NCBI RefSeq assembly: GCF_004216565.1
Contig: NZ_SGWV01000009.1
Coordinates: 434,001-498,000, forward strand
Source: Sphaerotilus mobilis
GTDB taxonomy: Bacteria; Pseudomonadota; Gammaproteobacteria; Burkholderiales; Burkholderiaceae_C
Direction: 5' to 3'
Length of the DNA stretch: 64,000 nt
Shown here: in pieces, positions 1-64,000 of the stretch
How the letters are laid out: every line of letters begins with the position of its first letter
Position numbering within the stretch: the stretch's first letter is position 1
Position numbers and translations under genes: made by a program
The notes under the pieces: model-generated
What the model saw: only the letters and a program-made list of their open reading frames with translations
Database searches by the model: none
Told to the model about the DNA's origin: nothing

Positions 1-652
1 CCATCGCCGGCCGGTTGAACTTGCTCGCGTCAACCGCCAGCCAGACCTCGCGCGACTGCGCCACGATGGCCTGCGAGACCTTGACCTCGCGGAAGTCGAA
101 ATCACGCAGCGTGCCGTCGGCCTCGATGCCGGAGATGCCGATCACCGCGATGTCGACCTTGAACTGGCGGATGAAGTCCACCGTCGCCTCGCCGATCAGG
201 CCGCGGTCGCGGGCGCGCAGCAGGCCGCCGGTGACGATGACCTCGCAGTCCGGGTTGTCGGCCAGGATGCCGGCGACGTTCAGGTTGTTGGTGATGACGC
301 GCAGCCCGCGGTGCTGCAGCAGCTCATGGGCGACCGCCTCGACGGTCGTGCCGATGTTCATGAACAGCGAGCTGCCCGCCGGCACCGCCTGCGCGATCGC
401 CCGGGCGATGCGCTGCTTGCCGTCGGCATGCAGGGCCTGGCGCTGGCGGTAGGCGATGTTCTCGGTGGTCGAGCCCGGCAGGCGCACCCCGCCGTGGAAG
501 CGCGACAGCAGGCCGGCCTCGGCCAGCAGCTTCACGTCGCGCCGGACGGTCTGCAGCGTCACCCCGAAACGCTCGGCCAGCGCCTCGACGGTGGCCGAGC
601 CACGCGCACGCACCTCGGCCAGCAGCTCGGCCTGACGGGGGTTCGGATTCAT
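1..652 (-). CDS. glpR: DeoR-family glycerol-3-phosphate regulon repressor, GlpR (partial at C-terminus)
   Basis: Reads leftwards from ATG at 652 and runs off the window edge, so about 217 residues are visible and the C-terminal end is missing. The N-terminus ([14 protein letters not shown]) is followed by a DeoR-type winged helix-turn-helix around residues 18-45 (VEALAERFGVTLQTVRRD, then a FHGGVRL wing). A DeoR sensor domain follows, with NIGTTVEAVAHEL and VTGGLLRARDRGLIG. Family members bind a phosphorylated sugar or glycerol-3-phosphate and release DNA. The gene is divergent from glpD with 190 bp between the starts, the usual place for an autoregulated local repressor. Repeated CGAACAT half-sites in that gap (see 745-777) fit GlpR. 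Function is inferred from family plus context and is quite secure. Confidence 0.9.
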   Translation of the reverse strand, partial: MNPNPRQAELLAEVRARGSATVEALAERFGVTLQTVRRDVKLLAEAGLLSRFHGGVRLPGSTTENIAYRQRQALHADGKQRIARAIAQAVPAGSSLFMNIGTTVEAVAHELLQHRGLRVITNNLNVAGILADNPDCEVIVTGGLLRARDRGLIGEATVDFIRQFKVDIAVIGISGIEADGTLRDFDFREVKVSQAIVAQSREVWLAVDASKFNRPAM

Positions 653-744
653 GGGTCGCGAGCCTAGCCCAAGCTGAAACGAAGCCAGTTGCGGGTAATT
701 CCGGTGATGACATGCCCGGCTTTCGCCGCTACAAAGAAAAAAAG

Positions 745-777
745 CGAAAACAAACGAACATCAATCGAACATTCGAG
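745..777. promoter_or_regulatory. Probable GlpR operator: repeated CGAA half-sites
   Basis: Between glpR and glpD the motif CGAA recurs at 745, 755 and 766, with CGAG at 774. The copies at 755-761 and 766-772 are both exactly CGAACAT, 11 bp apart, about one helical turn. CGAACAT is the right half of the palindromic E. coli GlpR operator. Here the halves are direct repeats, which DeoR-family proteins are also known to use. The stretch is locally A-rich in an otherwise GC-rich region. Binding is inferred, not shown. Confidence 0.6.
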
Positions 778-842
778 CCTCAGCGATCAGTCCCCATCGC
801 CCACCCATTCGCCGCCCCCCATCCACCGACCCGCCTCGCCGC

Positions 843-2494
843 ATGCCCGCCACCGCCTCCCCGACCGCCCTTCCCCACAGCCCCGACGACAGCGCCGGCT
901 GCGACGTGCTCGTGGTCGGCGGCGGCATCAACGGCTGCGGCATCGCCCGTGACCTGGCCGGGCGCGGCTGGCGCGTCACGCTGGTCGAGGCCGACGACCT
1001 GGCCGCGCACACCTCGTCCTCGTCGACCAAGCTGATCCACGGCGGGCTGCGCTACCTCGAGTACTACGAGTTCAATCTGGTCCGCAAGGCGCTGCAAGAA
1101 CGCGAGGTGCTGCTGCGCAGCGCCCCGCACATCATGTGGCCGCTGCGCTTCGTGATGCCGCTGCAGCCCGATGGCAACCTGCTGCGGCCGGCCTGGCTGA
1201 TCCGGCTGGGCTTGTTCCTCTACGACCACCTGGCGCGCCGCGAGGTCCTGCCCGGCTCGACCGGCGTCGACCTGCGCCAGCACCTGGTCGGCCAGCCGCT
1301 GCAGCCGCAGTACCGGCGCGGCTTCATCTACGCCGACGGCTGGGTCGACGACGCCCGGCTGGTGGTGCTCAACGCGCTGGACGCCCAGGCGCGGGGCGCG
1401 CAGATCTACACCCGCACCCGCTGCATCGGCGCCGAACGCGATGCCAGCGGCTGGAACGTCAGCCTGCAAGGCCCTGACGGCACGCGCCGCACGCTGCGCG
1501 CCCGCGCCCTGGTCAACGCGGCCGGGCCGTGGGCCGAAGCCTTCCTGCGCGGCGTCGCCCGCCCGGCCGGTGGCGAGACCCTGGCCACGCGCCACCTGCG
1601 CCTGGTCAAGGGCAGCCACATCGTGGTGCGCAGCCGCTTCGAGCACGACCCGGCCAACCCGCACGCCTACATCTTCCAGAACCCCGACAAGCGCATCATC
1701 TTCGCCATCCCCTACGAGCGCGACTACACGCTGATCGGCACCACCGACGTCGAACTGCCCGGCACCGACCCGGCCGGCGCGCGCATCGATGCCGACGAGA
1801 TCGCCTACCTCTGCGCCCAGGCCAGCCACTACTTCCGCGAGCCGCTCACGCCGGCCGACGTGGTCTGGCAGTACAGCGGCGTGCGCCCGCTGCTGGACGA
1901 CGAGTCGGGCGACGCATCGGCCGTCACGCGCGACTACCTGCTGGAGTCCAACCAGGACGCCGCGCCGCTGCTGAGCGTCTGGGGCGGCAAGATCACCACC
2001 TTCCGCAAGCTGGCCGAGGACGCCGCCGAGGACATCGGCCGCATGCTCGGCGAACGCCGCCCGGCCTGGACCCGCGAGGCCGCCCTGCCCGGCGGCGACC
2101 TGTCCGGCTGGATCGGCCCGGCGCAGCGCCCCGACACCGACTTCACCCGCTTCGTCCAAGCCGTGACGCAGCGCCATCCCTGGCTGGCGCCGACCCTGGC
2201 ACACCGCCTGGCGCGTGCCTACGGCAGCCGGATCGACGACCTGATCGGCGACGCCGCCACGCTGGCCGACCTGGGCAACGAGATCGCGCCTGGGCTGCAC
2301 GAGGCCGAACTGCGTTTCCTGCAGCGCACCGAATGGGCCGTCAGCGCGGACGACGTCCTGTGGCGCCGCTCCAAGCTCGGCCTGCACCTGAGCGCCGACC
2401 AGCGCGCGGCGGTGGCGGACTGGCTGGCGGCGCATCCTCACCGGCCCACGCAAGCCCGGTCCCCGAACTCCCCCGCATCCAGAAAGGCTGCCTG

Positions 2495-2495
<1 letters not shown>
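843..2495 (+). CDS. glpD: Aerobic glycerol-3-phosphate dehydrogenase (GlpD)
   Basis: 550-residue FAD enzyme that oxidises sn-glycerol-3-phosphate to dihydroxyacetone phosphate and passes electrons to ubiquinone at the inner membrane. The FAD-binding Rossmann motif VVGGGINGCGIARDLAGRG lies at about residues 23-41, followed by the family motifs TSSSSTKLIHGGLRYLE and YIFQNPDKRIIFAIPYE. The later segments SGVRPLLDD and WGGKITTFRKLAE are typical of GlpD. Length matches the family (500-570). The ATG at 843 lies 18 residues before the Rossmann core; no good Shine-Dalgarno precedes it. First gene of the glp operon: its TGA shares one base with the ATG of glpS (TGATG), implying translational coupling. 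Repression by the divergent GlpR is likely. Confidence 0.95.
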
Positions 2496-3613
<1,118 letters not shown>

Positions 3614-3614
3614 G

Positions 3615-5570
<1,956 letters not shown>

Positions 5571-5578
<8 letters not shown>

Positions 5579-6383
5579 GCCACGCTTCCAGAAGCGGACG
5601 ATCTTCCTGATCGCCTACATCGTCTTCGCCATCCTGCCGATCTACTGGATGACGATGATGTCCTTCAAGACCAACGAGGAGATCGTCTCGAGCTTCTCGC
5701 TCTGGCCGCAGCACTTCACCTGGGCCAACTACAAGACGATCTTCACCGACGTGTCCTGGTACTCGGGCTACATCAACAGCCTGATCTATGTCGCGATCAA
5801 CACGGTGATCTCGGTGGGCGTGGCGCTGCCGGCCGCCTATGCCTTCAGCCGCTACAGTTTCCTGGGCGACAAGCACGTCTTCTTCTGGCTGCTGACCAAC
5901 CGCATGACGCCGCCGGCGGTCTTCCTGCTGCCCTTCTTCCAGCTCTACACGACCGTCGGGCTGATGGACACGCACCTGGCGGTGGCGCTCGCGCACCTGG
6001 TCTTCAACGTGCCGCTGGCGGTGTGGATCCTGGAAGGCTTCATGAGCGGCATCCCGCGCGAGATCGACGAGACCGCCTACATCGACGGCTATTCCTTCCC
6101 GCGCTTCTTCGTCACCATCTTTCTGCCACTGATCAAGGCCGGGGTCGGCGTCGCAGCCTTCTTCTGCTTCATGTTCAGCTGGGTCGAGCTGCTGCTGGCG
6201 CGCACGCTGACCAGCGTCAACGCCAAGCCCATCGTCGCGACGATGACACGCACGGTCAGCGCCTCGGGCATGGACTGGGCCACGCTGGCCGCCGCCGGTG
6301 TCCTCACGATCGTGCCCGGCGCGATCGTCATCTGGTTCGTCCGCCACTACATCGCAAAAGGCTTTGCGATGGGTCGCGTCTGA
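5571..6383 (+). CDS. glpQ: Glycerol ABC importer, inner-membrane permease GlpQ
   Basis: 270-residue MalG/UgpE-type permease, partner of GlpP. The N-terminal helix (IFLIAYIVFAILPIYWMTMM) and five further membrane segments are visible. The EAA-type loop reads IPREIDETAYIDGYSFPRFF (about residues 161-180). The gene starts inside the last codons of glpP (8-bp overlap), a sign of coupling. The name follows the Rhizobium glpSTPQUV scheme; it is unrelated to the E. coli periplasmic phosphodiesterase GlpQ. Confidence 0.9.
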
Positions 6384-6396
6384 AAGGAAACACGCC

Positions 6397-6705
6397 ATGT
6401 TCGACTGGATGGCATGGACGCTCCCGGTGGCCGTCTTCTTCATCTGCATCGCCCTGATGCTGGTGGGCATGACGGTCTGGGAGATCCGCTCGCCCACGAC
6501 CCTGCGCAAGGGCTTCCTGCCGATCGCCACGACCCGCGGCGACCGGCTGTTCATCGGGCTGCTCTGCGCGGCCTACATCAACCTCGTGTTCATCGGCCTG
6601 GCCGGGCGCATCGCCGGCTGGCTGGCCCTGGACCAGGAGCCCAGCATCTGGGTCAGCTTCGTCGCCTCGATGGCGGCCCTCGCGCTGATCATGCGGCGCG
6701 GCTGA
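6397..6705 (+). CDS. glpU: Small membrane protein GlpU (DUF2160 type)
   Basis: 102-residue protein with three predicted membrane segments: LPVAVFFICIALMLVGMTVW, RLFIGLLCAAYINLVFIGLA and IWVSFVASMAALALIM. It matches the position and character of GlpU in glpSTPQUV operons, a small inner-membrane protein of unknown mechanism that always accompanies this importer. A Shine-Dalgarno GAAAGGAAA lies just upstream of ATG 6397 and 13 bp separate it from glpQ. It may stabilise or regulate the permease pair; this is inference. Confidence 0.8.
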   Translation: MFDWMAWTLPVAVFFICIALMLVGMTVWEIRSPTTLRKGFLPIATTRGDRLFIGLLCAAYINLVFIGLAGRIAGWLALDQEPSIWVSFVASMAALALIMRRG

Positions 6706-6821
6706 CGCGGCGCAAGCGCTGCGCCACCCGGCGTGGCCACGATTTCCACGGATCCGGCCCGACGCTTCCCCGGGGCCGTTCCTGATCAATGCAAGGGGAA
6801 GCGCTCCGAGGAGACAAGTCC

Positions 6822-8567
<1,746 letters not shown>

Positions 8568-8642
8568 TCGTGCCCCGCCGGCGCTGCGAGGCGCCGGCCA
8601 CCTCTCCGGGAAGGGTGGGCCCCGCCGCGTGCGGGGTCCTTC

Positions 8643-8674
8643 AGGCGGTCGGATGTCTCCCCGACCGCCTTTTT
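8643..8674 (+). terminator. Rho-independent terminator of the glp operon
   Basis: Perfect 10-bp stem AGGCGGTCGG (8643-8652) and CCGACCGCCT (8661-8670) with an 8-nt loop, followed by a run of five T ending at 8674. A second GC-rich hairpin (CCCCGC/GCGGGG at 8620-8636) lies just upstream. Located 75 bp after the glpV stop and before the convergent phaZ stop. Confidence 0.9.
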
Positions 8675-8745
8675 CATGGCCGCTTCATGGCCGCCCCTGA
8701 GCTGCGTCTCGGCCGCGCCGCACACGTCCCCCGGCGGCCCTCCGC

Positions 8746-10032
8746 TCAGTTCACCGAATGGATCATCTCCCGCACCCGCGGGTAGATCTGCTGGCGCCAG
8801 CGCCGGCCGCTGAAGACGCCGTAGTGGCCGACGCCGAGTTGCACGTGGTGGCTCTTGAGCCAGGGCTTGATGCCGGTGCACAGGTCGTGCGCGGCAACGG
8901 TCTGGCCGATGGCGCAGATGTCGTCGCGCTCGCCCTCGACGGTGAACAGCGCGCTGCGCCGGATCGCGCCGCAGTCGACCTTCTGGCCGTTCACGACCAG
9001 CTCGCCGCGCGCCAGCCGGTGGGTCTGGAAGACCTGCTCGACGGTCTCCAGGTAAAACTCGGCCGGCAGGTCGTTGACCGCGAAGTACTCGTCGTAGAAG
9101 GCCGCGGTCGCGTCCGCTGCCGCGTGGTCGCCGTCGCGCCGGTTGTCGTAGAGCTTGCGGAAGGCGTCGGCATGGCGCTGCGGGTTCATGCTCATGAAGG
9201 CGGTCAGCTGCAGGAAGCCCGGGTAGACCTCGCGGCCCGCGCCGGCATGTCGCCACGGCACCGGGTGGACCAGGTTCTTGGCGAACCACTCGATCGGCTT
9301 GCCGGTGGCCAGCACATTGACCTGGGTCGGGTTGATGCGCGTGTCGATCGGGCCGGCCATCAGCGTCAGGCTGTGCGGCTGGGCCGGGTGTTCACGCTGG
9401 GCCATCAGCGCGGCGGCGGCCAGCACCGGCACGCAAGGCTGGCAGACCGCCAGCACATGCACGCCCTCGCCCATCGCCGCGATGAAGTCGATGACGGTCT
9501 CGATGTACTCGGCCAGCCCGAACGGCCCTTCGGCCAGCGGCACGTCGCGGGCGTTGTGCCAGTCGGTGATGCAGACGTCGTGATCGGCCAGCAGCGTGCG
9601 CGCGGTGTCGGTCAGCAGGGTCGCGAAATGGCCCGACAGCGGCGCGACGACCAGCACGCGCGGCAGGGGCTTGCCGCCATCGCCGGCCTGCGCGAGGTCG
9701 GCACGGCGAAAGTGCAGCAGGCTGCCGAAGGCGCTGCGCCGAATCACGTGTTCGGTGACGGCCACCGCGCCGGGCGCGTCCACCGAGTTGGGGATCACGC
9801 CGGGCTCGGCGGGCAGCACGGCGTGGATGCCGTAGTCGGGCCTGCGATGGGTCAGGCGCAGCCGCGAGAAGACCTCGTGCGCAGCGGCGGCCGCGTACAG
9901 GCCGGGCGGTGCCGGCCAGGGTTGCAGATGCTGGGCGCTCCGGGCCAGCGCCTGCGACGTCCACGCAGCGGCCTGTTGCCAGGGACCGATGGCATCGGTG
10001 AGCGCCTGATAGGCGGCATAGAGCTGGTTCAT
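8746..10032 (-). CDS. phaZ: Intracellular polyhydroxyalkanoate depolymerase (PhaZ)
   Basis: 428-residue alpha/beta-hydrolase-like enzyme that mobilises cytoplasmic PHB granules. The putative nucleophile region reads LAVCQPCVPVLAAA, with cysteines at 197 and 200; intracellular PhaZ enzymes of the Ralstonia type use cysteine in place of the lipase serine. Other family segments are VVAPLSGHFATLL, VCITDWHNARDVP, FMSMNPQRH and the C-terminal HYGVFSGRRWR carrying the likely catalytic histidine. Length is normal (about 410-430). The gene is divergent from a GST-like gene (97 bp between starts) and faces the glp operon. No Shine-Dalgarno is obvious. Presence implies that the organism stores PHA. Confidence 0.9.
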   Translation of the reverse strand: MNQLYAAYQALTDAIGPWQQAAAWTSQALARSAQHLQPWPAPPGLYAAAAAHEVFSRLRLTHRRPDYGIHAVLPAEPGVIPNSVDAPGAVAVTEHVIRRSAFGSLLHFRRADLAQAGDGGKPLPRVLVVAPLSGHFATLLTDTARTLLADHDVCITDWHNARDVPLAEGPFGLAEYIETVIDFIAAMGEGVHVLAVCQPCVPVLAAAALMAQREHPAQPHSLTLMAGPIDTRINPTQVNVLATGKPIEWFAKNLVHPVPWRHAGAGREVYPGFLQLTAFMSMNPQRHADAFRKLYDNRRDGDHAAADATAAFYDEYFAVNDLPAEFYLETVEQVFQTHRLARGELVVNGQKVDCGAIRRSALFTVEGERDDICAIGQTVAAHDLCTGIKPWLKSHHVQLGVGHYGVFSGRRWRQQIYPRVREMIHSVN

Positions 10033-10129
10033 GGACCGGAACAGGCAAGTTGCAGGCCAGTTTCAGCGTGGGGCTGGCCCGACATGGCACATCGATTGCG
10101 TCGGTCCCCTGAACGCAGGAGACCGCCCC

Positions 10130-10870
10130 ATGCCCTCGAAGACCCCACGCAGCCGCGCCGCCGCCACCGCAGCTGCGGCCGCCCCGGCCATCGCCGGTGC
10201 ACCCGGCACCACCCCCCGCACCACCTTGACGCTCAGCAGCCGGAACTACTCGTCCTGGTCGCTGCGCGGCTGGCTGATGTGCCGGTTTGCCGGCCTGAGC
10301 GTCGACGAAGTCATGCTGTCGCCGGACGACCCCGACGCCAAGGCCGAGATGCTGCTGCTGGCGCCGTCCATGCTGGTGCCTTGCCTGCGCCACGAGGGCG
10401 CGACGGTGTGGGACACGCTGGCGATCGCCGAATACCTGAACGAGGTCTGCCCCGACGCCGGCCTGCTGCCGGCCGACCGCGCCGCGCGGGCCCACTGCCG
10501 CGCCATCAGCGGCGAGATGCACTCGGGCTTCACCTCGCTGCGGTCGGCCCTGCCGATGAACCTCAAGGGCCGCTTCCCGGCCTACAAGGTCTGGAGCCGC
10601 GCGGCCACCGACATCGCGCGGGTGCTGCAGATCTGGCGCGAGTGCCTGGACCAGCATGGCGGCCCCTACCTCTTCGGCGCCACGCCAACCGTCGCCGATG
10701 CGATGTACGCGCCGGTGGTGACGCGCCTGCAGACCTATGACGTGAAGGTCGCCGACCCGGTCTGCGCGGCCTACTGCCGGACCATCCTGGCGCTGCCCGC
10801 GATGCAGGAATGGATCGCGGCGGCGCTAGCGGAGCCGGAGGCGATCGATGAGCTGGAGGTGGAGTTCTAG
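10130..10870 (+). CDS. Glutathione S-transferase family protein
   Basis: 246 residues. After an alanine-rich, low-complexity N-terminal leader (about residues 8-24) comes a thioredoxin-like GST N-domain (TLTLSSRNYSSWSLRGWLMC ... MLVPCLRHEGATVWDTLAIAEYL) and an all-helical C-domain ending PAMQEWIAAALAEPEAIDEL. The segment VPCLRHEG ... D(T/S)LAI is the usual glutathione-binding cis-Pro/Ser-type region. The start at 10130 is supported by CAGGAGA seven bases upstream; a longer in-frame extension back to 10031 lacks such support. Substrate unknown. The N-terminal tail is unusual for a GST and is not a clear signal peptide. Confidence 0.8.
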   Translation: MPSKTPRSRAAATAAAAAPAIAGAPGTTPRTTLTLSSRNYSSWSLRGWLMCRFAGLSVDEVMLSPDDPDAKAEMLLLAPSMLVPCLRHEGATVWDTLAIAEYLNEVCPDAGLLPADRAARAHCRAISGEMHSGFTSLRSALPMNLKGRFPAYKVWSRAATDIARVLQIWRECLDQHGGPYLFGATPTVADAMYAPVVTRLQTYDVKVADPVCAAYCRTILALPAMQEWIAAALAEPEAIDELEVEF

Positions 10871-10889
10871 CCCCGCCACCCCCGGCGGC

Positions 10890-11339
10890 TCACGCCGCCT
10901 TGAGCCCCCAACCCTGCGCCGCCGGGATCTCGCAGACCGCATCGACGTCGATGGTCTTGAAGTCGGCCGGGCCGACGATCTCGAGGTATTCCATGTCGGG
11001 CGAGTAGTCGAACAGGTAGTGGCGCACGCCTGGGCGCTGGTGCACGCAGTCACCGGCGCTGACCAGCGTCTCCTGGTCCTCGTACATGAAGCGGGCCCAG
11101 CCGCGCAACATGATCACGATGTGGAAATCGGCCTCGTGGCGGTGCCAACCGGTGCCCTTCTCGGGTGCGTTGTGCGCCACGACGAGTTGCGCGAGCACCT
11201 TGCCGCCGGTCGCGGCTGCCACGCCGAGGTCGCGGTAGAGGAAGAAATCGCGCAGGCCGTCACCCCGGAACGTCGTGTCCATCGGCTTGACGTGGGAGAA
11301 CAGCGTGTCGCCGGCAACGGCGCGGACCTTGTCGAGCAT
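10890..11339 (-). CDS. Cupin-domain protein
   Basis: 149-residue single-domain cupin. Motif 1 is recognisable as GTGWHRHEADFHIVIMLRG (HxH...E-like metal ligands, about residues 64-82) and motif 2 as AGDCVHQRPGVRHYLFDYS. The start is set by AGGAGG a few bases before ATG 11339. It is convergent with the GST-like gene (19 bp apart). Such small cupins can be sugar-binding, dioxygenase-like or sensory; the substrate cannot be told from sequence. Confidence 0.75.
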   Translation of the reverse strand: MLDKVRAVAGDTLFSHVKPMDTTFRGDGLRDFFLYRDLGVAAATGGKVLAQLVVAHNAPEKGTGWHRHEADFHIVIMLRGWARFMYEDQETLVSAGDCVHQRPGVRHYLFDYSPDMEYLEIVGPADFKTIDVDAVCEIPAAQGWGLKAA

Positions 11340-11698
11340 GGGAGCCTCCTGAGATGCAGGGCGGGTTGAAGAATGCTGCAGCGCGACATGCATGTTCCAT
11401 TCCCTCGGCCTGCGGCCTGCCTGAACCTCGGCCCGGGGCCGGTCATACCCCGCTGGGTTGCACCTGGATACCCCCTGCACACACTCGCTTGCAGCCACAC
11501 CCGTTTGGGGGATCAGTTGTGAGCGCCATTCACGTCCGGCAACAGACCTTCGACGCGGTTGCAGGAAGCGGCAGGCGCGGTCGGCTGCAAGCGGTCACGA
11601 TCAGGTCCCAAACGCGAAAAACCTCACACAAAGAAGTCGCCCGTCGACCACCGGGCCAGGAGGCGCGTGCACCCCAGCCCATCCCCGGAGGAGAACCG
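11340..11698. other. 359-bp intergenic region between divergent cupin and receiver-like genes
   Basis: Must carry promoters for both neighbours. It holds the cupin ribosome-binding site at its left edge and GGAGGAG for the next gene at its right edge. I see no tRNA, riboswitch or convincing inverted repeat. An upstream in-frame extension of the right-hand gene (from 11354) has no start signal and a composition unlike coding DNA. Confidence 0.5.
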
Positions 11699-12265
11699 AT
11701 GAATGCCCTGATCCTGAGCCACCAGAAAACCCTGCTCCCCTTGCTGCAGGACATCCTGAACCCGATGTCCGCCATGGCCCAGGTGCGCTGCAGCGGTGCT
11801 GCGCCGCTGGACGCCGGCGAGCAGAGCCACCACGAACGACCGGACCTGGTCTTCGTCGACCTGGCCTGGTGCGGCATGTCGGCGGCGCCTGCGCTGCTGC
11901 GCGAACTCCGGCGCACGCTGCGCCGCGCGCCGCTGGTGCTGCTGGTGGATCGGCCGGAGGAGGTCACGCTGGCGCAGCTGGCCGACGTTCACGCCGACCT
12001 CTACATCGGCAAGTCGGTGGCGCCACGGGTGATGCGTCGCTCGCTGCGGCGCTGGTTCACGCCCACCGGCGAGGAGCCGCAAAGCCCGCCGGAGCGCAAG
12101 GGCCTGGACGTCAGCCCGAACCTGGAGAACGGCCCGCCGGTCGCTTGGCTGGACCTGCCCACCCTCTACACGCCGCTGGACATCTCGCTCGACGAGATCC
12201 AGCTGTTGGCCCAGCCGGTGCGGGTGGCGACGGCAGGTTCCGCCCGCGCCGCGTTGCCGCACTGA
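11699..12265 (+). CDS. Receiver-like orphan protein (degenerate response-regulator domain)
   Basis: 188 residues; no confident family name. The first 120 residues look like a CheY-type fold: a hydrophobic beta strand with an aspartate at the phospho-acceptor position (PDLVFVDLAWCGM), a later strand (APLVLLVDRP) and a lysine in the conserved place (LYIGKSVAPRVM). The early acidic pair of true receivers is absent (MNALILSHQKTLLP), so phosphorylation is doubtful. No DNA-binding output domain follows, only a 65-residue proline-containing tail. A strong Shine-Dalgarno GGAGGAGA precedes ATG 11699. Convergent with the CZB/GGDEF-EAL genes; a role in the same signalling is possible but unproven. Confidence 0.55.
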   Translation: MNALILSHQKTLLPLLQDILNPMSAMAQVRCSGAAPLDAGEQSHHERPDLVFVDLAWCGMSAAPALLRELRRTLRRAPLVLLVDRPEEVTLAQLADVHADLYIGKSVAPRVMRRSLRRWFTPTGEEPQSPPERKGLDVSPNLENGPPVAWLDLPTLYTPLDISLDEIQLLAQPVRVATAGSARAALPH

Positions 12266-12284
12266 CCGGTGGGTGGCGGGTGCG

Positions 12285-12920
12285 TCAGCCGGGGCCACCG
12301 GGTCCGCCGGGTCCACCGTTTTGGCGCTCGATGAAGAACTGCGCCAGCAGCCCTTGCACCCGCACCGAGAAGCGCGCGTAGAGGCCCCGCTCGACAAGTT
12401 CACGGGCACGGGCCACGTCGCCAGCTTGACAAAGCACCAGCACATCGGCGGCGGTCTCGTGGAAGGTCTGGTGGCTCAGCAACAGGCGCCGGAAGACGTC
12501 GTCGCCGCCATGCTTGCGCTTGGCATCGCCATGCAGCCAGCGGCCCAGGTCACAGCAGTCGTCGCGGCGGACGCGGGCGATGTCGAAGTTCTCGTCGCTG
12601 GCACCGTCCATGACCTGCAGCAGCCGACGTTTCCAGAGCTGATGGGCGCGGATCGCGCCGGCAAAGTCCAGCCCTTCGAAGACCGCCTGGCCCTGTTCAT
12701 CGACCGACAGTTGACCCAGGTCGGTGAGCGGCGCCGGTTCGGTCAGCGGTGCCGGGCCGGTGGGTACGCCCAGGGCCTGCAGCTCACGCCGCCGCCGTTC
12801 ATGCCGATCCAGCCGGCCAGACAGGCCCCTCAACCAATCCATCAGTGCCACGTCAAGCTCCCCTTCGTTGCCGGTCAGGGCCCGGTCGGGCCGTGCGGTG
12901 GCCGATGGTGCCTGCGGCAT
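12285..12920 (-). CDS. Stand-alone CZB (chemoreceptor zinc-binding) domain protein
   Basis: 211 residues. A CZB four-helix domain covers about residues 85-175, with all four zinc ligands at the spacing of E. coli DgcZ: H93 (RAHQLWKRRL), C123 (DDCCDLGRWLHG), H150 and H154 (SHQTFH); intervals are 30, 27 and 4. The N-terminal 80 residues are charged and then proline-rich (PTGPAPLTEPAPLT); the C-terminus ends in three GGP repeats. CZB domains bind zinc very tightly and control attached cyclases or chemoreceptors. Here no output domain is attached, but the gene lies 31 bp downstream of a GGDEF-EAL gene on the same strand, so the two are probably co-transcribed. The start at 12920 has no clear Shine-Dalgarno; a later in-frame ATG (M27) is possible. 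Confidence 0.75.
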   Translation of the reverse strand: MPQAPSATARPDRALTGNEGELDVALMDWLRGLSGRLDRHERRRRELQALGVPTGPAPLTEPAPLTDLGQLSVDEQGQAVFEGLDFAGAIRAHQLWKRRLLQVMDGASDENFDIARVRRDDCCDLGRWLHGDAKRKHGGDDVFRRLLLSHQTFHETAADVLVLCQAGDVARARELVERGLYARFSVRVQGLLAQFFIERQNGGPGGPGGPG

Positions 12921-12951
12921 CTGAAGGAATGTCGAACAACGCCGGGCGACC

Positions 12952-15513
12952 TCAGCGCAGGCTGCGTGCCAGCAAGGCCGCCAGCGGCTCGGGCCGATGC
13001 AGCAGGTGGCCCTGGGCCAGCGTCACGCCCAGGCTGCGCAGCTCGTCGAGCGTGGCGGGGTGTTCGACAAACTCGGCCACGGTCGGCACGCCGATGACGC
13101 TGGCGACGTCGCAGAAGCTGCGCACCGCCGCCAGGTCCAGCGGGTCGTTGCCCAGTCCGCTGATGAACTGGCCGTCGATCTTGAGGTAGTCCACCGGCAG
13201 CGACTTCAGGTAGCCGAAGGACGAGGCCCCGGCGCCGAAATCATCCAGCGCGATGCGCACGCCACGCTGGCGCAACTCGGTGACAAACGCGGCCGCATCG
13301 AGCGGCCGGGTGATCGCGGCGGTCTCGGTGATTTCCAGGCAGAGGTGGGCGGCCAGGCCGGCATGGGCGTCGACCAGGGCCAGCACCCATCGATGGAAGG
13401 CACGATCGCTGACCGACTGTCCTGACACATTGACCGCCAGCAGGTCGCCCGGCCGCAGCCGGTCGTGCAGGCGCACCAGCAGGTCCAGCACGCTGCGCAG
13501 CACCCAGCGGTCGATCCGGCCGGCGCGGTGGAACCGTTCGGCCGCCGGCAGGAATGCGCCCGGCGTGATCAGTCCGCCCTGGCCGTCGGCCATGCGCAGC
13601 AGGACCTCGGCATGCAGCGGCGCGCGGCCGCCGTGCGCCTCAGCGCCATCGCCGCAGGCGGAAGGCTCACCGGCCACCACCGGCACGATGCGCTGTGCAT
13701 GCAGCACCAGCGTGTGCTCGGGCAAGGCCTGCTCGTCCAGCGCCGCATCGATGCGGGCGGCCCACTGGGCCTCACCGCGCAGGGTCTGCAGATGCTGCTC
13801 ATGGTCATCGGCCACGTGCACGCGGTTGCGCCCGGCCGCCTTGGCGCTCCTGCAGGCGCCGTCGGCGCTTTGCAGCAGGCTGGCGGTGTCGGTCCAGCGG
13901 GCATCGATGCCGACCAGCCCGATGCTCGCGCCGATGCGGAACCGCCGCTCGCCATGCACGAAGCGGAACTCGTCCATCTGCTCGCACAGCTGTTGCGCGA
14001 GCCGCAGACCCTGATCGATGCGGCAGTGTTCGAGGATGACCGCGAACTCGTCGCCACCCAGGCGCGCGAGCGTGTCGCGGCCGCGCACGGCGCGCTGCAG
14101 CAAGCTGGCGATCTGGCGCAAGAGTTCGTCGCCAGCGGCATGCCCGCTGCTGTCGTTGACGAGCTTGAACTCGTCCAGATCGATGAACAGCAGCGCATGC
14201 TGGCCGCCGGTGTCCCCGCTGTGGTCGAGCGCGCGCTGCAGGCGGTCCTCGAACTCGCTGCGGTTGACGAGACCGGTCAGCGCATCGTGGGTGGCGCGGT
14301 AGCGCATCTCGCCGGCCATGCGGCGCTGCGCGGTGACGTCGCGAAAGACCAGCACGACGCCGATCAGCCGGCCGTCGACGCCGCGCATCGGCGACGCGGC
14401 GTGCTCGATGCCGCAGGACTGCCCGTCCTGCGCCCGCAGCAGGCCATCGGAGCGCAGCGGCACCGGCTGGCCGTCGGCCAGGCAATGAAGAACCGGGTTG
14501 TCCAGCGGGTCGTGACGGGTCTCGTGGACGAGCTGGAAGACCCGCTCGACCGGCTGGCCCAGGGCCTGCGCACGCGGCCAGCCGGTCAGCGCCTCGGCCA
14601 CCGGGTTGATGTCGTCGATGCGGCCCAGGGCATCGGTGGTGATGACGGCGTCGGCGATCGCATGCAGGGCCACCGACAGGCGCTCATGTTCGGCCTCCAG
14701 CCCGCGGGCCAGGCGCAGCCGCTCGGTGACGTCCTCGATCACCGCCATCGAGCGCAAGGGCCGACCGTCGCCGTCGCGTTCGAGCACGCTCGACAGGCGC
14801 ACGTCGATCAGGCTGCCATCGCGCCGCACCATCTGGTAAGGCACGCCGTGGTTGCGGCCATCGCGGAAGAAGGCCGGCAGGACCTGCTCCAGCGCGAAGC
14901 GGCGTGAATCCGGCGCCAGGAAGTCCACCGACAGCCGGCCGATGACCTCCTCGCGCGCATAACCCAGGTGCGCCAGCCAGGCATCGCTGACGCTGAGCAA
15001 GCGCCCTTCGCCGTCGATGGACTGCAGCATCGCCGGCGTGCGGTCGTAGAGCGCCCGGAACTGCTGTTCCCGATCGGCCAGCGCCTGTCGGCCGAGCACC
15101 TCGTCGGTGATGTCGCGGCCGACCGAATGCAGCCACTCGACGCGACCGTCAGGGCCACGCAGCACCCGGTTCGTCCAAGACACCCAGCGCACGCGCCCAT
15201 CGCGCAAGACGATGCGGTTCTCGCTGCGTTCGGTGCGGCCCTCGTCGCGGATCACGGCCAGGCGTCGTGCCACCTCGTCACGGTCCTGCGGCGGCACCTG
15301 GTCCAGCAGACAACGCCCCAGCAACGCCTCGCGCGGCAGGCCATAGAGCGCCGCATAGGCGGGGTTGACGTAGCCGCGCACGAAGTCATCCGGTCGAGCG
15401 AGGGAGATCGCTTCGACCTGGTCCTCGACCAGGGTGCGCCAGCGCGCTGGCTCGATCCGTTCGTTCGGATCGACATCGCCCAGATGGGCGGAAAGGGTCA
15501 CGAAAGGCGGCAC
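12952..15513 (-). CDS. PAS-PAS-PAS-GGDEF-EAL cyclic-di-GMP signalling protein
   Basis: 853-residue cytoplasmic protein without membrane segments. Three PAS domains occupy about residues 25-140, 150-265 and 275-395 (each ends in a VGRDIT/VIEDVT/VFRDVT PAC-like motif). The diguanylate cyclase domain has an intact LGGDEF (486-490) and the RxxD inhibitory site (RGRD) five residues before it. The phosphodiesterase domain reads EVLLRM (E636) for EAL, with NVS, EITE, LDDFGAG, LKIDGQF, VAEFVE and QGH; all acidic and lysine catalytic residues are kept, though AEGVE became AEFVE. Both activities look possible. Located upstream of the zinc-binding CZB gene; the N-terminal PAS domains suggest redox or ligand input. 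Confidence 0.9.
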   Translation of the reverse strand: MPPFVTLSAHLGDVDPNERIEPARWRTLVEDQVEAISLARPDDFVRGYVNPAYAALYGLPREALLGRCLLDQVPPQDRDEVARRLAVIRDEGRTERSENRIVLRDGRVRWVSWTNRVLRGPDGRVEWLHSVGRDITDEVLGRQALADREQQFRALYDRTPAMLQSIDGEGRLLSVSDAWLAHLGYAREEVIGRLSVDFLAPDSRRFALEQVLPAFFRDGRNHGVPYQMVRRDGSLIDVRLSSVLERDGDGRPLRSMAVIEDVTERLRLARGLEAEHERLSVALHAIADAVITTDALGRIDDINPVAEALTGWPRAQALGQPVERVFQLVHETRHDPLDNPVLHCLADGQPVPLRSDGLLRAQDGQSCGIEHAASPMRGVDGRLIGVVLVFRDVTAQRRMAGEMRYRATHDALTGLVNRSEFEDRLQRALDHSGDTGGQHALLFIDLDEFKLVNDSSGHAAGDELLRQIASLLQRAVRGRDTLARLGGDEFAVILEHCRIDQGLRLAQQLCEQMDEFRFVHGERRFRIGASIGLVGIDARWTDTASLLQSADGACRSAKAAGRNRVHVADDHEQHLQTLRGEAQWAARIDAALDEQALPEHTLVLHAQRIVPVVAGEPSACGDGAEAHGGRAPLHAEVLLRMADGQGGLITPGAFLPAAERFHRAGRIDRWVLRSVLDLLVRLHDRLRPGDLLAVNVSGQSVSDRAFHRWVLALVDAHAGLAAHLCLEITETAAITRPLDAAAFVTELRQRGVRIALDDFGAGASSFGYLKSLPVDYLKIDGQFISGLGNDPLDLAAVRSFCDVASVIGVPTVAEFVEHPATLDELRSLGVTLAQGHLLHRPEPLAALLARSLR

Positions 15514-15690
15514 GGCGACAACGAGGGCGGCACGAAACGGCGTGGGCGGGCAATCAATGTAGTCAGACCCGGGCCGCGTGGCGCACCCCGGCCATCAATC
15601 GTTTGCAACCCGACACAAATCCACGCCCCACGGTGGCGCGCGCGCCGCGTGGTGCGGTCTTGCGGGAAGCGGGACGGACGGTCTGGCGCC

Positions 15691-15696
15691 TACGAT
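15691..15696 (+). promoter_or_regulatory. Putative -10 hexamer (TACGAT) placed for a leaderless nagK transcript
   Basis: TACGAT ends seven bases before the nagK ATG and no Shine-Dalgarno is present, so transcription would begin at the A of the start codon. No convincing -35 box. One of several identical arrangements in the window. Confidence 0.4.
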
Positions 15697-15703
15697 CGTC
15701 GCC

Positions 15704-16594
15704 ATGACGACGCAGAACCTCTCCTTCCTGATCGGCCTGGACGGCGGCGGCAGCGGCACCCGGGCCCGCCTGAGCGCGCGCGACGGCCGCCTGCTGGGCG
15801 ACGGCATGGCCGGCCCTTCGGCGCTCGGGCAAGGCAGCGCGCAGGCCTGGCGCCACATCGGCGAGGCGGTGGCTGCGGCCTTCGCGGCGGCCGGCATGGC
15901 CGCCGCACGGCCGGCCGACTGCGCGCTCGGCCTGGGTCTGTCGGGCGCCGAGAACCCGGGCTGGGTCGCGGACTTCCATGCCGCCGATCCGGGCTGGGGC
16001 CGTGTCGTGCTGGACAGCGACGGCGCGGCGGCGGTGCTGGGCGCCCACGGCGGCCGGCCCGGCGCGCTGCTGGCCATCGGCACCGGCAGCATCGGCGTGG
16101 CCCGCCATGCCGACGGCAGCCGGCACATGGTCAGCGGCTGGGGCTGGCAGATCGGCGACGAGGCCGGCGGCGCCTGGTTCGGCCAGCAGGCGGTGCGGCT
16201 GGCGCAGCGCGCGATGGACGGCCGCGCGCCAGCCGGCGCGCTGGTGCAGGCGGTCTGGCAAGGCTGCGGCGCGACCCGCGCCACCTTGCTGGACTGGTGC
16301 GCGGCGGCCGGCCAGACGGGCTATGCCGAACTGGCGCCGCTGGTCTTCGAACAGGCCGGCCATGACCCGGCCGCCGCTGCGCTGGTCGAGCAGGCCGTGC
16401 ACCACGCCCGCGCCATCGTGCGGGCGATGGACCCGTCCGGCGCCCTGCCGCTGGTGATCGCCGGCAGCATCGGCCGGCAGCTCGCCCGGCGCATCGCCAC
16501 CGGGCTGACGCAGGCCGTGGTGGAGCCGGTCGGCGACGCCTGTGACGGCGCGCTGCACCTGATCCGCACGGCGCTGCAGGAGAACGCCCGATGA
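15704..16594 (+). CDS. nagK: N-acetylglucosamine kinase, BadF/BadG/BcrA/BcrD ATPase family
   Basis: 296-residue ASKHA-fold sugar kinase. Phosphate-1 loop IGLDGGGSGTRARL (about residues 9-22), phosphate-2/central motif LLAIGTGSIGVAR (about 122-134), then GWGWQIGDEAGGAWFGQQAV, and a C-terminal VIAGSIGRQLA. This arrangement is characteristic of bacterial and eukaryotic GlcNAc kinases rather than glucokinases (ROK). The direct neighbour nagA, whose start overlaps this stop by 4 bp, supports GlcNAc: kinase makes GlcNAc-6-phosphate and NagA deacetylates it. No nagB or transporter is in the operon. Glucosamine or another amino sugar remains possible. Confidence 0.85.
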   Translation: MTTQNLSFLIGLDGGGSGTRARLSARDGRLLGDGMAGPSALGQGSAQAWRHIGEAVAAAFAAAGMAAARPADCALGLGLSGAENPGWVADFHAADPGWGRVVLDSDGAAAVLGAHGGRPGALLAIGTGSIGVARHADGSRHMVSGWGWQIGDEAGGAWFGQQAVRLAQRAMDGRAPAGALVQAVWQGCGATRATLLDWCAAAGQTGYAELAPLVFEQAGHDPAAAALVEQAVHHARAIVRAMDPSGALPLVIAGSIGRQLARRIATGLTQAVVEPVGDACDGALHLIRTALQENAR

Positions 16595-17712
16595 GCCACG
16601 CGCTGGAGCATCTGGACGGCGACATCCTGACCCCCGGCGGCCTGCTGCGCGGGCGGATCGCCTGGCGCGACGGTCACATCGCGGCGATCACCGGCCAGCC
16701 GGTCGACGCGCCGGCCGGAGATGCCCCGCTGATCCTGCCCGGCTTCGTCGACCTGCACGTGCACGGCGGCGGTGGCCACGACGTGATGGACGGCGCCAAC
16801 CATGCGGACGCCGCCGCCGAGATCGCCCGCTGCCACGCCCGCCATGGCACCACCGCGCTGCTGGCCACCACGATGACCGCACCGATGGACGAGATCCGCG
16901 CCGCGCTGATCGCCCTGGCGCCGCATGTGCGCCAGCGTCCGGCCGGTGGCGCGCGGATCCTCGGCGTGCACCTCGAAGGCCCCTACATCAGCCCCGGCCG
17001 GCTGGGTGCGCAACCGGACTTCGCCAGGGCGCTGACGCTGGCCGAGGTGCGCGAGCTGCACGCGCTGGCGCCGCTGGTGACGATCACGCTGGCGCCCGAG
17101 GTCGACGGTCACCTGGACCTGATCGCAGCGCTGCGCGCGGCCGGTCACCGCGTCCAGCTCGGCCACAGCAACGCCCGCTACGAGGACGGCGTGGCGGCGC
17201 TGCGCTGCGGCGCGGTCAGCTTCACCCACCTGTTCAACGCGATGAGCGCGCTGCACCACCGCGAACCCGGCCTGGTCGGCGCGGCACTGGCGCACGCGGC
17301 GCACGCCGAGATCATCCCGGACCTGCTGCATGTGCATCCCGGCGCGATCCACGCGGCGCGGCGTGCCATCCCGGGCCTGTACTGCGTCAGCGACGCCACC
17401 GCCGCCACCGGCATGCCCGACGGCGACTTCCGGCTCGGCCGCCACACCGTGCGCAAGTGCGAAGGCGGCGTGCGCCTGGCCGACGGCACGCTGGCCGGCA
17501 GCGCGCTGACGCTGGACCAGGCGCTGCGCAACCTCGTCGCCATTGGCCTGCCGCTGGTTGAGGCCTCGATGCGTGTCTCGACCCACGCGGCCGACCTGAT
17601 CGGCCGACCCGACCTGGGCCGGCTGGCCGTCGGCGCCTGCGCCGACCTGGTCGTGCTCGACCCGCAGCCGCTGACGGTGCAACAGGTGCTGATCGGCGGC
17701 CGAACGCCCTGA
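16591..17712 (+). CDS. nagA: N-acetylglucosamine-6-phosphate deacetylase (NagA)
   Basis: 373-residue amidohydrolase that removes acetate from GlcNAc-6-P. The metal-site motif is LPGFVDLHVHGGGGHDVMD (HxH, about residues 48-66), then LGVHLEGPYIS with the catalytic glutamate, LGHSNARYEDG, SFTHLFNAMSALHHREPG, and the catalytic aspartate in YCVSDATAATGMPDG. Length fits the family (about 370-390). The ATGA overlap with the kinase indicates one operon. The GlcN-6-P product would need NagB, not seen in this window. Confidence 0.93.
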   Translation: MSHALEHLDGDILTPGGLLRGRIAWRDGHIAAITGQPVDAPAGDAPLILPGFVDLHVHGGGGHDVMDGANHADAAAEIARCHARHGTTALLATTMTAPMDEIRAALIALAPHVRQRPAGGARILGVHLEGPYISPGRLGAQPDFARALTLAEVRELHALAPLVTITLAPEVDGHLDLIAALRAAGHRVQLGHSNARYEDGVAALRCGAVSFTHLFNAMSALHHREPGLVGAALAHAAHAEIIPDLLHVHPGAIHAARRAIPGLYCVSDATAATGMPDGDFRLGRHTVRKCEGGVRLADGTLAGSALTLDQALRNLVAIGLPLVEASMRVSTHAADLIGRPDLGRLAVGACADLVVLDPQPLTVQQVLIGGRTP

Positions 17713-17791
17713 ACAAGCCGGTCAACGGCTGCCCGATGTCACCCCAGCGACAGACTGACGTGGCCGGAGACCCGTCGCTAGGGTATCCATG

Positions 17792-17809
17792 GGCACGAAC
17801 GGTCGTGCC
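17792..17809. repeat. Small inverted repeat in the nagA-dctP gap
   Basis: GGCACGA (17792-17798) and TCGTGCC (17803-17809) are perfect 7-bp arms with a 4-nt spacer. It could be an operator for the TRAP operon or the remains of a terminator; no T-run follows. Confidence 0.35.
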
Positions 17810-17905
17810 GGCCTCCTAGCATCGTGTCTCACATTTGCAGGTCGCTTGTCCAAGACGGAAAGCCGGCCGCGCCCGTTCCACGGACCGTTCCACAGGAGAC
17901 ATGAC

Positions 17906-19021
17906 ATGACCCAGCCCGCACAACCGCGTCGCCGATTTCTCCGCAATGCCTCGGCCGGTGCCATCGGCGCCGGCGCGCTCGCCGCGCCGATGATCTCGCG
18001 CGCACAGACCACCACGCTGCGCTTCCAGAGCACCTGGCCGGCCAAGGACATCTTCCACGAGTACGCCAACGACTTCGCCAAGAAGGTCAACGACATGGCC
18101 GGCGGCCGCCTCAAGATCGAGGTGCTGCCCTCGGGCTCGGTCGTGCCGGCCTTCCAGCTGCTGGACGCCGTCAACAAGGGCACCCTCGACGGCGGCCACG
18201 GCGTCGTCGCCTACCACTACGGCAAGCAGTCGGCGCTGGCGCTGTGGGGCTCGGGCCCGGCCTTCGGCATGGACCCGAACATGGTCCTGGCCTGGCACAA
18301 CTACGGCGGCGGCAAGGCCCTGCTGGAAGAGATCTACAAGTCCATCAACATGGACGTGGTCTCCTACCTGTACGGCCCGATGCCGACCCAGCCGCTGGGC
18401 TGGTTCAAGAAGCCGGTGGCCAAGGTCGCTGACATGAAGGGCCTGAAGTTCCGCACCGTCGGCCTGGCGGTCGACGTGTTCACCGAACTGGGCACCGCCG
18501 TCAACCCGCTGCCCGGCGGCGAGATCGTGCCGGCGCTGGACCGTGGCCTGATCGACGCGGCCGAGTTCAACAACGCGACCTCTGATCGCATCCTGGGCTT
18601 CCCCGACGTGGCCAAGAACTGCATGCTGCAGAGCTTCCACCAGAGCGGCGAGCAGTTCGAGATCCTGTTCAACAAGGCCAAGTACGACGCCCTGCCCGCC
18701 GAGCTGCGCGCCATCATCGACTACGCCGTGCAGGCCGGCAGCGCCGACATGAGCTGGAAGGCGATCCAGCGCAACTCGCAGGACTACATCGAGCTGAAGA
18801 AGGCCGGCATCAAGTTCTACAAGACGCCCGACGCCATCCTCAAGGCCCAGCTCGACGCCTGGGACAAGGTCATCGCCAAGAAGGGCGCCGAGAACCCGCT
18901 GTTCAAAAAGGTGCTCGACAGCCAGCGCGAGTTTGCTCAGCGCGCCGGCCAATGGCAGAACGACTACATGGTCGACTTCAAGATGGCCTGGAACCGCTAC
19001 TTCGGCGCCAAGAAGGCCTGA
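17906..19021 (+). CDS. dctP: TRAP transporter periplasmic binding protein (DctP family)
   Basis: 371 residues. The N-terminus RRRFLRNASAGAIGAGALAA is a twin-arginine-type signal, so export of a folded protein via Tat is likely. The mature part is a DctP-type ligand-binding fold; the segment LKFRTVGLAVDVFTELG contains the conserved arginine that contacts substrate carboxylates in TRAP proteins. The subclass resembles the TakP group (2-oxo acids), but the ligand cannot be told from sequence. The start at 17906 follows AGGAGAC by six bases. First gene of a dctPQM operon and 193 bp downstream of nagA; a hairpin separates it from dctQM, which should allow more binding protein than membrane subunits. 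Confidence 0.88.
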   Translation: MTQPAQPRRRFLRNASAGAIGAGALAAPMISRAQTTTLRFQSTWPAKDIFHEYANDFAKKVNDMAGGRLKIEVLPSGSVVPAFQLLDAVNKGTLDGGHGVVAYHYGKQSALALWGSGPAFGMDPNMVLAWHNYGGGKALLEEIYKSINMDVVSYLYGPMPTQPLGWFKKPVAKVADMKGLKFRTVGLAVDVFTELGTAVNPLPGGEIVPALDRGLIDAAEFNNATSDRILGFPDVAKNCMLQSFHQSGEQFEILFNKAKYDALPAELRAIIDYAVQAGSADMSWKAIQRNSQDYIELKKAGIKFYKTPDAILKAQLDAWDKVIAKKGAENPLFKKVLDSQREFAQRAGQWQNDYMVDFKMAWNRYFGAKKA

Positions 19022-19066
19022 TGTCCGGGCGGCCTGCGCGCCGCCGGACCGACCACTGAACGAAAC

Positions 19067-19101
19067 ACAAGCGCCTGCTCCGTGCAGGCGCTTGTCTGTT
19101 T
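19067..19101 (+). terminator. Intercistronic hairpin / partial terminator after the binding-protein gene
   Basis: Perfect 12-bp stem ACAAGCGCCTGC (19067-19078) and GCAGGCGCTTGT (19084-19095) with a 5-nt loop, followed by the imperfect T-rich tail CTGTTT. It lies between dctP and dctQ on the same strand, so it probably attenuates readthrough and protects the dctP message 3' end. Confidence 0.75.
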
Positions 19102-19142
19102 GAGCCCCGACCGACGGGGCCGCTTACCGAGGGGTGTCACGC

Positions 19143-19763
19143 ATGCAAAGCCTGCTGTTGCTGGTCGACCGGATGTCGACCTGGCTGGGCCAGCTGTTCG
19201 CCTGGTCCATCGTTGCGCTGACCGGGTTAATCACCTGGGAAGTGTTCTCCCGCTATGTCTTCAACCACCCGCACGCCTGGGCGCTGGACGCGCAGATCAT
19301 GCTGTACGGCACGCTGTTCATGATGGGCGGCGCCTACACGCTGGCCAAGAACAACCATGTGCGCGGCGACGTGCTCTACGGCTTCTTCATGCCACGCACG
19401 CAGGCCACCGTGGACCTGGTGCTCTACGTGCTGTTCTTCCTGCCGGGCATCTTCGCGCTGACCTGGGCGGGCTGGAACTTCGCCCACGAGTCGCTCGCCA
19501 TCCGCGAGCAGACCTTCTCGGCCGAGCCGCTGCCGCTCTACCCCTTCAAGTTCATCATCCCGCTGGCTGGCGCCATGCTGCTGTTGCAGGGCGTCGTGGA
19601 GATCGTGCGCTGCGTGCGCTGCATCCGTGACGGCGAGTGGCCCTCGCGCGAGCAGGACGTCGAAGAGGTCGACGTCGACAAGCTCAAGCAGATGGTCCAT
19701 GTGAAGGACGAGGACATCATCGCCCTCGACAAGTACATCAAGCCGCCGAAGGACGCGTCATGA
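19143..19763 (+). CDS. dctQ: TRAP transporter small membrane subunit (DctQ)
   Basis: 206 residues with four membrane segments (first: LGQLFAWSIVALTGLITWEV; last: KFIIPLAGAMLLLQGVVEIV). The conserved Q-subunit pattern W-E-V-x-x-R-Y-V is seen as TWEVFSRYVF, followed by HAWALDAQIMLYGTLFM. A charged cytoplasmic tail of about 45 residues (QDVEEVDVDKLKQMV...) is longer than usual. The start was set at ATG 19143, which has GAGGGG eight bases upstream; a GTG at 19134 would put that site inside the gene. The 3' end overlaps dctM by 4 bp. Confidence 0.88.
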   Translation: MQSLLLLVDRMSTWLGQLFAWSIVALTGLITWEVFSRYVFNHPHAWALDAQIMLYGTLFMMGGAYTLAKNNHVRGDVLYGFFMPRTQATVDLVLYVLFFLPGIFALTWAGWNFAHESLAIREQTFSAEPLPLYPFKFIIPLAGAMLLLQGVVEIVRCVRCIRDGEWPSREQDVEEVDVDKLKQMVHVKDEDIIALDKYIKPPKDAS

Positions 19764-21760
19764 AGATCCGCAAGGAACTCTGGTTCGGCTTCATCCTGAT
19801 GGGGCTGATCATCCTGGGCGCACTGACCATGCTGGTCAGCGCCGACAAGATCAGCAATGGCCACATCGGCCTGCTGATGCTCTCGCTGGTGGTCGTGGCC
19901 ATCATGCTGGGCTTCCCCACGGCGTTCACGCTGATGGGCATGGGCATGATCTTCACGTGGATCGCCTACGAGCGCGACACCGACAAGACCCTCACGCTGA
20001 TGGTGCAGAGCGCCTTCAAGGTGATGGGCAACGACGTGCTCATCTCGATCCCGCTGTTCGTGTTCATGGGCTATCTGGTCGAACGCGCCAACCTGATCGA
20101 CAAGCTGTTCCGCAGCCTGCACCTGGCCCTGGCGCGGGTGCCGGGATCGCTGGCCGTGGCCACGCTGTTCACCTGCGCGGTGTTCGCCACCGCCACCGGC
20201 ATCGTCGGTGCGGTCGTCACGCTGATGGGCCTGCTGGCGCTGCCGCAGATGCTGCGCGCTGGCTACGACGTGCGGCTGTCGGCCGGTGCCATCACGGCCG
20301 GCGGCTGCCTGGGCATCCTGATCCCGCCGAGCGTCATGCTGATCGTCTATGGCGCGACGGCGGGCGTGTCGGTGGTGCAGCTCTACGCCGGGGCCTTCTT
20401 CCCCGGGATCATGCTGGCGGGCCTATACATCGTCTACGTGATCATCATCGCCAAGCTCAAGCCGCACCTGGCACCGCCCCTGTCGGCCGAACAGCGCTTC
20501 GTGCCGCTGCCGCCGCTGACGCAGCGGGTCTCGGATGCGATCTCGAACACCGCCCTGCCGGGCCTGGTGAAGGCGCTCAAGGGCGAGCGCAACGTCGACG
20601 TCCCGGCCGGCTACCTGCTGCGCCAGCTCGGCATCACGCTGCTGCCGGCGCTGGTCTTTGCGGTCGTCGCGCTGTGGGGCCACGATGTCTCGACCCGGCC
20701 GGCAGCGGCCGCCATCGAGATCCAGCAGAACGACGGCGGTGTCGGTGCGCCCCCTGGCTCATCCGATGAGCCTGCCGCGCAAGGTGGCGGACTCGCGGAG
20801 CCACCGGGCGAGGAAGGTGGCCTGCAGGAGCCGCCGTCCGAAGGCGGTGTGCAGGAACCTCCGGGCGCCGAAGGTGGCGTGCAGGAGCCTCCGGGCAGCG
20901 AGGAGGCCGCATCGGCCAGCACGGGCGAGACCAGCACCGTCGCGCAAGGCGTGAGCGAACCACCCGGCGCCGAGGCAGCTCCCGCCGCGCCGGCCGAGCC
21001 GGTGCCCGCCTCGACGGGCTACTGGGTCGGCCTGGGCGTGGGCTCGCTGGCGCTGGTCGCGTTCTACGCGATGCTGAGCTTCCAGCGGCTTGAGGTCTTC
21101 AAGATGCTGCTGGCGTCCTTCTTCCCGCTGGTGCTGCTGATCTTGGCGGTGCTGGGCTCGATCGTGTTCGGTCTGGCCACGCCGACCGAGGCGGCTGCCG
21201 TGGGTGCTTTCGGCGGCCTGCTGCTGGCGGCGGCCTACAAGCAGCTCAACTTCACGGTGGTCAAGGAGAGCGTGTTCCTGACGGCCAAGACCAGCGCGAT
21301 GGTCTGCTGGCTGTTCGTCGGCTCTGCGATCTTCTCGGCGGCCTTCGCGCTGCTGGGCGGGCAGGAGCTGGTCGAGCAGTGGGTCCTGAGCATGAACCTC
21401 ACCAAGACGCAGTTCCTGCTGCTCAGTCAGGTGATCATCTTCATCCTCGGGTGGCCGCTGGAGTGGACCGAGATCATCGTGATCTTCATGCCCATCTTCG
21501 TGCCGCTGCTGGACAACTTCGGCGTCGACCCGCTGTTCTTCGGCCTGCTGGTCGCGCTGAACCTGCAGACCGCCTTCCTGAGCCCGCCGGTGGCGATGGC
21601 GGCCTTCTACCTGAAGGGCGTGAGCCCGCCGCACGTCACGCTCAACCAGATCTTCGCGGGCATGCTGCCCTTCATGGGCATCCAGGTCGTCGCGATCTTC
21701 CTGCTCTACATGTTCCCGGAGATCGGGCTCTGGTTGCCGCAGGTGCTCTACGGTCGCTGA
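19760..21760 (+). CDS. dctM: TRAP transporter large membrane subunit (DctM) with proline/glutamate-rich insert
   Basis: 666-residue, roughly 14-helix membrane protein; ordinary DctM proteins are about 430 residues. The core motifs are present in the first half (VPGSLAVATLFTCAVFATAT, GCLGILIPPSVMLIVYGA) and the second half (GLATPTEAAAVGAFGGLLLA, GWPLEWTEIIVIFMPIFVPL). Extended DctM proteins of the TakP/mannitol-type class carry an extra mid-protein region; here it also holds about 100 low-complexity residues (about 317-416) with tandem EPPG-type repeats between two membrane segments. The insert has the same GC-rich codon use as its surroundings and keeps the frame, so it is part of the protein. 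Follows dctQ with ATGA overlap. Confidence 0.87.
   Translation: MKIRKELWFGFILMGLIILGALTMLVSADKISNGHIGLLMLSLVVVAIMLGFPTAFTLMGMGMIFTWIAYERDTDKTLTLMVQSAFKVMGNDVLISIPLFVFMGYLVERANLIDKLFRSLHLALARVPGSLAVATLFTCAVFATATGIVGAVVTLMGLLALPQMLRAGYDVRLSAGAITAGGCLGILIPPSVMLIVYGATAGVSVVQLYAGAFFPGIMLAGLYIVYVIIIAKLKPHLAPPLSAEQRFVPLPPLTQRVSDAISNTALPGLVKALKGERNVDVPAGYLLRQLGITLLPALVFAVVALWGHDVSTRPAAAAIEIQQNDGGVGAPPGSSDEPAAQGGGLAEPPGEEGGLQEPPSEGGVQEPPGAEGGVQEPPGSEEAASASTGETSTVAQGVSEPPGAEAAPAAPAEPVPASTGYWVGLGVGSLALVAFYAMLSFQRLEVFKMLLASFFPLVLLILAVLGSIVFGLATPTEAAAVGAFGGLLLAAAYKQLNFTVVKESVFLTAKTSAMVCWLFVGSAIFSAAFALLGGQELVEQWVLSMNLTKTQFLLLSQVIIFILGWPLEWTEIIVIFMPIFVPLLDNFGVDPLFFGLLVALNLQTAFLSPPVAMAAFYLKGVSPPHVTLNQIFAGMLPFMGIQVVAIFLLYMFPEIGLWLPQVLYGR
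20798..20905 (+). repeat. In-frame tandem repeats (EPPG unit) inside dctM
   Basis: Near-identical coding units of 30, 27 and 30 bp begin at 20798, 20828 and 20855, with a fourth partial unit at 20885. They encode EPPGEEGGLQ, EPPSEGGVQ, EPPGAEGGVQ and EPPGSEE. The wider low-complexity insert runs from about 20,708 to 21,005. Unit length varies by one codon, as expected of slippage or unequal recombination. Confidence 0.85.
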
Positions 21761-21762
21761 AG

Positions 21763-22383
21763 CTAAGGCCGCTGGGGTGGCAGATAGATCCGGTCCGACC
21801 AGGTCGCCAGCCACCCCGGCCTGAACGCCACGAAGATGGCCACCAGCATGCCGGTGAGGAAGGCATCGCCCCAGGCAGCCAGCCAGCGGGCGATGGCGAC
21901 CTCGCCGGTCTGCAAGCCGGCCGGCACGCCGTCGACCGCCAGCGCGCCCAACCCGGCCAGGGTCAGCGCCAGCAGCGACATGCCGAAGCCGCGCACCAGG
22001 ATGTAGACAAAGAGGTGGTGCGGCAACCAGCGCCGCACCGCTGCGCCCAGGGCGACGGTCAGGCCGGCGGGCACCAGGCCCAGCCAGACCAGCCGGTGCA
22101 GGGCCTCCCACAGGTCCAGCCCGGCCAGCCAGGCGGTCAGCAGCGTGGTCGGCAGCAGCGCCAGCACGGCCAGCGGCCAACCGGCCATCAGCACCAGCAA
22201 GGGCACACCCGACATCGGCTGGATCAGGGCGGACGCGGCCAGCCGGTCGCTGGCCCAGAACAGCGGCAAGGTCAGCCACCAGGCCAGCCACGGCCAGGGC
22301 GGACCTTCTACGGCAAAGCCGCGCCAGGGCCTCAGGGCGAGTGCCAGCGCGGTGCAGGCCAGCGTGATCAGCAGGTCGGTCAT
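21763..22383 (-). CDS. CbiM-like integral membrane protein (possible metal-uptake permease)
   Basis: 206 residues, about six membrane segments. The C-terminal pattern WLAAWGDAFLTGMLVAIFVA followed by FRPGWLATWSDRIYLP matches a proteobacterial group annotated as energy-coupling-factor permease or CbiM-like (COG3235-type predicted membrane protein). No ATPase or partner subunits are nearby, so transport is only inferred. Convergent with dctM: only 2 bp separate the stop codons. TAGCAT lies six bases upstream of ATG 22383 with no Shine-Dalgarno, suggesting a leaderless message. Confidence 0.6.
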   Translation of the reverse strand: MTDLLITLACTALALALRPWRGFAVEGPPWPWLAWWLTLPLFWASDRLAASALIQPMSGVPLLVLMAGWPLAVLALLPTTLLTAWLAGLDLWEALHRLVWLGLVPAGLTVALGAAVRRWLPHHLFVYILVRGFGMSLLALTLAGLGALAVDGVPAGLQTGEVAIARWLAAWGDAFLTGMLVAIFVAFRPGWLATWSDRIYLPPQRP

Positions 22384-22532
22384 GGGGCGATGCTAGGCAG
22401 CTGTCTTCACCGGGGCATGACCCCGGTCAAGTTGCGCACACGCGTCAGGCTCGGCGCGCAGCGTGGCGTCCTGGCCGCGAACCCGGGCTGTCGCCGATGG
22501 ACGCTGTCTCTTCTGCGCCATAAGGTGTGGCA

Positions 22533-23138
22533 ATGAACGCACCCTCGCCCATCCACTTCTACTTCGACTTCTCGTCGCCCTACGCCTACATCGCGTCCGA
22601 GTGGATCGCGGCACTGGCCGCGCGCCACGGCCGTCCGGTGCGCTGGCATGCCATCTTGCTGGGCGTGACCTTCCAGGCGGCCGAGCTGAAGAGCCCCGTC
22701 TCCTACCCGATCAAGCGCGAGTACTCGCTGCGCGACTTCGCCCGGTCGGCCCGCATGGAAGGCGTGCCCTACGTGATGCCCTCGCCCTTCCCGATCCCGA
22801 GCCACAACGCCGCCCGGCTGTTCTGGTGGCTGGACAGCCAGGACCCGCAGCGTGCGGTCGACTGGGCCCACGCCGGCCTGCGCGGCTTCTTCGCGCGGGG
22901 CATCAACCTCAGCGATATGGCCGCGCTGCAGGGCCTGGCGGCGGAATTTGGCATCGCGCCCGAACAGGCGGCCGCCATCTGCGCCGACCCGGTCTGGAAG
23001 GACCGCCTGCGCGCCGAGAACGAGGCCGCGATCGCCGCCGGCGTGTTTGGCGCGCCCTTCTTCATCGTCGACGGCGAGCCTTTCTGGGGCAACGACCGCA
23101 AGCACCAGATCGACCGCTGGCTCGGCGGCGAGCGCTGA
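22533..23138 (+). CDS. DsbA-fold 2-hydroxychromene-2-carboxylate isomerase-like oxidoreductase
   Basis: 201 residues. The N-terminal strand-loop IHFYFDFSSPYAYIASEWIA is the hallmark of the HCCA isomerase/kappa-class GST branch of the DsbA family, where serine replaces the CxxC cysteines. A helical insert and the C-terminal FGAPFFIVDGEPFWGNDRK (cis-proline and glycine-asparagine-aspartate region) complete the fold. It is a cytoplasmic, glutathione-dependent isomerase or transferase by family; the substrate is unknown and no aromatic-degradation genes lie nearby. The start at ATG 22533 was chosen because TAAGG lies seven bases before it; a GTG two codons earlier is too close. Confidence 0.82.
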   Translation: MNAPSPIHFYFDFSSPYAYIASEWIAALAARHGRPVRWHAILLGVTFQAAELKSPVSYPIKREYSLRDFARSARMEGVPYVMPSPFPIPSHNAARLFWWLDSQDPQRAVDWAHAGLRGFFARGINLSDMAALQGLAAEFGIAPEQAAAICADPVWKDRLRAENEAAIAAGVFGAPFFIVDGEPFWGNDRKHQIDRWLGGER

Positions 23139-23440
23139 ACCGAGGGGCATCCAGACCGGTGCACCGACGCAGGCTGGTGCAAGGCGAGCGCGGCCGGGCG
23201 GGGCTGCGCCGCAGTTCGGTGCGCCGATGGCGGCTCGTTCGGCCGTCGCTCATCCCCGGGGTGTTTTGCCGTTCATCTCACGGCGTGCAAAGGCTCACGA
23301 CTCGCCGCCGCCCCCCGGGCTTACCCGGACGCCCGATCGTGCGCTGTCACACGAGATCGTTTGCGGCGTCGTCCGGCCGGCTGGCAGCGCCGGAACGGGC
23401 ACGTCATCTGCATAGTGGGCTCATCAGGGAGTCACACACC
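23139..23440. other. 302-bp intergenic region with a sigma-54-type promoter near its right end
   Basis: GC-rich and without a convincing coding frame on either strand. The only clear signal is the -24/-12 element at 23398-23411 and the following Shine-Dalgarno. Upstream there is room for an enhancer-binding protein, but I could not pick out a palindromic enhancer site. Confidence 0.5.
23398..23411 (+). promoter_or_regulatory. Sigma-54 (-24/-12) promoter
   Basis: GG at 23398-23399, exactly 10 bases, then GC at 23410-23411, within GGGCACGTCATCTGCAT. This matches the RpoN consensus TGGCACG-N4-TTGCW at nearly every position. The predicted start of transcription is about 23423, immediately before AGGGAG (23425-23430) and ATG 23441. 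The rpoN gene itself ends 400 bp away. Confidence 0.65.
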
Positions 23441-23752
23441 ATGCCCACCGTCACCGATCACGTCAGCATCAACCCCACCACCAGCACGCACGACGGCCAG
23501 CGCCTCGTCCTCGTGCACCGCATCCATGCCTTGCTGCTGCACGAGATGGGCGAGGACATCGACATCAACCTGATGCTCGGCCCGGCCGAATACGCCCGCG
23601 CCGTCATGAGCCTGTGCCGCGCCAGCGGCAACCCCGAGCTGGCAGGCCTGGCCGAGGACTTCCTGCGCAGCAGCCGCGCCCAGGCCCAGCAGAGCCTGCG
23701 CCCCGCCAGCCGCTATGCGGCGCAGCTGGCGCAGCAGCAACAACAGCAATAG
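23441..23752 (+). CDS. Small hypothetical protein with glutamine-rich C-terminus
   Basis: 103 residues, family not recognised. The body is helical and acidic (LVLVHRIHALLLHEMGEDID, INLMLGPAEYARAVMSLCRA), without signal peptide or membrane segment. The last residues are AQLAQQQQQQ, encoded by CAG/CAA repeats that continue past the stop as alternating glutamine and TAG codons. The start ATG has AGGGAG ten bases upstream and a sigma-54-type promoter just before that. It is convergent with rpoN. Predicted soluble cytoplasmic protein; role unknown, possibly nitrogen- or stress-related if the sigma-54 promoter is real. Confidence 0.6.
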   Translation: MPTVTDHVSINPTTSTHDGQRLVLVHRIHALLLHEMGEDIDINLMLGPAEYARAVMSLCRASGNPELAGLAEDFLRSSRAQAQQSLRPASRYAAQLAQQQQQQ

Positions 23753-23788
23753 CAATAGCAATAGCAGTAGCAGTAGCAACAGCAGCAA
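23732..23788. repeat. CAG/CAA/TAG trinucleotide tract across the stop codon
   Basis: From 23732 the frame reads CAG CAG CAA CAA CAG CAA, then TAG at 23750, 23756, 23762, 23768 and 23774 alternating with CAA or CAG, then CAA CAG CAG CAA. Five in-frame amber codons thus interrupt one glutamine-codon tract; the frame finally ends at TGA 23798. A tract of this type is prone to slippage. Confidence 0.85.
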
Positions 23789-23848
23789 GACCAACCGTGA
23801 CGCCCTGGGCCCGGCCGTCCACGTCGGACAGGACCGGGGCCAGACCCG

Positions 23849-25543
23849 TCACATGTCCTTGCGCAGGTTCGCGGGCGCGATCTTCAGGGCTTCGCGGTAC
23901 TTCGCCACCGTCCGCCGCGCGACCTGGATGCCCTGCTCTTCCAGCATCGCGCTGAGCTGGCTGTCCGACAGGGGCTTCTTCGGGTCCTCGGCAGCGACGA
24001 ACTGCTTGATCAGCGCGCGCACCGCCGTGCTGGAGGCATTGCCGCCGGCCTCGGTGTTGAGCGAGCTGCCAAAGAAGTACTTCAGCTCGAAGGTGCCAAA
24101 GGGCGTGGCCATGTACTTGGCCGTCGTCACACGCGAGATGGTCGACTCGTGCAGGCCGAGCTCATCGGCGATCTCGCGCAGCACCAGCGGCTTCATCGCG
24201 ATCTCGCCATGCGTGAAGAAGGCCTTCTGGCGTTCGACGATGGCCTGCGAGACGCGCTGGATGGTGTCGAAGCGCTGGAGGATGTTCTTGACGAACCAGC
24301 GCGCCTCCTGGAGCCGCGCCGACAGCGTCGCGCCGTTGTCGCCACCACCGCCGGTGCGCTGGCTGCGGTGCTGGCGCAGCACCTGGGCATACATGTCGTT
24401 GATGCGCAGCTTGGGCATCACGTCGGGGTTGAGCACGACCTTCCAGCCGCGCCCGGCCTTCTGCACGATCACGTCGGGCACGACGATGTTGGCCTCAGCC
24501 CGGGCGAAGCGCCGGCCCGGCTTGGGCTCCAGGGTGACGATCAGGCTCTGGGCGTCGCGGATCATGTCCTCGTCGACGCCCAGCGCGAGGGTCAGCTTGC
24601 GCACGTCGCGGCGCGCCAGCAGGTCGAGGTGGTCGCGGCACAGGCGGATGGCGACGTCGCGCACCGGCGTGGTGTCGCGCTCGCGCAGCTGCAGGACCAG
24701 GCACTCGGCCAGGTCACGCGCGCCCACGCCGGTCGGCTCCAGGCTCTGCAGCCAGCCGAGCGCGCAGCGCAGGCGGTCGAGCAGGTCCTCGCGCAGCAGC
24801 GCCTGTTCGGCCAGCAGGGCCGGGTCGATGGCGTCGGCGGTGTCGTCCACCAGCGAGGCCGACAGGGTCTCGGTGGCCTCGGTCAGCGGCGCGCCGCTGA
24901 GCACCTGGACCAGCCGTTCGACGATCTCCTCCAGCCGGTCGGCCAGGTAGCCGTCGTCGTTGAGCGAGTCGATCAGCGACTCCACCAGCATGACGTCCTC
25001 GTCGGCCAGGCGCATGCCGTGCAGCTGGGCGCGCAGGTGCTCGGCCAGGCTGGGCGTGGCGGTGGACCGCTCGCTCCAGTCGCTGTCGTCGTCGTCCAGC
25101 GCGCCATTGCGGTTGCCGCTGCTGTCGGACAGGCTGTTGAAATCCTCGCGGTCGTGGCCGCTGTCCCAGTCGTCGGGGGTGGCCTCGGAGGCACCGAAAT
25201 CGAGCTGCTCCATGCCCGCGCCATCGCCGTCGGCGCTGGTGCTGGCGGCATCGGACGGGCTGTCGGCGACCCGCTCGGCGGCCTGCTCGGACACGCGGTC
25301 CGCCACGCCAGCGCTGCCACCGTCATCGGCGGGCGCAACCGGCACGCCCTCGTCGGGCAGGGCCATCGGCCGATCGGCACCGGCGGCATCCTCGTCGGCT
25401 TCGAGGAAAGGGTTCTGTTCGAGCATCTGCTCGACTTCCTGGTGCAGTTCGAGCGTCGACAGCTGCAGCAGACGGATGGACTGCTGCAGCTGCGGCGTGA
25501 GCGCCAGGTGCTGGGAAAGGCGGACCTGCAGGGAGGGTTTCAT
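23849..25543 (-). CDS. rpoN: RNA polymerase sigma-54 factor (RpoN)
   Basis: 564 residues. Region I is the glutamine/leucine-rich activator-interaction region ([20 protein letters not shown]...). Region II is long, acidic and low-complexity (about residues 60-170). Region III holds the core-binding part and a helix-turn-helix; the RpoN box [10 protein letters not shown] lies at 542-551 and recognises the -24 element. Slightly longer than E. coli RpoN (477) because of the acidic region. Located 33 bp downstream of lptB on the same strand, the conserved lptB-rpoN linkage. Hpf and ptsN, often next, are not present here. Confidence 0.97.
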
Positions 25544-25576
25544 GGGGGCCGGCCGGGGGTCACAGAGACAGGGACA

Positions 25577-26359
25577 TCACATGCGGAAGTGCTCGCCAAG
25601 GTAGACCTTGCGCACATCCGGGTTCTCGACGATCGCGGCGGGCGTGCCTTCGGCCAGCACACGTCCCTCGCTGATGATGTAGGCGCGGTCGCAGATGCCC
25701 AGCGTCTCGCGCACGTTGTGGTCGGTGATCAGCACGCCGATGCCACGCGCCTTGAGGAAGCCGATGATCCGCTGGATCTCGATCACCGCGATCGGGTCGA
25801 CGCCGGCAAAGGGCTCGTCCAGCAGGATGAAGCGCGGCTGGGTGGCCAGCGCGCGGGCGATCTCGACGCGGCGGCGCTCGCCACCGGACAAGGCCGGCGC
25901 CGGGCTGTGGCGCAGCCGGGTGATGGACAGGTCGGCCATCAGCGCTTCGAGCATCTGCTCGATGTGAGCGGCCCCGTGGTGACGGCCGTTGGCGTCCTGC
26001 TGCAGTTCGAGCACGGCGCGGATGTTCTCCTCGACCGTCAGGCGCCGGAAGATCGACGCCTCCTGGGGCAGATAGGACAGGCCGAGCCGGGCTCGCAGGT
26101 GGATGGGCTGGCCCTGCACCGGCTGGCCGTCGATGAGGATCTCACCGGCATCGGCCCGAACCAGGCCGACCAGCATGTAGAAGCTGGTGGTCTTGCCCGC
26201 GCCGTTCGGGCCGAGCAGGCCGACCACCTCGCCGCTGTCGACGGCCAGGTGCACATCCTTGACGACCTTGCGGGCGCCGTAGGACTTCTGCAGCCCCTGG
26301 GCCTCGAGCCGGCTGGGCGCCGGCGTGGCCCGACGGTCGAGCTCGGCCGGCACGTTCAA
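25577..26359 (-). CDS. lptB: LPS export ABC transporter ATPase (LptB)
   Basis: 260 residues. A 16-residue N-terminal extension precedes the ABC domain. Walker A is [20 protein letters not shown], the Q-loop region is [20 protein letters not shown], the signature LSGGERRR, Walker [14 protein letters not shown] and the switch histidine is in [11 protein letters not shown]. These are the LptB-specific forms. It powers movement of lipopolysaccharide from the inner membrane across the LptA bridge. The start overlaps the lptA stop by 4 bp, so the two are coupled. Confidence 0.96.
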
Positions 26360-26967
26360 CGGTTGGCTCCGGCCGGTGCCGAAGCGCCTGCGGGCGCCGG
26401 GCGCGGTGTGACCACGCCGCGCACACGCCCCGAGCCGGCCGCGCTGGCGGCACCGGCAGCGGCGGGCGCGCCGCCGAGGATCTCGAAGGCATCGCGGCCG
26501 TGGTCGTAGACGATGGTCTCGCCGCTGATCTGGTCGGCCAGCACATTGCCGCGCCAGAGCCGGACCTGGGCCAGCTGCTGGAAGCGCACGGTCTGGGTGA
26601 CGGTGTCGTAGTCGATGCGCAGGGCCTGACCCTCGACGGTCTCGTCGACGCCGTCACGCTTCTGGCGGAAGGTGGCGGGCTGTTCGGCACTGCCGGTGGC
26701 GACGGCGACCTGGCCGGTCGGCGTCTCGCGCAACTCGACGCCCGCCGCCTTGAGCACCAACGTGCCGCGGGTGATCTCCACGCCCCCGCTCAGCACCTGG
26801 ACCTTGCGCTTGCCGTCGATGCGCAACTGGCCGGCATCGAAGGTCAGCGGCAGCTCGCGGTCGGCCCGCTCGGCCCGTGCCGGCCACGCGCTGACGAGGG
26901 CCGACAACAGCGCCAGCCCGGTCAGGGCAGCACGCAGGCGGGGGGCGAGGACGGGGAGCGGGTTCAT
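26356..26967 (-). CDS. lptA: LPS transport periplasmic protein (LptA)
   Basis: 203 residues with a Sec signal peptide (to about ...SAWPARA) and an OstA/LptA beta-jellyroll domain: [40 protein letters not shown] and [18 protein letters not shown]. The C-terminal 35 residues are alanine/proline-rich and outside the fold. The start ATG 26967 gives a standard signal peptide; an in-frame ATG at 27000 would add 11 unlikely residues. It bridges LptC and LptD in the periplasm. The usual upstream lptC gene is not adjacent: dsbA lies there instead. Confidence 0.9.
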
Positions 26968-27081
26968 GGCGGCACAGAAATTGCAGACGATTCTATCCAC
27001 ACGTCTGCGCCGCCGGGTGGTTTAGATGCATCAATCGTGACGCGGGGCGGTGCCCCAAGCGGCTCGACCTGAACGATGCAT

Positions 27082-27125
27082 GGCGCCGCCCGGAGTGCGG
27101 CGCCGCCATCGGCCAACCGGCCGAT
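27082..27125 (-). terminator. Hairpin cluster downstream of dsbA
   Basis: Two perfect inverted repeats lie between dsbA and lptA: ATCGGCC/GGCCGAT (27108-27125, overlapping the dsbA stop) and GGCGCCGC/GCGGCGCC (27082-27104). Neither has a clear T-run, so they may protect the mRNA end or aid termination rather than act as a classic terminator. Confidence 0.35.
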
Positions 27126-27793
27126 CAGGCGTTCTTGCGCACCCGCGCGATCAGCTGGTCGGTCAGCGCCAGCGCACGCTGGCCGCCTTCCTGCTCGGGG
27201 GTGTTGTCACCGCCGGCCAACGAGGGCGAGGTGTAGAAGCGGCCATGGATGCCCAGCGCGGGCACGCCGTCGATCTTGTAGGCCTCGGCCAGCTGCTTGC
27301 CCTGGCGCACCTTGGCCTGCATGCCAAAGGAGTTGTACATCTCGACGAACTTGGCCTTGTCGCCGCCGTTCTTCTCGATGAAGTCGATGATTTCCTCGGC
27401 CCGGTCCAGGCGCTGACGCTGGACGTGGATGGCGTGGAAGATCTTGCGCTGGAAGGCGTCGAACCAGCCGAGCGCCTCCAGCGTCGCCGCCAGGCGCTGC
27501 TGCGGCTCAAAGCTCGGGCGGAAGCCCACGTGCACACGGCGGAAGGCCACGTCCGCCGGCAGCTTCTTGGCCCAGGCATCCAGGGCCGGCTCGAAGGCGT
27601 TGCAGTGCGGGCAGCCGTACCAGAAGAACTCGACCACTTCGATCTTGCCGGTCGGCGCCGTCACTGGCACCTGCGAGGGCAGCTTCACATAGTGCTTGCC
27701 CTCGACGAAGTTCTGCGCTGCGGCCGAACCGGCCCAGCCACCCAGCAGCGCCAGCGCGGCACTGCCCTGCATCCACTCACGACGATCCATCAT
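27125..27793 (-). CDS. dsbA: Periplasmic thiol:disulfide interchange protein (DsbA)
   Basis: 222 residues. The active site CPHC is at 61-64 (FFWYGCPHCNAF), followed by the helical insert and the cis-Pro loop IDGVPALGIHGRFYTS. It introduces disulfides into exported proteins. The N-terminus MMDRREWMQGSAALALLGGW carries an RR pair, so it looks Tat-like as well as Sec-compatible; cleavage would be after SAAA or so. The start is set by GAGGAAAA seven bases before ATG 27793 (a second ATG follows directly). Part of a likely argS-SPOR-dsbA transcription unit, 57 bp after the SPOR gene. Confidence 0.94.
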   Translation of the reverse strand: MMDRREWMQGSAALALLGGWAGSAAAQNFVEGKHYVKLPSQVPVTAPTGKIEVVEFFWYGCPHCNAFEPALDAWAKKLPADVAFRRVHVGFRPSFEPQQRLAATLEALGWFDAFQRKIFHAIHVQRQRLDRAEEIIDFIEKNGGDKAKFVEMYNSFGMQAKVRQGKQLAEAYKIDGVPALGIHGRFYTSPSLAGGDNTPEQEGGQRALALTDQLIARVRKNA

Positions 27794-27850
27794 CTCGTTT
27801 TCCTCTTGGCAAGCTGAACATTCCGGCAGGCCCACGGCCTGCCGCGGGTC

Positions 27851-28546
27851 TCATTGACCGGCCCGCCAGACCGACGCATCGCTGAAGCCGGCACTGGCCG
27901 CCTGGTCCTTGGCACGGTCGGCATCCTCACGGACCTTGAAAGGCCCCAGGCGAACGCGGTACATCTTGCCGCCCGCCTGTTCGAACTCGACCACCTTGAC
28001 ATCGGTCAGCCCGGCCAGGATCAGCCGGGTGCGCTGTTGTTCGGCCTCGGCGGCGCGCGAGTAGGAGGCGATCTGCACCACGTACCCCAACGGATCGGCA
28101 GCCGTGCGCGCCGACGGCGCCGGACGCGAGGCGCCGATGGCCGCGATGGGCGGGGCGACCGGCGCGGGCGTGGCCGACCCGGTGCTGGCCGCCGGGGCCA
28201 CGACGGCTGGTGGCGTGGCCGGCGCCGTCGGAGGCGCCAGCACGGTTCCCGGCGTCGTTCCTGGCACGGCGCCAGGAACGGCGGACGCCGCCGGGCTGTT
28301 GCCGGACTTGCCCGCCAGCGGCGCGTTCGGGTTCCACTTCTCGTTCTTGCGGGCCTCTTCGGCGTCCTGCTCGGCGGTGCGCTGCGGCACCTTGTCGATG
28401 AAGGGCACCGGCACCTTGGTGACGTAGAGCGCCACAGCCAGCGACAGGGCCACCCCGATCAGCAGGCCGACGATCAGCCCGAGCGCAAAACCGCCGCGCT
28501 GGCTGCTGAGGGCGCCCTTGCGCGCGCCGGATTGCGGATAGGCCAT
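27851..28546 (-). CDS. SPOR-domain membrane protein (FtsN-like)
   Basis: 231 residues. Short cytoplasmic N-terminus, one membrane helix (FALGLIVGLLIGVALSLAVA, about 20-41), a long proline/alanine-rich periplasmic linker (about 70-145), and a C-terminal SPOR domain (YVVQIASYSRAAEAEQQRTR ... KMYRVRLGPFKVREDADRAK). SPOR domains bind denuded peptidoglycan at the division septum; the topology is that of FtsN. It lies 70 bp after argS on the same strand, a conserved arrangement in many proteobacteria. A specific FtsN role is likely but not certain. Confidence 0.85.
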   Translation of the reverse strand: MAYPQSGARKGALSSQRGGFALGLIVGLLIGVALSLAVALYVTKVPVPFIDKVPQRTAEQDAEEARKNEKWNPNAPLAGKSGNSPAASAVPGAVPGTTPGTVLAPPTAPATPPAVVAPAASTGSATPAPVAPPIAAIGASRPAPSARTAADPLGYVVQIASYSRAAEAEQQRTRLILAGLTDVKVVEFEQAGGKMYRVRLGPFKVREDADRAKDQAASAGFSDASVWRAGQ

Positions 28547-28616
28547 GGAGTCAGTTGGGATGCGTGGAGGTTGCGGTGGACGCGGAGGTGGCTGCGGAGA
28601 TGGGCTTGCGCCCCGA

Positions 28617-30302
28617 TCACATCTTGCGCGGTGCGGACACGCCCAGCAGGGCCAGCGCGTTGCGCAGCACCTGGGCGGTCGCCGCCAACAGCGCCATGCG
28701 GGCGTGCAGCAGCGTGGCGTCGTCGACCAGGAAGCGCTCGGCCGCGTAGTAGCTGTGGAAGGCCGAGGCGACGTCGCGCAGGTAGAAGGCGATGTCGTGC
28801 GGCGCCAGATCGGCGGCGGCGCGCTGCAGCATCTCGGGGTAGTCGGCCAGCTTGTTCATCAGCGCCGTCTCGGTCGGCGCGGTCAGCGCCGCTAGGTCGA
28901 CGCCAGCCAGCGCGGCCAGGTCGCCGCCACGATCGGCCACGTAGGCGTCGAGCACCGAGCAGATCCGTGCGTGGGCGTACTGGACGTAATAGACCGGGTT
29001 CTCGTCGTTGGCCTTGAGCGCGAGGTCGACGTCGAAGACAAACTCGGTGTCGGCCTTGCGGCTGATCAGAAAGAAGCGCACCGCGTCGCGGCTGGTCCAG
29101 TCGATCAGGTCGCGCAGCGTCACGTAGCTGCCGGCGCGCTTGGAGATCTTGACCTCCTCGCCGCCCTTCATGACGGTGACCATCTTGTGCAGCACGTAGT
29201 CGGGCCAGCCCAGCGGGATGCCGACGCCGGCCGCCTGCAGGCCGGCGCGCACGCGGGCGATGGTGCCGTGGTGGTCGCTGCCCTGGATGTTGACGACCTT
29301 GTTGAAGCCTCGCTCCCACTTGTGCGCGTGGTAGGCCACGTCCGGAAGGAAATAGGTGTAGGTGCCGTCGGACTTGCGCATCACGCGGTCCTTGTCGTCA
29401 CCGTAGTCGGTCGAACGCAGCCACAGCGCGCCACCGTCCTCATAGGTCTTGCCGGCGGCGACCAGGCGGGCGACGATCTGCTCGACCCGGCCGCTGGTGT
29501 AGAGCCCGGACTCGAGGTAGTAGTGGTCGAAGCGCACGCCGAAGGCCTGCAGGTCCAGATCCTGCTCATGGCGCAGGTAGGCGACGGCGAACTGGCGGAT
29601 GCCGTCCAGATCGGTGACGTCGCCGGAGGCCGTGAAGCTGCGGTCATCGGCCGCCACCGTCTCGCGCTGGCTGAAGCTGGCGGCGATGTCGGCGATGTAG
29701 TCGCCGTTGTAGGCCGACTCGGGCCAGCCGGCGTCGCCCGGCTTCAGGCCGTTCAGGCGGCTCTGGGTCGACGCGGCCAGCGTGCCGATCTGCACGCCCG
29801 CGTCGTTGTAATAGAACTCGCGGTGGACCTGCCAGCCCTGGGTCGCGTAGAGGTTGCAGATCGCGTCACCGAGCGCCGCCTGGCGGCCGTGGCCGACGTG
29901 CAGCGGACCGGTCGGGTTGGCCGAGACGAACTCGACCATCACACGCTGGCCGTTGGCCGGCTGGACGCCGAAGCGGTCCGTGTCGGCCAGCACCTGGGCG
30001 ATGACCTGCTGGCGCGCGCCCGGGCGCAGGCGCAGGTTGATGAAGCCCGGTCCGGCCAGTTCGGTGGCCTCGACCCAGCGTTGCACGGCCGGCTGGCGGC
30101 CCAGGGCCTCGACCAGCGCCGACGCCAGCTCGCGCGGGTTCTTCTTCAGCGCCTTGGCCAGCGGCATCGCGGCGGTGATCGCCAGGTCGCCGTGGGCGGC
30201 CTGCTTGGGGTTCTCGAAGGTGGGGACCAGGGCATGTCCCGGTGCCACCTCGGCCAGCGCCTGTTCCAGCGCTGCCAACAGTTCCGCTTTGGCTTGAATC
30301 AT
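28617..30302 (-). CDS. argS: Arginyl-tRNA synthetase (ArgS)
   Basis: 561-residue class-I synthetase that charges tRNA-Arg. The ArgRS-specific N-terminal additional domain (about 1-110) is followed by the HIGH-type signature in [20 protein letters not shown]. The KMSKS-type loop is seen as [17 protein letters not shown], and the C-terminal all-helical anticodon domain (DALR) ends in LGVSAPRKM. Length is normal (550-590). TAGAAT lies six bases upstream of ATG 30302 with no Shine-Dalgarno, consistent with a leaderless transcript. It is divergent from the kinase gene and heads the argS-SPOR-dsbA unit. Confidence 0.97.
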
Positions 30303-30460
30303 GGCTTCATTCTAGGGGGCCCCCCAGGCTCGTCCGGCCGCAAGGCTGGGCGTCGGGAGCGGGCGCATGCGTGTCAGATGCCCCTGAGTTACCCCTCATA
30401 TCGGCTTGTCGGGCGGGCGTGGCAGTGAAAAACTCAAGCGTCCCCCACCGACCCCATCCC

Positions 30461-31795
30461 ATGATCGACCTCAGCATCGCGGAACAGCCCGAACGCATCG
30501 GCAAGTACCGTGTCATCCGACGCCTGGGCGAAGGCACCACCAGCGAGGTCTTCCTCTGCCATGACGAATTCCATGACCGCCAGGTGGCGGTCAAGCGGGT
30601 GCGCCCCAACGTCTTGACGGACGCCCAGGACGGTCACGTCTTCTCGCGCTTCTTCGCCTCCGAGGCGGCGCTGGCCGGTCTGCTGCACCACCCCAACGTG
30701 GTCGACATCTTCGACGCCGTGCCCGACCCGTCGGCGCCCTACGTCGTCATGGAGTACGTGCCCGGCACGACCCTGCGCGCCTACTGCCAGCCCGGCCACC
30801 TGCTGCCGCTGGAGCAGATCGTCGAAATCGGCTTCAAGTGCGCGATGGCGCTGGGCTACTGCTACCGGCAGGGCCTGATCCACCGCGATGTCAAGCCGGC
30901 CAACATCCTGGCGCTGGAGGCCGGCGGGGTGGTCTCGGACGTCAAGATCACCGACTTCGGCAGCGCGCTGAACCTGGCCTCGGACTCGACCCAGGTGCAC
31001 CGGGTCGGCTCGCTGGCCTACATGTCGCCCGAGCAGCTCGACGGCAGCCAGCTCGACGCGCGGGCCGACATCTACTCGCTCGGCGCGGTGCTCTACCACC
31101 TGATCGCCGGCCACGCGCCCTTCGAGGCGGCCAGCCAGGCCAGCCTGATGCACCAGATCTGCCACGCCCAGCCGGCCTCGCTGGTGGGCCTGCGCGCGGG
31201 GGTCACGACGGCGCTGGACCAGGTCGTGCAGCGTTGCCTGTCCAAGCGCAGCGACCACCGCTACCCGTCCTGGGACGCCGTCGGCGATGCGCTGTCACAG
31301 TTGATCGCCAAGCACCACGTGCCACGCGGTGCGCTGCAGGGCGTGCTGGACTCGGAACGCTTCACGCTGCTGCGCACGCTCGAGTTCTTCAACAACTTCG
31401 GCGACGTGGCGCTGTGGGAAGTGGTGCACCGCGCCAAGTGGCAGCGCTTCCCGGTCGGCCACGCGCTCTACGCCAAGGGCGAGGAAGGGCGGCACTTCCA
31501 CATCATCGCCTCCGGTGCGGTCGAGGTGTACCGCGACGGCCGCCGCGTGGCCGAGCTGGGCGCCGGCACCTCGGTGGGCGAGATGGCCTATCTGGCACCC
31601 AACCCGGAGCTGCGCCGCCACAGCACCGACATCGTCGTGACCGAGACCACCACCACGATCAGCTTCTCGCCCGACAGCCTGGGCAAGCTCAGCCCGGCCT
31701 GCCGCCACCTGTTCGACGAGGCCTTCATCCGCGTGCTGGTGCGCCGCCTGCACGCCGCCCACGAGGCGCTGGCGCACCCGCGCCGCATCCTCTGA
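30461..31795 (+). CDS. Serine/threonine protein kinase with C-terminal cyclic-nucleotide-binding-like domain
   Basis: 444 residues, no membrane segment. Hanks-type kinase at about 15-280: glycine loop LGEGTTSEVF, catalytic lysine K45 (VAVKRV), HRDVKPAN (H141, D143, N148), DFG (165-167), and MSPEQLDG for the APE motif. All catalytic residues are kept. Residues about 300-415 form a cNMP-binding fold (FPVGHALYAKGEEGRHFHII, ASGAVEVYRDGRRVAELGAG, TSVGEMAYL), so kinase output may be gated by a cyclic nucleotide or related ligand. No phosphatase is adjacent. The start ATG 30461 was chosen over an in-frame extension across the argS promoter. Targets unknown. Confidence 0.88.
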   Translation: MIDLSIAEQPERIGKYRVIRRLGEGTTSEVFLCHDEFHDRQVAVKRVRPNVLTDAQDGHVFSRFFASEAALAGLLHHPNVVDIFDAVPDPSAPYVVMEYVPGTTLRAYCQPGHLLPLEQIVEIGFKCAMALGYCYRQGLIHRDVKPANILALEAGGVVSDVKITDFGSALNLASDSTQVHRVGSLAYMSPEQLDGSQLDARADIYSLGAVLYHLIAGHAPFEAASQASLMHQICHAQPASLVGLRAGVTTALDQVVQRCLSKRSDHRYPSWDAVGDALSQLIAKHHVPRGALQGVLDSERFTLLRTLEFFNNFGDVALWEVVHRAKWQRFPVGHALYAKGEEGRHFHIIASGAVEVYRDGRRVAELGAGTSVGEMAYLAPNPELRRHSTDIVVTETTTTISFSPDSLGKLSPACRHLFDEAFIRVLVRRLHAAHEALAHPRRIL

Positions 31796-31898
31796 GCAAC
31801 ACCCCTTGTGCCCCGCGTGGGCTCAGGGTTGAATCCCGCCGGCCGCCAGCCCGACCCGGGCTGGTCAACCTTGCCAACGTGCTGGAGCAAACCCTGCC

Positions 31899-32156
31899 AT
31901 GAAGACCTGGATCTCCCTGATCGCCCTGACCCTGGCCACCCTGAGCGGCGCCGCCCAGGCCGCCGACTGCCAAGCCCAGGCCGCCGAGAAGAAGCTGGCG
32001 GGCGCCGCCAAGAACAGCTTCGTCAAGAAGTGCGAGCGTGAGTCGGGCGCCGGTGACGCTGGCGCCGCCTGCGACGCCAAGGCCGCCGAGAAGAAGCTGG
32101 CCGGCGCTGCCAAGAACAGCTTCGTCAAGAAGTGCGTGGCCGACGCGGCCAAGTAA
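31899..32156 (+). CDS. PsiF-repeat small secreted protein
   Basis: 85 residues: Sec signal peptide (MKTWISLIALTLATLSGAAQ, cut near residue 21), then two PsiF repeats of about 34 residues. Each has a Cys at the front and one at the end (DCQAQAAEKKLAG...SFVKKC; CDAKAAEKKLAG...SFVKKC), so two intrarepeat disulfides are possible. PsiF proteins were first noted as phosphate-starvation-inducible in E. coli; their role is unknown. No pho box was recognised here. The two repeats are nearly identical in DNA (see repeat entry). A terminator follows 22 bp after the stop. Confidence 0.85.
   Translation: MKTWISLIALTLATLSGAAQAADCQAQAAEKKLAGAAKNSFVKKCERESGAGDAGAACDAKAAEKKLAGAAKNSFVKKCVADAAK
31980..32136 (+). 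repeat. Near-identical 55-bp direct repeats in the PsiF gene
   Basis: The copies 31980-32034 and 32082-32136 differ at only two of 55 positions, both synonymous, and lie 102 bp apart. They encode AAEKKLAGAAKNSFVKKC twice. Such identity at third positions means recent duplication or gene conversion. Confidence 0.9.
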
Positions 32157-32177
32157 GCACACGCTGACATCGCGACG

Positions 32178-32202
32178 ACGCCCGGCTGGTCCGGGCGTTT
32201 TT
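32178..32202 (+). terminator. Rho-independent terminator after the PsiF gene
   Basis: 8-bp stem ACGCCCGG (32178-32185) / CCGGGCGT (32191-32198) with loop CTGGT, then five T. Confidence 0.88.
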
Positions 32203-32254
32203 CATGGCGCGATCCGGAAAAGAACCGAAGCGATGCGCGTCGATGGCCCGTGGC

Positions 32255-32260
32255 TATGAT
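32255..32260 (+). promoter_or_regulatory. Putative -10 hexamer (TATGAT) for a leaderless HemJ-like transcript
   Basis: TATGAT ends seven bases before ATG 32268 and there is no Shine-Dalgarno. If this is the -10 box, the earlier in-frame GTG (32250) and ATG (32256) would lie within or upstream of the promoter and could not be starts. Confidence 0.45.
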
Positions 32261-32267
32261 CGTTCGC

Positions 32268-32708
32268 ATGTCTGCCAGCTACCTCTGGGTCAAGGCCCTG
32301 CACATCGTCTTCATCGCCAGCTGGTTCGCTGGCCTGTTCTACCTGCCGCGCTTGTTCGTCAACCTGGCCATGGTCGCGTCCGACAGCATCGCCGAGCGCG
32401 AGCGCCTGCTGGTGATGGCGCGGAAGCTGCACCGCTTCGCGAGTGGCCTGATGTGGATCGCGCTGGCCAGCGGCCTGTGGCTCTGGCTCGGCGTGGGCAT
32501 CGGACAGGGGCCCGGCAACGGCTGGCTGCACGCCAAGCTGGCGCTGGTGCTGGTGGTGATCGGCTACCACCACGTCAACGCCGTCCACCTCCGGCGCTTC
32601 GAACGCGGCGCCAACACCCGCAGCCACCGCTGGTTCCGGGTCTACAACGAGATCGCCGTGCTGGCCTTCGCGGCCATCGTGGTGCTGGTGGTCGTCAAGC
32701 CCTTCTGA
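32268..32708 (+). CDS. HemJ/CopD-family membrane protein
   Basis: 146 residues, four membrane helices. The N-terminal helix YLWVKALHIVFIASWFAGLF carries the histidine (H12) conserved in HemJ-type protoporphyrinogen IX oxidase, followed by YLPRLFV; the C-terminus FRVYNEIAVLAFAAIVVLVV-VKPF also matches that family. Databases place such proteins either as HemJ (UPF0093) or CopD-like. Oxygen-independent heme synthesis is therefore possible but not certain; no other heme genes are near. In-frame starts upstream (32250, 32256) are less likely because of the -10-like TATGAT. Confidence 0.7.
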   Translation: MSASYLWVKALHIVFIASWFAGLFYLPRLFVNLAMVASDSIAERERLLVMARKLHRFASGLMWIALASGLWLWLGVGIGQGPGNGWLHAKLALVLVVIGYHHVNAVHLRRFERGANTRSHRWFRVYNEIAVLAFAAIVVLVVVKPF

Positions 32709-32721
32709 CGCCGCCCGGCCG

Positions 32722-33825
32722 ATGCGCCCCTCCCGATCCTCGGCCTGGCCGATGGCGCTGGCCTGGCTGCTGCTGATCGTCTACGCCAGCCTGCATCCCT
32801 TCGACGGCTGGCGCTGGCCGCCCGGCCCGCCCTGGTACCTGCGCCTGTGGCTGCCCAGCCCGGCCTCGCCGCGCTTCGACCTGTGGTCCAACTTTCTGGC
32901 CTACCAGCCGCTCGGCTTCCTGCTGGCGATGGGCTGGCTGCGCGCGGGCCACGGCGTCGTGCGCGCTGGCGCGCAAGCGCTGCTGTGGGGCGCGCTGCTG
33001 TCGCTGCTGATGGAGTGGTGCCAGCTGCTGCTGCCCTCGCGCGTGCCGTCGCGGGTGGACTGGGCCCTCAACAGCGCCGGCACGCTGGTCGGCGCCTTGC
33101 TGGCGGCCAGCGCGAAGGACCTCGGCCTGCTGCAGGTCTGGCAGCGCTGGCGCGACCGCTGGTTCGTGCCGCACGGTGCCGTCGGCCTGACGCTGCTGAC
33201 GACCTGGCCCGTCGGCCTGCTGTTCCCGCCGCCGGTGCCGATGGGGCTGGGCGAAGGCCTGGTCCGGCTGGCCGATGCACTGCACGAGGAACTCGCCGGC
33301 AGTGCCTTCGAGGGCTGGTTGAACGCGCCGACCCCACCGCCGCCGCTGTCGCCCAGCCTGGAAACCGCCGCGATCGCCCTCGGCCTGCTCGCTCCTTGCT
33401 GGATCGCCTGCGCGATCTCGCACCAGCGCCGCCACCGGCTGGTCCTGGTGCTGGGCGCCGCCGTGCTGGGAGTGGCCACCACCACCTTGTCGACGGCGCT
33501 GAACTTCGGCCCCGACCATGCCCTGACCTGGCTGACGCCCGCCTTCTGGCCGGCGCTCGCGCTGGCCGGCCTGCTCGGCCTGCTGCTGGCGGTGTTGCCC
33601 GCGCGGGTCGTCGCCGCGCTCGGGCTGGTCGGCCTGACGGCGCTGATCGCGCTGGCCTCGCAGGCGGGCACCGATCCCTACTTCACCTCCAGCCTGGCAC
33701 GCTGGGAGCAGGGCCGCTTCATCCGCTTCCACGGCGTGGCGCGCTGGGTCGGCTGGATCTGGCCCTTCGCGGCGCTGGGCTGGCTGCTCGCCGAGGTCGC
33801 GCGCGCGCGGCCGGGTGCACGCTGA
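32722..33825 (+). CDS. VanZ-like family membrane protein
   Basis: 367 residues with about nine hydrophobic segments. The N-terminal 120 residues match the VanZ-like pattern: short first helix, then SPRFDLWSNFLAYQPLGFLL, GALLSLLMEWCQLLLPSRVPS and RVDWALNSAGTLVGALL (the D..xN...G and E..Q motifs). The remaining 240 residues are further membrane helices without a known domain. VanZ-like proteins are linked to teicoplanin tolerance in enterococci, but most relatives in proteobacteria have no known function. It starts 13 bp after the HemJ-like stop, so the two may be co-transcribed. Confidence 0.78.
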   Translation: MRPSRSSAWPMALAWLLLIVYASLHPFDGWRWPPGPPWYLRLWLPSPASPRFDLWSNFLAYQPLGFLLAMGWLRAGHGVVRAGAQALLWGALLSLLMEWCQLLLPSRVPSRVDWALNSAGTLVGALLAASAKDLGLLQVWQRWRDRWFVPHGAVGLTLLTTWPVGLLFPPPVPMGLGEGLVRLADALHEELAGSAFEGWLNAPTPPPPLSPSLETAAIALGLLAPCWIACAISHQRRHRLVLVLGAAVLGVATTTLSTALNFGPDHALTWLTPAFWPALALAGLLGLLLAVLPARVVAALGLVGLTALIALASQAGTDPYFTSSLARWEQGRFIRFHGVARWVGWIWPFAALGWLLAEVARARPGAR

Positions 33826-33875
33826 TACAAGTCCCGGCGCCAGGCGCCCTCAGGTCGACTTCTACAATCCCGCCC

Positions 33876-34208
33876 ATGAGCAGCAGCTACTACCAGCGTC
33901 ACATCTTCTTCTGCCTGAACCAGCGTTCGAACGGCGAATCCAGTTGCGCCGACCACGCCGCCCAGGCCGGTTTCGACCATTGCAAGCAGAAGGTCAAGAG
34001 CCTCGGTCTGGCCGGCCCGGGCCAGGTCCGCGTCAACAAGGCCGGTTGCCTGGACCGCTGTGCCGGCGGCCCGGTCGCGGTGGTCTACCCCGAAGCCACC
34101 TGGTACACCTTCGTCGACCAGACCGACATCGACGAGATCGTCGAATCGCACCTGCGCGACGGTCAGGTGGTCGAGCGCCTGGTGCTGGCGCCGGACGTCG
34201 GCCGGTGA
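33876..34208 (+). CDS. Thioredoxin-like [2Fe-2S] ferredoxin
   Basis: 110 residues. Cysteines at 13, 24, 58 and 62 (HIFFCLNQR, GESSC, NKAGCLDRCAGGP) have the spacing of thioredoxin-fold [2Fe-2S] ferredoxins; C36 is extra. The conserved GPVAVVYPEATWYTFVDQTD region follows. It probably shuttles electrons in the cytoplasm; partner unknown. TACAAT (33863-33868) ends seven bases before ATG 33876 with no Shine-Dalgarno, suggesting a leaderless mRNA. An alpha/beta hydrolase follows after 28 bp. Confidence 0.83.
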   Translation: MSSSYYQRHIFFCLNQRSNGESSCADHAAQAGFDHCKQKVKSLGLAGPGQVRVNKAGCLDRCAGGPVAVVYPEATWYTFVDQTDIDEIVESHLRDGQVVERLVLAPDVGR

Positions 34209-34236
34209 TCGCTCGTCGCCCGCCAGGGCTGCCGCG

Positions 34237-34863
34237 ATGAACGCCCAGACCGAACGCCGCCTCATCGACGGCCCTGTCGGGGCCATCGAATGCGCCATCG
34301 ACCGACCAACCGATGAGCTGCATCGCGAGACACCGCGCGGCGTGGCGGTGGTTGCGCATCCGCATCCGCTGTTTGGCGGCACGATGGACAACAAGGTCGC
34401 CCAGACCCTGGCCCGCGCGCTGGTGCTGCTGGGCTACGAGACGGTGCGCTTCAACTTCCGCGGCGTGGGCGCCACCGCCGGCACGCACGACGAGGGTCGC
34501 GGCGAGTCCGACGACCTGCTCGCGGTGGTCGCTGCCCTGCGTCGCCCGGGCCTGCCGCTGGTGCTCGGCGGCTTCTCCTTCGGCGCCTACGTGACGACGC
34601 TGGCGGCGGCCCGCCTGAGCGGCGCCGAGGCGGCCGAGCGGCTGGTGCTGGTCGGCCCATCGACCCAGCGGGCCACGCCCGCGCCGGTGCCAGCCGACAC
34701 GCTGGTCATCCATGGCGAGCAGGACGACGTCGTGCCGCTGTCGGCCACGCTGGACTGGGCCCGGCCGCAGCAGCTGCCGGTGATCGTCATGCCCGGCGTC
34801 GGCCACTTCTTCCACGGCCAGCTCACCCAGCTGCGCCAACTGATCGTGCGCAGCTGGCACTGA
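34237..34863 (+). CDS. Alpha/beta hydrolase (small dienelactone-hydrolase-like)
   Basis: 208 residues. Nucleophile elbow GGFSFGAY (serine), preceded by VAHPHPLFGGTMDNKVAQTL and FNFRGVGATAGTHDEG, which are typical of the COG2945-type predicted hydrolases. The catalytic acid is in VIHGEQDDVVPL and the histidine in VMPGVGHFFHGQL. No signal peptide, so cytoplasmic. This family often neighbours the 2Fe-2S gene and the D,D-carboxypeptidase in Burkholderiales; the substrate is unknown. The start ATG 34237 lies 28 bp after the ferredoxin stop. Confidence 0.85.
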   Translation: MNAQTERRLIDGPVGAIECAIDRPTDELHRETPRGVAVVAHPHPLFGGTMDNKVAQTLARALVLLGYETVRFNFRGVGATAGTHDEGRGESDDLLAVVAALRRPGLPLVLGGFSFGAYVTTLAAARLSGAEAAERLVLVGPSTQRATPAPVPADTLVIHGEQDDVVPLSATLDWARPQQLPVIVMPGVGHFFHGQLTQLRQLIVRSWH

Positions 34864-34904
34864 GCCGGCCGCGCCGGGCCATCGGCCCCACCTGGAATCA
34901 CCAC

Positions 34905-36086
34905 ATGCTGTTTTCGACCCCTTCCCTGCTGGCCGGCCTGTGCCGACCGCTGTTCGCCGCCGCGCTGGTCTTGGTGCTTGCCGTGGCCCCGGCGCAGGCC
35001 CAGGTCGCCGCGCCCGACGTGGCCGCGCGCGCCTACATGCTCTATGACGCCAGCGCCGGTCAGGTGCTGGCCGAACGCGATGCCGATGCCACCGTCGAAC
35101 CGGCATCGCTGACCAAGCTGATGACCGCCTACCTGGTCTTCCAGGCCCTGCGCGAGGGCAAGCTCAGCCTGGACCAGCCGCTCACCGTGTCCGAACGCGC
35201 CTGGCGCACCGGCATGACCGACGCCTCGCGCATGTACATCCAGATCGGCACGCAGGTGCGGGTCGAGGACCTGATCCTGGGGATGATCGTGCAGAGCGGC
35301 AACGATGCCACCGTGCAGCTGGCCGAGGCGGTCGGCGGCTCGGTCGAGAACTTCGTGGCCATGATGAACCGCCAGGCCCAGGCCTTCGGCCTCAAGGTCA
35401 CGCAGTTCCGCAACCCCGAGGGCCTGCCCGCGCCCGGCCATGTCAGCACGGCGCGCGAGCTGTCGGTGCTGGCCACCCGCCTGCTGCTGGACTTCCCCAA
35501 CGAGGCGAAGTACTACACGACCAAGGAATTCACCTACAACAAGATCAAGCAGAGCAACCGCAACCTGCTGCTGTGGCGCGATCCGACGGTCGATGGCCTC
35601 AAGACCGGCTACACCGACGCCGCCGGCTACTGTCTGATCGCGACCGCCAAGCGCGACATGCCCGCCGGTCCGCGCCGGCTGGTGGCGGTGGTGCTGGGTT
35701 CGGCCTCGCGGGAGTCGCGCGCCAACGAGGCCCAGAAACTGCTGAACTGGGGCTACAGCGCCTGGGACGCCGTCAAGGTCTACGACGCCCGGGCCACCAT
35801 CACCACCGCAACGGTCTGGAAGGGCGCCGCCAAGGAAGCCAAGCTGGGCCTGCTGCAGCCGCTGGTGGTGACCGCGCCGCGTGGCGAGCTGGGCAAGCTG
35901 CAGACCGAGATCACCCGCACCGACCCGCTGCTGGCGCCGCTGACGGTGGGCCAGAACGTTGGCACGCTCAAGATCACCTCCAACGGCAAGGTGCTCGCGC
36001 AGACGCCCATCACCGTGACCGAGGACGTGCCGCTGGCCGGCCTGCTGGGCCGCAGCTGGGACAGCTTGCGGCTGTGGATACGCTGA
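34905..36086 (+). CDS. dacC: D-alanyl-D-alanine carboxypeptidase (PBP5/6 family)
   Basis: 393 residues. Sec signal peptide (LFAAALVLVLAVAPAQAQ). The penicilloyl-serine motif SLTK is at 68-71, SGN at 131-133 and KTG at 233-235, all in the expected order; a C-terminal PBP5 beta domain and the amphipathic membrane-anchoring helix (SWDSLRLWI) complete it. It trims the terminal D-Ala from peptidoglycan stem peptides in the periplasm. The next gene is a D-amino-acid-type aminotransferase, a sensible neighbour for D-alanine recycling. Confidence 0.95.
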   Translation: MLFSTPSLLAGLCRPLFAAALVLVLAVAPAQAQVAAPDVAARAYMLYDASAGQVLAERDADATVEPASLTKLMTAYLVFQALREGKLSLDQPLTVSERAWRTGMTDASRMYIQIGTQVRVEDLILGMIVQSGNDATVQLAEAVGGSVENFVAMMNRQAQAFGLKVTQFRNPEGLPAPGHVSTARELSVLATRLLLDFPNEAKYYTTKEFTYNKIKQSNRNLLLWRDPTVDGLKTGYTDAAGYCLIATAKRDMPAGPRRLVAVVLGSASRESRANEAQKLLNWGYSAWDAVKVYDARATITTATVWKGAAKEAKLGLLQPLVVTAPRGELGKLQTEITRTDPLLAPLTVGQNVGTLKITSNGKVLAQTPITVTEDVPLAGLLGRSWDSLRLWIR

Positions 36087-36177
36087 GCCAGCACATGGCG
36101 CGGCGGCGGCAGTCGCGCTAATCTGGTCCTTCCAGCCGGGGCAGCCCGCCCGGGCCGGGAGCGAACGGAGGCTGGTC

Positions 36178-37101
36178 ATGACCCATCACCCGACCCGAAA
36201 CGTGCACGTCGGCGAACTGCCCTGCCACCTCGATGGCCGCTGGCTGGCGCTGGACGAGGCCCGCGTGCCGGTGCTGGACCGCGGCTTCATGTTCGGCGAC
36301 GGCATCTACGAGGTCGTGCCGGTCTACCGCCGACGGCTGTTCCGCTTCGACGAGCACATGCTGCGGCTGGAACGTTCCCTGACCGCCGTGCGCATCCCCA
36401 ACCCGCACGGGCGCGATGCCTGGCTGGCGCTGATGCGTGAGCTGGTCGAGCGCGTCGCCGAGGCCGGAGGTGGCGATGAGCAGCTGCTCTACCTGCAGAT
36501 CACCCGGGGCGTCACCCCACGGGTGCATGGCATGCCCGCCGGGCTCAAGCCGACCGTCTTCCTGATGAGCACGCCGCACCACCCGCCCGGGCCGGAACAG
36601 CGTCACCGCGGCGCCTCGTGCATCACGCACGCGGACTTCCGCTGGTCGCGCGGCGACATCAAGTCGACCTCGCTGCTGGGCAATGTGATGGCGCGCCAGC
36701 TGGCCATGGACGCCGGTGCCGACGAGACCATCCTGCTGCGCGAGATGCCGCACGGCGGCGTGACCGTCAGCGAAGGCTCTTCGAGCAATGTCTGGATCGT
36801 GCTGGAAGGCGCGCTGATCGGCGTGCCGCCCTCCGGCCACACGCTGGCCGGCATCCGGCTGGAACTGCTGCAGTCGCTGTGCGAGGAAACCGGCATCGCC
36901 TGCCACCTGCGCCCGATCGGCGAGGCCGAGCTCTACGCGGCCGACGAGATCCTGATCAGCTCGGCCGGCCGCGAGCTGCTGCCGGTGACGCGCCTGGACG
37001 GCGAGCCGGTCGGCCACGGCGCCGGTCGCGGCAAGCCCGGTCCGGTCTATGCCCGGCTGCATGAAGCCTATGAGCAGGCCAAGCTTGAACAATCGATCTG
37101 A
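36178..37101 (+). CDS. D-amino-acid / branched-chain-type aminotransferase (fold-type IV PLP enzyme)
   Basis: 307 residues. Class-IV aminotransferase features: VLDRGFMFGDGIYEVVPVYR near the N-terminus, the PLP lysine in RGDIKSTSLLGNVMARQLA, the glutamate in VSEGSSSNVWIV and the phosphate-binding GHTLAGIRLELL. The pattern is closest to D-alanine aminotransferase (Dat). It would interconvert D-alanine and D-glutamate for cell-wall metabolism, in line with the upstream carboxypeptidase. Its stop and the following YbeD region overlap closely (TGATG). An L-branched-chain activity cannot be excluded. Confidence 0.87.
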   Translation: MTHHPTRNVHVGELPCHLDGRWLALDEARVPVLDRGFMFGDGIYEVVPVYRRRLFRFDEHMLRLERSLTAVRIPNPHGRDAWLALMRELVERVAEAGGGDEQLLYLQITRGVTPRVHGMPAGLKPTVFLMSTPHHPPGPEQRHRGASCITHADFRWSRGDIKSTSLLGNVMARQLAMDAGADETILLREMPHGGVTVSEGSSSNVWIVLEGALIGVPPSGHTLAGIRLELLQSLCEETGIACHLRPIGEAELYAADEILISSAGRELLPVTRLDGEPVGHGAGRGKPGPVYARLHEAYEQAKLEQSI

Positions 37102-37139
37102 TGCCCCACGTCCCTGGCTCGCCCCAAGGACCGCACGCC

Positions 37140-37415
37140 ATGCCTGACATCCCGCCCGAACAATCGCTGATCGAGTACCCCTGCGACTTCCCGATCAAGG
37201 TCATGGGCCCGCACGTGCCCGGCTACCTGGACGCCATCGTCGCGGTCGCGCGCGAATTCGACCCCGGCTTCGACCCCGCCACCGTCGAGCAACGGCCCAG
37301 CAAGAGCGGCAACTACCTTGGCCTGACGATCACCATCCGCGCCACCAGCCGCGAGCAGCTCGACGCGCTCTACCGCGCGCTGTCGGGGCATCCGATGGTG
37401 AAGATCGTTCTCTGA
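37140..37415 (+). CDS. ybeD: YbeD/DUF493 family small protein
   Basis: 91 residues. Family features SLIEYPCDFPIKVMG and REQLDALYRALSGHPMVKIV-L; a small ACT-like fold. AAGGA lies nine bases before ATG 37140, so this start is preferred to the ATG at 37101, which would add 13 residues without similarity. In many proteobacteria ybeD precedes lipB-lipA and is thought to aid lipoate metabolism; here no lip genes follow. Function not established. Confidence 0.85.
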   Translation: MPDIPPEQSLIEYPCDFPIKVMGPHVPGYLDAIVAVAREFDPGFDPATVEQRPSKSGNYLGLTITIRATSREQLDALYRALSGHPMVKIVL

Positions 37416-37431
37416 GCGAGCGGCCAACACC

Positions 37432-37641
37432 TCACATGTCGAGGACCCAGGCGATCACGTTCTTGGCGACAAAGCCGAGCATCCCGAACGACAGCACCAG
37501 GAAGAGCACGAAGGTGCCGAAGCGGCCCGCCTTCGACTCGCGCGCGAGCTGCGCGATGATGAAAAGCATGTAGAGGATGAAGGCCGTGACGCCAACCGTC
37601 AGGCCGAACTGGGCGAGCTGTTCTTCGGAGTAGCCAAACAT
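37432..37641 (-). CDS. Small membrane protein, DUF2788 type
   Basis: 69 residues, two membrane helices (LTVGVTAFILYMLFIIAQLA and FGTFVLFLVLSFGMLGFVAK) joined by a basic loop. It matches small DUF2788 proteins of beta- and gammaproteobacteria with no known function. It begins 17 bp downstream of the DUF2189 gene on the same strand and converges on ybeD. Confidence 0.75.
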   Translation of the reverse strand: MFGYSEEQLAQFGLTVGVTAFILYMLFIIAQLARESKAGRFGTFVLFLVLSFGMLGFVAKNVIAWVLDM

Positions 37642-37658
37642 GGTGTCGTCCGTCCCGT

Positions 37659-38447
37659 TCAGCCGCGCGCCATCGCAACGGCCGGCGTGGCCGGCGGCAC
37701 CAGGTCGCGGTAGGCGTACCAGCTGGCATGACCCAGCATCGGCACCACCGCGATCAGGCCCATCAACAGCGAGCCCAGCCCGAGCAGCGTGAAACCCATC
37801 AGCAGGGCGGCCCAGATCGCCATCGGCAAGGGGTTCTCGATCACAGCGCGCCAGCTCACCAGCACGGCGTCGAGGACGCCGACCGGGCGGTCCAGCATCA
37901 GCGGAATGGCCAGCACGCTGGACGCATAGACCGGCGCGGCCAGCAGAGCCCCCAGCGCCAGCCAGAGCTCGAACAGCCAGGACTGGCGATTCGCGACGAC
38001 CAGCCGCAGGAAGTCGATCGGCGTGACCACCGGCGACGGCGACAGCGCGTGGATCAGCGCCGCCGAGGTCAGCACCCAGCCGGTGCCCGCCAGCCCGAGC
38101 AGCAGGCCGAAGGTCACCAGCCGGCGGTCGACCGACAGCCAGATCGCCGTCACGGTCGACCAGCCCACCGGCTCGCCGCGCTCGATCGCCCGGCTGACCG
38201 CGTAGAGCCCTGTGGCCGCCACCGGCGCCACGATCAGGAAGCCCGACAAGGCGCCGGCCATCACCCAGAACTGGTGCCGTGCCACGGCCAGGATGAACCA
38301 TCCCGCCAGCGCCAGCAGCAGGCCGTGCGAGAAGGCGATGCCCGGGGCGATCCGGATGTCGTGCCACGCCCGCTCCAGCCAGGTCAGCGGCTGCAGCGGC
38401 CGCAGGATGCGGATGGGGGTCTGGGGGACAGTGGCGTCGACGTTCAT
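37659..38447 (-). CDS. DUF2189 integral membrane protein
   Basis: 262 residues with about six membrane segments. The N-terminal WHDIRIAPGIAFSHGLLLAL and the C-terminal VPMLGHASWYAYRDLVPP (GH.SWHAYRD-like) are diagnostic for DUF2189. Function unknown. TAGCAT lies six bases before ATG 38447, with no Shine-Dalgarno (leaderless candidate). Divergent from an HDOD gene. Confidence 0.8.
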   Translation of the reverse strand: MNVDATVPQTPIRILRPLQPLTWLERAWHDIRIAPGIAFSHGLLLALAGWFILAVARHQFWVMAGALSGFLIVAPVAATGLYAVSRAIERGEPVGWSTVTAIWLSVDRRLVTFGLLLGLAGTGWVLTSAALIHALSPSPVVTPIDFLRLVVANRQSWLFELWLALGALLAAPVYASSVLAIPLMLDRPVGVLDAVLVSWRAVIENPLPMAIWAALLMGFTLLGLGSLLMGLIAVVPMLGHASWYAYRDLVPPATPAVAMARG

Positions 38448-38606
38448 GGGTCGATGCTAGAGCAGCGTCCGACGCGGTTTCATGCGCTTCGTCATGGGAA
38501 AGCCGCGTTTGGCATGGTTCAAGGCGATGGCGGATGTGGCCGATAAGCTCATCATCGGCCCATGCCTGTACCGGCATGACGCAGACCCCGCCGGAAGACC
38601 GAAGCC

Positions 38607-39467
38607 ATGTCCACCGACCTCCGCCCGCTGACCGCCGCCCTGCCCGACCTGGCGTCCTGGACCGCTGCCCTGCGCGACCGGCCCATCCCCCTGCTGGCCA
38701 GCAGCGCCGCCGCCCTGGCCGCGCTGGCCGAGGCCGAAGAGACCCATGGCAACGTCGACGCCCACCGCATCGACGTCGCGATCGACGACGACCCGCTGGC
38801 CACGCTCTGGGTGCTGGACCTCGCCGCCCGCCAGCGCCACGTCCGCCAAGTCACGCCGGCCGAAACCATCACGTCGGCGGTGATGATGCTGGGCATCGGC
38901 ACCTTCTTCCGCGCCAGCGCCGAGGCCCGCGTGGTCGAGGACCTGCTGGCCAACCAGCCCCAGGCCCGGGAAGGCCTGGCCGCCGTGCTGCGCCGGGCCC
39001 ACCGATCGGCCCGCTTCGCGCTCGGCTTTGGCATCCACCGCATGGAGTCCGACGTCACGCTGCTGCGCATCGCCGCGTTGCTGCATGACGTCACCGAGAT
39101 GCTGCTGTGGTGCCACGCCCCCGCCCTGATCGGCGAGGTCGCCGCCCGCCTGCACGCCGACCCGACGCTGCGCTCGGAGACCGCCCAGCGCGACGTCCTG
39201 CACGTCAGCCTGATCGACCTCGAGCAATCGCTGCTGCGCGCCTGGCACCTGCCCGAACGCCTGCTGCGCCTGACCGACGACCACGCCGAAGGCCTCGCCC
39301 TGGTCCAACCCCAGCGCCGCCTGGTCAAGCTCGCGGTCCAACTGGCCCGCCACACCCAATCCGGCTGGGACAACGCCGCCCTGCCCGACGACATCGAAGA
39401 ACTCTCACAGCTGCTCAACCTGTCGCCGATGGCGGTGCGGGGCTTGCTGGGGGAGCTGGACAGCTAG
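38607..39467 (+). CDS. HDOD-domain signalling protein
   Basis: 286 residues. An HDOD fold (HD-related, catalytically inert) spans about residues 25-220: IDVAIDDDPLATLWVLDLAA, then SAVMMLGIGTFF and RIAALLHDVTEMLLWCHAP. The sequence carries many polar residues and no output domain. HDOD proteins act in stress, motility and c-di-GMP-linked signalling; the specific role is unknown. Its TAG stop shares the palindrome CTAG with the stop of the convergent hydrolase. Confidence 0.8.
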   Translation: MSTDLRPLTAALPDLASWTAALRDRPIPLLASSAAALAALAEAEETHGNVDAHRIDVAIDDDPLATLWVLDLAARQRHVRQVTPAETITSAVMMLGIGTFFRASAEARVVEDLLANQPQAREGLAAVLRRAHRSARFALGFGIHRMESDVTLLRIAALLHDVTEMLLWCHAPALIGEVAARLHADPTLRSETAQRDVLHVSLIDLEQSLLRAWHLPERLLRLTDDHAEGLALVQPQRRLVKLAVQLARHTQSGWDNAALPDDIEELSQLLNLSPMAVRGLLGELDS

Positions 39468-40504
39468 GTCAACGGGCTTGCTGACGTTCGTCCGGTCGTC
39501 GTCCAACTGTCACCGGTCGCGTCAGCCAACAGCCGCTCCACCACCCCCCACACCCGCCCATCCCGCGACAACTCCAGATGCGCCAGGCCCGGCCAGTGCT
39601 GGACCTCGGCGGCGCCTTTGAGCACCGCGCGGGCGGGTGGGAAGACGACGTTGTCGCAGTGGCTGTGCACGCAGGTGAAACGCGCGCGCCAGGCGGCTGA
39701 CTCGCTGGCGGCGAGGGCTTGCAGCCAGGGGCTGTCGGGGGCCATCTGGCGGGCGTTGGGCGGGCCGAAGCCGCCGGAGAGCTGTGTCAGGCAGGTGCCG
39801 CGATGCGGGGTGCCCAAGGTCAGCACAAGGGGCATGGGCAGATCCGGCAGGTCGACGCCGGCGGCGCGTTGTGCCTCGCGCCAGCGCCACCAGGCACGCA
39901 CCGCCAGGCCACCCATGCTGTGGGCGACGATCAGCGGCATCCGGCCGGTCGAGGCCAGCAAGCGGGCCACGCCGGCTTCGACTTGCGGCGCATAGTTGTC
40001 GATGCCGGTCCAGGCCGGCTGCAGGTCGAGCGCGACATGCGGCAGACGCTTGTGCTCCAGCCAAGCCGGCCATTCCGGCCACCAGAAGCCGCGGTTGCAG
40101 TGGTAGCCGTGGACCAGCAGCACGCCGGTCTGACCCGGCTGACCCAGGCGATCCGGCGCCGACCGGCTGCGCCAGACCTGGCGCCAGCCGAACACGCGGG
40201 TCGCCAGCCAGGATTCACGCAGGCCGGCACGCAGCAGCATCGCTGCGGCGGGACGCGGGGCCGGGTCGTCGCGGTGCTGCAGCGCCACCGACACCATCTC
40301 GGTGGCGAAGGCCAGCACGGTCAGCAACAGGCCGCACCAGAAGGGCAGCAGCGCCAGCAGCAGGCGCGCCACGGGTGCGACGTCATCGGCGCCCTGCCAG
40401 AGCCAGGCTGCCAAGCCAAGCGCGGAGGCCAGGCCGATCAGCCAAGTTGTGCGCAGGCGCCAGATGGCGTCATCGGCCGTTCGTCCTTGCTGCGGTGCAC
40501 CCAT
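39464..40504 (-). CDS. Alpha/beta-hydrolase, lipase-like, with N-terminal membrane segments
   Basis: 346 residues. Two N-terminal hydrophobic helices (TTWLIGLASALGLAAWLW; LLLALLPFWCGLLLTVLAFA) anchor it in the membrane. The hydrolase domain shows the oxyanion strand GVLLVHGYHCNRGFWWPEW, the nucleophile elbow IVAHSMGGLAVRAW and LTLGTPHRGTCLTQL, similar to triacylglycerol lipases and Burkholderiales esterases. The catalytic histidine may be in GLAHLELSRDGR. The substrate is probably a lipid ester but unproven. Confidence 0.82.
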   Translation of the reverse strand: MGAPQQGRTADDAIWRLRTTWLIGLASALGLAAWLWQGADDVAPVARLLLALLPFWCGLLLTVLAFATEMVSVALQHRDDPAPRPAAAMLLRAGLRESWLATRVFGWRQVWRSRSAPDRLGQPGQTGVLLVHGYHCNRGFWWPEWPAWLEHKRLPHVALDLQPAWTGIDNYAPQVEAGVARLLASTGRMPLIVAHSMGGLAVRAWWRWREAQRAAGVDLPDLPMPLVLTLGTPHRGTCLTQLSGGFGPPNARQMAPDSPWLQALAASESAAWRARFTCVHSHCDNVVFPPARAVLKGAAEVQHWPGLAHLELSRDGRVWGVVERLLADATGDSWTTTGRTSASPLT

Positions 40505-40656
40505 CCAAGCTCCCGATCCGGTGGCCCTGACGAGGGGCCGACATGGTGCCGACCCCAGTGGGCCAGGGCGGCGCTCGCTGGCATCCTAGGTGCAGCTTGG
40601 GTTCATCTGGGCAACGCCGCCCGTAGCCCCGGCATTCCAACGTCTCGAGGAACACC

Positions 40657-42366
40657 ATGGACACGCGCAGCTCCCGCCCTTGGCTGGACCAATACCCCGA
40701 CGGCGTCGCCGCCGATCTCGGACCGGCCGCCTTTCCCAGCCTGGTCCACCTGCTGGAAGACGCTTTCGAACGCCATGCCCAGCGCGAGCAGTTGCTGTTC
40801 ATGGGTCATGCACTGCGCTTCGCGGAGGTCGAAGCGCAGTCGCGCGCGATCGGCGCCTGGCTGCAATCGCTGGGACTGGAACCGGGCGCGCGTGTCGCGC
40901 TGATGATGCCCAACGTGCCGCAGATGGTGATCTCGCTGGCGGCGGTGCTGCGCGCCGGTTATGTGGTCGTCAACGTCAACCCGCTCTACACGCCGCGCGA
41001 GCTGTCGCACCAGCTGGTCGACTCGGGTGCCGAGGCCATCGTCATCCTGGAGAACTTCGCCGCCACGCTGGCGCCGGTGATCGCCCAGACCCGCGTGCGC
41101 CATGTCCTGGTGACGCAGCTGGGCGACGCGCTGGCGCCGCTTAAGCGGCTGCTGGTCAACACGGTGGTGCGGCATGTCAAGAAGCTGATCCCGCCCTGGA
41201 CGCTGCCCGAGCGGGCCGGCCACACGCTGCGGCGCTGGCCCGAGGCCCTGAAGGCCGGCCAGGGCATGACGCTGCGCCGCGTGGCGCCGGGACCGGACGA
41301 TCTGGCCTTCTTGCAATACACCGGCGGCACCACGGGCGTATCCAAGGGCGCGATGCTGCGGCACCGCAACGTGGTCGCCAACATCGCCCAGTGCGAGAGC
41401 TGGTTCAGCCCGATCACCCGCCAGCATGGTGAGCAGATGACCGGCGTCTGTGCCCTGCCGCTCTATCACATCTTCGCGCTGACGATCTGCTTCATGCTGG
41501 GCTCGCGGCTGGGCCAGCGCATGGTGCTGGTGCCCAATGCGCGCGACATCGCCGGCACGATCAAGACGCTGGCCAGCGTGCGCTTCCACCTCTTCCCGGC
41601 CGTCAACACGCTCTACAACGCGCTGCTCGATCACCCGGACATCAAGACGGTGGACTTCTCGGCGCTGGCCATCTCGATGGGCGGTGGCATGGCGGTGCAA
41701 CAGGCCACCGCGCAGCGCTGGCTGGCGCTGACGGGTTGTCCGATCGTCGAGGGCTACGGCCTGTCGGAGACATCGCCGGTGGCCTGCGCCAACCGGGTCG
41801 ACGTGAAGGCGTACACCGGCGCTATCGGCTATCCGATGCCGTCCACCGAGATCGCCATCCGCGACGACGACGGCCGTGACCTGCCGATCGGCGAGGCCGG
41901 CGAGATCTGCATCCGCGGACCGCAGGTGATGTCGGGCTACTGGCAACGGCCAGACGAGACCGCGCTGGTGCTGGACGCCGAGGGCTGGTTCCGCAGCGGC
42001 GACATCGGCACGATGGATGCGACCGGCCAGGTCCGCATCGTCGACCGCAAAAAGGACATGATCCTGGTCTCCGGCTTCAACGTGTACCCGACCGAGATCG
42101 AGCAGGTCGTCAGCCTGATGCCGGGCGTGGCCGAGTGCGCGGCGGTCGGCATGCCCGATGAGCGCACCGGCGAGGCGGTCCGGCTGTGCATCGTCCGGCG
42201 TGATCCGCAGCTCAGCGCCGAGGACGTCGCCGCCTGGTGCCGCCAGCAGCTGACCGCCTACAAGCGGCCGCATGTGATCGAGTTCCACACCACGCTGCCC
42301 AAGACCAACGTCGGCAAGATCCTGCGCCGCGAACTGCGCGACGCACCGCCTGCCAAGGCGGGCTGA
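40657..42366 (+). CDS. fadD: Long-chain fatty-acid--CoA ligase (FadD)
   Basis: 569-residue AMP-forming acyl-CoA synthetase. P-loop QYTGGTTGVSKGAM, then the A5-type motif GYGLSETSPV, WFRSGDIGTMD, the linker DRKKDMILVSGFNVYPTEIE (a FadD signature), and the C-terminal lysine in PKTNVGKILRREL. Length is typical (550-570). It activates fatty acids for beta-oxidation at the inner membrane. AGGAACACC precedes ATG 40657. The 469-bp stretch after it is unusual (see origin-like entry). Confidence 0.93.
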   Translation: MDTRSSRPWLDQYPDGVAADLGPAAFPSLVHLLEDAFERHAQREQLLFMGHALRFAEVEAQSRAIGAWLQSLGLEPGARVALMMPNVPQMVISLAAVLRAGYVVVNVNPLYTPRELSHQLVDSGAEAIVILENFAATLAPVIAQTRVRHVLVTQLGDALAPLKRLLVNTVVRHVKKLIPPWTLPERAGHTLRRWPEALKAGQGMTLRRVAPGPDDLAFLQYTGGTTGVSKGAMLRHRNVVANIAQCESWFSPITRQHGEQMTGVCALPLYHIFALTICFMLGSRLGQRMVLVPNARDIAGTIKTLASVRFHLFPAVNTLYNALLDHPDIKTVDFSALAISMGGGMAVQQATAQRWLALTGCPIVEGYGLSETSPVACANRVDVKAYTGAIGYPMPSTEIAIRDDDGRDLPIGEAGEICIRGPQVMSGYWQRPDETALVLDAEGWFRSGDIGTMDATGQVRIVDRKKDMILVSGFNVYPTEIEQVVSLMPGVAECAAVGMPDERTGEAVRLCIVRRDPQLSAEDVAAWCRQQLTAYKRPHVIEFHTTLPKTNVGKILRRELRDAPPAKAG

Positions 42367-42835
42367 AGGACCAGAGCTGCCTGAACTTGCCTGAACTTGC
42401 CCGAATTTGTCCACATCTTGCCCACAGCGATCCGCGTCGCGAGGACAAGCCTGTGGGCAAGTCCGGCACGGTTCGGGATGAATCCACAGGTCCGGCGCCG
42501 TCCGTCAAGTTGTTGTCACCTTGCCCCTGTGCTTCCAGGGCCCCGGCCCACAGGCTTGTGGGCCTTGCAAGTCCTTGATCGAAAAGGGCTTTTCGGGCTT
42601 GTCCACAGAAGATGGGCGCCTCTATTACGACTACTACCCTGAAAATTTTCAAAAACAGCCGATGAATACAGGGGACAACGCCGGCCCTGCGGGGCCTGCG
42701 GCGTGAGGACCTCACGGGTCGATGTTGCGGTGCAACAAGGAAGTTCCTGACGGCCCTGGCGGGACCGCCCGCCTGACACCGTGCTGACCTATCCTGAGCC
42801 ACATCTGTTCACTTCCTGCCGTCCGGACCCCGCCC
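42367..42835. other. Origin-like intergenic region: direct repeats, DnaA-box-like 9-mers and an unwinding-module arrangement
   Basis: The longest non-coding stretch in the window. Tandem 10-mers CTGAACTTGC at 42381 and 42391. DnaA-box-like 9-mers: TTGTCCACA at 42407-42415 and 42599-42607 (8/9 to TTATCCACA), TTGCCCACA at 42418-42426 and on the minus strand at 42452-42460 (7/9), GAATCCACA at 42480-42488 (7/9). Perfect inverted repeats: GGCCCACA/TGTGGGCC (42545-42564) and CGAAAAG/CTTTTCG (42580-42595). Right of the last box comes GGGCGCC (42614-42620), then triplets CTA TTA CGA CTA CTA (42622-42636), then AT-rich GAAAATTTTCAAAAAC (42641-42656). No dnaA, parAB or rep gene is nearby. Could be a replication origin, a DnaA-binding reservoir or a regulatory region. 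Confidence 0.55.
42599..42656 (+). other. Candidate basal origin-unwinding element (DnaA box, GC cluster, DnaA-trio, AT-rich)
   Basis: Order: DnaA-box-like TTGTCCACA (42599-42607), GC cluster (42614-42620), five CTA-type triplets (42622-42636, i.e. 3'-GAT-5' repeats on the other strand; four fit [G/A]A[T/A], the third, GCT, does not), then an AT-rich palindromic stretch. This order and strand sense are those described for bacterial DnaA-trio elements. Confidence 0.5.
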
Positions 42836-45520
42836 GTGGACCGTCACTTCCTGCATCCCCTGTTTCTGCCTTCCAGCCTGGTCGTCTTCACCGGCGGCGA
42901 GGATCCCGACACGCTGACGCACGGCCCCGCACGGGTCCTGTTGAAGGCCTTGAAGGCGCAGCCTTTCGAAGGCCGCGTCACCCACCTCGACACCGAGATG
43001 ACCGGCACGCTCGGTGATCTGGCGATCACGCGGGCGGACCTGGCGCTGATCGCGCTGCCCCACGAGCGCATCGCCGCCGCACTGGAGATCGCCGGGCGCA
43101 TCCGCTGCCGCGCCGCGCTGGTGCTGTCGAGCAACCTGCCGCAGTCCTCGTGTCAGGAACTGCACGAGATCGCCCGGCGTCATGACCTGCACCTGCTGGG
43201 TCCAAACAGCCTGGGCTTCCAGCGCCCGCACGAGAAGCTCAACGCCAGCCTGGCCGGCCGGCTGGCGGCGCCCGGACCGCTGGCGCTGGTGTCGCAGTCC
43301 GGCGCGCTGACCGCGTCGATGCTGGACTGGGCCGCGCGCAACGGCGTGGGCTTCTCCAACGTCATCTCGCTGGGCGCCAACACCGCCGTCGACCTGCCGC
43401 AGGTGCTGGACTTCCTGGCCCATGACGCGGCCACACAAAGCATCCTCGTCTACCTGGAAGGCATCCAGAACGCACGCCGCTTCATGAGCACGCTGCGCGC
43501 GGCCGCCTACGCCAAGCCAGTGGTCGTGATGAAGGCCGGCCGCAAGCCGGCGGGCAGCCGCGTCGCGCTGACGCACTCGGCGGCCATCGTGGGGTCGGAC
43601 GATGTCTTCGAGGCCGCCTTGCGACGCGCTGGCGTGGTGCGGGTGCGGACCTTCACGCAGATGTTCTCGGCGGCCAAGTGCCTGGCCTCACGTTACCGGC
43701 CGACCGGCCGGGGCCTGGCCATCATCACCAACGGCGGCGGCCCGGCCGTGCTGGCCGCCGACCATGCCAACGAGATGGGTCTGAACGTGGTCACGCTGGG
43801 CCAGACGCTGCGCGACGAGCTGGCGCCCAGCCTGCCCGCAGGCGCGACGCTGGACGGCGTGATCGACCTGAGCGAGGAAGCCGGCCCCGAGCACTACCGC
43901 GCCGCCTTGCTGGCCTGTGCCCGCGATCCAGCGGTCAACGGCCTGCTGGTGCTGCACGCCCCCAAGCCCGAAGGCGACCCAGACGCGATCGCGCAGGTGG
44001 TCTGCGAGACCTTGTCGCGTGTGGCCAAGCCGGTGCTGACCAGCTGGATGGGCGAGGAAAGCGTGCGCGATGCGCGCATCCTGCTCAACGACCGCTCGAT
44101 CCCGACCTTCCGCACGCCAGAGTCGGCCGTCGACGCCTTCCACAACATCGCCAGCTTCTATCAAAACCAGCAGCTGCTGCAGCAGACGCCGCCGCCGCTG
44201 TCCAGCCTGCTGGTGCCCGACGCGGAAGGCGCCCGGCTGCTGATCGAGGGTGTGCTGGCCGAGCGCCGCAAGGTCCTGACGGAGATGGAATCGAAGGCGC
44301 TGCTGGCGGCCTTCCACATCCCCGTCACCCGCACGATGCGGGCCCGCGATGCCAACGAGGCCATGCTGATCGCCAGCCAGCTGGGCTACCCAGTGGCGCT
44401 GAAGATCGACTCGCCCGACATCAGCCACAAGTCCGATGTCAACGGCGTGATCCTCAACCTGCGCAGCGCCAGCGCCGTGCGCGACGCCTGCCAGGACATG
44501 CTCTCGACGGTGGCCCGGGCGCTGCCGCAGGCGCGCATCCACGGCGTCACCGTGCAGCCCATGAGCGGCAAGCGCCATGGCCGCGAGGTCTACATCGGCA
44601 TGACCACCGACGACCCCTTCGGCCCGGTCATCACCTTCGGCGCCGGCGGCACCATGATCGAGCTGATCGCCGACCGGTCGATGGAGCTGCCGCCGCTCAA
44701 CCAGTTCCTGGCGCACCGGCTGATCGAACGTTCACGCATCGCCGAGATGCTGGGTGCCTGGCGCGGCCTGCCGGCGGTCCAGGCCGACGCGATCGAGCAG
44801 GTCCTGCTGCGGGTCTCGGAGATGGTCTGTGCGCTGCCGCAGCTGCGTGAGATGGACATCAACCCGCTGATCGTCGACGAGGACGGCGTGGTCGCGGTCG
44901 ACGCGCGCATCGTCATCGAACACACCGCCAGCGCGATGCACGGCTACGACCACCTGGCCATCCTGCCCTACCCGGCCAGCCAGGAACGCGAGTGGCCGAT
45001 GAAGGGCGGCGACCTCTACACGATCCGGCCGATCCGGCCCGACGATGCCGACATGCTGCAGGCCTTCACCCGCAACCTGTCCGAGGAAAGCCGCTACTTC
45101 CGCTTCGCCAGCGCCATGCACGAGCTGCCGGCCCGCATGCTGGCGCGCTACACGCTGATCGACTACGACCGGGAAATGGCGCTGGTCGCCGTGCATGTCG
45201 ACAAGATCCCCGACGACAGCGCGGAGGGCGGCGTGCGCGAGGTGCGCCAGATCATCGGCGTGTCGCGCTACATCACCAACCCGGACCAGACCAGCTGCGA
45301 GTTCTCGCTGGTGGTGTCGGACGCCTACAAGGGCCAGGGCCTGGGATCGCGGCTGATGCTCAGCATCATCGAGGTGGCGCGCAGCCGTGGCCTGTCGGAG
45401 ATCGACGGCCTGGTGCTGGCCAACAACCCGAACATGCTGCGCCTGATGCGTGGCCTGGGCTTTCGCGTGGCCAGCTTTGCGGAAGATCCGGAGTTCAAGC
45501 TGGTCAGCAAGCCGCTTTGA
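42836..45520 (+). CDS. Acyl-CoA synthetase (NDP-forming)-like protein fused to GNAT acetyltransferase
   Basis: 894 residues, GTG start. About residues 1-460 resemble the alpha part of ADP-forming acetyl-CoA synthetase (CoA-binding and succinyl-CoA-ligase-like domains); about 480-705 form an ATP-grasp domain (ALKIDSPDISHKSDVNGVIL, FGAGGTMIELIADRSMELPP, EMDINPLIVDEDGVVAVDAR). About 730-894 is a GNAT domain with the acetyl-CoA loop GQGLGSRL. This is the architecture of protein lysine acetyltransferases of the PatZ/Pka type, which silence acetyl-CoA synthetase. The loop that holds the phosphohistidine in true ligases reads ALTHSAAIVG and keeps a histidine (H247), so ligase activity is not excluded. 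Next to fadD and the origin-like region. Confidence 0.88.
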   Translation: MDRHFLHPLFLPSSLVVFTGGEDPDTLTHGPARVLLKALKAQPFEGRVTHLDTEMTGTLGDLAITRADLALIALPHERIAAALEIAGRIRCRAALVLSSNLPQSSCQELHEIARRHDLHLLGPNSLGFQRPHEKLNASLAGRLAAPGPLALVSQSGALTASMLDWAARNGVGFSNVISLGANTAVDLPQVLDFLAHDAATQSILVYLEGIQNARRFMSTLRAAAYAKPVVVMKAGRKPAGSRVALTHSAAIVGSDDVFEAALRRAGVVRVRTFTQMFSAAKCLASRYRPTGRGLAIITNGGGPAVLAADHANEMGLNVVTLGQTLRDELAPSLPAGATLDGVIDLSEEAGPEHYRAALLACARDPAVNGLLVLHAPKPEGDPDAIAQVVCETLSRVAKPVLTSWMGEESVRDARILLNDRSIPTFRTPESAVDAFHNIASFYQNQQLLQQTPPPLSSLLVPDAEGARLLIEGVLAERRKVLTEMESKALLAAFHIPVTRTMRARDANEAMLIASQLGYPVALKIDSPDISHKSDVNGVILNLRSASAVRDACQDMLSTVARALPQARIHGVTVQPMSGKRHGREVYIGMTTDDPFGPVITFGAGGTMIELIADRSMELPPLNQFLAHRLIERSRIAEMLGAWRGLPAVQADAIEQVLLRVSEMVCALPQLREMDINPLIVDEDGVVAVDARIVIEHTASAMHGYDHLAILPYPASQEREWPMKGGDLYTIRPIRPDDADMLQAFTRNLSEESRYFRFASAMHELPARMLARYTLIDYDREMALVAVHVDKIPDDSAEGGVREVRQIIGVSRYITNPDQTSCEFSLVVSDAYKGQGLGSRLMLSIIEVARSRGLSEIDGLVLANNPNMLRLMRGLGFRVASFAEDPEFKLVSKPL

Positions 45521-45536
45521 TGCGGGCGGCTTTTCA

Positions 45537-45570
45537 GGCTGACCTCAGGCCGACCTGAGGCTGACCTCAG
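45537..45570. repeat. 12-bp direct repeats between convergent genes
   Basis: GGCTGACCTCAG occurs at 45537-45548 and 45559-45570 (22-bp period) with CCGACCTGAGG between them, so neighbouring units can also form CCTCAGG/CCTGAGG hairpins. A second pair, CCAGCATCAA, follows at 45572 and 45583. Possibly a bidirectional termination region. Confidence 0.6.
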
Positions 45571-45588
45571 TCCAGCATCAACCCAGCA

Positions 45589-45783
45589 TCAATCCGATGT
45601 GGGCTGGATCGGGATGACCCGCTGCGCCTGACGGCCTTCCCAGGCCTTCAGCGCCGCCTTCCAGGCCAGCCAGTCGGCCCGCCAGGTGTCCAGGACGCAG
45701 GGGTCGCAGCCGCTGTCGCAGCAGGCGCCTTCGGGCAGCGGCTCAGGTTCGAGCGGGCGCGGGTCTTCGGCGATCCCGTTCAT
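45589..45783 (-). CDS. Oxidoreductase-like-domain small protein
   Basis: 64 residues. After a proline-rich start it has the cysteine cluster ACCDSGCDPCVLDTWRADWL, the signature of the small oxidoreductase-like (N-terminal) family, probably metal- or Fe-S-binding. Function unknown. The start is either ATG 45783 (chosen) or GTG 45792, which overlaps the psd stop (GTGA). Follows psd on the same strand. Confidence 0.65.
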   Translation of the reverse strand: MNGIAEDPRPLEPEPLPEGACCDSGCDPCVLDTWRADWLAWKAALKAWEGRQAQRVIPIQPTSD

Positions 45784-45788
45784 CGACG

Positions 45789-46649
45789 TCACAGGCTGGC
45801 CATCGCCTCGCCGAGGCGGATCGCGCGGGTCGGCGCCCAGGCGGGGTTGAAGCGCAAGGGGCCGGCCGGGAACAGCATCACCACGGTCGATCCAAGCAGG
45901 AAGCGGCCCATCTCCTCGCCCTTCTTCAGCATGACGGCGCTGCTGCCGCTGGCCTCGTAGGTCCAGGTCCGCAGGTGACCGGGACGCGGCGGGTTGACCA
46001 GGCCGTGCCAGACGGTCGCCATGCTGCCGACGATGGTCGCGCCCACCAGCACCAGCACGAAGGGGCCGTGCGGGCCCTCGAAGAAGCAGACCACCCGTTC
46101 GTTGCGCGCAAACAGGCCGGGCACGCCGCGTGCGGTCGTCGGGTTGACCGAAAACAGCGCGCCGGGCACGTGCGTCATGCGCGTCAGCCGGCCGTCGCAG
46201 GGCATGTGGATGCGGTGGTAGTCGCGCGGGCTCAGGTAGAGCGTGGCGAAGTGGCCGCCAGCGAACGGCAGCGCCTGGAAGGGGTCGCCGCCCAGCAGCG
46301 CGGTGGTGCTGTACTGGTGACCCTTGGCCTGGAAGATCTGGTCACCGGCGTTGCCGGTGAGGCGTCCGAACTGGCTGATGGCGCCGTCGACCGGGCAGAT
46401 CAGATCGGCATCGGCCAGTGGCCGGGCATCGGGCCGCAGCGCGCGGGTGAAGAAGTCGTTGAAGCTGGCGTAGTGGCCGATGTCCGGGTCTGCCGCCTCG
46501 GCCATGTTGACCCCGTAGCGGGCCACGAAGCGGCGGATCACCCAGGTCGTCAGGCCGCCAGCGCGGGCCGAGGCGAAGCGTCCGGCCAGGGCCGTCAGGG
46601 CTTGTTTCGGCAGGAGGTACTGCGGCAGGACGGCAAGGCGATCGGACAC
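45789..46649 (-). CDS. psd: Phosphatidylserine decarboxylase (Psd)
   Basis: 286 residues from a GTG start (MSDRLAVLPQYLLPKQALTA). The proenzyme self-cleaves at the LGST motif (L252-T255, serine 254) to form the pyruvoyl cofactor. Other conserved parts: FNDFFTRALRPDARPL, CPVDGAISQFG, YLSPRDYHRIHMPCDG and TVWHGLVNPPRPG. It converts phosphatidylserine to phosphatidylethanolamine at the inner membrane. Length is normal (280-320). LGST with threonine after serine is a known variant of LGSS. Confidence 0.95.
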   Translation of the reverse strand: MSDRLAVLPQYLLPKQALTALAGRFASARAGGLTTWVIRRFVARYGVNMAEAADPDIGHYASFNDFFTRALRPDARPLADADLICPVDGAISQFGRLTGNAGDQIFQAKGHQYSTTALLGGDPFQALPFAGGHFATLYLSPRDYHRIHMPCDGRLTRMTHVPGALFSVNPTTARGVPGLFARNERVVCFFEGPHGPFVLVLVGATIVGSMATVWHGLVNPPRPGHLRTWTYEASGSSAVMLKKGEEMGRFLLGSTVVMLFPAGPLRFNPAWAPTRAIRLGEAMASL

Positions 46650-46738
46650 GGCAGGCACCGGTGGTGGACAAACGGGCCGCAGTGTATCGGCGCCACCTTG
46701 CGGGTCCTGACCCCCGGACGTGCCCGGATGCAACCGTT

Positions 46739-47182
46739 TCAGGTGCCCGCTGCAGCCTTGCCGGCGCAGCCGATCGGGTGGTCGTGACGCAGATAGAGAT
46801 CGGTGTCGGGCAAGGCGGCGCGCAGGGCCTCGAAGGCCCGTTCGGCCAGCACATGGGCGTCCACGCACCGGCCTTGTCCCATGCGCAGCGTGAGCGTGGC
46901 CTCGTCGCCCGCGATGTCGATGGCCTGGACACGACCGCTTGCGACGATGTCTTGAGGCTCGCGCAGTTCCTGCACGCCACGCAGGGCGGCCACCACCGCT
47001 TCAAGGTGGGCCACCGGACCGGACAGCCGCAGCTGCGCCGGTTCGTCCTGGTGGGATGACGGCAGGTTCGCGCACGGTCCGCAGGCCGTGTCGGTCGCCA
47101 CGGCTGCGTCGGCCGTGGCGGGGGCGGCCTGCAGCCAGATCGTCGGGTTCGTGGGACGGGCGTGGCGGGTGTCGGAGTCCAT
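46739..47182 (-). CDS. MIP18/DUF59-like protein, paralogue 2
   Basis: 147 residues. After a 50-residue variable N-terminus comes a DUF59-like core: [20 protein letters not shown], then [20 protein letters not shown] and [17 protein letters not shown]. It aligns over its whole core with the protein encoded 154 bp upstream (47336-47755), including the shared ALPDTD(L/I)Y(L/V)RHD segment. The cysteine position that is CPLC in the paralogue is GRCVD here, so one cysteine is lost. DUF59 proteins help assemble Fe-S clusters. Function uncertain. Confidence 0.6.
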
Positions 47183-47335
47183 GGGTGAGATCCTGCGCCC
47201 GGGTGGGCTCGACGAAGTTGAGCGAAGTCAAGCTTGACACGCCCGGCCGTGAAAGTCGACGCCTGTTGCGCTGCTGCATCCGAGGCGGTGCGGGTCCGGC
47301 CCGACCCCTGGATCGTGGGGTCGACCGGCGCCGGT

Positions 47336-47755
47336 TCAGCCGTGCCGCACCGCGTCGAGCCGATCGCGCAGTCCTGGGCTGGCGCGTTCGGGCGTCCATT
47401 CCAGCCACGGGTCGTGGCGCACATAGATGTCGGTGTCGGGCAGCGCCGCCTGCAATGCACGCAGGGCGCGGTCGGCGGCAAAGTCGCACAGGGGGCAGTC
47501 CGGGCCGATGGCCACCAGACAGAGGCGGACGTCGCCGTCCTCGATCTGCAGCGACTCGACCAGGCCCAGCTCGACGATGCCGGCGCCCAGCAGCGGGTCG
47601 CGCACCCCGCGCAGGGCATCGAGCGCGCGCAGCAGCGCGCCGGTCGGCCCGGCCAGGCGCAGGTCGGCATCGCTGCTCAGGCCCGGGCGTGGTGGTTCGG
47701 CCAGACCGCTCGGACAGCTCATCGGCAGGTAGGAAATGTCAGGACAGCGCGACAT
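47336..47755 (-). CDS. MIP18/DUF59-like protein, paralogue 1
   Basis: 139 residues from ATG 47755, which has GGAGG upstream. The core reads [20 protein letters not shown] (the DUF59 V-DP-x-x-x-x-x-I-V-x-L-G-L-V pattern), then [20 protein letters not shown] and [24 protein letters not shown]. This resembles metal-sulfur cluster assembly factors such as PaaD/MIP18. A tandem relative lies downstream. No paa or suf genes are near, so the client is unknown. Confidence 0.68.
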
Positions 47756-47967
47756 GGCGGGCCTCCGCAAGGCGTGCGACAGGGTGTGCGCACTATCGGT
47801 CGGACGCGCCGGAAGGGCTTGCGCCGGGTCAAGCCAAGCGACCGATCAGGGCGCTGTCAAGGGGTCGGAATGCGCCGGATCTGATCCATCGCGCAGGTTC
47901 CCGCCGGGGTATGGGCGGCGCCCGGCGTCCGCACTATGCTCCGCCCCTGATCCACGGAGACCCCTCC

Positions 47968-50900
47968 ATGTCCGACCCGAATCGCCAGGACCTGTCGCTC
48001 TTCGACAGCGACGCCACCACCTCCCCGAGCCGCCCTGCCGCGCCCCGCCGCAGCGCCGTGAACACCCCCGAAGCCCCCAGCCGCGCCAACCTGCCGGCCC
48101 AGGCCATCAGCACCGAGGTGCTGCAGGAAAAGTACGCCAAGGGCGACGAGAAGACCATCGCCGACGTGCGCCGCCGCGTGGCCGCCGCGCTGGCGGCCGT
48201 CGAGGCGCCCGAGCAGCGCGAGGCCTGGACGGCGAAATTCCTGGCCGCCCAGGAACGCGGCTTCGTGCCGGCCGGCCGGATCGCCTCTGCCGCTGGCACG
48301 ACGCTCAGCGCGACGCTGATCAACTGCTTCGTCCAGCCGGTCGGCGACTCGATCGCCGAGGCCGAGGACGGCTTCCCCGGCATCTACACCGCCCTGACCG
48401 AAGCCGCCGAAACGATGCGGCGCGGTGGCGGGGTCGGCTACGACTTCTCCCGCATCCGCCCGCAAGGCGCATGGGTTGGCTCGACCGAGAGCCACGCCTC
48501 CGGCCCGGTCAGCTACATGCGCGTGTTCGACCGCAGCTGCGAGACGGTCGAATCGGCCGGCAGCCGGCGCGGCGCCCAGATGGGCGTGCTGCGTTGCGAT
48601 CATCCGGACATCGAGACCTTCATCCACGCCAAGGACCAGGGCGACCTGCGCAACTTCAACATCTCGGTGGGCGTGACCGATGCCTTCATGCAGGCGGTCG
48701 AGGCCGACGGCCCGATCGAGCTGGTCCACAAGGCCGAGCCGGGTCCGAAGCAGAAGGCGGCGGGTGCCCGCCAGCGCGCCGACGGCCTGTGGGTCTACCG
48801 CGAGGTCCGCGCGCGCGACCTGTGGGACCAGGTCATGCGCTCGACCTACGACCACGCCGAGCCGGGCGTGCTCTTCCTGGACCGCATCAACCAGGACAAC
48901 AACCTGGGCTACTGCGAGACCATCGCCGCCACCAACCCCTGCGCCGAGCAGCCGCTGCCGTCCTACGGCTGCTGCTGCCTGGGCTCGGTCGACCTGACCC
49001 ACTTCGTGACCCGCCCGTTCGAGGCCGATGCCGGTTTTGACGAGGCCGGCTTCAGCGAGGTCTGCGCCGTCGCCACCCGCATGCTCGACAACGTGCTGGA
49101 CGCCACCGTCTGGCCGCTGCCCGCGCAGCAGCAGGAAGCGGCCAACAAGCGCCGCGTCGGTCTGGGCTTCACCGGCCTGGGCGACACGCTGATCATGCTG
49201 GGCCTGCGCTACGACACCCCGGCCGCGCGCGACATGGCGCGCCACATCAGCGAGGTCATGCGCGACGCGGCCTACAACGCCTCGGTCGACCTGGCCGTCG
49301 AGCGTGGCGCCTTCCCGCTGTTCAACGCCGATCTCTACCTCAGCCGCGGCAGCTTCGCCTCGCGCCTGCCGGCCGCCGTCAAGGACCGCATCCGCGCCCA
49401 CGGCCTGCGCAACTCGCACCTGCTGTCGATCGCGCCGACCGGCACCATCAGCCTGGCCTTCGCCGACAACGCCTCCAACGGCATCGAGCCGCCCTTCAGC
49501 TGGACCTACACCCGCCGCAAGCGCGAGGCCGATGGCAGCTTCAAGGAATACAGCGTCGAGGACCACGCCTGGCGCCTGCACCGCCACCTCAAGGGCGTCG
49601 ACGCGCCCATGGGCGAGGCCTTCGTGACCGCGCTGGAGATGAGCGCCGAGGCCCACGAGATGATGGTCGCGGCGGTCGCTCCCTGCGTCGACACCTCGAT
49701 CAGCAAGACCGTCAACGTCCCTGCCGACTATCCCTACGAGGACTTCCAGGGCCTCTACATGGCGGCCTGGAAGTCCGGCCTGAAGGGCCTGGCGACCTAC
49801 CGCCCGAACAGCGTGCTGGGCGCGGTGCTGAGCGTCGAGCCGACGCCAGTGGCCGCACCGGTCGCCGCTCCGGTGGCCGATGCACCGGCGGCTGTCGCCG
49901 CCAGCCCCAAGCCGCTGACCGTCGCCGAGGGCGCACCGTCCGGCGCCAACCAGCGTCTGCGCCTGGACCGCCTGCCGCAGCCGGTGATGTCCAGCCTGCG
50001 CTGGCCGAGCCGGCCCGAGATGAGCGGTGGCAACCCGGCCTGGAGCTACATGATCCAGCACCCGCACGGCGACTTCGCGCTGTTCGTGGGCGAGCTGCCG
50101 GCCGCCGCCGGACCGGATGCCGGCCTGTTCGAGCGCAACGTGCCCTTCGAGGTCTGGGTCAACGGCGCCGAGCAGCCGCGCGGCCTGGCCGCACTGGCCA
50201 AGACCCTGTCGCTGGACATGCGGGCCAACGACGCCGCCTGGCTCAAGCTCAAGCTTGACGCGCTGGCCACCGTGGCCGAGGAACGTGCCTTCGAGATGCC
50301 CTTCCCGCCGACCGGCGAGAAGAAGCTCTTCCCCGGCGTCGTCGCCGCGACCGCAGCGGTGATCCGCTGGCGCTGCGAGCAGCTCGGCGCGCTGCAGGAA
50401 GGCGGTCCGTCGCCTGTCCTGGCGGCCATGTTCAGCCGGGAAGAGCCGCGCACCGGCAGCGACGGCACGCTGGCCTGGGCGGTCGACATCCACAACCCCG
50501 CCACCGGCGAGGAATTCACCCTGACGCTCAAGGAAGTGACCCTGCCCGGCCCGGACGGCAGCCACGTCACCCGGCCCTGCGCGATCGGCTTCGCCGGCAA
50601 CTACCCGCGCGCCCTCGACGGCCTGGCTCGCCTGCTGTCGCTGGACATGCGCGTGATCGACCCGGCCTGGGTCGGCATGAAGCTGCGCAAGCTGCTCAAC
50701 GTCGGCGAGCCACTGGGCCACTTCATGGCCCCGGTCCCCGGCCAGAAGCGCCAGCAGATCTGGCCCAGCACGGTCGCCTACGTCGCCCGCCTCGTGATCC
50801 ACCGCTACGCCATGCTGGGCGTGCTGACGGCCGAGGGCGAGCCGGTCAACGCCATGGGCGTCCTCGCCGCCCCGATCGCCGCCGTGGCCTCAATCGACAC

Positions 50901-51042
50901 CACCGACACCGCCGAAGCCGCCGCCCCGACCCGCAAGGTGATGGCAGGCAAGCCCTGCCCCGAGTGCGGCAACGCCACCATGATCCACAAGGACGGGTGC
51001 GATTTCTGCACCAGCTGTGGGTATGTGGGGGCGTGTGGGTGA
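47968..51042 (+). CDS. nrdJ: Adenosylcobalamin-dependent ribonucleoside-diphosphate reductase (class II, NrdJ)
   Basis: 1024 residues. Reduces ribonucleotides using a 5'-deoxyadenosyl radical. Redox cysteine C120 (TLINCFVQP), the active-site motif [20 protein letters not shown] (C325, E327), and [20 protein letters not shown] are all present. The C-terminus is a zinc-ribbon-like CPECG...[14 protein letters not shown] (997-1023), which supplies reducing cysteines. Between catalytic core and ribbon lie two related segments (about 690-806 and 840-950), an internal duplication of a TSCPD-like domain. ACGGAGA lies eight bases before ATG 47968. No cobalamin riboswitch or NrdR box was seen upstream. 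Confidence 0.94.
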
Positions 51043-51163
51043 GCGAGCTCGGGGATCGTTGCCTGAGGGCGGGTGTTTCGGGCCCGCCTCTGCGCACTTC
51101 CCCGGGGCCGACAAGCGGCTGCTTTGGCGCTAGGGTCAGCCTCCGTCCCCTCAGGAGGCCCTC

Positions 51164-51802
51164 ATGTCCACCGATCCCGCCGCGCTCGTCTTCTACACCA
51201 ACCCCCAGTCGCGCGGCCGCATCGCGCACTGGATGCTCGAAGAGGTCGGGCAGCCCTACACCACCGTCTGGCTCGACTACGGGCCGGCGATGAAGGAACC
51301 GGCCTATCTGGCCATCAACCCGATGGGCAAGGTGCCGGCGCTGCGGGATGGTGATGCGGTCGTGACCGAGGCGCCTGCCATCTGCGCTTATCTGGCCGAC
51401 CGCTTTGCGCAGGCCGGGCTGGCGCCCGATCCGGCCAGCCGCGAGCGTGCGGCCTACCTGCGTTGGCTGTTCTTCGCGGCCGGCCCGCTGGAGCAGGCGA
51501 CCGTCGCCCATGCGCTGGGCTGGCAGGTGCCCGAGGGCCGCAGCGGCATGGTCGGCTTTGGCTCCAGGGACCAGACGCTGGCGGCGCTCGAAGGCGCGGT
51601 GTCGACCGGGCCCTACCTGTGCGGCGAGCGCTTCACGGCGGCCGACGTGTATGTCGGCTCCAGCCTCGGCTGGGGCCTGATGTTCGGCACCATCGAGAAG
51701 CGGCCGGCCTTCGAGGCCTATGTCGCCCGGGTCCAGTCCCGCCAGGCCGCACGGCGCGCCCACCAGATCAACCAGGCCCGCATCGACGCGACGAAGGCAT
51801 GA
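51164..51802 (+). CDS. Glutathione S-transferase
   Basis: 212 residues. N-domain VFYTNPQSRGRIAHWMLEEV with the catalytic-type serine, cis-proline segment MGKVPALRDGDAVVTEAPAI, and a helical C-domain (PYLCGERFTAADVYVGSSLG, the GST N-capping motif). Good Shine-Dalgarno CAGGAGG before ATG 51164. It overlaps the next small secreted-protein gene by 4 bp. Soluble cytoplasmic enzyme; substrate not predictable. Confidence 0.9.
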   Translation: MSTDPAALVFYTNPQSRGRIAHWMLEEVGQPYTTVWLDYGPAMKEPAYLAINPMGKVPALRDGDAVVTEAPAICAYLADRFAQAGLAPDPASRERAAYLRWLFFAAGPLEQATVAHALGWQVPEGRSGMVGFGSRDQTLAALEGAVSTGPYLCGERFTAADVYVGSSLGWGLMFGTIEKRPAFEAYVARVQSRQAARRAHQINQARIDATKA

Positions 51803-52266
51803 CGATGAATCGTGTTTCACGCGCTTGGCTGGTGCTACCCGGCCTGCTGCTGGCGATTTCGGCGCTCGCCCAGGATGCGGCCTCGACTGCATCAACCGCC
51901 TCAACCGGTTCAAGCGCCCTGCCACCGATCCCGTATGCGACGGTTGCCGAGGCCCTGAGCGCACTAGAGGCCCGCGACGGCAACGGCACCGTTGTCACGC
52001 ATGCCGACGGCTGGACCACGGTCAATGAACCGATGGCATCGGCGCAGTGGTCCTTCACGCCGGCCGGCCACCCGGCCCACCCGGCGCTGGTGCGTCGCAT
52101 CGTCGAGCGCCCGCGCGGCGGCGAGCTGCGTGTCGACGTGTCGACCTTGTGCGAGTCGAGCAACGCCGCCGCCTGCAGCCAGCTGCGCAGCGACTTCGAG
52201 GCCATGAGCGAGCGCATCCGCCAGGCCCTGAAGGCGCGCGGACGTGCGCCACAACAAGGGCGTTGA
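51799..52266 (+). CDS. Hypothetical secreted protein
   Basis: 155 residues. Sec signal peptide (MTMNRVSRAWLVLPGLLLAI to about ...ALAQ), a short Ser/Thr/Ala linker, then a conserved-looking domain (IPYATVAEALSALEARDGNG, TVVTHADGWTTVNEPMASAQ, WSFTPAGHPAHPALVRRIVE, STLCESSNAAACSQLRSDFE) with two cysteines that may pair. Family not named. The ATGA overlap with the GST gene implies co-translation; ATG 51805 is an alternative start. Predicted periplasmic. Confidence 0.65.
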   Translation: MTMNRVSRAWLVLPGLLLAISALAQDAASTASTASTGSSALPPIPYATVAEALSALEARDGNGTVVTHADGWTTVNEPMASAQWSFTPAGHPAHPALVRRIVERPRGGELRVDVSTLCESSNAAACSQLRSDFEAMSERIRQALKARGRAPQQGR

Positions 52267-52341
52267 AGCGACGGCGGTCCGGCCTTCGGCCCGCTTGCGA
52301 ACCGTCAAGGCCTGATCCGGCGTCGCTGTCAAGCTGGCGCC

Positions 52342-53292
52342 ATGACCGACCTTCTCCTTTCCGCCGGGGCGCGCCGACCCGGCTGGCGCACCTGGGTCCG
52401 CGCCACGCGGCCGGGCTTTCTGCTCGTCACCGCCGTGGCGGCCTTGCTGGGGACCTTGTCCGGACTGGCCTGTGGTGCGCCGCCGGACTGGCCGGCGGGC
52501 GCTGCCGCCATCGTGCTGGCCGTCCTGGCACATGCGGCGATGAACCTGCACAACGACTGGGGCGACGCCCAGATCGGCTCGGACGCCATCAACACCGGCC
52601 GCATTGCGCCCTTCAGTGGCGGCTCGCGCATGGTCCAGGACGGCGTGCTGACGCCCGATCAGCTGCGCGACGCCGTGCACGTGCTCGCCATGGTCGTCGT
52701 CGGCGGCGGCATCGTGCTGGCCGCCCGCGCCGGGCCGGCGCTGATCGCCATCGGCCTGGTCGGCCTGACCCTGGGCTGGGCCTACTCGCAGCCACGCGTC
52801 GCGCTGATGTCGCGCGGGCTCGGCGAACTCGGCGTCGTGCTGGCCTGGTGGCTGGTCGTGCTGGGGGCCGACGTGGTCCAGCAGCACCGCCTCAACACGC
52901 TGGCGCTGCTGCCCGGCGTCAGCCTGGCGCTGCTGGTCGGCGCGATCCTGTGGGTCGCCGAATTCCCCGACGCGCAGGCCGACGCCCAGGTCGGCAAGCG
53001 CACGCTGGTGGTCCGGCTCGGCCCGGTCCCCGCCGCGTGGCTGCACCTGCTGATCGTGCTGGCCGCCCACACCTGGGTCGCCGCCTGGTGGTGGGCCGAC
53101 TGGCTGCCGTCCAAGGCCGGCTGGGCCCTGCTGACCGCCCTGCCCAGCGGCTGGGCCGCCATCTGGCTGCTGATCGACGCCCGCCACCCCCAGCGCCTGC
53201 GCGCCGTGATGGTCGTGACCGTGGCGGTGGCCGTGTTGCACGGGCTGCTGCTGAGTGCGGCTTATGGGCGGGTGGTGTGGTTGCGGGGGTGA
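52342..53292 (+). CDS. UbiA-family prenyltransferase (MenA-like)
   Basis: 316 residues, about nine membrane helices. The two metal-diphosphate motifs are present: NLHNDWGDAQIGSD (N-DxxxD type, about residues 72-85) and EFPDAQADAQVGKRTLVVRL (DxxxD, about 208-227). The second motif with KRTL is typical of the MenA/1,4-dihydroxy-2-naphthoate prenyltransferase branch. No menaquinone genes are in the window, so another aromatic acceptor is possible. Membrane enzyme; stands alone between a secreted protein and nudB. Confidence 0.82.
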   Translation: MTDLLLSAGARRPGWRTWVRATRPGFLLVTAVAALLGTLSGLACGAPPDWPAGAAAIVLAVLAHAAMNLHNDWGDAQIGSDAINTGRIAPFSGGSRMVQDGVLTPDQLRDAVHVLAMVVVGGGIVLAARAGPALIAIGLVGLTLGWAYSQPRVALMSRGLGELGVVLAWWLVVLGADVVQQHRLNTLALLPGVSLALLVGAILWVAEFPDAQADAQVGKRTLVVRLGPVPAAWLHLLIVLAAHTWVAAWWWADWLPSKAGWALLTALPSGWAAIWLLIDARHPQRLRAVMVVTVAVAVLHGLLLSAAYGRVVWLRG

Positions 53293-53367
53293 AGGCCGGG
53301 CGTTCGCGGACAGGGTCGGCCGGTATCCTCGTCAGACCGCTCATCGCCCACCTGTTGTCCGCCGCCC

Positions 53368-53868
53368 ATGTCGATTTCTGACCCTGATCTCCCACCGTCG
53401 ACCCGCCCACCCAAGATCCCCGAATCGGTGCTGGTCGTCATCCACACCGCCGCGCTGGAGGTGCTGTTGATCGAGCGGGCCGACAAGCCCGGCTTCTGGC
53501 AGAGCGTGACCGGCTCGAAGGACCATCCGGACGAGGACCTGCGGCTGACCGCCGTGCGCGAGGTCGCCGAGGAGACCGGCATCGTGGTCGGCTCGGCGGC
53601 GGTGCCCGATGCCGCCTTGCGGGACTGGGGCCTGCGCAACGTCTACGAGATCTACCCGGTCTGGCGGCACCGCTATGCGCCGGGCGTGACGCACAACACC
53701 GAGCATGTCTTCGGCCTGACCGTGCCGCGCGACATCGCGGTGACGCTGGCGCCGCGCGAGCATCTGCAGCACGCCTGGCTGCCGTGGCGCGAGGCGGCCG
53801 ATCGCTGCTTCTCGCCGAGCAATGCCGAGGCCATCCTGCAACTGCCTCACCAACGGGGTGAGGCATGA
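53368..53868 (+). CDS. nudB: Dihydroneopterin triphosphate diphosphatase (NudB)
   Basis: 166 residues. Nudix box GSKDHPDEDLRLTAVREVAE then ETGIVV (G-x5-E-x7-REVxEETGI, about residues 50-75). The flanking PESVLVVIHTAALEVLLIER and GFWQSVTGSKDHPDE fit NudB, which removes pyrophosphate from dihydroneopterin triphosphate in folate synthesis. The end overlaps the next nuclease gene by 4 bp, so nudB-nuclease-clsB form an operon. Confidence 0.9.
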   Translation: MSISDPDLPPSTRPPKIPESVLVVIHTAALEVLLIERADKPGFWQSVTGSKDHPDEDLRLTAVREVAEETGIVVGSAAVPDAALRDWGLRNVYEIYPVWRHRYAPGVTHNTEHVFGLTVPRDIAVTLAPREHLQHAWLPWREAADRCFSPSNAEAILQLPHQRGEA

Positions 53869-54674
53869 CCCGCAGCCTGCGGACGCCGCACCGCGCCGAA
53901 CACCCGGCCGGTGCCGAGCGCCGCTTGCGGGTGGCGACCTACAACATCCACAAGGGCGTGCGCGGCGTGGGTCCGCGCAAGCGGCTGGAGATCCACAACC
54001 TGGGCGACGGCGTGGCGCAGCTGGGCGCCGATCTGGTCTTTCTGCAGGAGGTCCGCTTGTTCCACCACGGTGACGCGCGGCGCTTTGACCACACCTCCTT
54101 CGGCTGGCCGGCGCAGGGTCAGGCCGAGTTCCTGGCGCCCGACGGCTACGAGACGGCCTACCGCACCAACGCGGTCACCCACGGTGGAGAGCATGGCAAC
54201 GCCTTGCTGTCGCGCTGGCCGCTGGGCGACATCGGCCATCACGATGTGTCGGACCACCGCTTCGAGCAGCGCGGCCTGCTGCATGCGATCGTGAACTGGC
54301 AGGGCGTGGCGGTGCACGGCATCGTGGCGCACTTCGGCCTGTTCCACGCCAGCCGGGCGCGCCAGGCGCAGCGCCTGGGCGAATACGTCGCCAGCCGGGT
54401 GCCGGCGGGGGCGCCGGTGATCGTCGCGGGCGACTTCAACGACTGGGGCGAGCGGCTCGATCCGTGGTTCGTGCAGGCCGGGCTGGCGCGGGCGACGGTG
54501 CCGGGCGCGCTGCGCCACCCGCTGACGTTTCCGTCGCGGCTGCCGCTGTTCTCGCTCGACCGGGTCTACACGCGCGGGCTGCGCTGCCTGCGCACCGAGG
54601 TGCCACGCGGCGCGTCCTGGGCCCGCATGTCCGACCACCTGCCACTGGTGGTGGAACTGGAGCTGACCGGGTGA
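53865..54674 (+). CDS. Endonuclease/exonuclease/phosphatase-family protein
   Basis: 269 residues. EEP fold: LRVATYNIHKGVRGVG, the catalytic glutamate in VFLQEVRLFHHGD, VHGIVAHFGLFHASRARQAQ (histidine), VIVAGDFNDWGERLD and the final WARMSDHLPLVVELEL (SDH). Probably a metal-dependent phosphoesterase acting on nucleic acid or phospholipid. Linked by overlaps to nudB and clsB, as in many betaproteobacteria, where its role next to cardiolipin synthase is unknown. Confidence 0.88.
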   Translation: MTRSLRTPHRAEHPAGAERRLRVATYNIHKGVRGVGPRKRLEIHNLGDGVAQLGADLVFLQEVRLFHHGDARRFDHTSFGWPAQGQAEFLAPDGYETAYRTNAVTHGGEHGNALLSRWPLGDIGHHDVSDHRFEQRGLLHAIVNWQGVAVHGIVAHFGLFHASRARQAQRLGEYVASRVPAGAPVIVAGDFNDWGERLDPWFVQAGLARATVPGALRHPLTFPSRLPLFSLDRVYTRGLRCLRTEVPRGASWARMSDHLPLVVELELTG

Positions 54675-56050
54675 ACGCGCCGACGCCGTCGCCCCCGGCC
54701 GGCCGCCTGCGTCCCAGCTTGCGACGGGGCCGCTACGGCTGGTACCTGCTGCAGCGGCCGGTGTTGCGCGACGGTCATGCGGTGACGCTGCTGCGTGGCG
54801 GCGCGCAGCTGTTCCCGGCGATGTGCGCGGCGATCGCGGCGGCGCAGCGCGAGGTCTGGCTGGCGACCTACATCTTCAACGACGACGAGCAGGCGCTGGT
54901 CGTGGCCGATGCCTTGGTGGCCGCAGCAGCGCGCGGCGTGCGGGTCAGGGTCGTCATCGACGGCTTCGGCACCAAGCACAGCCGCAGCCGGATCGAGCAG
55001 CGGCTGGCCGCGTCGCCGGGCATCGCCGTCGAGACCGGCCGGCCGTCGCGGCGACTGCAGCTGGCGGTGTTCCGGCCGATCGAGCGCTGGACCCACTGGC
55101 TGCAACCCGGCCAGCTGCGCCGCCTGCACATGAAGCTGTGCACGGTCGACGACACGGTCGGCTACATCGGTGGCATCAACCTGATCGACGACCACGTCGA
55201 CCTCAACCACGGCCGCACCGAGGCGCCGCGGCTGGACTACGCGCTGGCGGTGTCCGGGCCGGTGGTGGAGACGATGCGGCAGGTGGTCCGGGCGATGTGG
55301 TCACGCGCCTGGCACGGCAGCGACTGGCGCGACGCGCTGCGCCGGCTGGTCGTCGCACCGCAGCCGATGCAGCGTCTGCGCGGCCTGCTGCGCGAGCTGC
55401 GCATGCCGCTGCGCCCAGGTGCCGAAGGGGTCGCCGATGGCCAGCCGCCGGGCGGGTCGAGCCCCGCAGCGACGATGCGCGCCGCGCTGGTGGTGCGCGA
55501 CAACGTGCGCCAGCGCCGCACCATCGAACGCGCCTGCGTCGAGGCGATGCGCGGGGCGCAGCGGCGCATCTGGCTGGTCACGCCCTACTTCTACCCGGGC
55601 ACCGGTTTCCGGCTGGCCCTGGCCGATGCGGCGCGGCGTGGCGTCGAGGTCCGGCTGCTGCTGCAAGGCAAGGCCGACTACCGGCTGGCGGCCTGGGCGG
55701 CCCGTGCGCTCTACCGCGAGCTGCACCAGCACGGCGTGCACATCCACGAGTACCTGCCGGCCTTCCTGCATGCCAAGGTCATGCTGATCGACGACGACTG
55801 GTGCACGGTGGGCAGCAGCAACATCGACCCGCTGTCGCTGCTGCTCAACCTCGAGGCCAACCTGATCGTGTCGGACGCAGGCTTCTGCGCCACGTTGGCC
55901 ACCGAGCTGGAAGGCGCCATGGCCGACAGCCGCGAGGTCCTGCCCGACAGCCTGCGCGAAGCCGGCTGGGTACGGCTGGCCAGGCGGGCGGTGGTGGCGT
56001 GGGTGGCCTACGTCTACCTGCGTGTCGCGGGGGTCACCGGCAGGTATTGA
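54671..56050 (+). CDS. clsB: Cardiolipin synthase B-type phospholipase D (ClsB)
   Basis: 459 residues, GTG start that overlaps the nuclease stop (GTGA). Two HKD motifs: HMKLCTVDDTVGYIGGINL (about residues 155-173) and HAKVMLIDDDWCTVGSSNID (about 366-385), both with intact H, K and D. A basic N-terminus and a C-terminal hydrophobic segment (AVVAWVAYVYLRVAGVTG) suit a membrane-bound enzyme. It joins phosphatidylglycerol with another phospholipid to make cardiolipin. Confidence 0.92.
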   Translation: MNAPTPSPPAGRLRPSLRRGRYGWYLLQRPVLRDGHAVTLLRGGAQLFPAMCAAIAAAQREVWLATYIFNDDEQALVVADALVAAAARGVRVRVVIDGFGTKHSRSRIEQRLAASPGIAVETGRPSRRLQLAVFRPIERWTHWLQPGQLRRLHMKLCTVDDTVGYIGGINLIDDHVDLNHGRTEAPRLDYALAVSGPVVETMRQVVRAMWSRAWHGSDWRDALRRLVVAPQPMQRLRGLLRELRMPLRPGAEGVADGQPPGGSSPAATMRAALVVRDNVRQRRTIERACVEAMRGAQRRIWLVTPYFYPGTGFRLALADAARRGVEVRLLLQGKADYRLAAWAARALYRELHQHGVHIHEYLPAFLHAKVMLIDDDWCTVGSSNIDPLSLLLNLEANLIVSDAGFCATLATELEGAMADSREVLPDSLREAGWVRLARRAVVAWVAYVYLRVAGVTGRY

Positions 56051-56130
56051 GGTCCGGCTGGCCGGGGCCGAGCGCCTTTGCAGGCCAGCGCCGGGCCGCT
56101 CCCAAGCGGCCTGCGTATCCCCTCGGGGGA

Positions 56131-56154
56131 TCGCCCGGCGTACCCGCCGGGCGA
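56131..56154. terminator. GC-rich hairpin between convergent clsB and htpX
   Basis: TCGCCCGGCG (56131-56140) and CGCCGGGCGA (56145-56154), a perfect 10-bp stem with a 4-nt loop; alternative CCCCTC/GAGGGG arms flank it. No T-run on either side, so it may serve as mRNA end protection or a bidirectional stop aided by Rho. Confidence 0.45.
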
Positions 56155-56164
56155 GGGGCTCCAA

Positions 56165-57040
56165 TCAGCGGACTTGTTCGAGGGCGCGGATGCGTTCCTC
56201 GATCGGCGGGTGGCTGGACATCAGGGCCATCAGGCCACCGGCGCGGCTGCCGATGCCGAGCGTGGCGACGCTCTGGGGCAGGGCGCCGGGCTCGAGGCCG
56301 CCGAGGCGGGCCAGCGCGCGTTGCATCGGCACGCGGCTGCCCATCAGCTTGGCGGCATCGGCGTCGGCGCGGAACTCCCGCTGGCGCGAGAACCAGGCCA
56401 CGACGATGGCGGCGACCAGGCCCAGCACGATGTCGAGCACGATGGTCGAGACGTAGTAGCCGATGCCCGGCGCGTCCTTGTCGTTCTTCAGGATGACGCG
56501 GTCGACGACGTAGCCGATCACGCGCGAGAGGAAGACGACGAAGGTGTTCATGACGCCCTGGATCAGCGTCATCGTCACCATGTCGCCGTTGGCGACGTGG
56601 GCGACCTCGTGGCCGATGACGGCCTCGACCTCCTCGCGCGACATGCTCTGCAGCAAGCCGGTGGAGACCGCCACCAGGGCCGAGTTCTTGAAGGCGCCGG
56701 TGGCGAAGGCATTGGGCTCGCCCTCGTAGAGCGCGACCTCGGGCATCTGGATGCCGGCGGCGGCAGAGAAGCGCTGCACGGTGCCGACGATCCAGCGGTG
56801 CATCGGGTCGTGCGAGTCGTTGATGACGACCGCGCCGGTGCTCCACTTGGCCATCGGCTTGCTCATCAGCAGCGAGATGAAGGCGCCGCCGAAGCCCATG
56901 ATCAGCGCGAAGCCCAGCAGCGCGCCCAGGTTCAGCCCATTGGCATCCAGGAACTTGTTGACGCCGAGCAGGCTGGCCGTGATGCCCAGCACCAGCATCA
57001 CAGCGAGGTTGGTGACAAGGAAGATCGCGATGCGTTTCAT
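56165..57040 (-). CDS. htpX: Membrane-bound zinc protease HtpX
   Basis: 291 residues. Two N-terminal membrane helices ([40 protein letters not shown]), zinc site HEVAH (H144, E145, H148), a further membrane pair around 160-200, and the third-ligand region [20 protein letters not shown]. It degrades misfolded inner-membrane proteins together with FtsH. Length and order are standard. Sits between the aspS and clsB groups. Confidence 0.94.
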
Positions 57041-57104
57041 GTGGGTTCCCGAAGGGTGGAGGTCGTGACGCGAAGCCCTCAGATGCAGGCGTGGCCCGAA
57101 AAGT

Positions 57105-57142
57105 TCAAGCCGGCTGCACGCACAGGGCGTGAGCCGGCTTGA
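57105..57142 (-). terminator. Terminator of the aspS transcription unit
   Basis: Perfect 11-bp inverted repeat TCAAGCCGGCT / AGCCGGCTTGA (57105-57115 and 57132-57142) with a 16-nt loop. Read on the minus strand it is followed by ACTTTTCG. It lies 33 bp after the aspS stop and 65 bp before the htpX start. Confidence 0.65.
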
Positions 57143-57175
57143 GGGTGCCGACCGTGGTGGTCGGCCATGTGGCGA

Positions 57176-58972
57176 TCAGCCTTGCGCGGCGATCGTCGCG
57201 TTGCGCAGGCGGATGTGCAGCTCGCGCAGCTGCTTCTCGTCGACCAGGCTGGGCGCTCCGGTCAGCAGGCACTGGGCGCGCTGGGTCTTGGGGAAGGCGA
57301 TGACGTCGCGGATCGACTCGGCCTTGGTCATCAGCGTGACCAGGCGGTCCAGGCCGAAGGCCAGGCCACCGTGCGGCGGCGCGCCGTACTGCAGCGCGTC
57401 GAGCAGGAAGCCGAACTTGACCTGGGCGTCTTCCTTGCTGATGTTGAGCGCGCTGAAGACCTTGCTCTGCACCTCGGCGCGGTGGATCCGCACCGAGCCT
57501 CCGCCGAGTTCCCAGCCGTTGAGCACCATGTCGTAGGCCTTGGCGATGCAGGCGCCCGGGTCGGTGTCCATCAGGTCCTCGTGACCGTCCTTGGGCGCCG
57601 TGAACGGGTGGTGCACGGCGTTCCAGCGGCCCTCTTCCTCGTCGTGCTCGAACATCGGGAAGTCGACCACCCACAGCGGCGCCCACTTGTCCTCGAACAG
57701 GCCGAGCTTCTTGCCGAAGTCGCTGTGACCGACCTTGATGCGCAGCGCGCCGATGGCGTCGTTGACGACCTTGGCCTTGTCAGCGCCGAAGAAGATCAGG
57801 TCGCCGTTGCAGGCGCCTGTGCGGGCGATGATCTCGGCGATGGCGCCGTCGTGCAGGTTCTTGACGATCGGCGACTGCAGGCCGTCACGGCCCTTGCCGG
57901 CGTCGTTGACCTTGATCCAGGCCAGGCCCTTGGCGCCATAGATTTTGACGAACTCGGTGTAGCCGTCGATCTCGCCGCGGCTCATCTCGGCTCCGCCCGG
58001 CACACGCAGCGCGACGACGCGGCCGCCCTTGCTCTGGGCCGGGGTCGAGAAGACCTTGAAGTCGACGTCCTTCATGACCTCGGTCAGCTCGGTGAACTGC
58101 AGCTTGACGCGCAGGTCGGGCTTGTCCGAGCCGTACTTGAACATCGCGTCGGCATAGCTCATCACCGGGTAGACCGGCAACTCGACGTTCATGGCGTGGC
58201 GGAAGACCGTGCGGATCATGCCCTCGAACATCGCGCGGATCTCCTCCTCGCCCATGAAGGAGGTCTCGATGTCGATCTGCGTGAACTCGGGCTGGCGGTC
58301 GGCGCGTAGGTCCTCGTCGCGGAAGCACTTGGTGATCTGGTAGTAGCGGTCGAAGCCCGCAACCATCAGCAGCTGCTTGAACAGCTGGGGCGACTGCGGC
58401 AGTGCGAAGAAATGACCGTCGTTCACGCGGCTGGGCACGAGGTAGTCGCGTGCGCCTTCGGGCGTGCTCTTGGTCAGCATCGGGGTCTCGATGTCGACAA
58501 AGCCGTTGGCGTCGAGGAACTTGCGGACCTCCATCGCGACGCGGTAGCGCAGCATCAGGTTCTTCTGCATCTGCGGGCGGCGCAAGTCCAGCACGCGGTG
58601 CGTCAGGCGGGTGGTCTCGCTGAGGTTCTCGTCATCGAGCGGGAACGGCGGCGTCACGCTGGGGTTGAGCACCTCCAGCGCATGGCACAGCACCTCGACC
58701 TTGCCGGAGACCAGGCCGGTGTTCTCGGTGCCCGCCGGACGAGCCCGCACCAGGCCGGTGACCTGAAGGCAGAACTCGTTGCGCACGCCTTCGGCGGTCT
58801 TGAACATGTCGGCGCGATCGGGGTCGCAGACGATCTGGACGATGCCTTCGCGGTCGCGCAGGTCGATGAAGATCACGCCCCCGTGGTCGCGACGGCGATG
58901 GGCCCAGCCCATCAGGGTGACGGTCTGGCCCATCAGCTTCTCGCTGACGAGGCCTGCATAGCTGCTGCGCAT
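57176..58972 (-). CDS. aspS: Aspartyl-tRNA synthetase (AspS)
   Basis: 598-residue class-II synthetase of the bacterial type. N-terminal OB anticodon domain ([20 protein letters not shown]), then class-II motif 2 region [20 protein letters not shown], the large bacterial GAD insert in the middle, and motif 3 [20 protein letters not shown]. The start is ATG 58972 with GGAGA upstream; a longer frame to 58993 lacks support. Whether it is discriminating or also charges tRNA-Asn cannot be told here. Third gene of fmdB-DUF502-aspS. Confidence 0.96.
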
Positions 58973-59005
58973 GGTGGGAAGTCTCCGGGGCAAGTCTGGT
59001 TGGAT

Positions 59006-59653
59006 TCAGTGAGGGGCCGGCTCGGGCTCGCCCGGGGCGCCGTTCTCGGGGCCGACGACGCCCATCGAGATGATGTACTTCAGCGCCTCGTCGACGCTCA
59101 TCGCCAGCGGCCGGATGTCGGTGCGGGCGGCCATCAGGAAGAAGCCCGAGGTCGGGTTGGGCGTGGTCGGCACGTAGAGGCTGACGTAGTCGCCCTGCAG
59201 CGCCTCGCCGACCTCGCCACCGGGCTTGCCGGTGACGAAGGCGATGGTCCAGAGGCCGTCGCGCGGGTACTGCACCAGCACGGCCTCGCGGAAGGCCTGG
59301 CCGCTGCTCGAGAACAGCGTGTCGGAGACCTGCTTGACCGAGCTGTAGATGGACTTGACGATGGGGATGTTCTGGAAGATCCGGTCCCACATCCGGATCC
59401 ACCACTGGCCGACGAAGTTGGCCACGAACATGCCGGTCAGCAGCATCAGCACGACCAGCACGATGACGCCCAGCCCGGGAATCTGCGAGATCGACTCGAT
59501 CAGCGCGGCGGCGCTGGCCGGCAGCACGGCGGCCACAAGCGACAGCAGGGCCTGGAAGACGCCGTCGAGCACGCCCAGCACCCAGGCCAGCACCCAGATG
59601 GTGACGGCCAGCGGGAGCCAGACGAGCAGGCCGGCGACGATGTATTTCTTCAC
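59006..59653 (-). CDS. DUF502 membrane protein
   Basis: 215 residues from a GTG start (MKKYIVAGLLVWLPLAVTIW). Two membrane helices (residues 5-25, 55-80) enclose a loop; the conserved IPIVKSIYSSVKQVSDTLFS and YVPTTPNPTSGFFLMAARTD follow. DUF502 proteins are linked to membrane trafficking or cell-envelope integrity but have no set function. It is 33 bp upstream of aspS and 87 bp downstream of the zinc-ribbon gene. Confidence 0.88.
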   Translation of the reverse strand: MKKYIVAGLLVWLPLAVTIWVLAWVLGVLDGVFQALLSLVAAVLPASAAALIESISQIPGLGVIVLVVLMLLTGMFVANFVGQWWIRMWDRIFQNIPIVKSIYSSVKQVSDTLFSSSGQAFREAVLVQYPRDGLWTIAFVTGKPGGEVGEALQGDYVSLYVPTTPNPTSGFFLMAARTDIRPLAMSVDEALKYIISMGVVGPENGAPGEPEPAPH

Positions 59654-59740
59654 GACAGGGCGCCCAGCGGCGTGGTGAGGACGTGCGGTGGAAGGTGATG
59701 CCCGGCCCGGCACGCAGCCGGCACGGGCATCAGCGGGGAC

Positions 59741-60115
59741 TCAGTGACAGGCGCAGGAGCCGCCGCAGGCGGTGGCGCCACCGGAGCCCGTGCTGCTCGA
59801 ACCGGCGTCCGTCGAGCTGGCGGCGCTGGACGTGGCGCCCGAGGCCGAGCCGTCGGACGCTGATGCCGGCGCTGCAGCGGTGCCGGCAGCCGCCGCCGCG
59901 GTGGCCGCCGTGCTGGCCGCCGTGTTGGTGCCGCCGTTGCGGAAGTCGGTCGCATACCAGCCGGATCCCTTGAGCTGGAAGCCGGCGGCGGTGACCTGCT
60001 TGGAGAAGGTCTCGGCGCCGCAGGCTGGGCAGGTGCTCAGGACCGGGTCAGACATTTTCTGCAGCACGTCCTTGGCATGACCACACGCGCTGCATCGGTA
60101 GGCATAGATCGGCAT
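59741..60115 (-). CDS. FmdB-family zinc-ribbon protein
   Basis: 124 residues. N-terminal zinc ribbon with two CxxC pairs (MPIYAYRCSACGHAKDVLQK ... LSTCPACGAETFSKQ), then FQLKGSGWYATDF, typical of FmdB regulators. The C-terminal 60 residues are alanine/serine/threonine low-complexity, ending in ATACGGSCACH, a further cysteine/histidine cluster. First gene of the fmdB-DUF502-aspS unit; a consensus TATAAT lies 44 bp upstream. Confidence 0.88.
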   Translation of the reverse strand: MPIYAYRCSACGHAKDVLQKMSDPVLSTCPACGAETFSKQVTAAGFQLKGSGWYATDFRNGGTNTAASTAATAAAAAGTAAAPASASDGSASGATSSAASSTDAGSSSTGSGGATACGGSCACH

Positions 60116-60158
60116 GGCTGTGGAAACAGTGGATCAGACCGTTGATGCGAAACCCAAA

Positions 60159-60164
60159 ATTATA
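60159..60164 (-). promoter_or_regulatory. Consensus -10 box upstream of fmdB-DUF502-aspS
   Basis: Minus-strand TATAAT followed by TTTGGG, 43 bases upstream of the FmdB ATG, in an AT-richer pocket of a GC-rich gap. GTGACA occurs only 13 bp upstream, too close for a standard -35, so the -35 is unclear. Confidence 0.6.
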
Positions 60165-60216
60165 GGTGGGCGGTCTGTGTCACGCGGCCCGCCAGGCTGC
60201 GGGGCGGCACGCCCGT

Positions 60217-61809
60217 TCAGAGGGCCCGGTGCAGCCACATCCACAGGCCCGGCAGCAGCCAGTAGGCGAACAGCCCGCCTGCGACGAAGCCGCCCGCCAC
60301 GCCGAGTGCCATCGTCAGCAGCCGGTTGGTGCGGCGCTGTTCGTGCAGCAGGGCGCGCAGCAGCTGTTCCTGGGCGGCGTCCGGATGGGCCTGGCGCTTG
60401 AGCGCGTCATGCAGCAGGCGGGGCAGTTCGGGGATCAGCTTGGCGTAGCGCGGCGCCTCGTCCTTGACCGACGCCAGCAGCGCACGCCAGCCGACCTGCT
60501 CGTTCATCCAGCGCTCGAGGAAGGGCTTGGCGGTCTGCCACAGGTCCAGCTCCGGATCGAGCTGGCGACCCAGTCCCTCGACGTTGAGCAGCGTCTTCTG
60601 CAGCAGCACCAGCTGCGGCTGGACCTCGACGTTGAAGCGGCGCGAGGTCTGGAACAGCCGCATCAGGACCTGGCCCAGCGAGATGTCCTTGAGCGGCCGG
60701 TCGAAGTGCGGTTCGCAGACCGCCCGCACGGCACCTTCGAGCTCGTCGACGCGCGTGTTGGCGGGCACCCAGCCGGACTCGACATGCAGCTCGGCCACGC
60801 GCCGGTAGTCGCGCCGGAAGAAGGCCAGGAAGTTCTGCGCCAGGTATTCCTTGTCGCGCGAATCGAGCGTGCCGACGATGCCGAAGTCCAGCGCGATGTA
60901 GCGCCCGAAGGTCGCCGGCGCGGTCGACACCATGATGTTGCCGGGGTGCATGTCGGCGTGGAAGAAGCCGTCGCGGAAGACCTGGGTGAAGAAGATCGTC
61001 ACGCCGTCACGCGCCAGCTTGGGGATGTCCACGCCGGCCGCGCGCAGGGTGTCGATCTGGCTGATCGGCACGCCGCGCATGCGCTCCATCACCAGCACCT
61101 CGGCGCTGGAGAGGTCCCAGATCATCTCGGGGATCAGAAGCAAGCCCAGGGCGAACATGTTGCGGCGCAGCTGGGCCGCGTTGGCGGCCTCGCGGCCGAG
61201 GTCCAGCTCGTCGTGCAGGTATTTGTCGAACTCGGCAACGACCTCGCGCGGACGCAGCCGGCGGCCGTCCGGCGACAGGCGCTCCAGCCAGGCTGCGGCC
61301 TTGCGCAGCAGGCCCAGGTCGGCCTCGATGATGTCCAGCACGTTTGGGCGCAGCACCTTGATGGCGACCTCGCGACCGTCGTGCAGCACGCCGAAATGGA
61401 CCTGCGCGATCGAGGCACTGGCCACCGGATCGGCCTCGAACTGCTGGAACACCGCCTCGATCGGCCGGCCCAGCGAGCGCTCGACGATGGCGCGCGAAGC
61501 GGCGCTCGGGAACGGCGGCACGCGGTCCTGCAGCCGCGCCAGCTCGTCGGCGATGTCGTGCGGGACCAGGTCACGGCGGGTCGACAGGACCTGGCCGAAC
61601 TTGACGAAGATGGGCCCGAGCCGTTCCAGCGCCAGCCGCAGCCGCTCGCCGCGTGGGGCGTCATGGGTGCGACCAATGGCCAGGATGCGTGCCAGCAGCC
61701 GCAGGCCTGGATGCGGCAGGCTGCGCAGGACCAGCTGGTCCATGCCGTGGCGCATCAGGACCCAGACGATCAGGCCCAGCCGCAAGGTGTTGCGCAGGCT
61801 GCCCTTCAT
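60217..61809 (-). CDS. ubiB: Ubiquinone biosynthesis regulatory kinase-like protein (UbiB)
   Basis: 530 residues. Unorthodox ADCK-type kinase fold: KxGQ region [20 protein letters not shown], alanine-rich loop [11 protein letters not shown], nucleotide lysine in [21 protein letters not shown] and the DFG-type FGIVGTLD. Two C-terminal membrane helices ([20 protein letters not shown] and following) anchor it. UbiB is needed for coenzyme Q production through an ATPase function. The ATG at 61809 overlaps the ubiJ stop (ATGA). Longer upstream open frame is not coding. Confidence 0.93.
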
Positions 61810-62321
61810 GCCTGCGGACGCAGGCGCTGCAGCAGGGCCTGGGCGCCCTGGGCCACCGCGCGGCCGAACTGGGCCAGCTGGCGCGCCGGGGCGTCGCCGA
61901 CGACGCGGGCGAGGTCGTCCTCGATGTCCCAGCGCAGGTGCTCGGCCAGCCAGCCGATCTCGGCGGCCAGGCCGACGTCGCCGCGCACGGCCATCGGCGG
62001 GCGGCCCTGGGCGCCGGAGAAGGCCCAGGCGGTCAGCGCGGGCTGGTCCAGTGTGACCACCAGCGTGCGGGCCGGATCGACCGGCTCGGCGGCGCTGCCG
62101 TCCTCGACCTCCAGCAGCCCGGCCGGCGTGATGCGCCATTGCGCCGCCGGTGGCGGTGGCAGGAAGGCGGGCCAGCCGGTCCACTCGACCTCGATCAGCG
62201 CGCCGCTGTGGGCCAGCAGGCGCCGCGTTGCTTCGGGCTCGGCGGCGATGACGTGGTTGACCAGCAGCGTGACGCGAGCCTGGGCTTCGCGACCGAGGGG
62301 ATCGAGCAGGTTTTGAAACAT
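61806..62321 (-). CDS. ubiJ: Ubiquinone biosynthesis accessory factor UbiJ (SCP2-like)
   Basis: 171 residues. SCP2-like lipid-binding fold: [20 protein letters not shown], then [40 protein letters not shown]. UbiJ binds hydrophobic Q intermediates and holds the soluble Ubi complex. The usual order ubiE-ubiJ-ubiB is reduced to ubiJ-ubiB here; upstream is galE. TACAAT ends six bases before ATG 62321 with no Shine-Dalgarno (leaderless candidate). Confidence 0.8.
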
Positions 62322-62493
62322 CCAGGAATTGTAGGAGGCAGTTCACGAAACCTTGATTTGGCGGGTCGGTCGCGAGGCAGGGGGTTTGACAGAATGTTTT
62401 GTCCGGGATCTGTCGAATCACTCGACCCGGATTCGGTGCGGCCTGGCAGGCGGACGCACCGCGCCGTACCACCTCCTGCCCTGAGAGTCCGCC

Positions 62494-63543
62494 ATGACCA
62501 CCGTCCTCCTGACCGGCGCCACCGGCTACATCGGCTCGCACACCTGGCTCGCGCTCAAGCACGCCGGCTATGACGTGGTCGGCGTCGACAACTTTGCCAA
62601 CAGCTCGCCGCAGGTGCTCGACCGCCTGGCCACGCTGCTGGGCGAGGCGCCGGTGTTCGAGGAGGCCGACGTCAACGACGCCGCTGCGATGACGCGTGTG
62701 GTCTCGGCCCATGGCGCCCAGGCCGTCGTGCATTTCGCCGCCCACAAGGCGGTGGGCGAGTCGGCCGAGAAGCCGCTCGAGTACTTCCGCAACAACCTCG
62801 GCGGCCTCGTTAACGTGGCCCAGGCGATGGCCGACCAGGATGTCTTCGCGCTCGTCTTCAGCTCGTCGGCGACGGTCTACGGTCAGCCCGAGACCCTGCC
62901 GATCGCGGAGTCCGCCGCGCTGTCGGCCACCAACCCCTACGGCCTGACCAAGTTGATGGGCGAGCAGTTGCTGCGCGAACTTGAACGCTGCGACCCGCGC
63001 TGGAAGATCGGCTACCTGCGCTACTTCAACCCGGTCGGCGCCCATCCGAGCGGCCTGATCGGCGAGGACCCGCGTGGCATCCCCAACAACCTGATGCCCT
63101 ACGTGGCGCAAGTGGCGGTTGGCAAGCGGCCTTTCCTGCAGGTCTACGGCAACGACTACGACACGCCCGACGGCACCGGGGTGCGTGACTACATCCACGT
63201 GCTCGACCTGGCCGCCGGCCATGTCGCGGCGGTGCGCCACCTGCTCGAACGCAAGCAGTCGCTGACGGTCAACCTCGGCACCGGCCAAGGCTACAGCGTG
63301 CTCGACGTGATCCGCGCCTTCGAGCGTGCCAGCGGTCGTGCCGTGCCGTTCAAGACCGTTGCGCGCCGCCCTGGCGACGTGGCGGCCTGTTATGCCGACG
63401 CGACGCTGGCGCGCGAGCTGCTGGGCTGGCAGGCCGAGCGCGGCATCGACGCGATGTGCGAGGACGCCTGGCGCTGGCAGTCGCGCAACCCGCAGGGCTA
63501 TGCACCGGCGCTGGGTGCGGCCGACACCTCGATCGCGGCCTGA
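62494..63543 (+). CDS. galE: UDP-glucose 4-epimerase (GalE)
   Basis: 349-residue short-chain dehydrogenase/reductase. NAD motif [13 protein letters not shown] (residues 5-17), serine in [13 protein letters not shown], catalytic YxxxK in [11 protein letters not shown], and the C-terminal [20 protein letters not shown] and [14 protein letters not shown]. It interconverts UDP-glucose and UDP-galactose, for surface polysaccharide or Leloir metabolism. No other gal genes adjoin. GAGAG precedes the ATG. A hairpin follows the stop at 63544. Confidence 0.95.
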
Positions 63544-63570
63544 TCGAGGGGGGCCGGAACCGGCCCTCGA
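63544..63570 (+). terminator. Hairpin after galE
   Basis: TCGAGGG...CCGG AA CCGG...CCCTCGA forms an 11-bp interrupted stem (7 + 4 bp) with a three-G bulge on one side. No T-run follows, so termination may need Rho. Confidence 0.45.
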
Positions 63571-63608
63571 AGGTCCTCGCAGCGGGAGGCTCTGCGACAA
63601 TCTGGGCC

Positions 63609-64000
63609 ATGGACGTGCACGATCTTTCCGCCTACATGGCCCATGTCGGCGCTGCCGCTCGCAGCGCCTCGACCCGCATGGCCGCCGCCTCGACGGCGGC
63701 CAAGAACGAGGCCCTCGTGGCGCTCGCCCGCCTGCTGCGCGACAACGGCCCGGCGCTCGCCGAGGCCAATGCGCGTGACCTGACCGCTGCGGCGGCGGGC
63801 GGACTCGACGGCCCGATGCTCGACCGCCTCAAGCTGGGCGACAAAGTCATCGCCACCGTCGCGGAAGGCTGCGAGCAGATCGCCGCGATGCCCGATCCGA
63901 TCGGCGAGATCCTCAACCTGCGGCGCCGCCCGAGCGGCATCGCCGTGGGCCAGATGCGGGTCCCGCTGGGCGTCTTCGGCATGATCTACGAGAGCCGCCC
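63609..64000 (+). CDS. proA: Gamma-glutamyl phosphate reductase (ProA), partial at C-terminus
   Basis: The first 130 residues are visible; the gene runs off the right edge (family length about 420). [20 protein letters not shown] is followed by [20 protein letters not shown] and [18 protein letters not shown], which are characteristic of ProA. It reduces gamma-glutamyl phosphate in proline synthesis. GACAAT (63596-63601) ends seven bases before ATG 63609 with no Shine-Dalgarno, a leaderless candidate. Confidence 0.93.

Follow-up and report, generated by a model that had tools for sequence, protein, structure and literature searches.

A putative chromosome origin with a basal-unwinding architecture, uncoupled from dnaA, in a Leptothrix-type bacterium and its relatives

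The intergenic region 42367..42835 of the 64-kb stretch of DNA analysed here (the window) very probably serves a Leptothrix-type bacterium as its oriC, or contributes at least the unwinding half, and this putative origin is uncoupled from dnaA, the gene beside which origins are commonly sought. The reading has a computational basis, consisting of the architecture of the region, its conservation, its location with respect to dnaA and parS, and the switches of composition seen in related genomes. A preliminary description had left it undecided whether this was a second DnaA-binding locus or an origin that is uncoupled from dnaA; the latter is now favoured, because the conservation is strong, the dnaA flank of the same genome lacks the module, and the switches in several relatives are situated nearer to the module or fit dnaA worse. 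Confidence is held at this level because the GC skew of one relative from the same genus (G009) lies on the dnaA side and because the triplets of the module include no run of three.

The 469-bp region containing the proposed oriC has a GC content of 0.61 vs about 0.70 for the surrounding window. It is bounded on the left by an AMP-binding (FadD-like) gene (40657..42366, + strand) and lies directly upstream of a Pat-like gene whose domains are Succ_CoA_lig, ATP-grasp and GNAT (42836..45520, + strand). The region is non-coding, as the FadD-like frame stops at 42366 and the Pat-like frame begins at 42836. The Pat-like protein shows 95% identity with its counterpart from Leptothrix discophora CCM 2812. 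These domains agree with the neighbours named earlier, fadD and an acyl-CoA synthetase-GNAT gene, and dnaA was found on another contig of the genome (C4, the module being on C3), so that the module is adjacent to neither dnaA nor dnaN. A search of 42300-42900 against Rfam gave a single match, to a microRNA family, with 20 bits vs a gathering score of 74, and this match was taken as chance.

On the left side of the region stand two tandem CTGAACTTGC 10-mers (42381..42400, + strand, starts at 42381 and 42391), for which no conservation was seen among the relatives compared. The DnaA-box-like 9-mers, whose mismatches were counted against TTATCCACA, include TTGTCCACA with one mismatch (42407..42415, + strand), TTGCCCACA with two mismatches both at 42418..42426 (+ strand) and, inside the conserved block ACAAGnCTGTGGnCAAG, at 42452..42460 (− strand), and GAATCCACA with two mismatches (42480..42488, + strand), the aligned place of which is occupied in relatives by TTGTCCACA or TTATCCACA. 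Two perfect inverted repeats are present, 42417-42427/42451-42461 and 42445-42458/42546-42559. Alignment of relatives revealed conserved AAGTTGTTGT (42507..42516), CCCACAGGCTTG (42547..42558) and CAAGTCCTTGAT (42568..42579), all on the + strand, and the conserved core that was the source of the sequence profile extends over 42524..42654 (+ strand). The fifth box, again TTGTCCACA with one mismatch (42599..42607, + strand), adjoins the predicted unwinding site and is followed on the same strand by a 14-nt spacer (42608..42621) with the GC cluster GGGCGCC at 42614-42620, by the DnaA-trio-like triplets CTA TTA CGA CTA CTA (42622..42636) and by the AT-rich tract GAAAATTTTCAAAAAC (42641..42656), the presumed opening site. 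The 10-mers, five boxes, inverted repeats, GC cluster, triplets and AT tract given in the preliminary description were all found exactly in place. Four of the five triplets fit the DnaA-trio, which has its middle A on the bound strand, but no three of them are consecutive, the third triplet being CGA; in relatives, CGA occupies the third triplet in 9 and the fourth in 14 of 41 sequences. The AT count of the 25-mer 42637-42661 is reached in 157 of 63975 windows, and the 15 nt after the triplets have a mean AT content of 0.75 (minimum 0.47) in the 41 sequences.

A DNA search of 60 genomes gave matches in eight, the own genome included, and twelve modules from these eight genomes can be aligned in a common layout comprising ACAAGnCTGTGGnCAAG, a box, AAGTTGTTGT, CCCACAGGCTTG, CAAGTnCTTGAT and TTRTCCACAGA, after which a GC-rich spacer, CTA triplets and the AT tract follow. 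The exact pattern box-N{5,16}-CTAYTAC was found 63 times, in 46 of 200 genomes of the family, and the reversed pattern five times, in four genomes. A sequence profile of 131 positions was built from 41 modules, the window's own among them; because this profile contains the window, a leave-genus-out profile was also built from 34 of the 41 rows, with no sequence from this genus. The alignment rows were chosen by a pattern demanding the box and the first triplets, and therefore the invariance at these places is partly by construction. The 41-module profile has matches in 187 of the 200 family genomes (173 of 179 among those of good quality) and in all 13 genomes of the genus, and conservation extends beyond the box to the spacer, the triplets and the AT tract. 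Thus, the comparison of related genomes, suggested earlier as a check, demonstrated strong conservation, and a single profile leads to an origin candidate in most of a family where linkage with dnaA is often lost. An order-wide search with the profile gave matches at E <= 0.001 in 24 of 120 genomes; the own family accounts for three of these, and the others have E values of 1.2e-9 or weaker. Two genera of another family (f8) of the same order have two or three matches each, namely weaker same-strand matches within 1.5 kb at C1:5138120 and 5138510 in G042 and at C1:1853740, 1854534 and 1855157 in G264. In two genomes of one genus, G034 (L107) and G185 (L108), the spacer of the module is shortened to 9 nt and boxes are far more numerous around it, 4-5 near and 9-16 elsewhere in 3 kb.

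The distance between the module and the DnaA domain was tabulated for genomes with both on one contig, among the matches listed. It is within 1.2 kb in 18 of these 60 genomes, about 5 kb in two and 14-460 kb in 40, with a median of 69 kb; one module each was entered for G009, which has three, and G012, which has two. The dnaA flank of the own genome (L001) contains two perfect boxes without the module, and the leave-genus-out profile found nothing significant there (best E 1.4). Of 13 dnaA-flank loci searched with the same profile, G029 alone has a significant match (E 6.6e-12), on the downstream side of its DnaA domain; in G009, G016 and G027 the contig start truncates the upstream flank of dnaA. 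An origin at dnaA in the own genome was considered as a candidate and rejected, on the dnaA flank lacking a significant profile match and on those relatives whose skew or KOPS disfavours dnaA.

Sites similar to parS were detected in all 20 genomes searched, which were mostly chosen for having a module or a complete chromosome. In the own genome, the module and parS share a contig and are 60.6 kb apart. The distance from module to parS is 13.7-63 kb in 19 of the 20 genomes and 165 kb in G008 (median 34 kb), and that from dnaA to parS is 26.5-625 kb (median 133 kb); in most genomes the module is nearer to parS than dnaA is. Of 18 genomes with all three on one contig, 16 have the module in the interval between parS and dnaA, the exceptions being G027 and G194. 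The positions in G008, a genome of the Leptothrix genus, are spread over 625 kb of C1 (dnaA 1326104, module 1785688, parS 1950755), which suggests a rearrangement.

Switches of composition were fitted as change-points of GC skew and of the KOPS motif GGGNAGGG, also used in PMC4948915, the fit of each locus being expressed in log units worse than the best change-point. The raw GC skew of G030 has its change-point at 2500-2525 kb (best 2515), with values of 3.2 and 2.6 for the modules (2496 and 2507 kb) and 10.8 for dnaA; that of G016 is best at 40 kb, with 0.0, 0.5 and 4.5 for the modules and 3.5 for dnaA. In both genomes a module stands right at the change-point of the raw skew. For G107 (best 370 kb) the modules gave 1.2 and 2.5 and dnaA 8.7, and for G012 (best 435 kb) the modules at 351-360 kb gave 2.0 and 0.9 and dnaA 3.3; in these two genomes the modules are near the switch. 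The raw skew of G009 leans weakly to dnaA (module 2.4, dnaA 0.9; 2.6 and 0.7 with more sequence), and that of the own contig, with a total signal of 2.0, is uninformative. After gene correction, the third-position skew gave 3.1 and 1.0 for the modules and 13.1 for dnaA in G030, and 3.0 and 2.8 vs 11.9 in G012. The gene-corrected skew of G107 (best 56 kb) places the modules at 2.4-2.9 and dnaA at 2.9; it is weak in G009, G016 and G008, as well as in the own contig (best 487 kb, 1.8).

The KOPS switch of G009 is best at 4789 kb, 35 kb from the tandem modules vs 121 kb from dnaA, the fit being 3.1 for the tandem modules, 7.2 for dnaA and 10.7 for the third copy, and none of 1000 permutations was as strong. 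The same holds for permutations in G030, where the modules gave 1.5 and dnaA 6.6. KOPS values in G016 were 0.2, 2.5 and 0.8 for the modules and 6.0 for dnaA (5/1000 permutations as strong), and in G107, best at 363 kb, 4.5 and 4.3 for the modules (395-399 kb) and 6.7 for dnaA (3/1000). The own contig is suggestive, with the best KOPS switch at 487 kb, the module at 2.6 and parS at 3.9 (22/1000 permutations as strong); G012 is uninformative (190/1000), and G008 has 16 KOPS sites only. As these genomes are related, the p-values overstate the case. In the window, the cumulative GC skew turns at about 52-54 kb, and the KOPS switch at 487-490 kb of the contig corresponds to 53-56 kb. A second module was not found near this switch (window 52000-56000, about 10 kb to the right of the module).

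In genomes with a strong signal the module is at the switch or within tens of kb of it, and dnaA fits worst or nearly so. Skew and KOPS switches thus favour the module over dnaA in these relatives, and in the own genome their support is weak. The skew check proposed in the preliminary description gave a mixed outcome: dnaA is disfavoured by the raw skew of G030, G016, G107 and G012, by the gene-corrected skew of G030 and G012, and by KOPS in G030, G016, G009 and G107, but the raw skew of G009 leans weakly to dnaA and the own contig is uninformative by GC skew.

Two or more profile matches occur in 63 of the 200 family genomes, nine of which have three. Among the matches listed, all modules are on one strand in 37 of 38 contigs with at least two, and 15 of 40 spacings are below 1 kb, 24 are 1-25 kb and one is larger. 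The sole inverted pair among these 38 listed contigs is that of G194 (C1:2591195, − strand, and 2591565, + strand), with the DnaA domain about 1 kb away. Spacings of 0.3-20 kb prevail in most multi-module genomes. In G009, a tandem pair (4753756/4754100) is 155 kb from dnaA on one side, and a diverged third copy with a TTATCGACA box (C1:158833-158947, L276) is 158 kb away on the other, 314 kb off across dnaA. Among the matches listed, two or more modules were found in 27 of 40 dnaA-distant vs 1 of 18 dnaA-adjacent genomes (Fisher 9e-6, uncorrected for kinship). Multiple modules occur in several relatives, so that the presence of one does not by itself prove an active origin. In a large part of the family, the chromosome would carry two or three complete, mostly co-oriented modules; that at least two of these function, forming a dispersed multi-module origin or alternative origins that arose as the linkage with dnaA was lost, is a tentative and rather doubtful proposal. 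A 2015 opinion article (PMC4403523) states that evidence for a bacterial chromosome with two functional origins was then lacking. The frequent same-strand duplications make the use of more than one unwinding module by a natural chromosome a testable question.

If the module acts as an origin in the manner of the published basal unwinding system (PMC8287927), DnaA-ATP would bind the boxes, including the last one at 42599, and a DnaA filament would then cross the GC-rich spacer and continue along the complementary strand of the CTA-type triplets. The duplex may then open over 42622-42656, including the AT tract, where the helicase would be loaded and initiation would presumably fire. In this lineage the origin would no longer stand beside dnaA-dnaN, yet would stay near parS. 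Against this stand the imperfect boxes and the frequent offsets of the switches, 35 kb in G009 and about 10 kb in the own contig, with further ones in the KOPS of G107 and the skew of G012.

Boxes with one or two mismatches and a CGA triplet could be regarded as a chance assembly of box-like words, a practically negligible possibility. The window has six boxes with <=1 mismatch vs 1.63 expected, a number that 0/100 shuffles reach, though only two of the six are inside the intergenic stretch. Five boxes with <=2 mismatches per 276 bp are met in 7 of 6373 overlapping windows, and the five positions listed (42341-42381) all belong to this locus; the combination of a box with <=1 mismatch and, 3-16 nt beyond it, at least three [CT][TG]A triplets is unique to this locus within the 64 kb. 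The leave-genus-out profile matches 42533-42649 with E 1.4e-24, the sole significant match in the window (next E 0.95), vs E 0.58 for the best match in 20 dinucleotide shuffles of the window. Chance was rejected, being contradicted by this E value and by conservation. A regulatory region of fadD or of the Pat-like gene, binding DnaA or another factor, would explain the place directly upstream of the latter and the presence of fadD among the flanking genes of 9 of the 13 genomes of the genus. The module, however, is found at only one of eight named Pat loci having an upstream side, that of L. discophora (the ninth, L062, has no such side), and a distance of more than 1.5 Mb separates Pat from the modules in G016 and G019; on these grounds the regulatory element, a highly improbable explanation, was rejected too.

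Loci of the datA/DARS kind consist of a box cluster without an unwinding module and have IHF or Fis sites. A DnaA reservoir or regulatory locus of this kind, or a titration cluster, with the true origin elsewhere within some tens of kb, would account for the several boxes and for the distance of 10-35 kb between switch and module in the own contig and in G009, and a conserved dense DnaA-motif region near the origin is described in E. coli (PMC12371093). Here, however, an unwinding module is present and conserved: the spacer, triplets and AT tract, unneeded for titration, are kept with the box. The same module also occupies a usual origin site, at a distance of about 1 kb to the DnaA domain, in 18 of 60 genomes among the matches listed, and the change-point of the raw skew falls on it in G030 and G016, so the reservoir appears unlikely. 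It is quite improbable that the module is a relic, i.e., a former oriC with initiation now at a place missed by the profile. The diverged third module of G009 with its TTATCGACA box and the GC skew of that genome, not centred on the intact modules, agree with such a relic, but in the own genome (G000) the sole module found is intact, and the core is kept in 13/13 genus genomes.

Origins distant from dnaA have precedents: E. coli oriC is not beside dnaA. Cupriavidus metallidurans is a member of the same broad family, and Burkholderia cenocepacia is related to this lineage. The basal unwinding system (BUS) of bacterial oriC is composed of a DnaA box and at least three DnaA-trios, with a spacer of most commonly 13 and at most 16 nt (PMC8287927). 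The module resembles it in the order of box, GC-rich spacer, triplets and AT tract: a box beside the unwinding site, a 14-nt spacer within the published range, an AT-rich tract after the trios and conservation among relatives were all found. Unlike the BUS, it is situated away from dnaA-dnaN, is often duplicated in relatives and has one CGA triplet. On chromosome 1 of C. metallidurans CH34, DnaA boxes accompany a transition of the GC skew that is situated about 90 kb from dnaA (PMC2864759); the likeness is limited to a dnaA-distant switch with boxes, and the account cited describes no unwinding module. For chromosome 1 of B. cenocepacia, DnaA boxes, repeats and an AT-rich block in a GC-rich genome are reported in a source that leaves the exact origin uncertain (PMC4948915), and these boxes, repeats and AT-rich block were compared with ours by description. 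Chromosome 1 of Ralstonia pickettii 12D has two predicted origins, one beside dnaA and another about 290 kb off beside hemE, based on boxes, adjacent genes and Z-curves (PMC4403523); the likeness consists in two predicted origins on one chromosome, which are not known to share this module. Synechococcus lividus PCC 6715 also has its chromosome origin away from dnaA (PMC6323995). This origin and that of E. coli stand off dnaA as the present one does, and they differ in box sequence or layout, one origin locus being described in each. Among the papers listed from the openly licensed PMC literature, no report was found of the module, its duplications or dnaA-unlinked origins across the family, and DoriC may record it. 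In our opinion, judging from sequence, the proposed origin would belong to a known kind, BUS-type and dnaA-unlinked, of which this module with its duplications is apparently a new variant.
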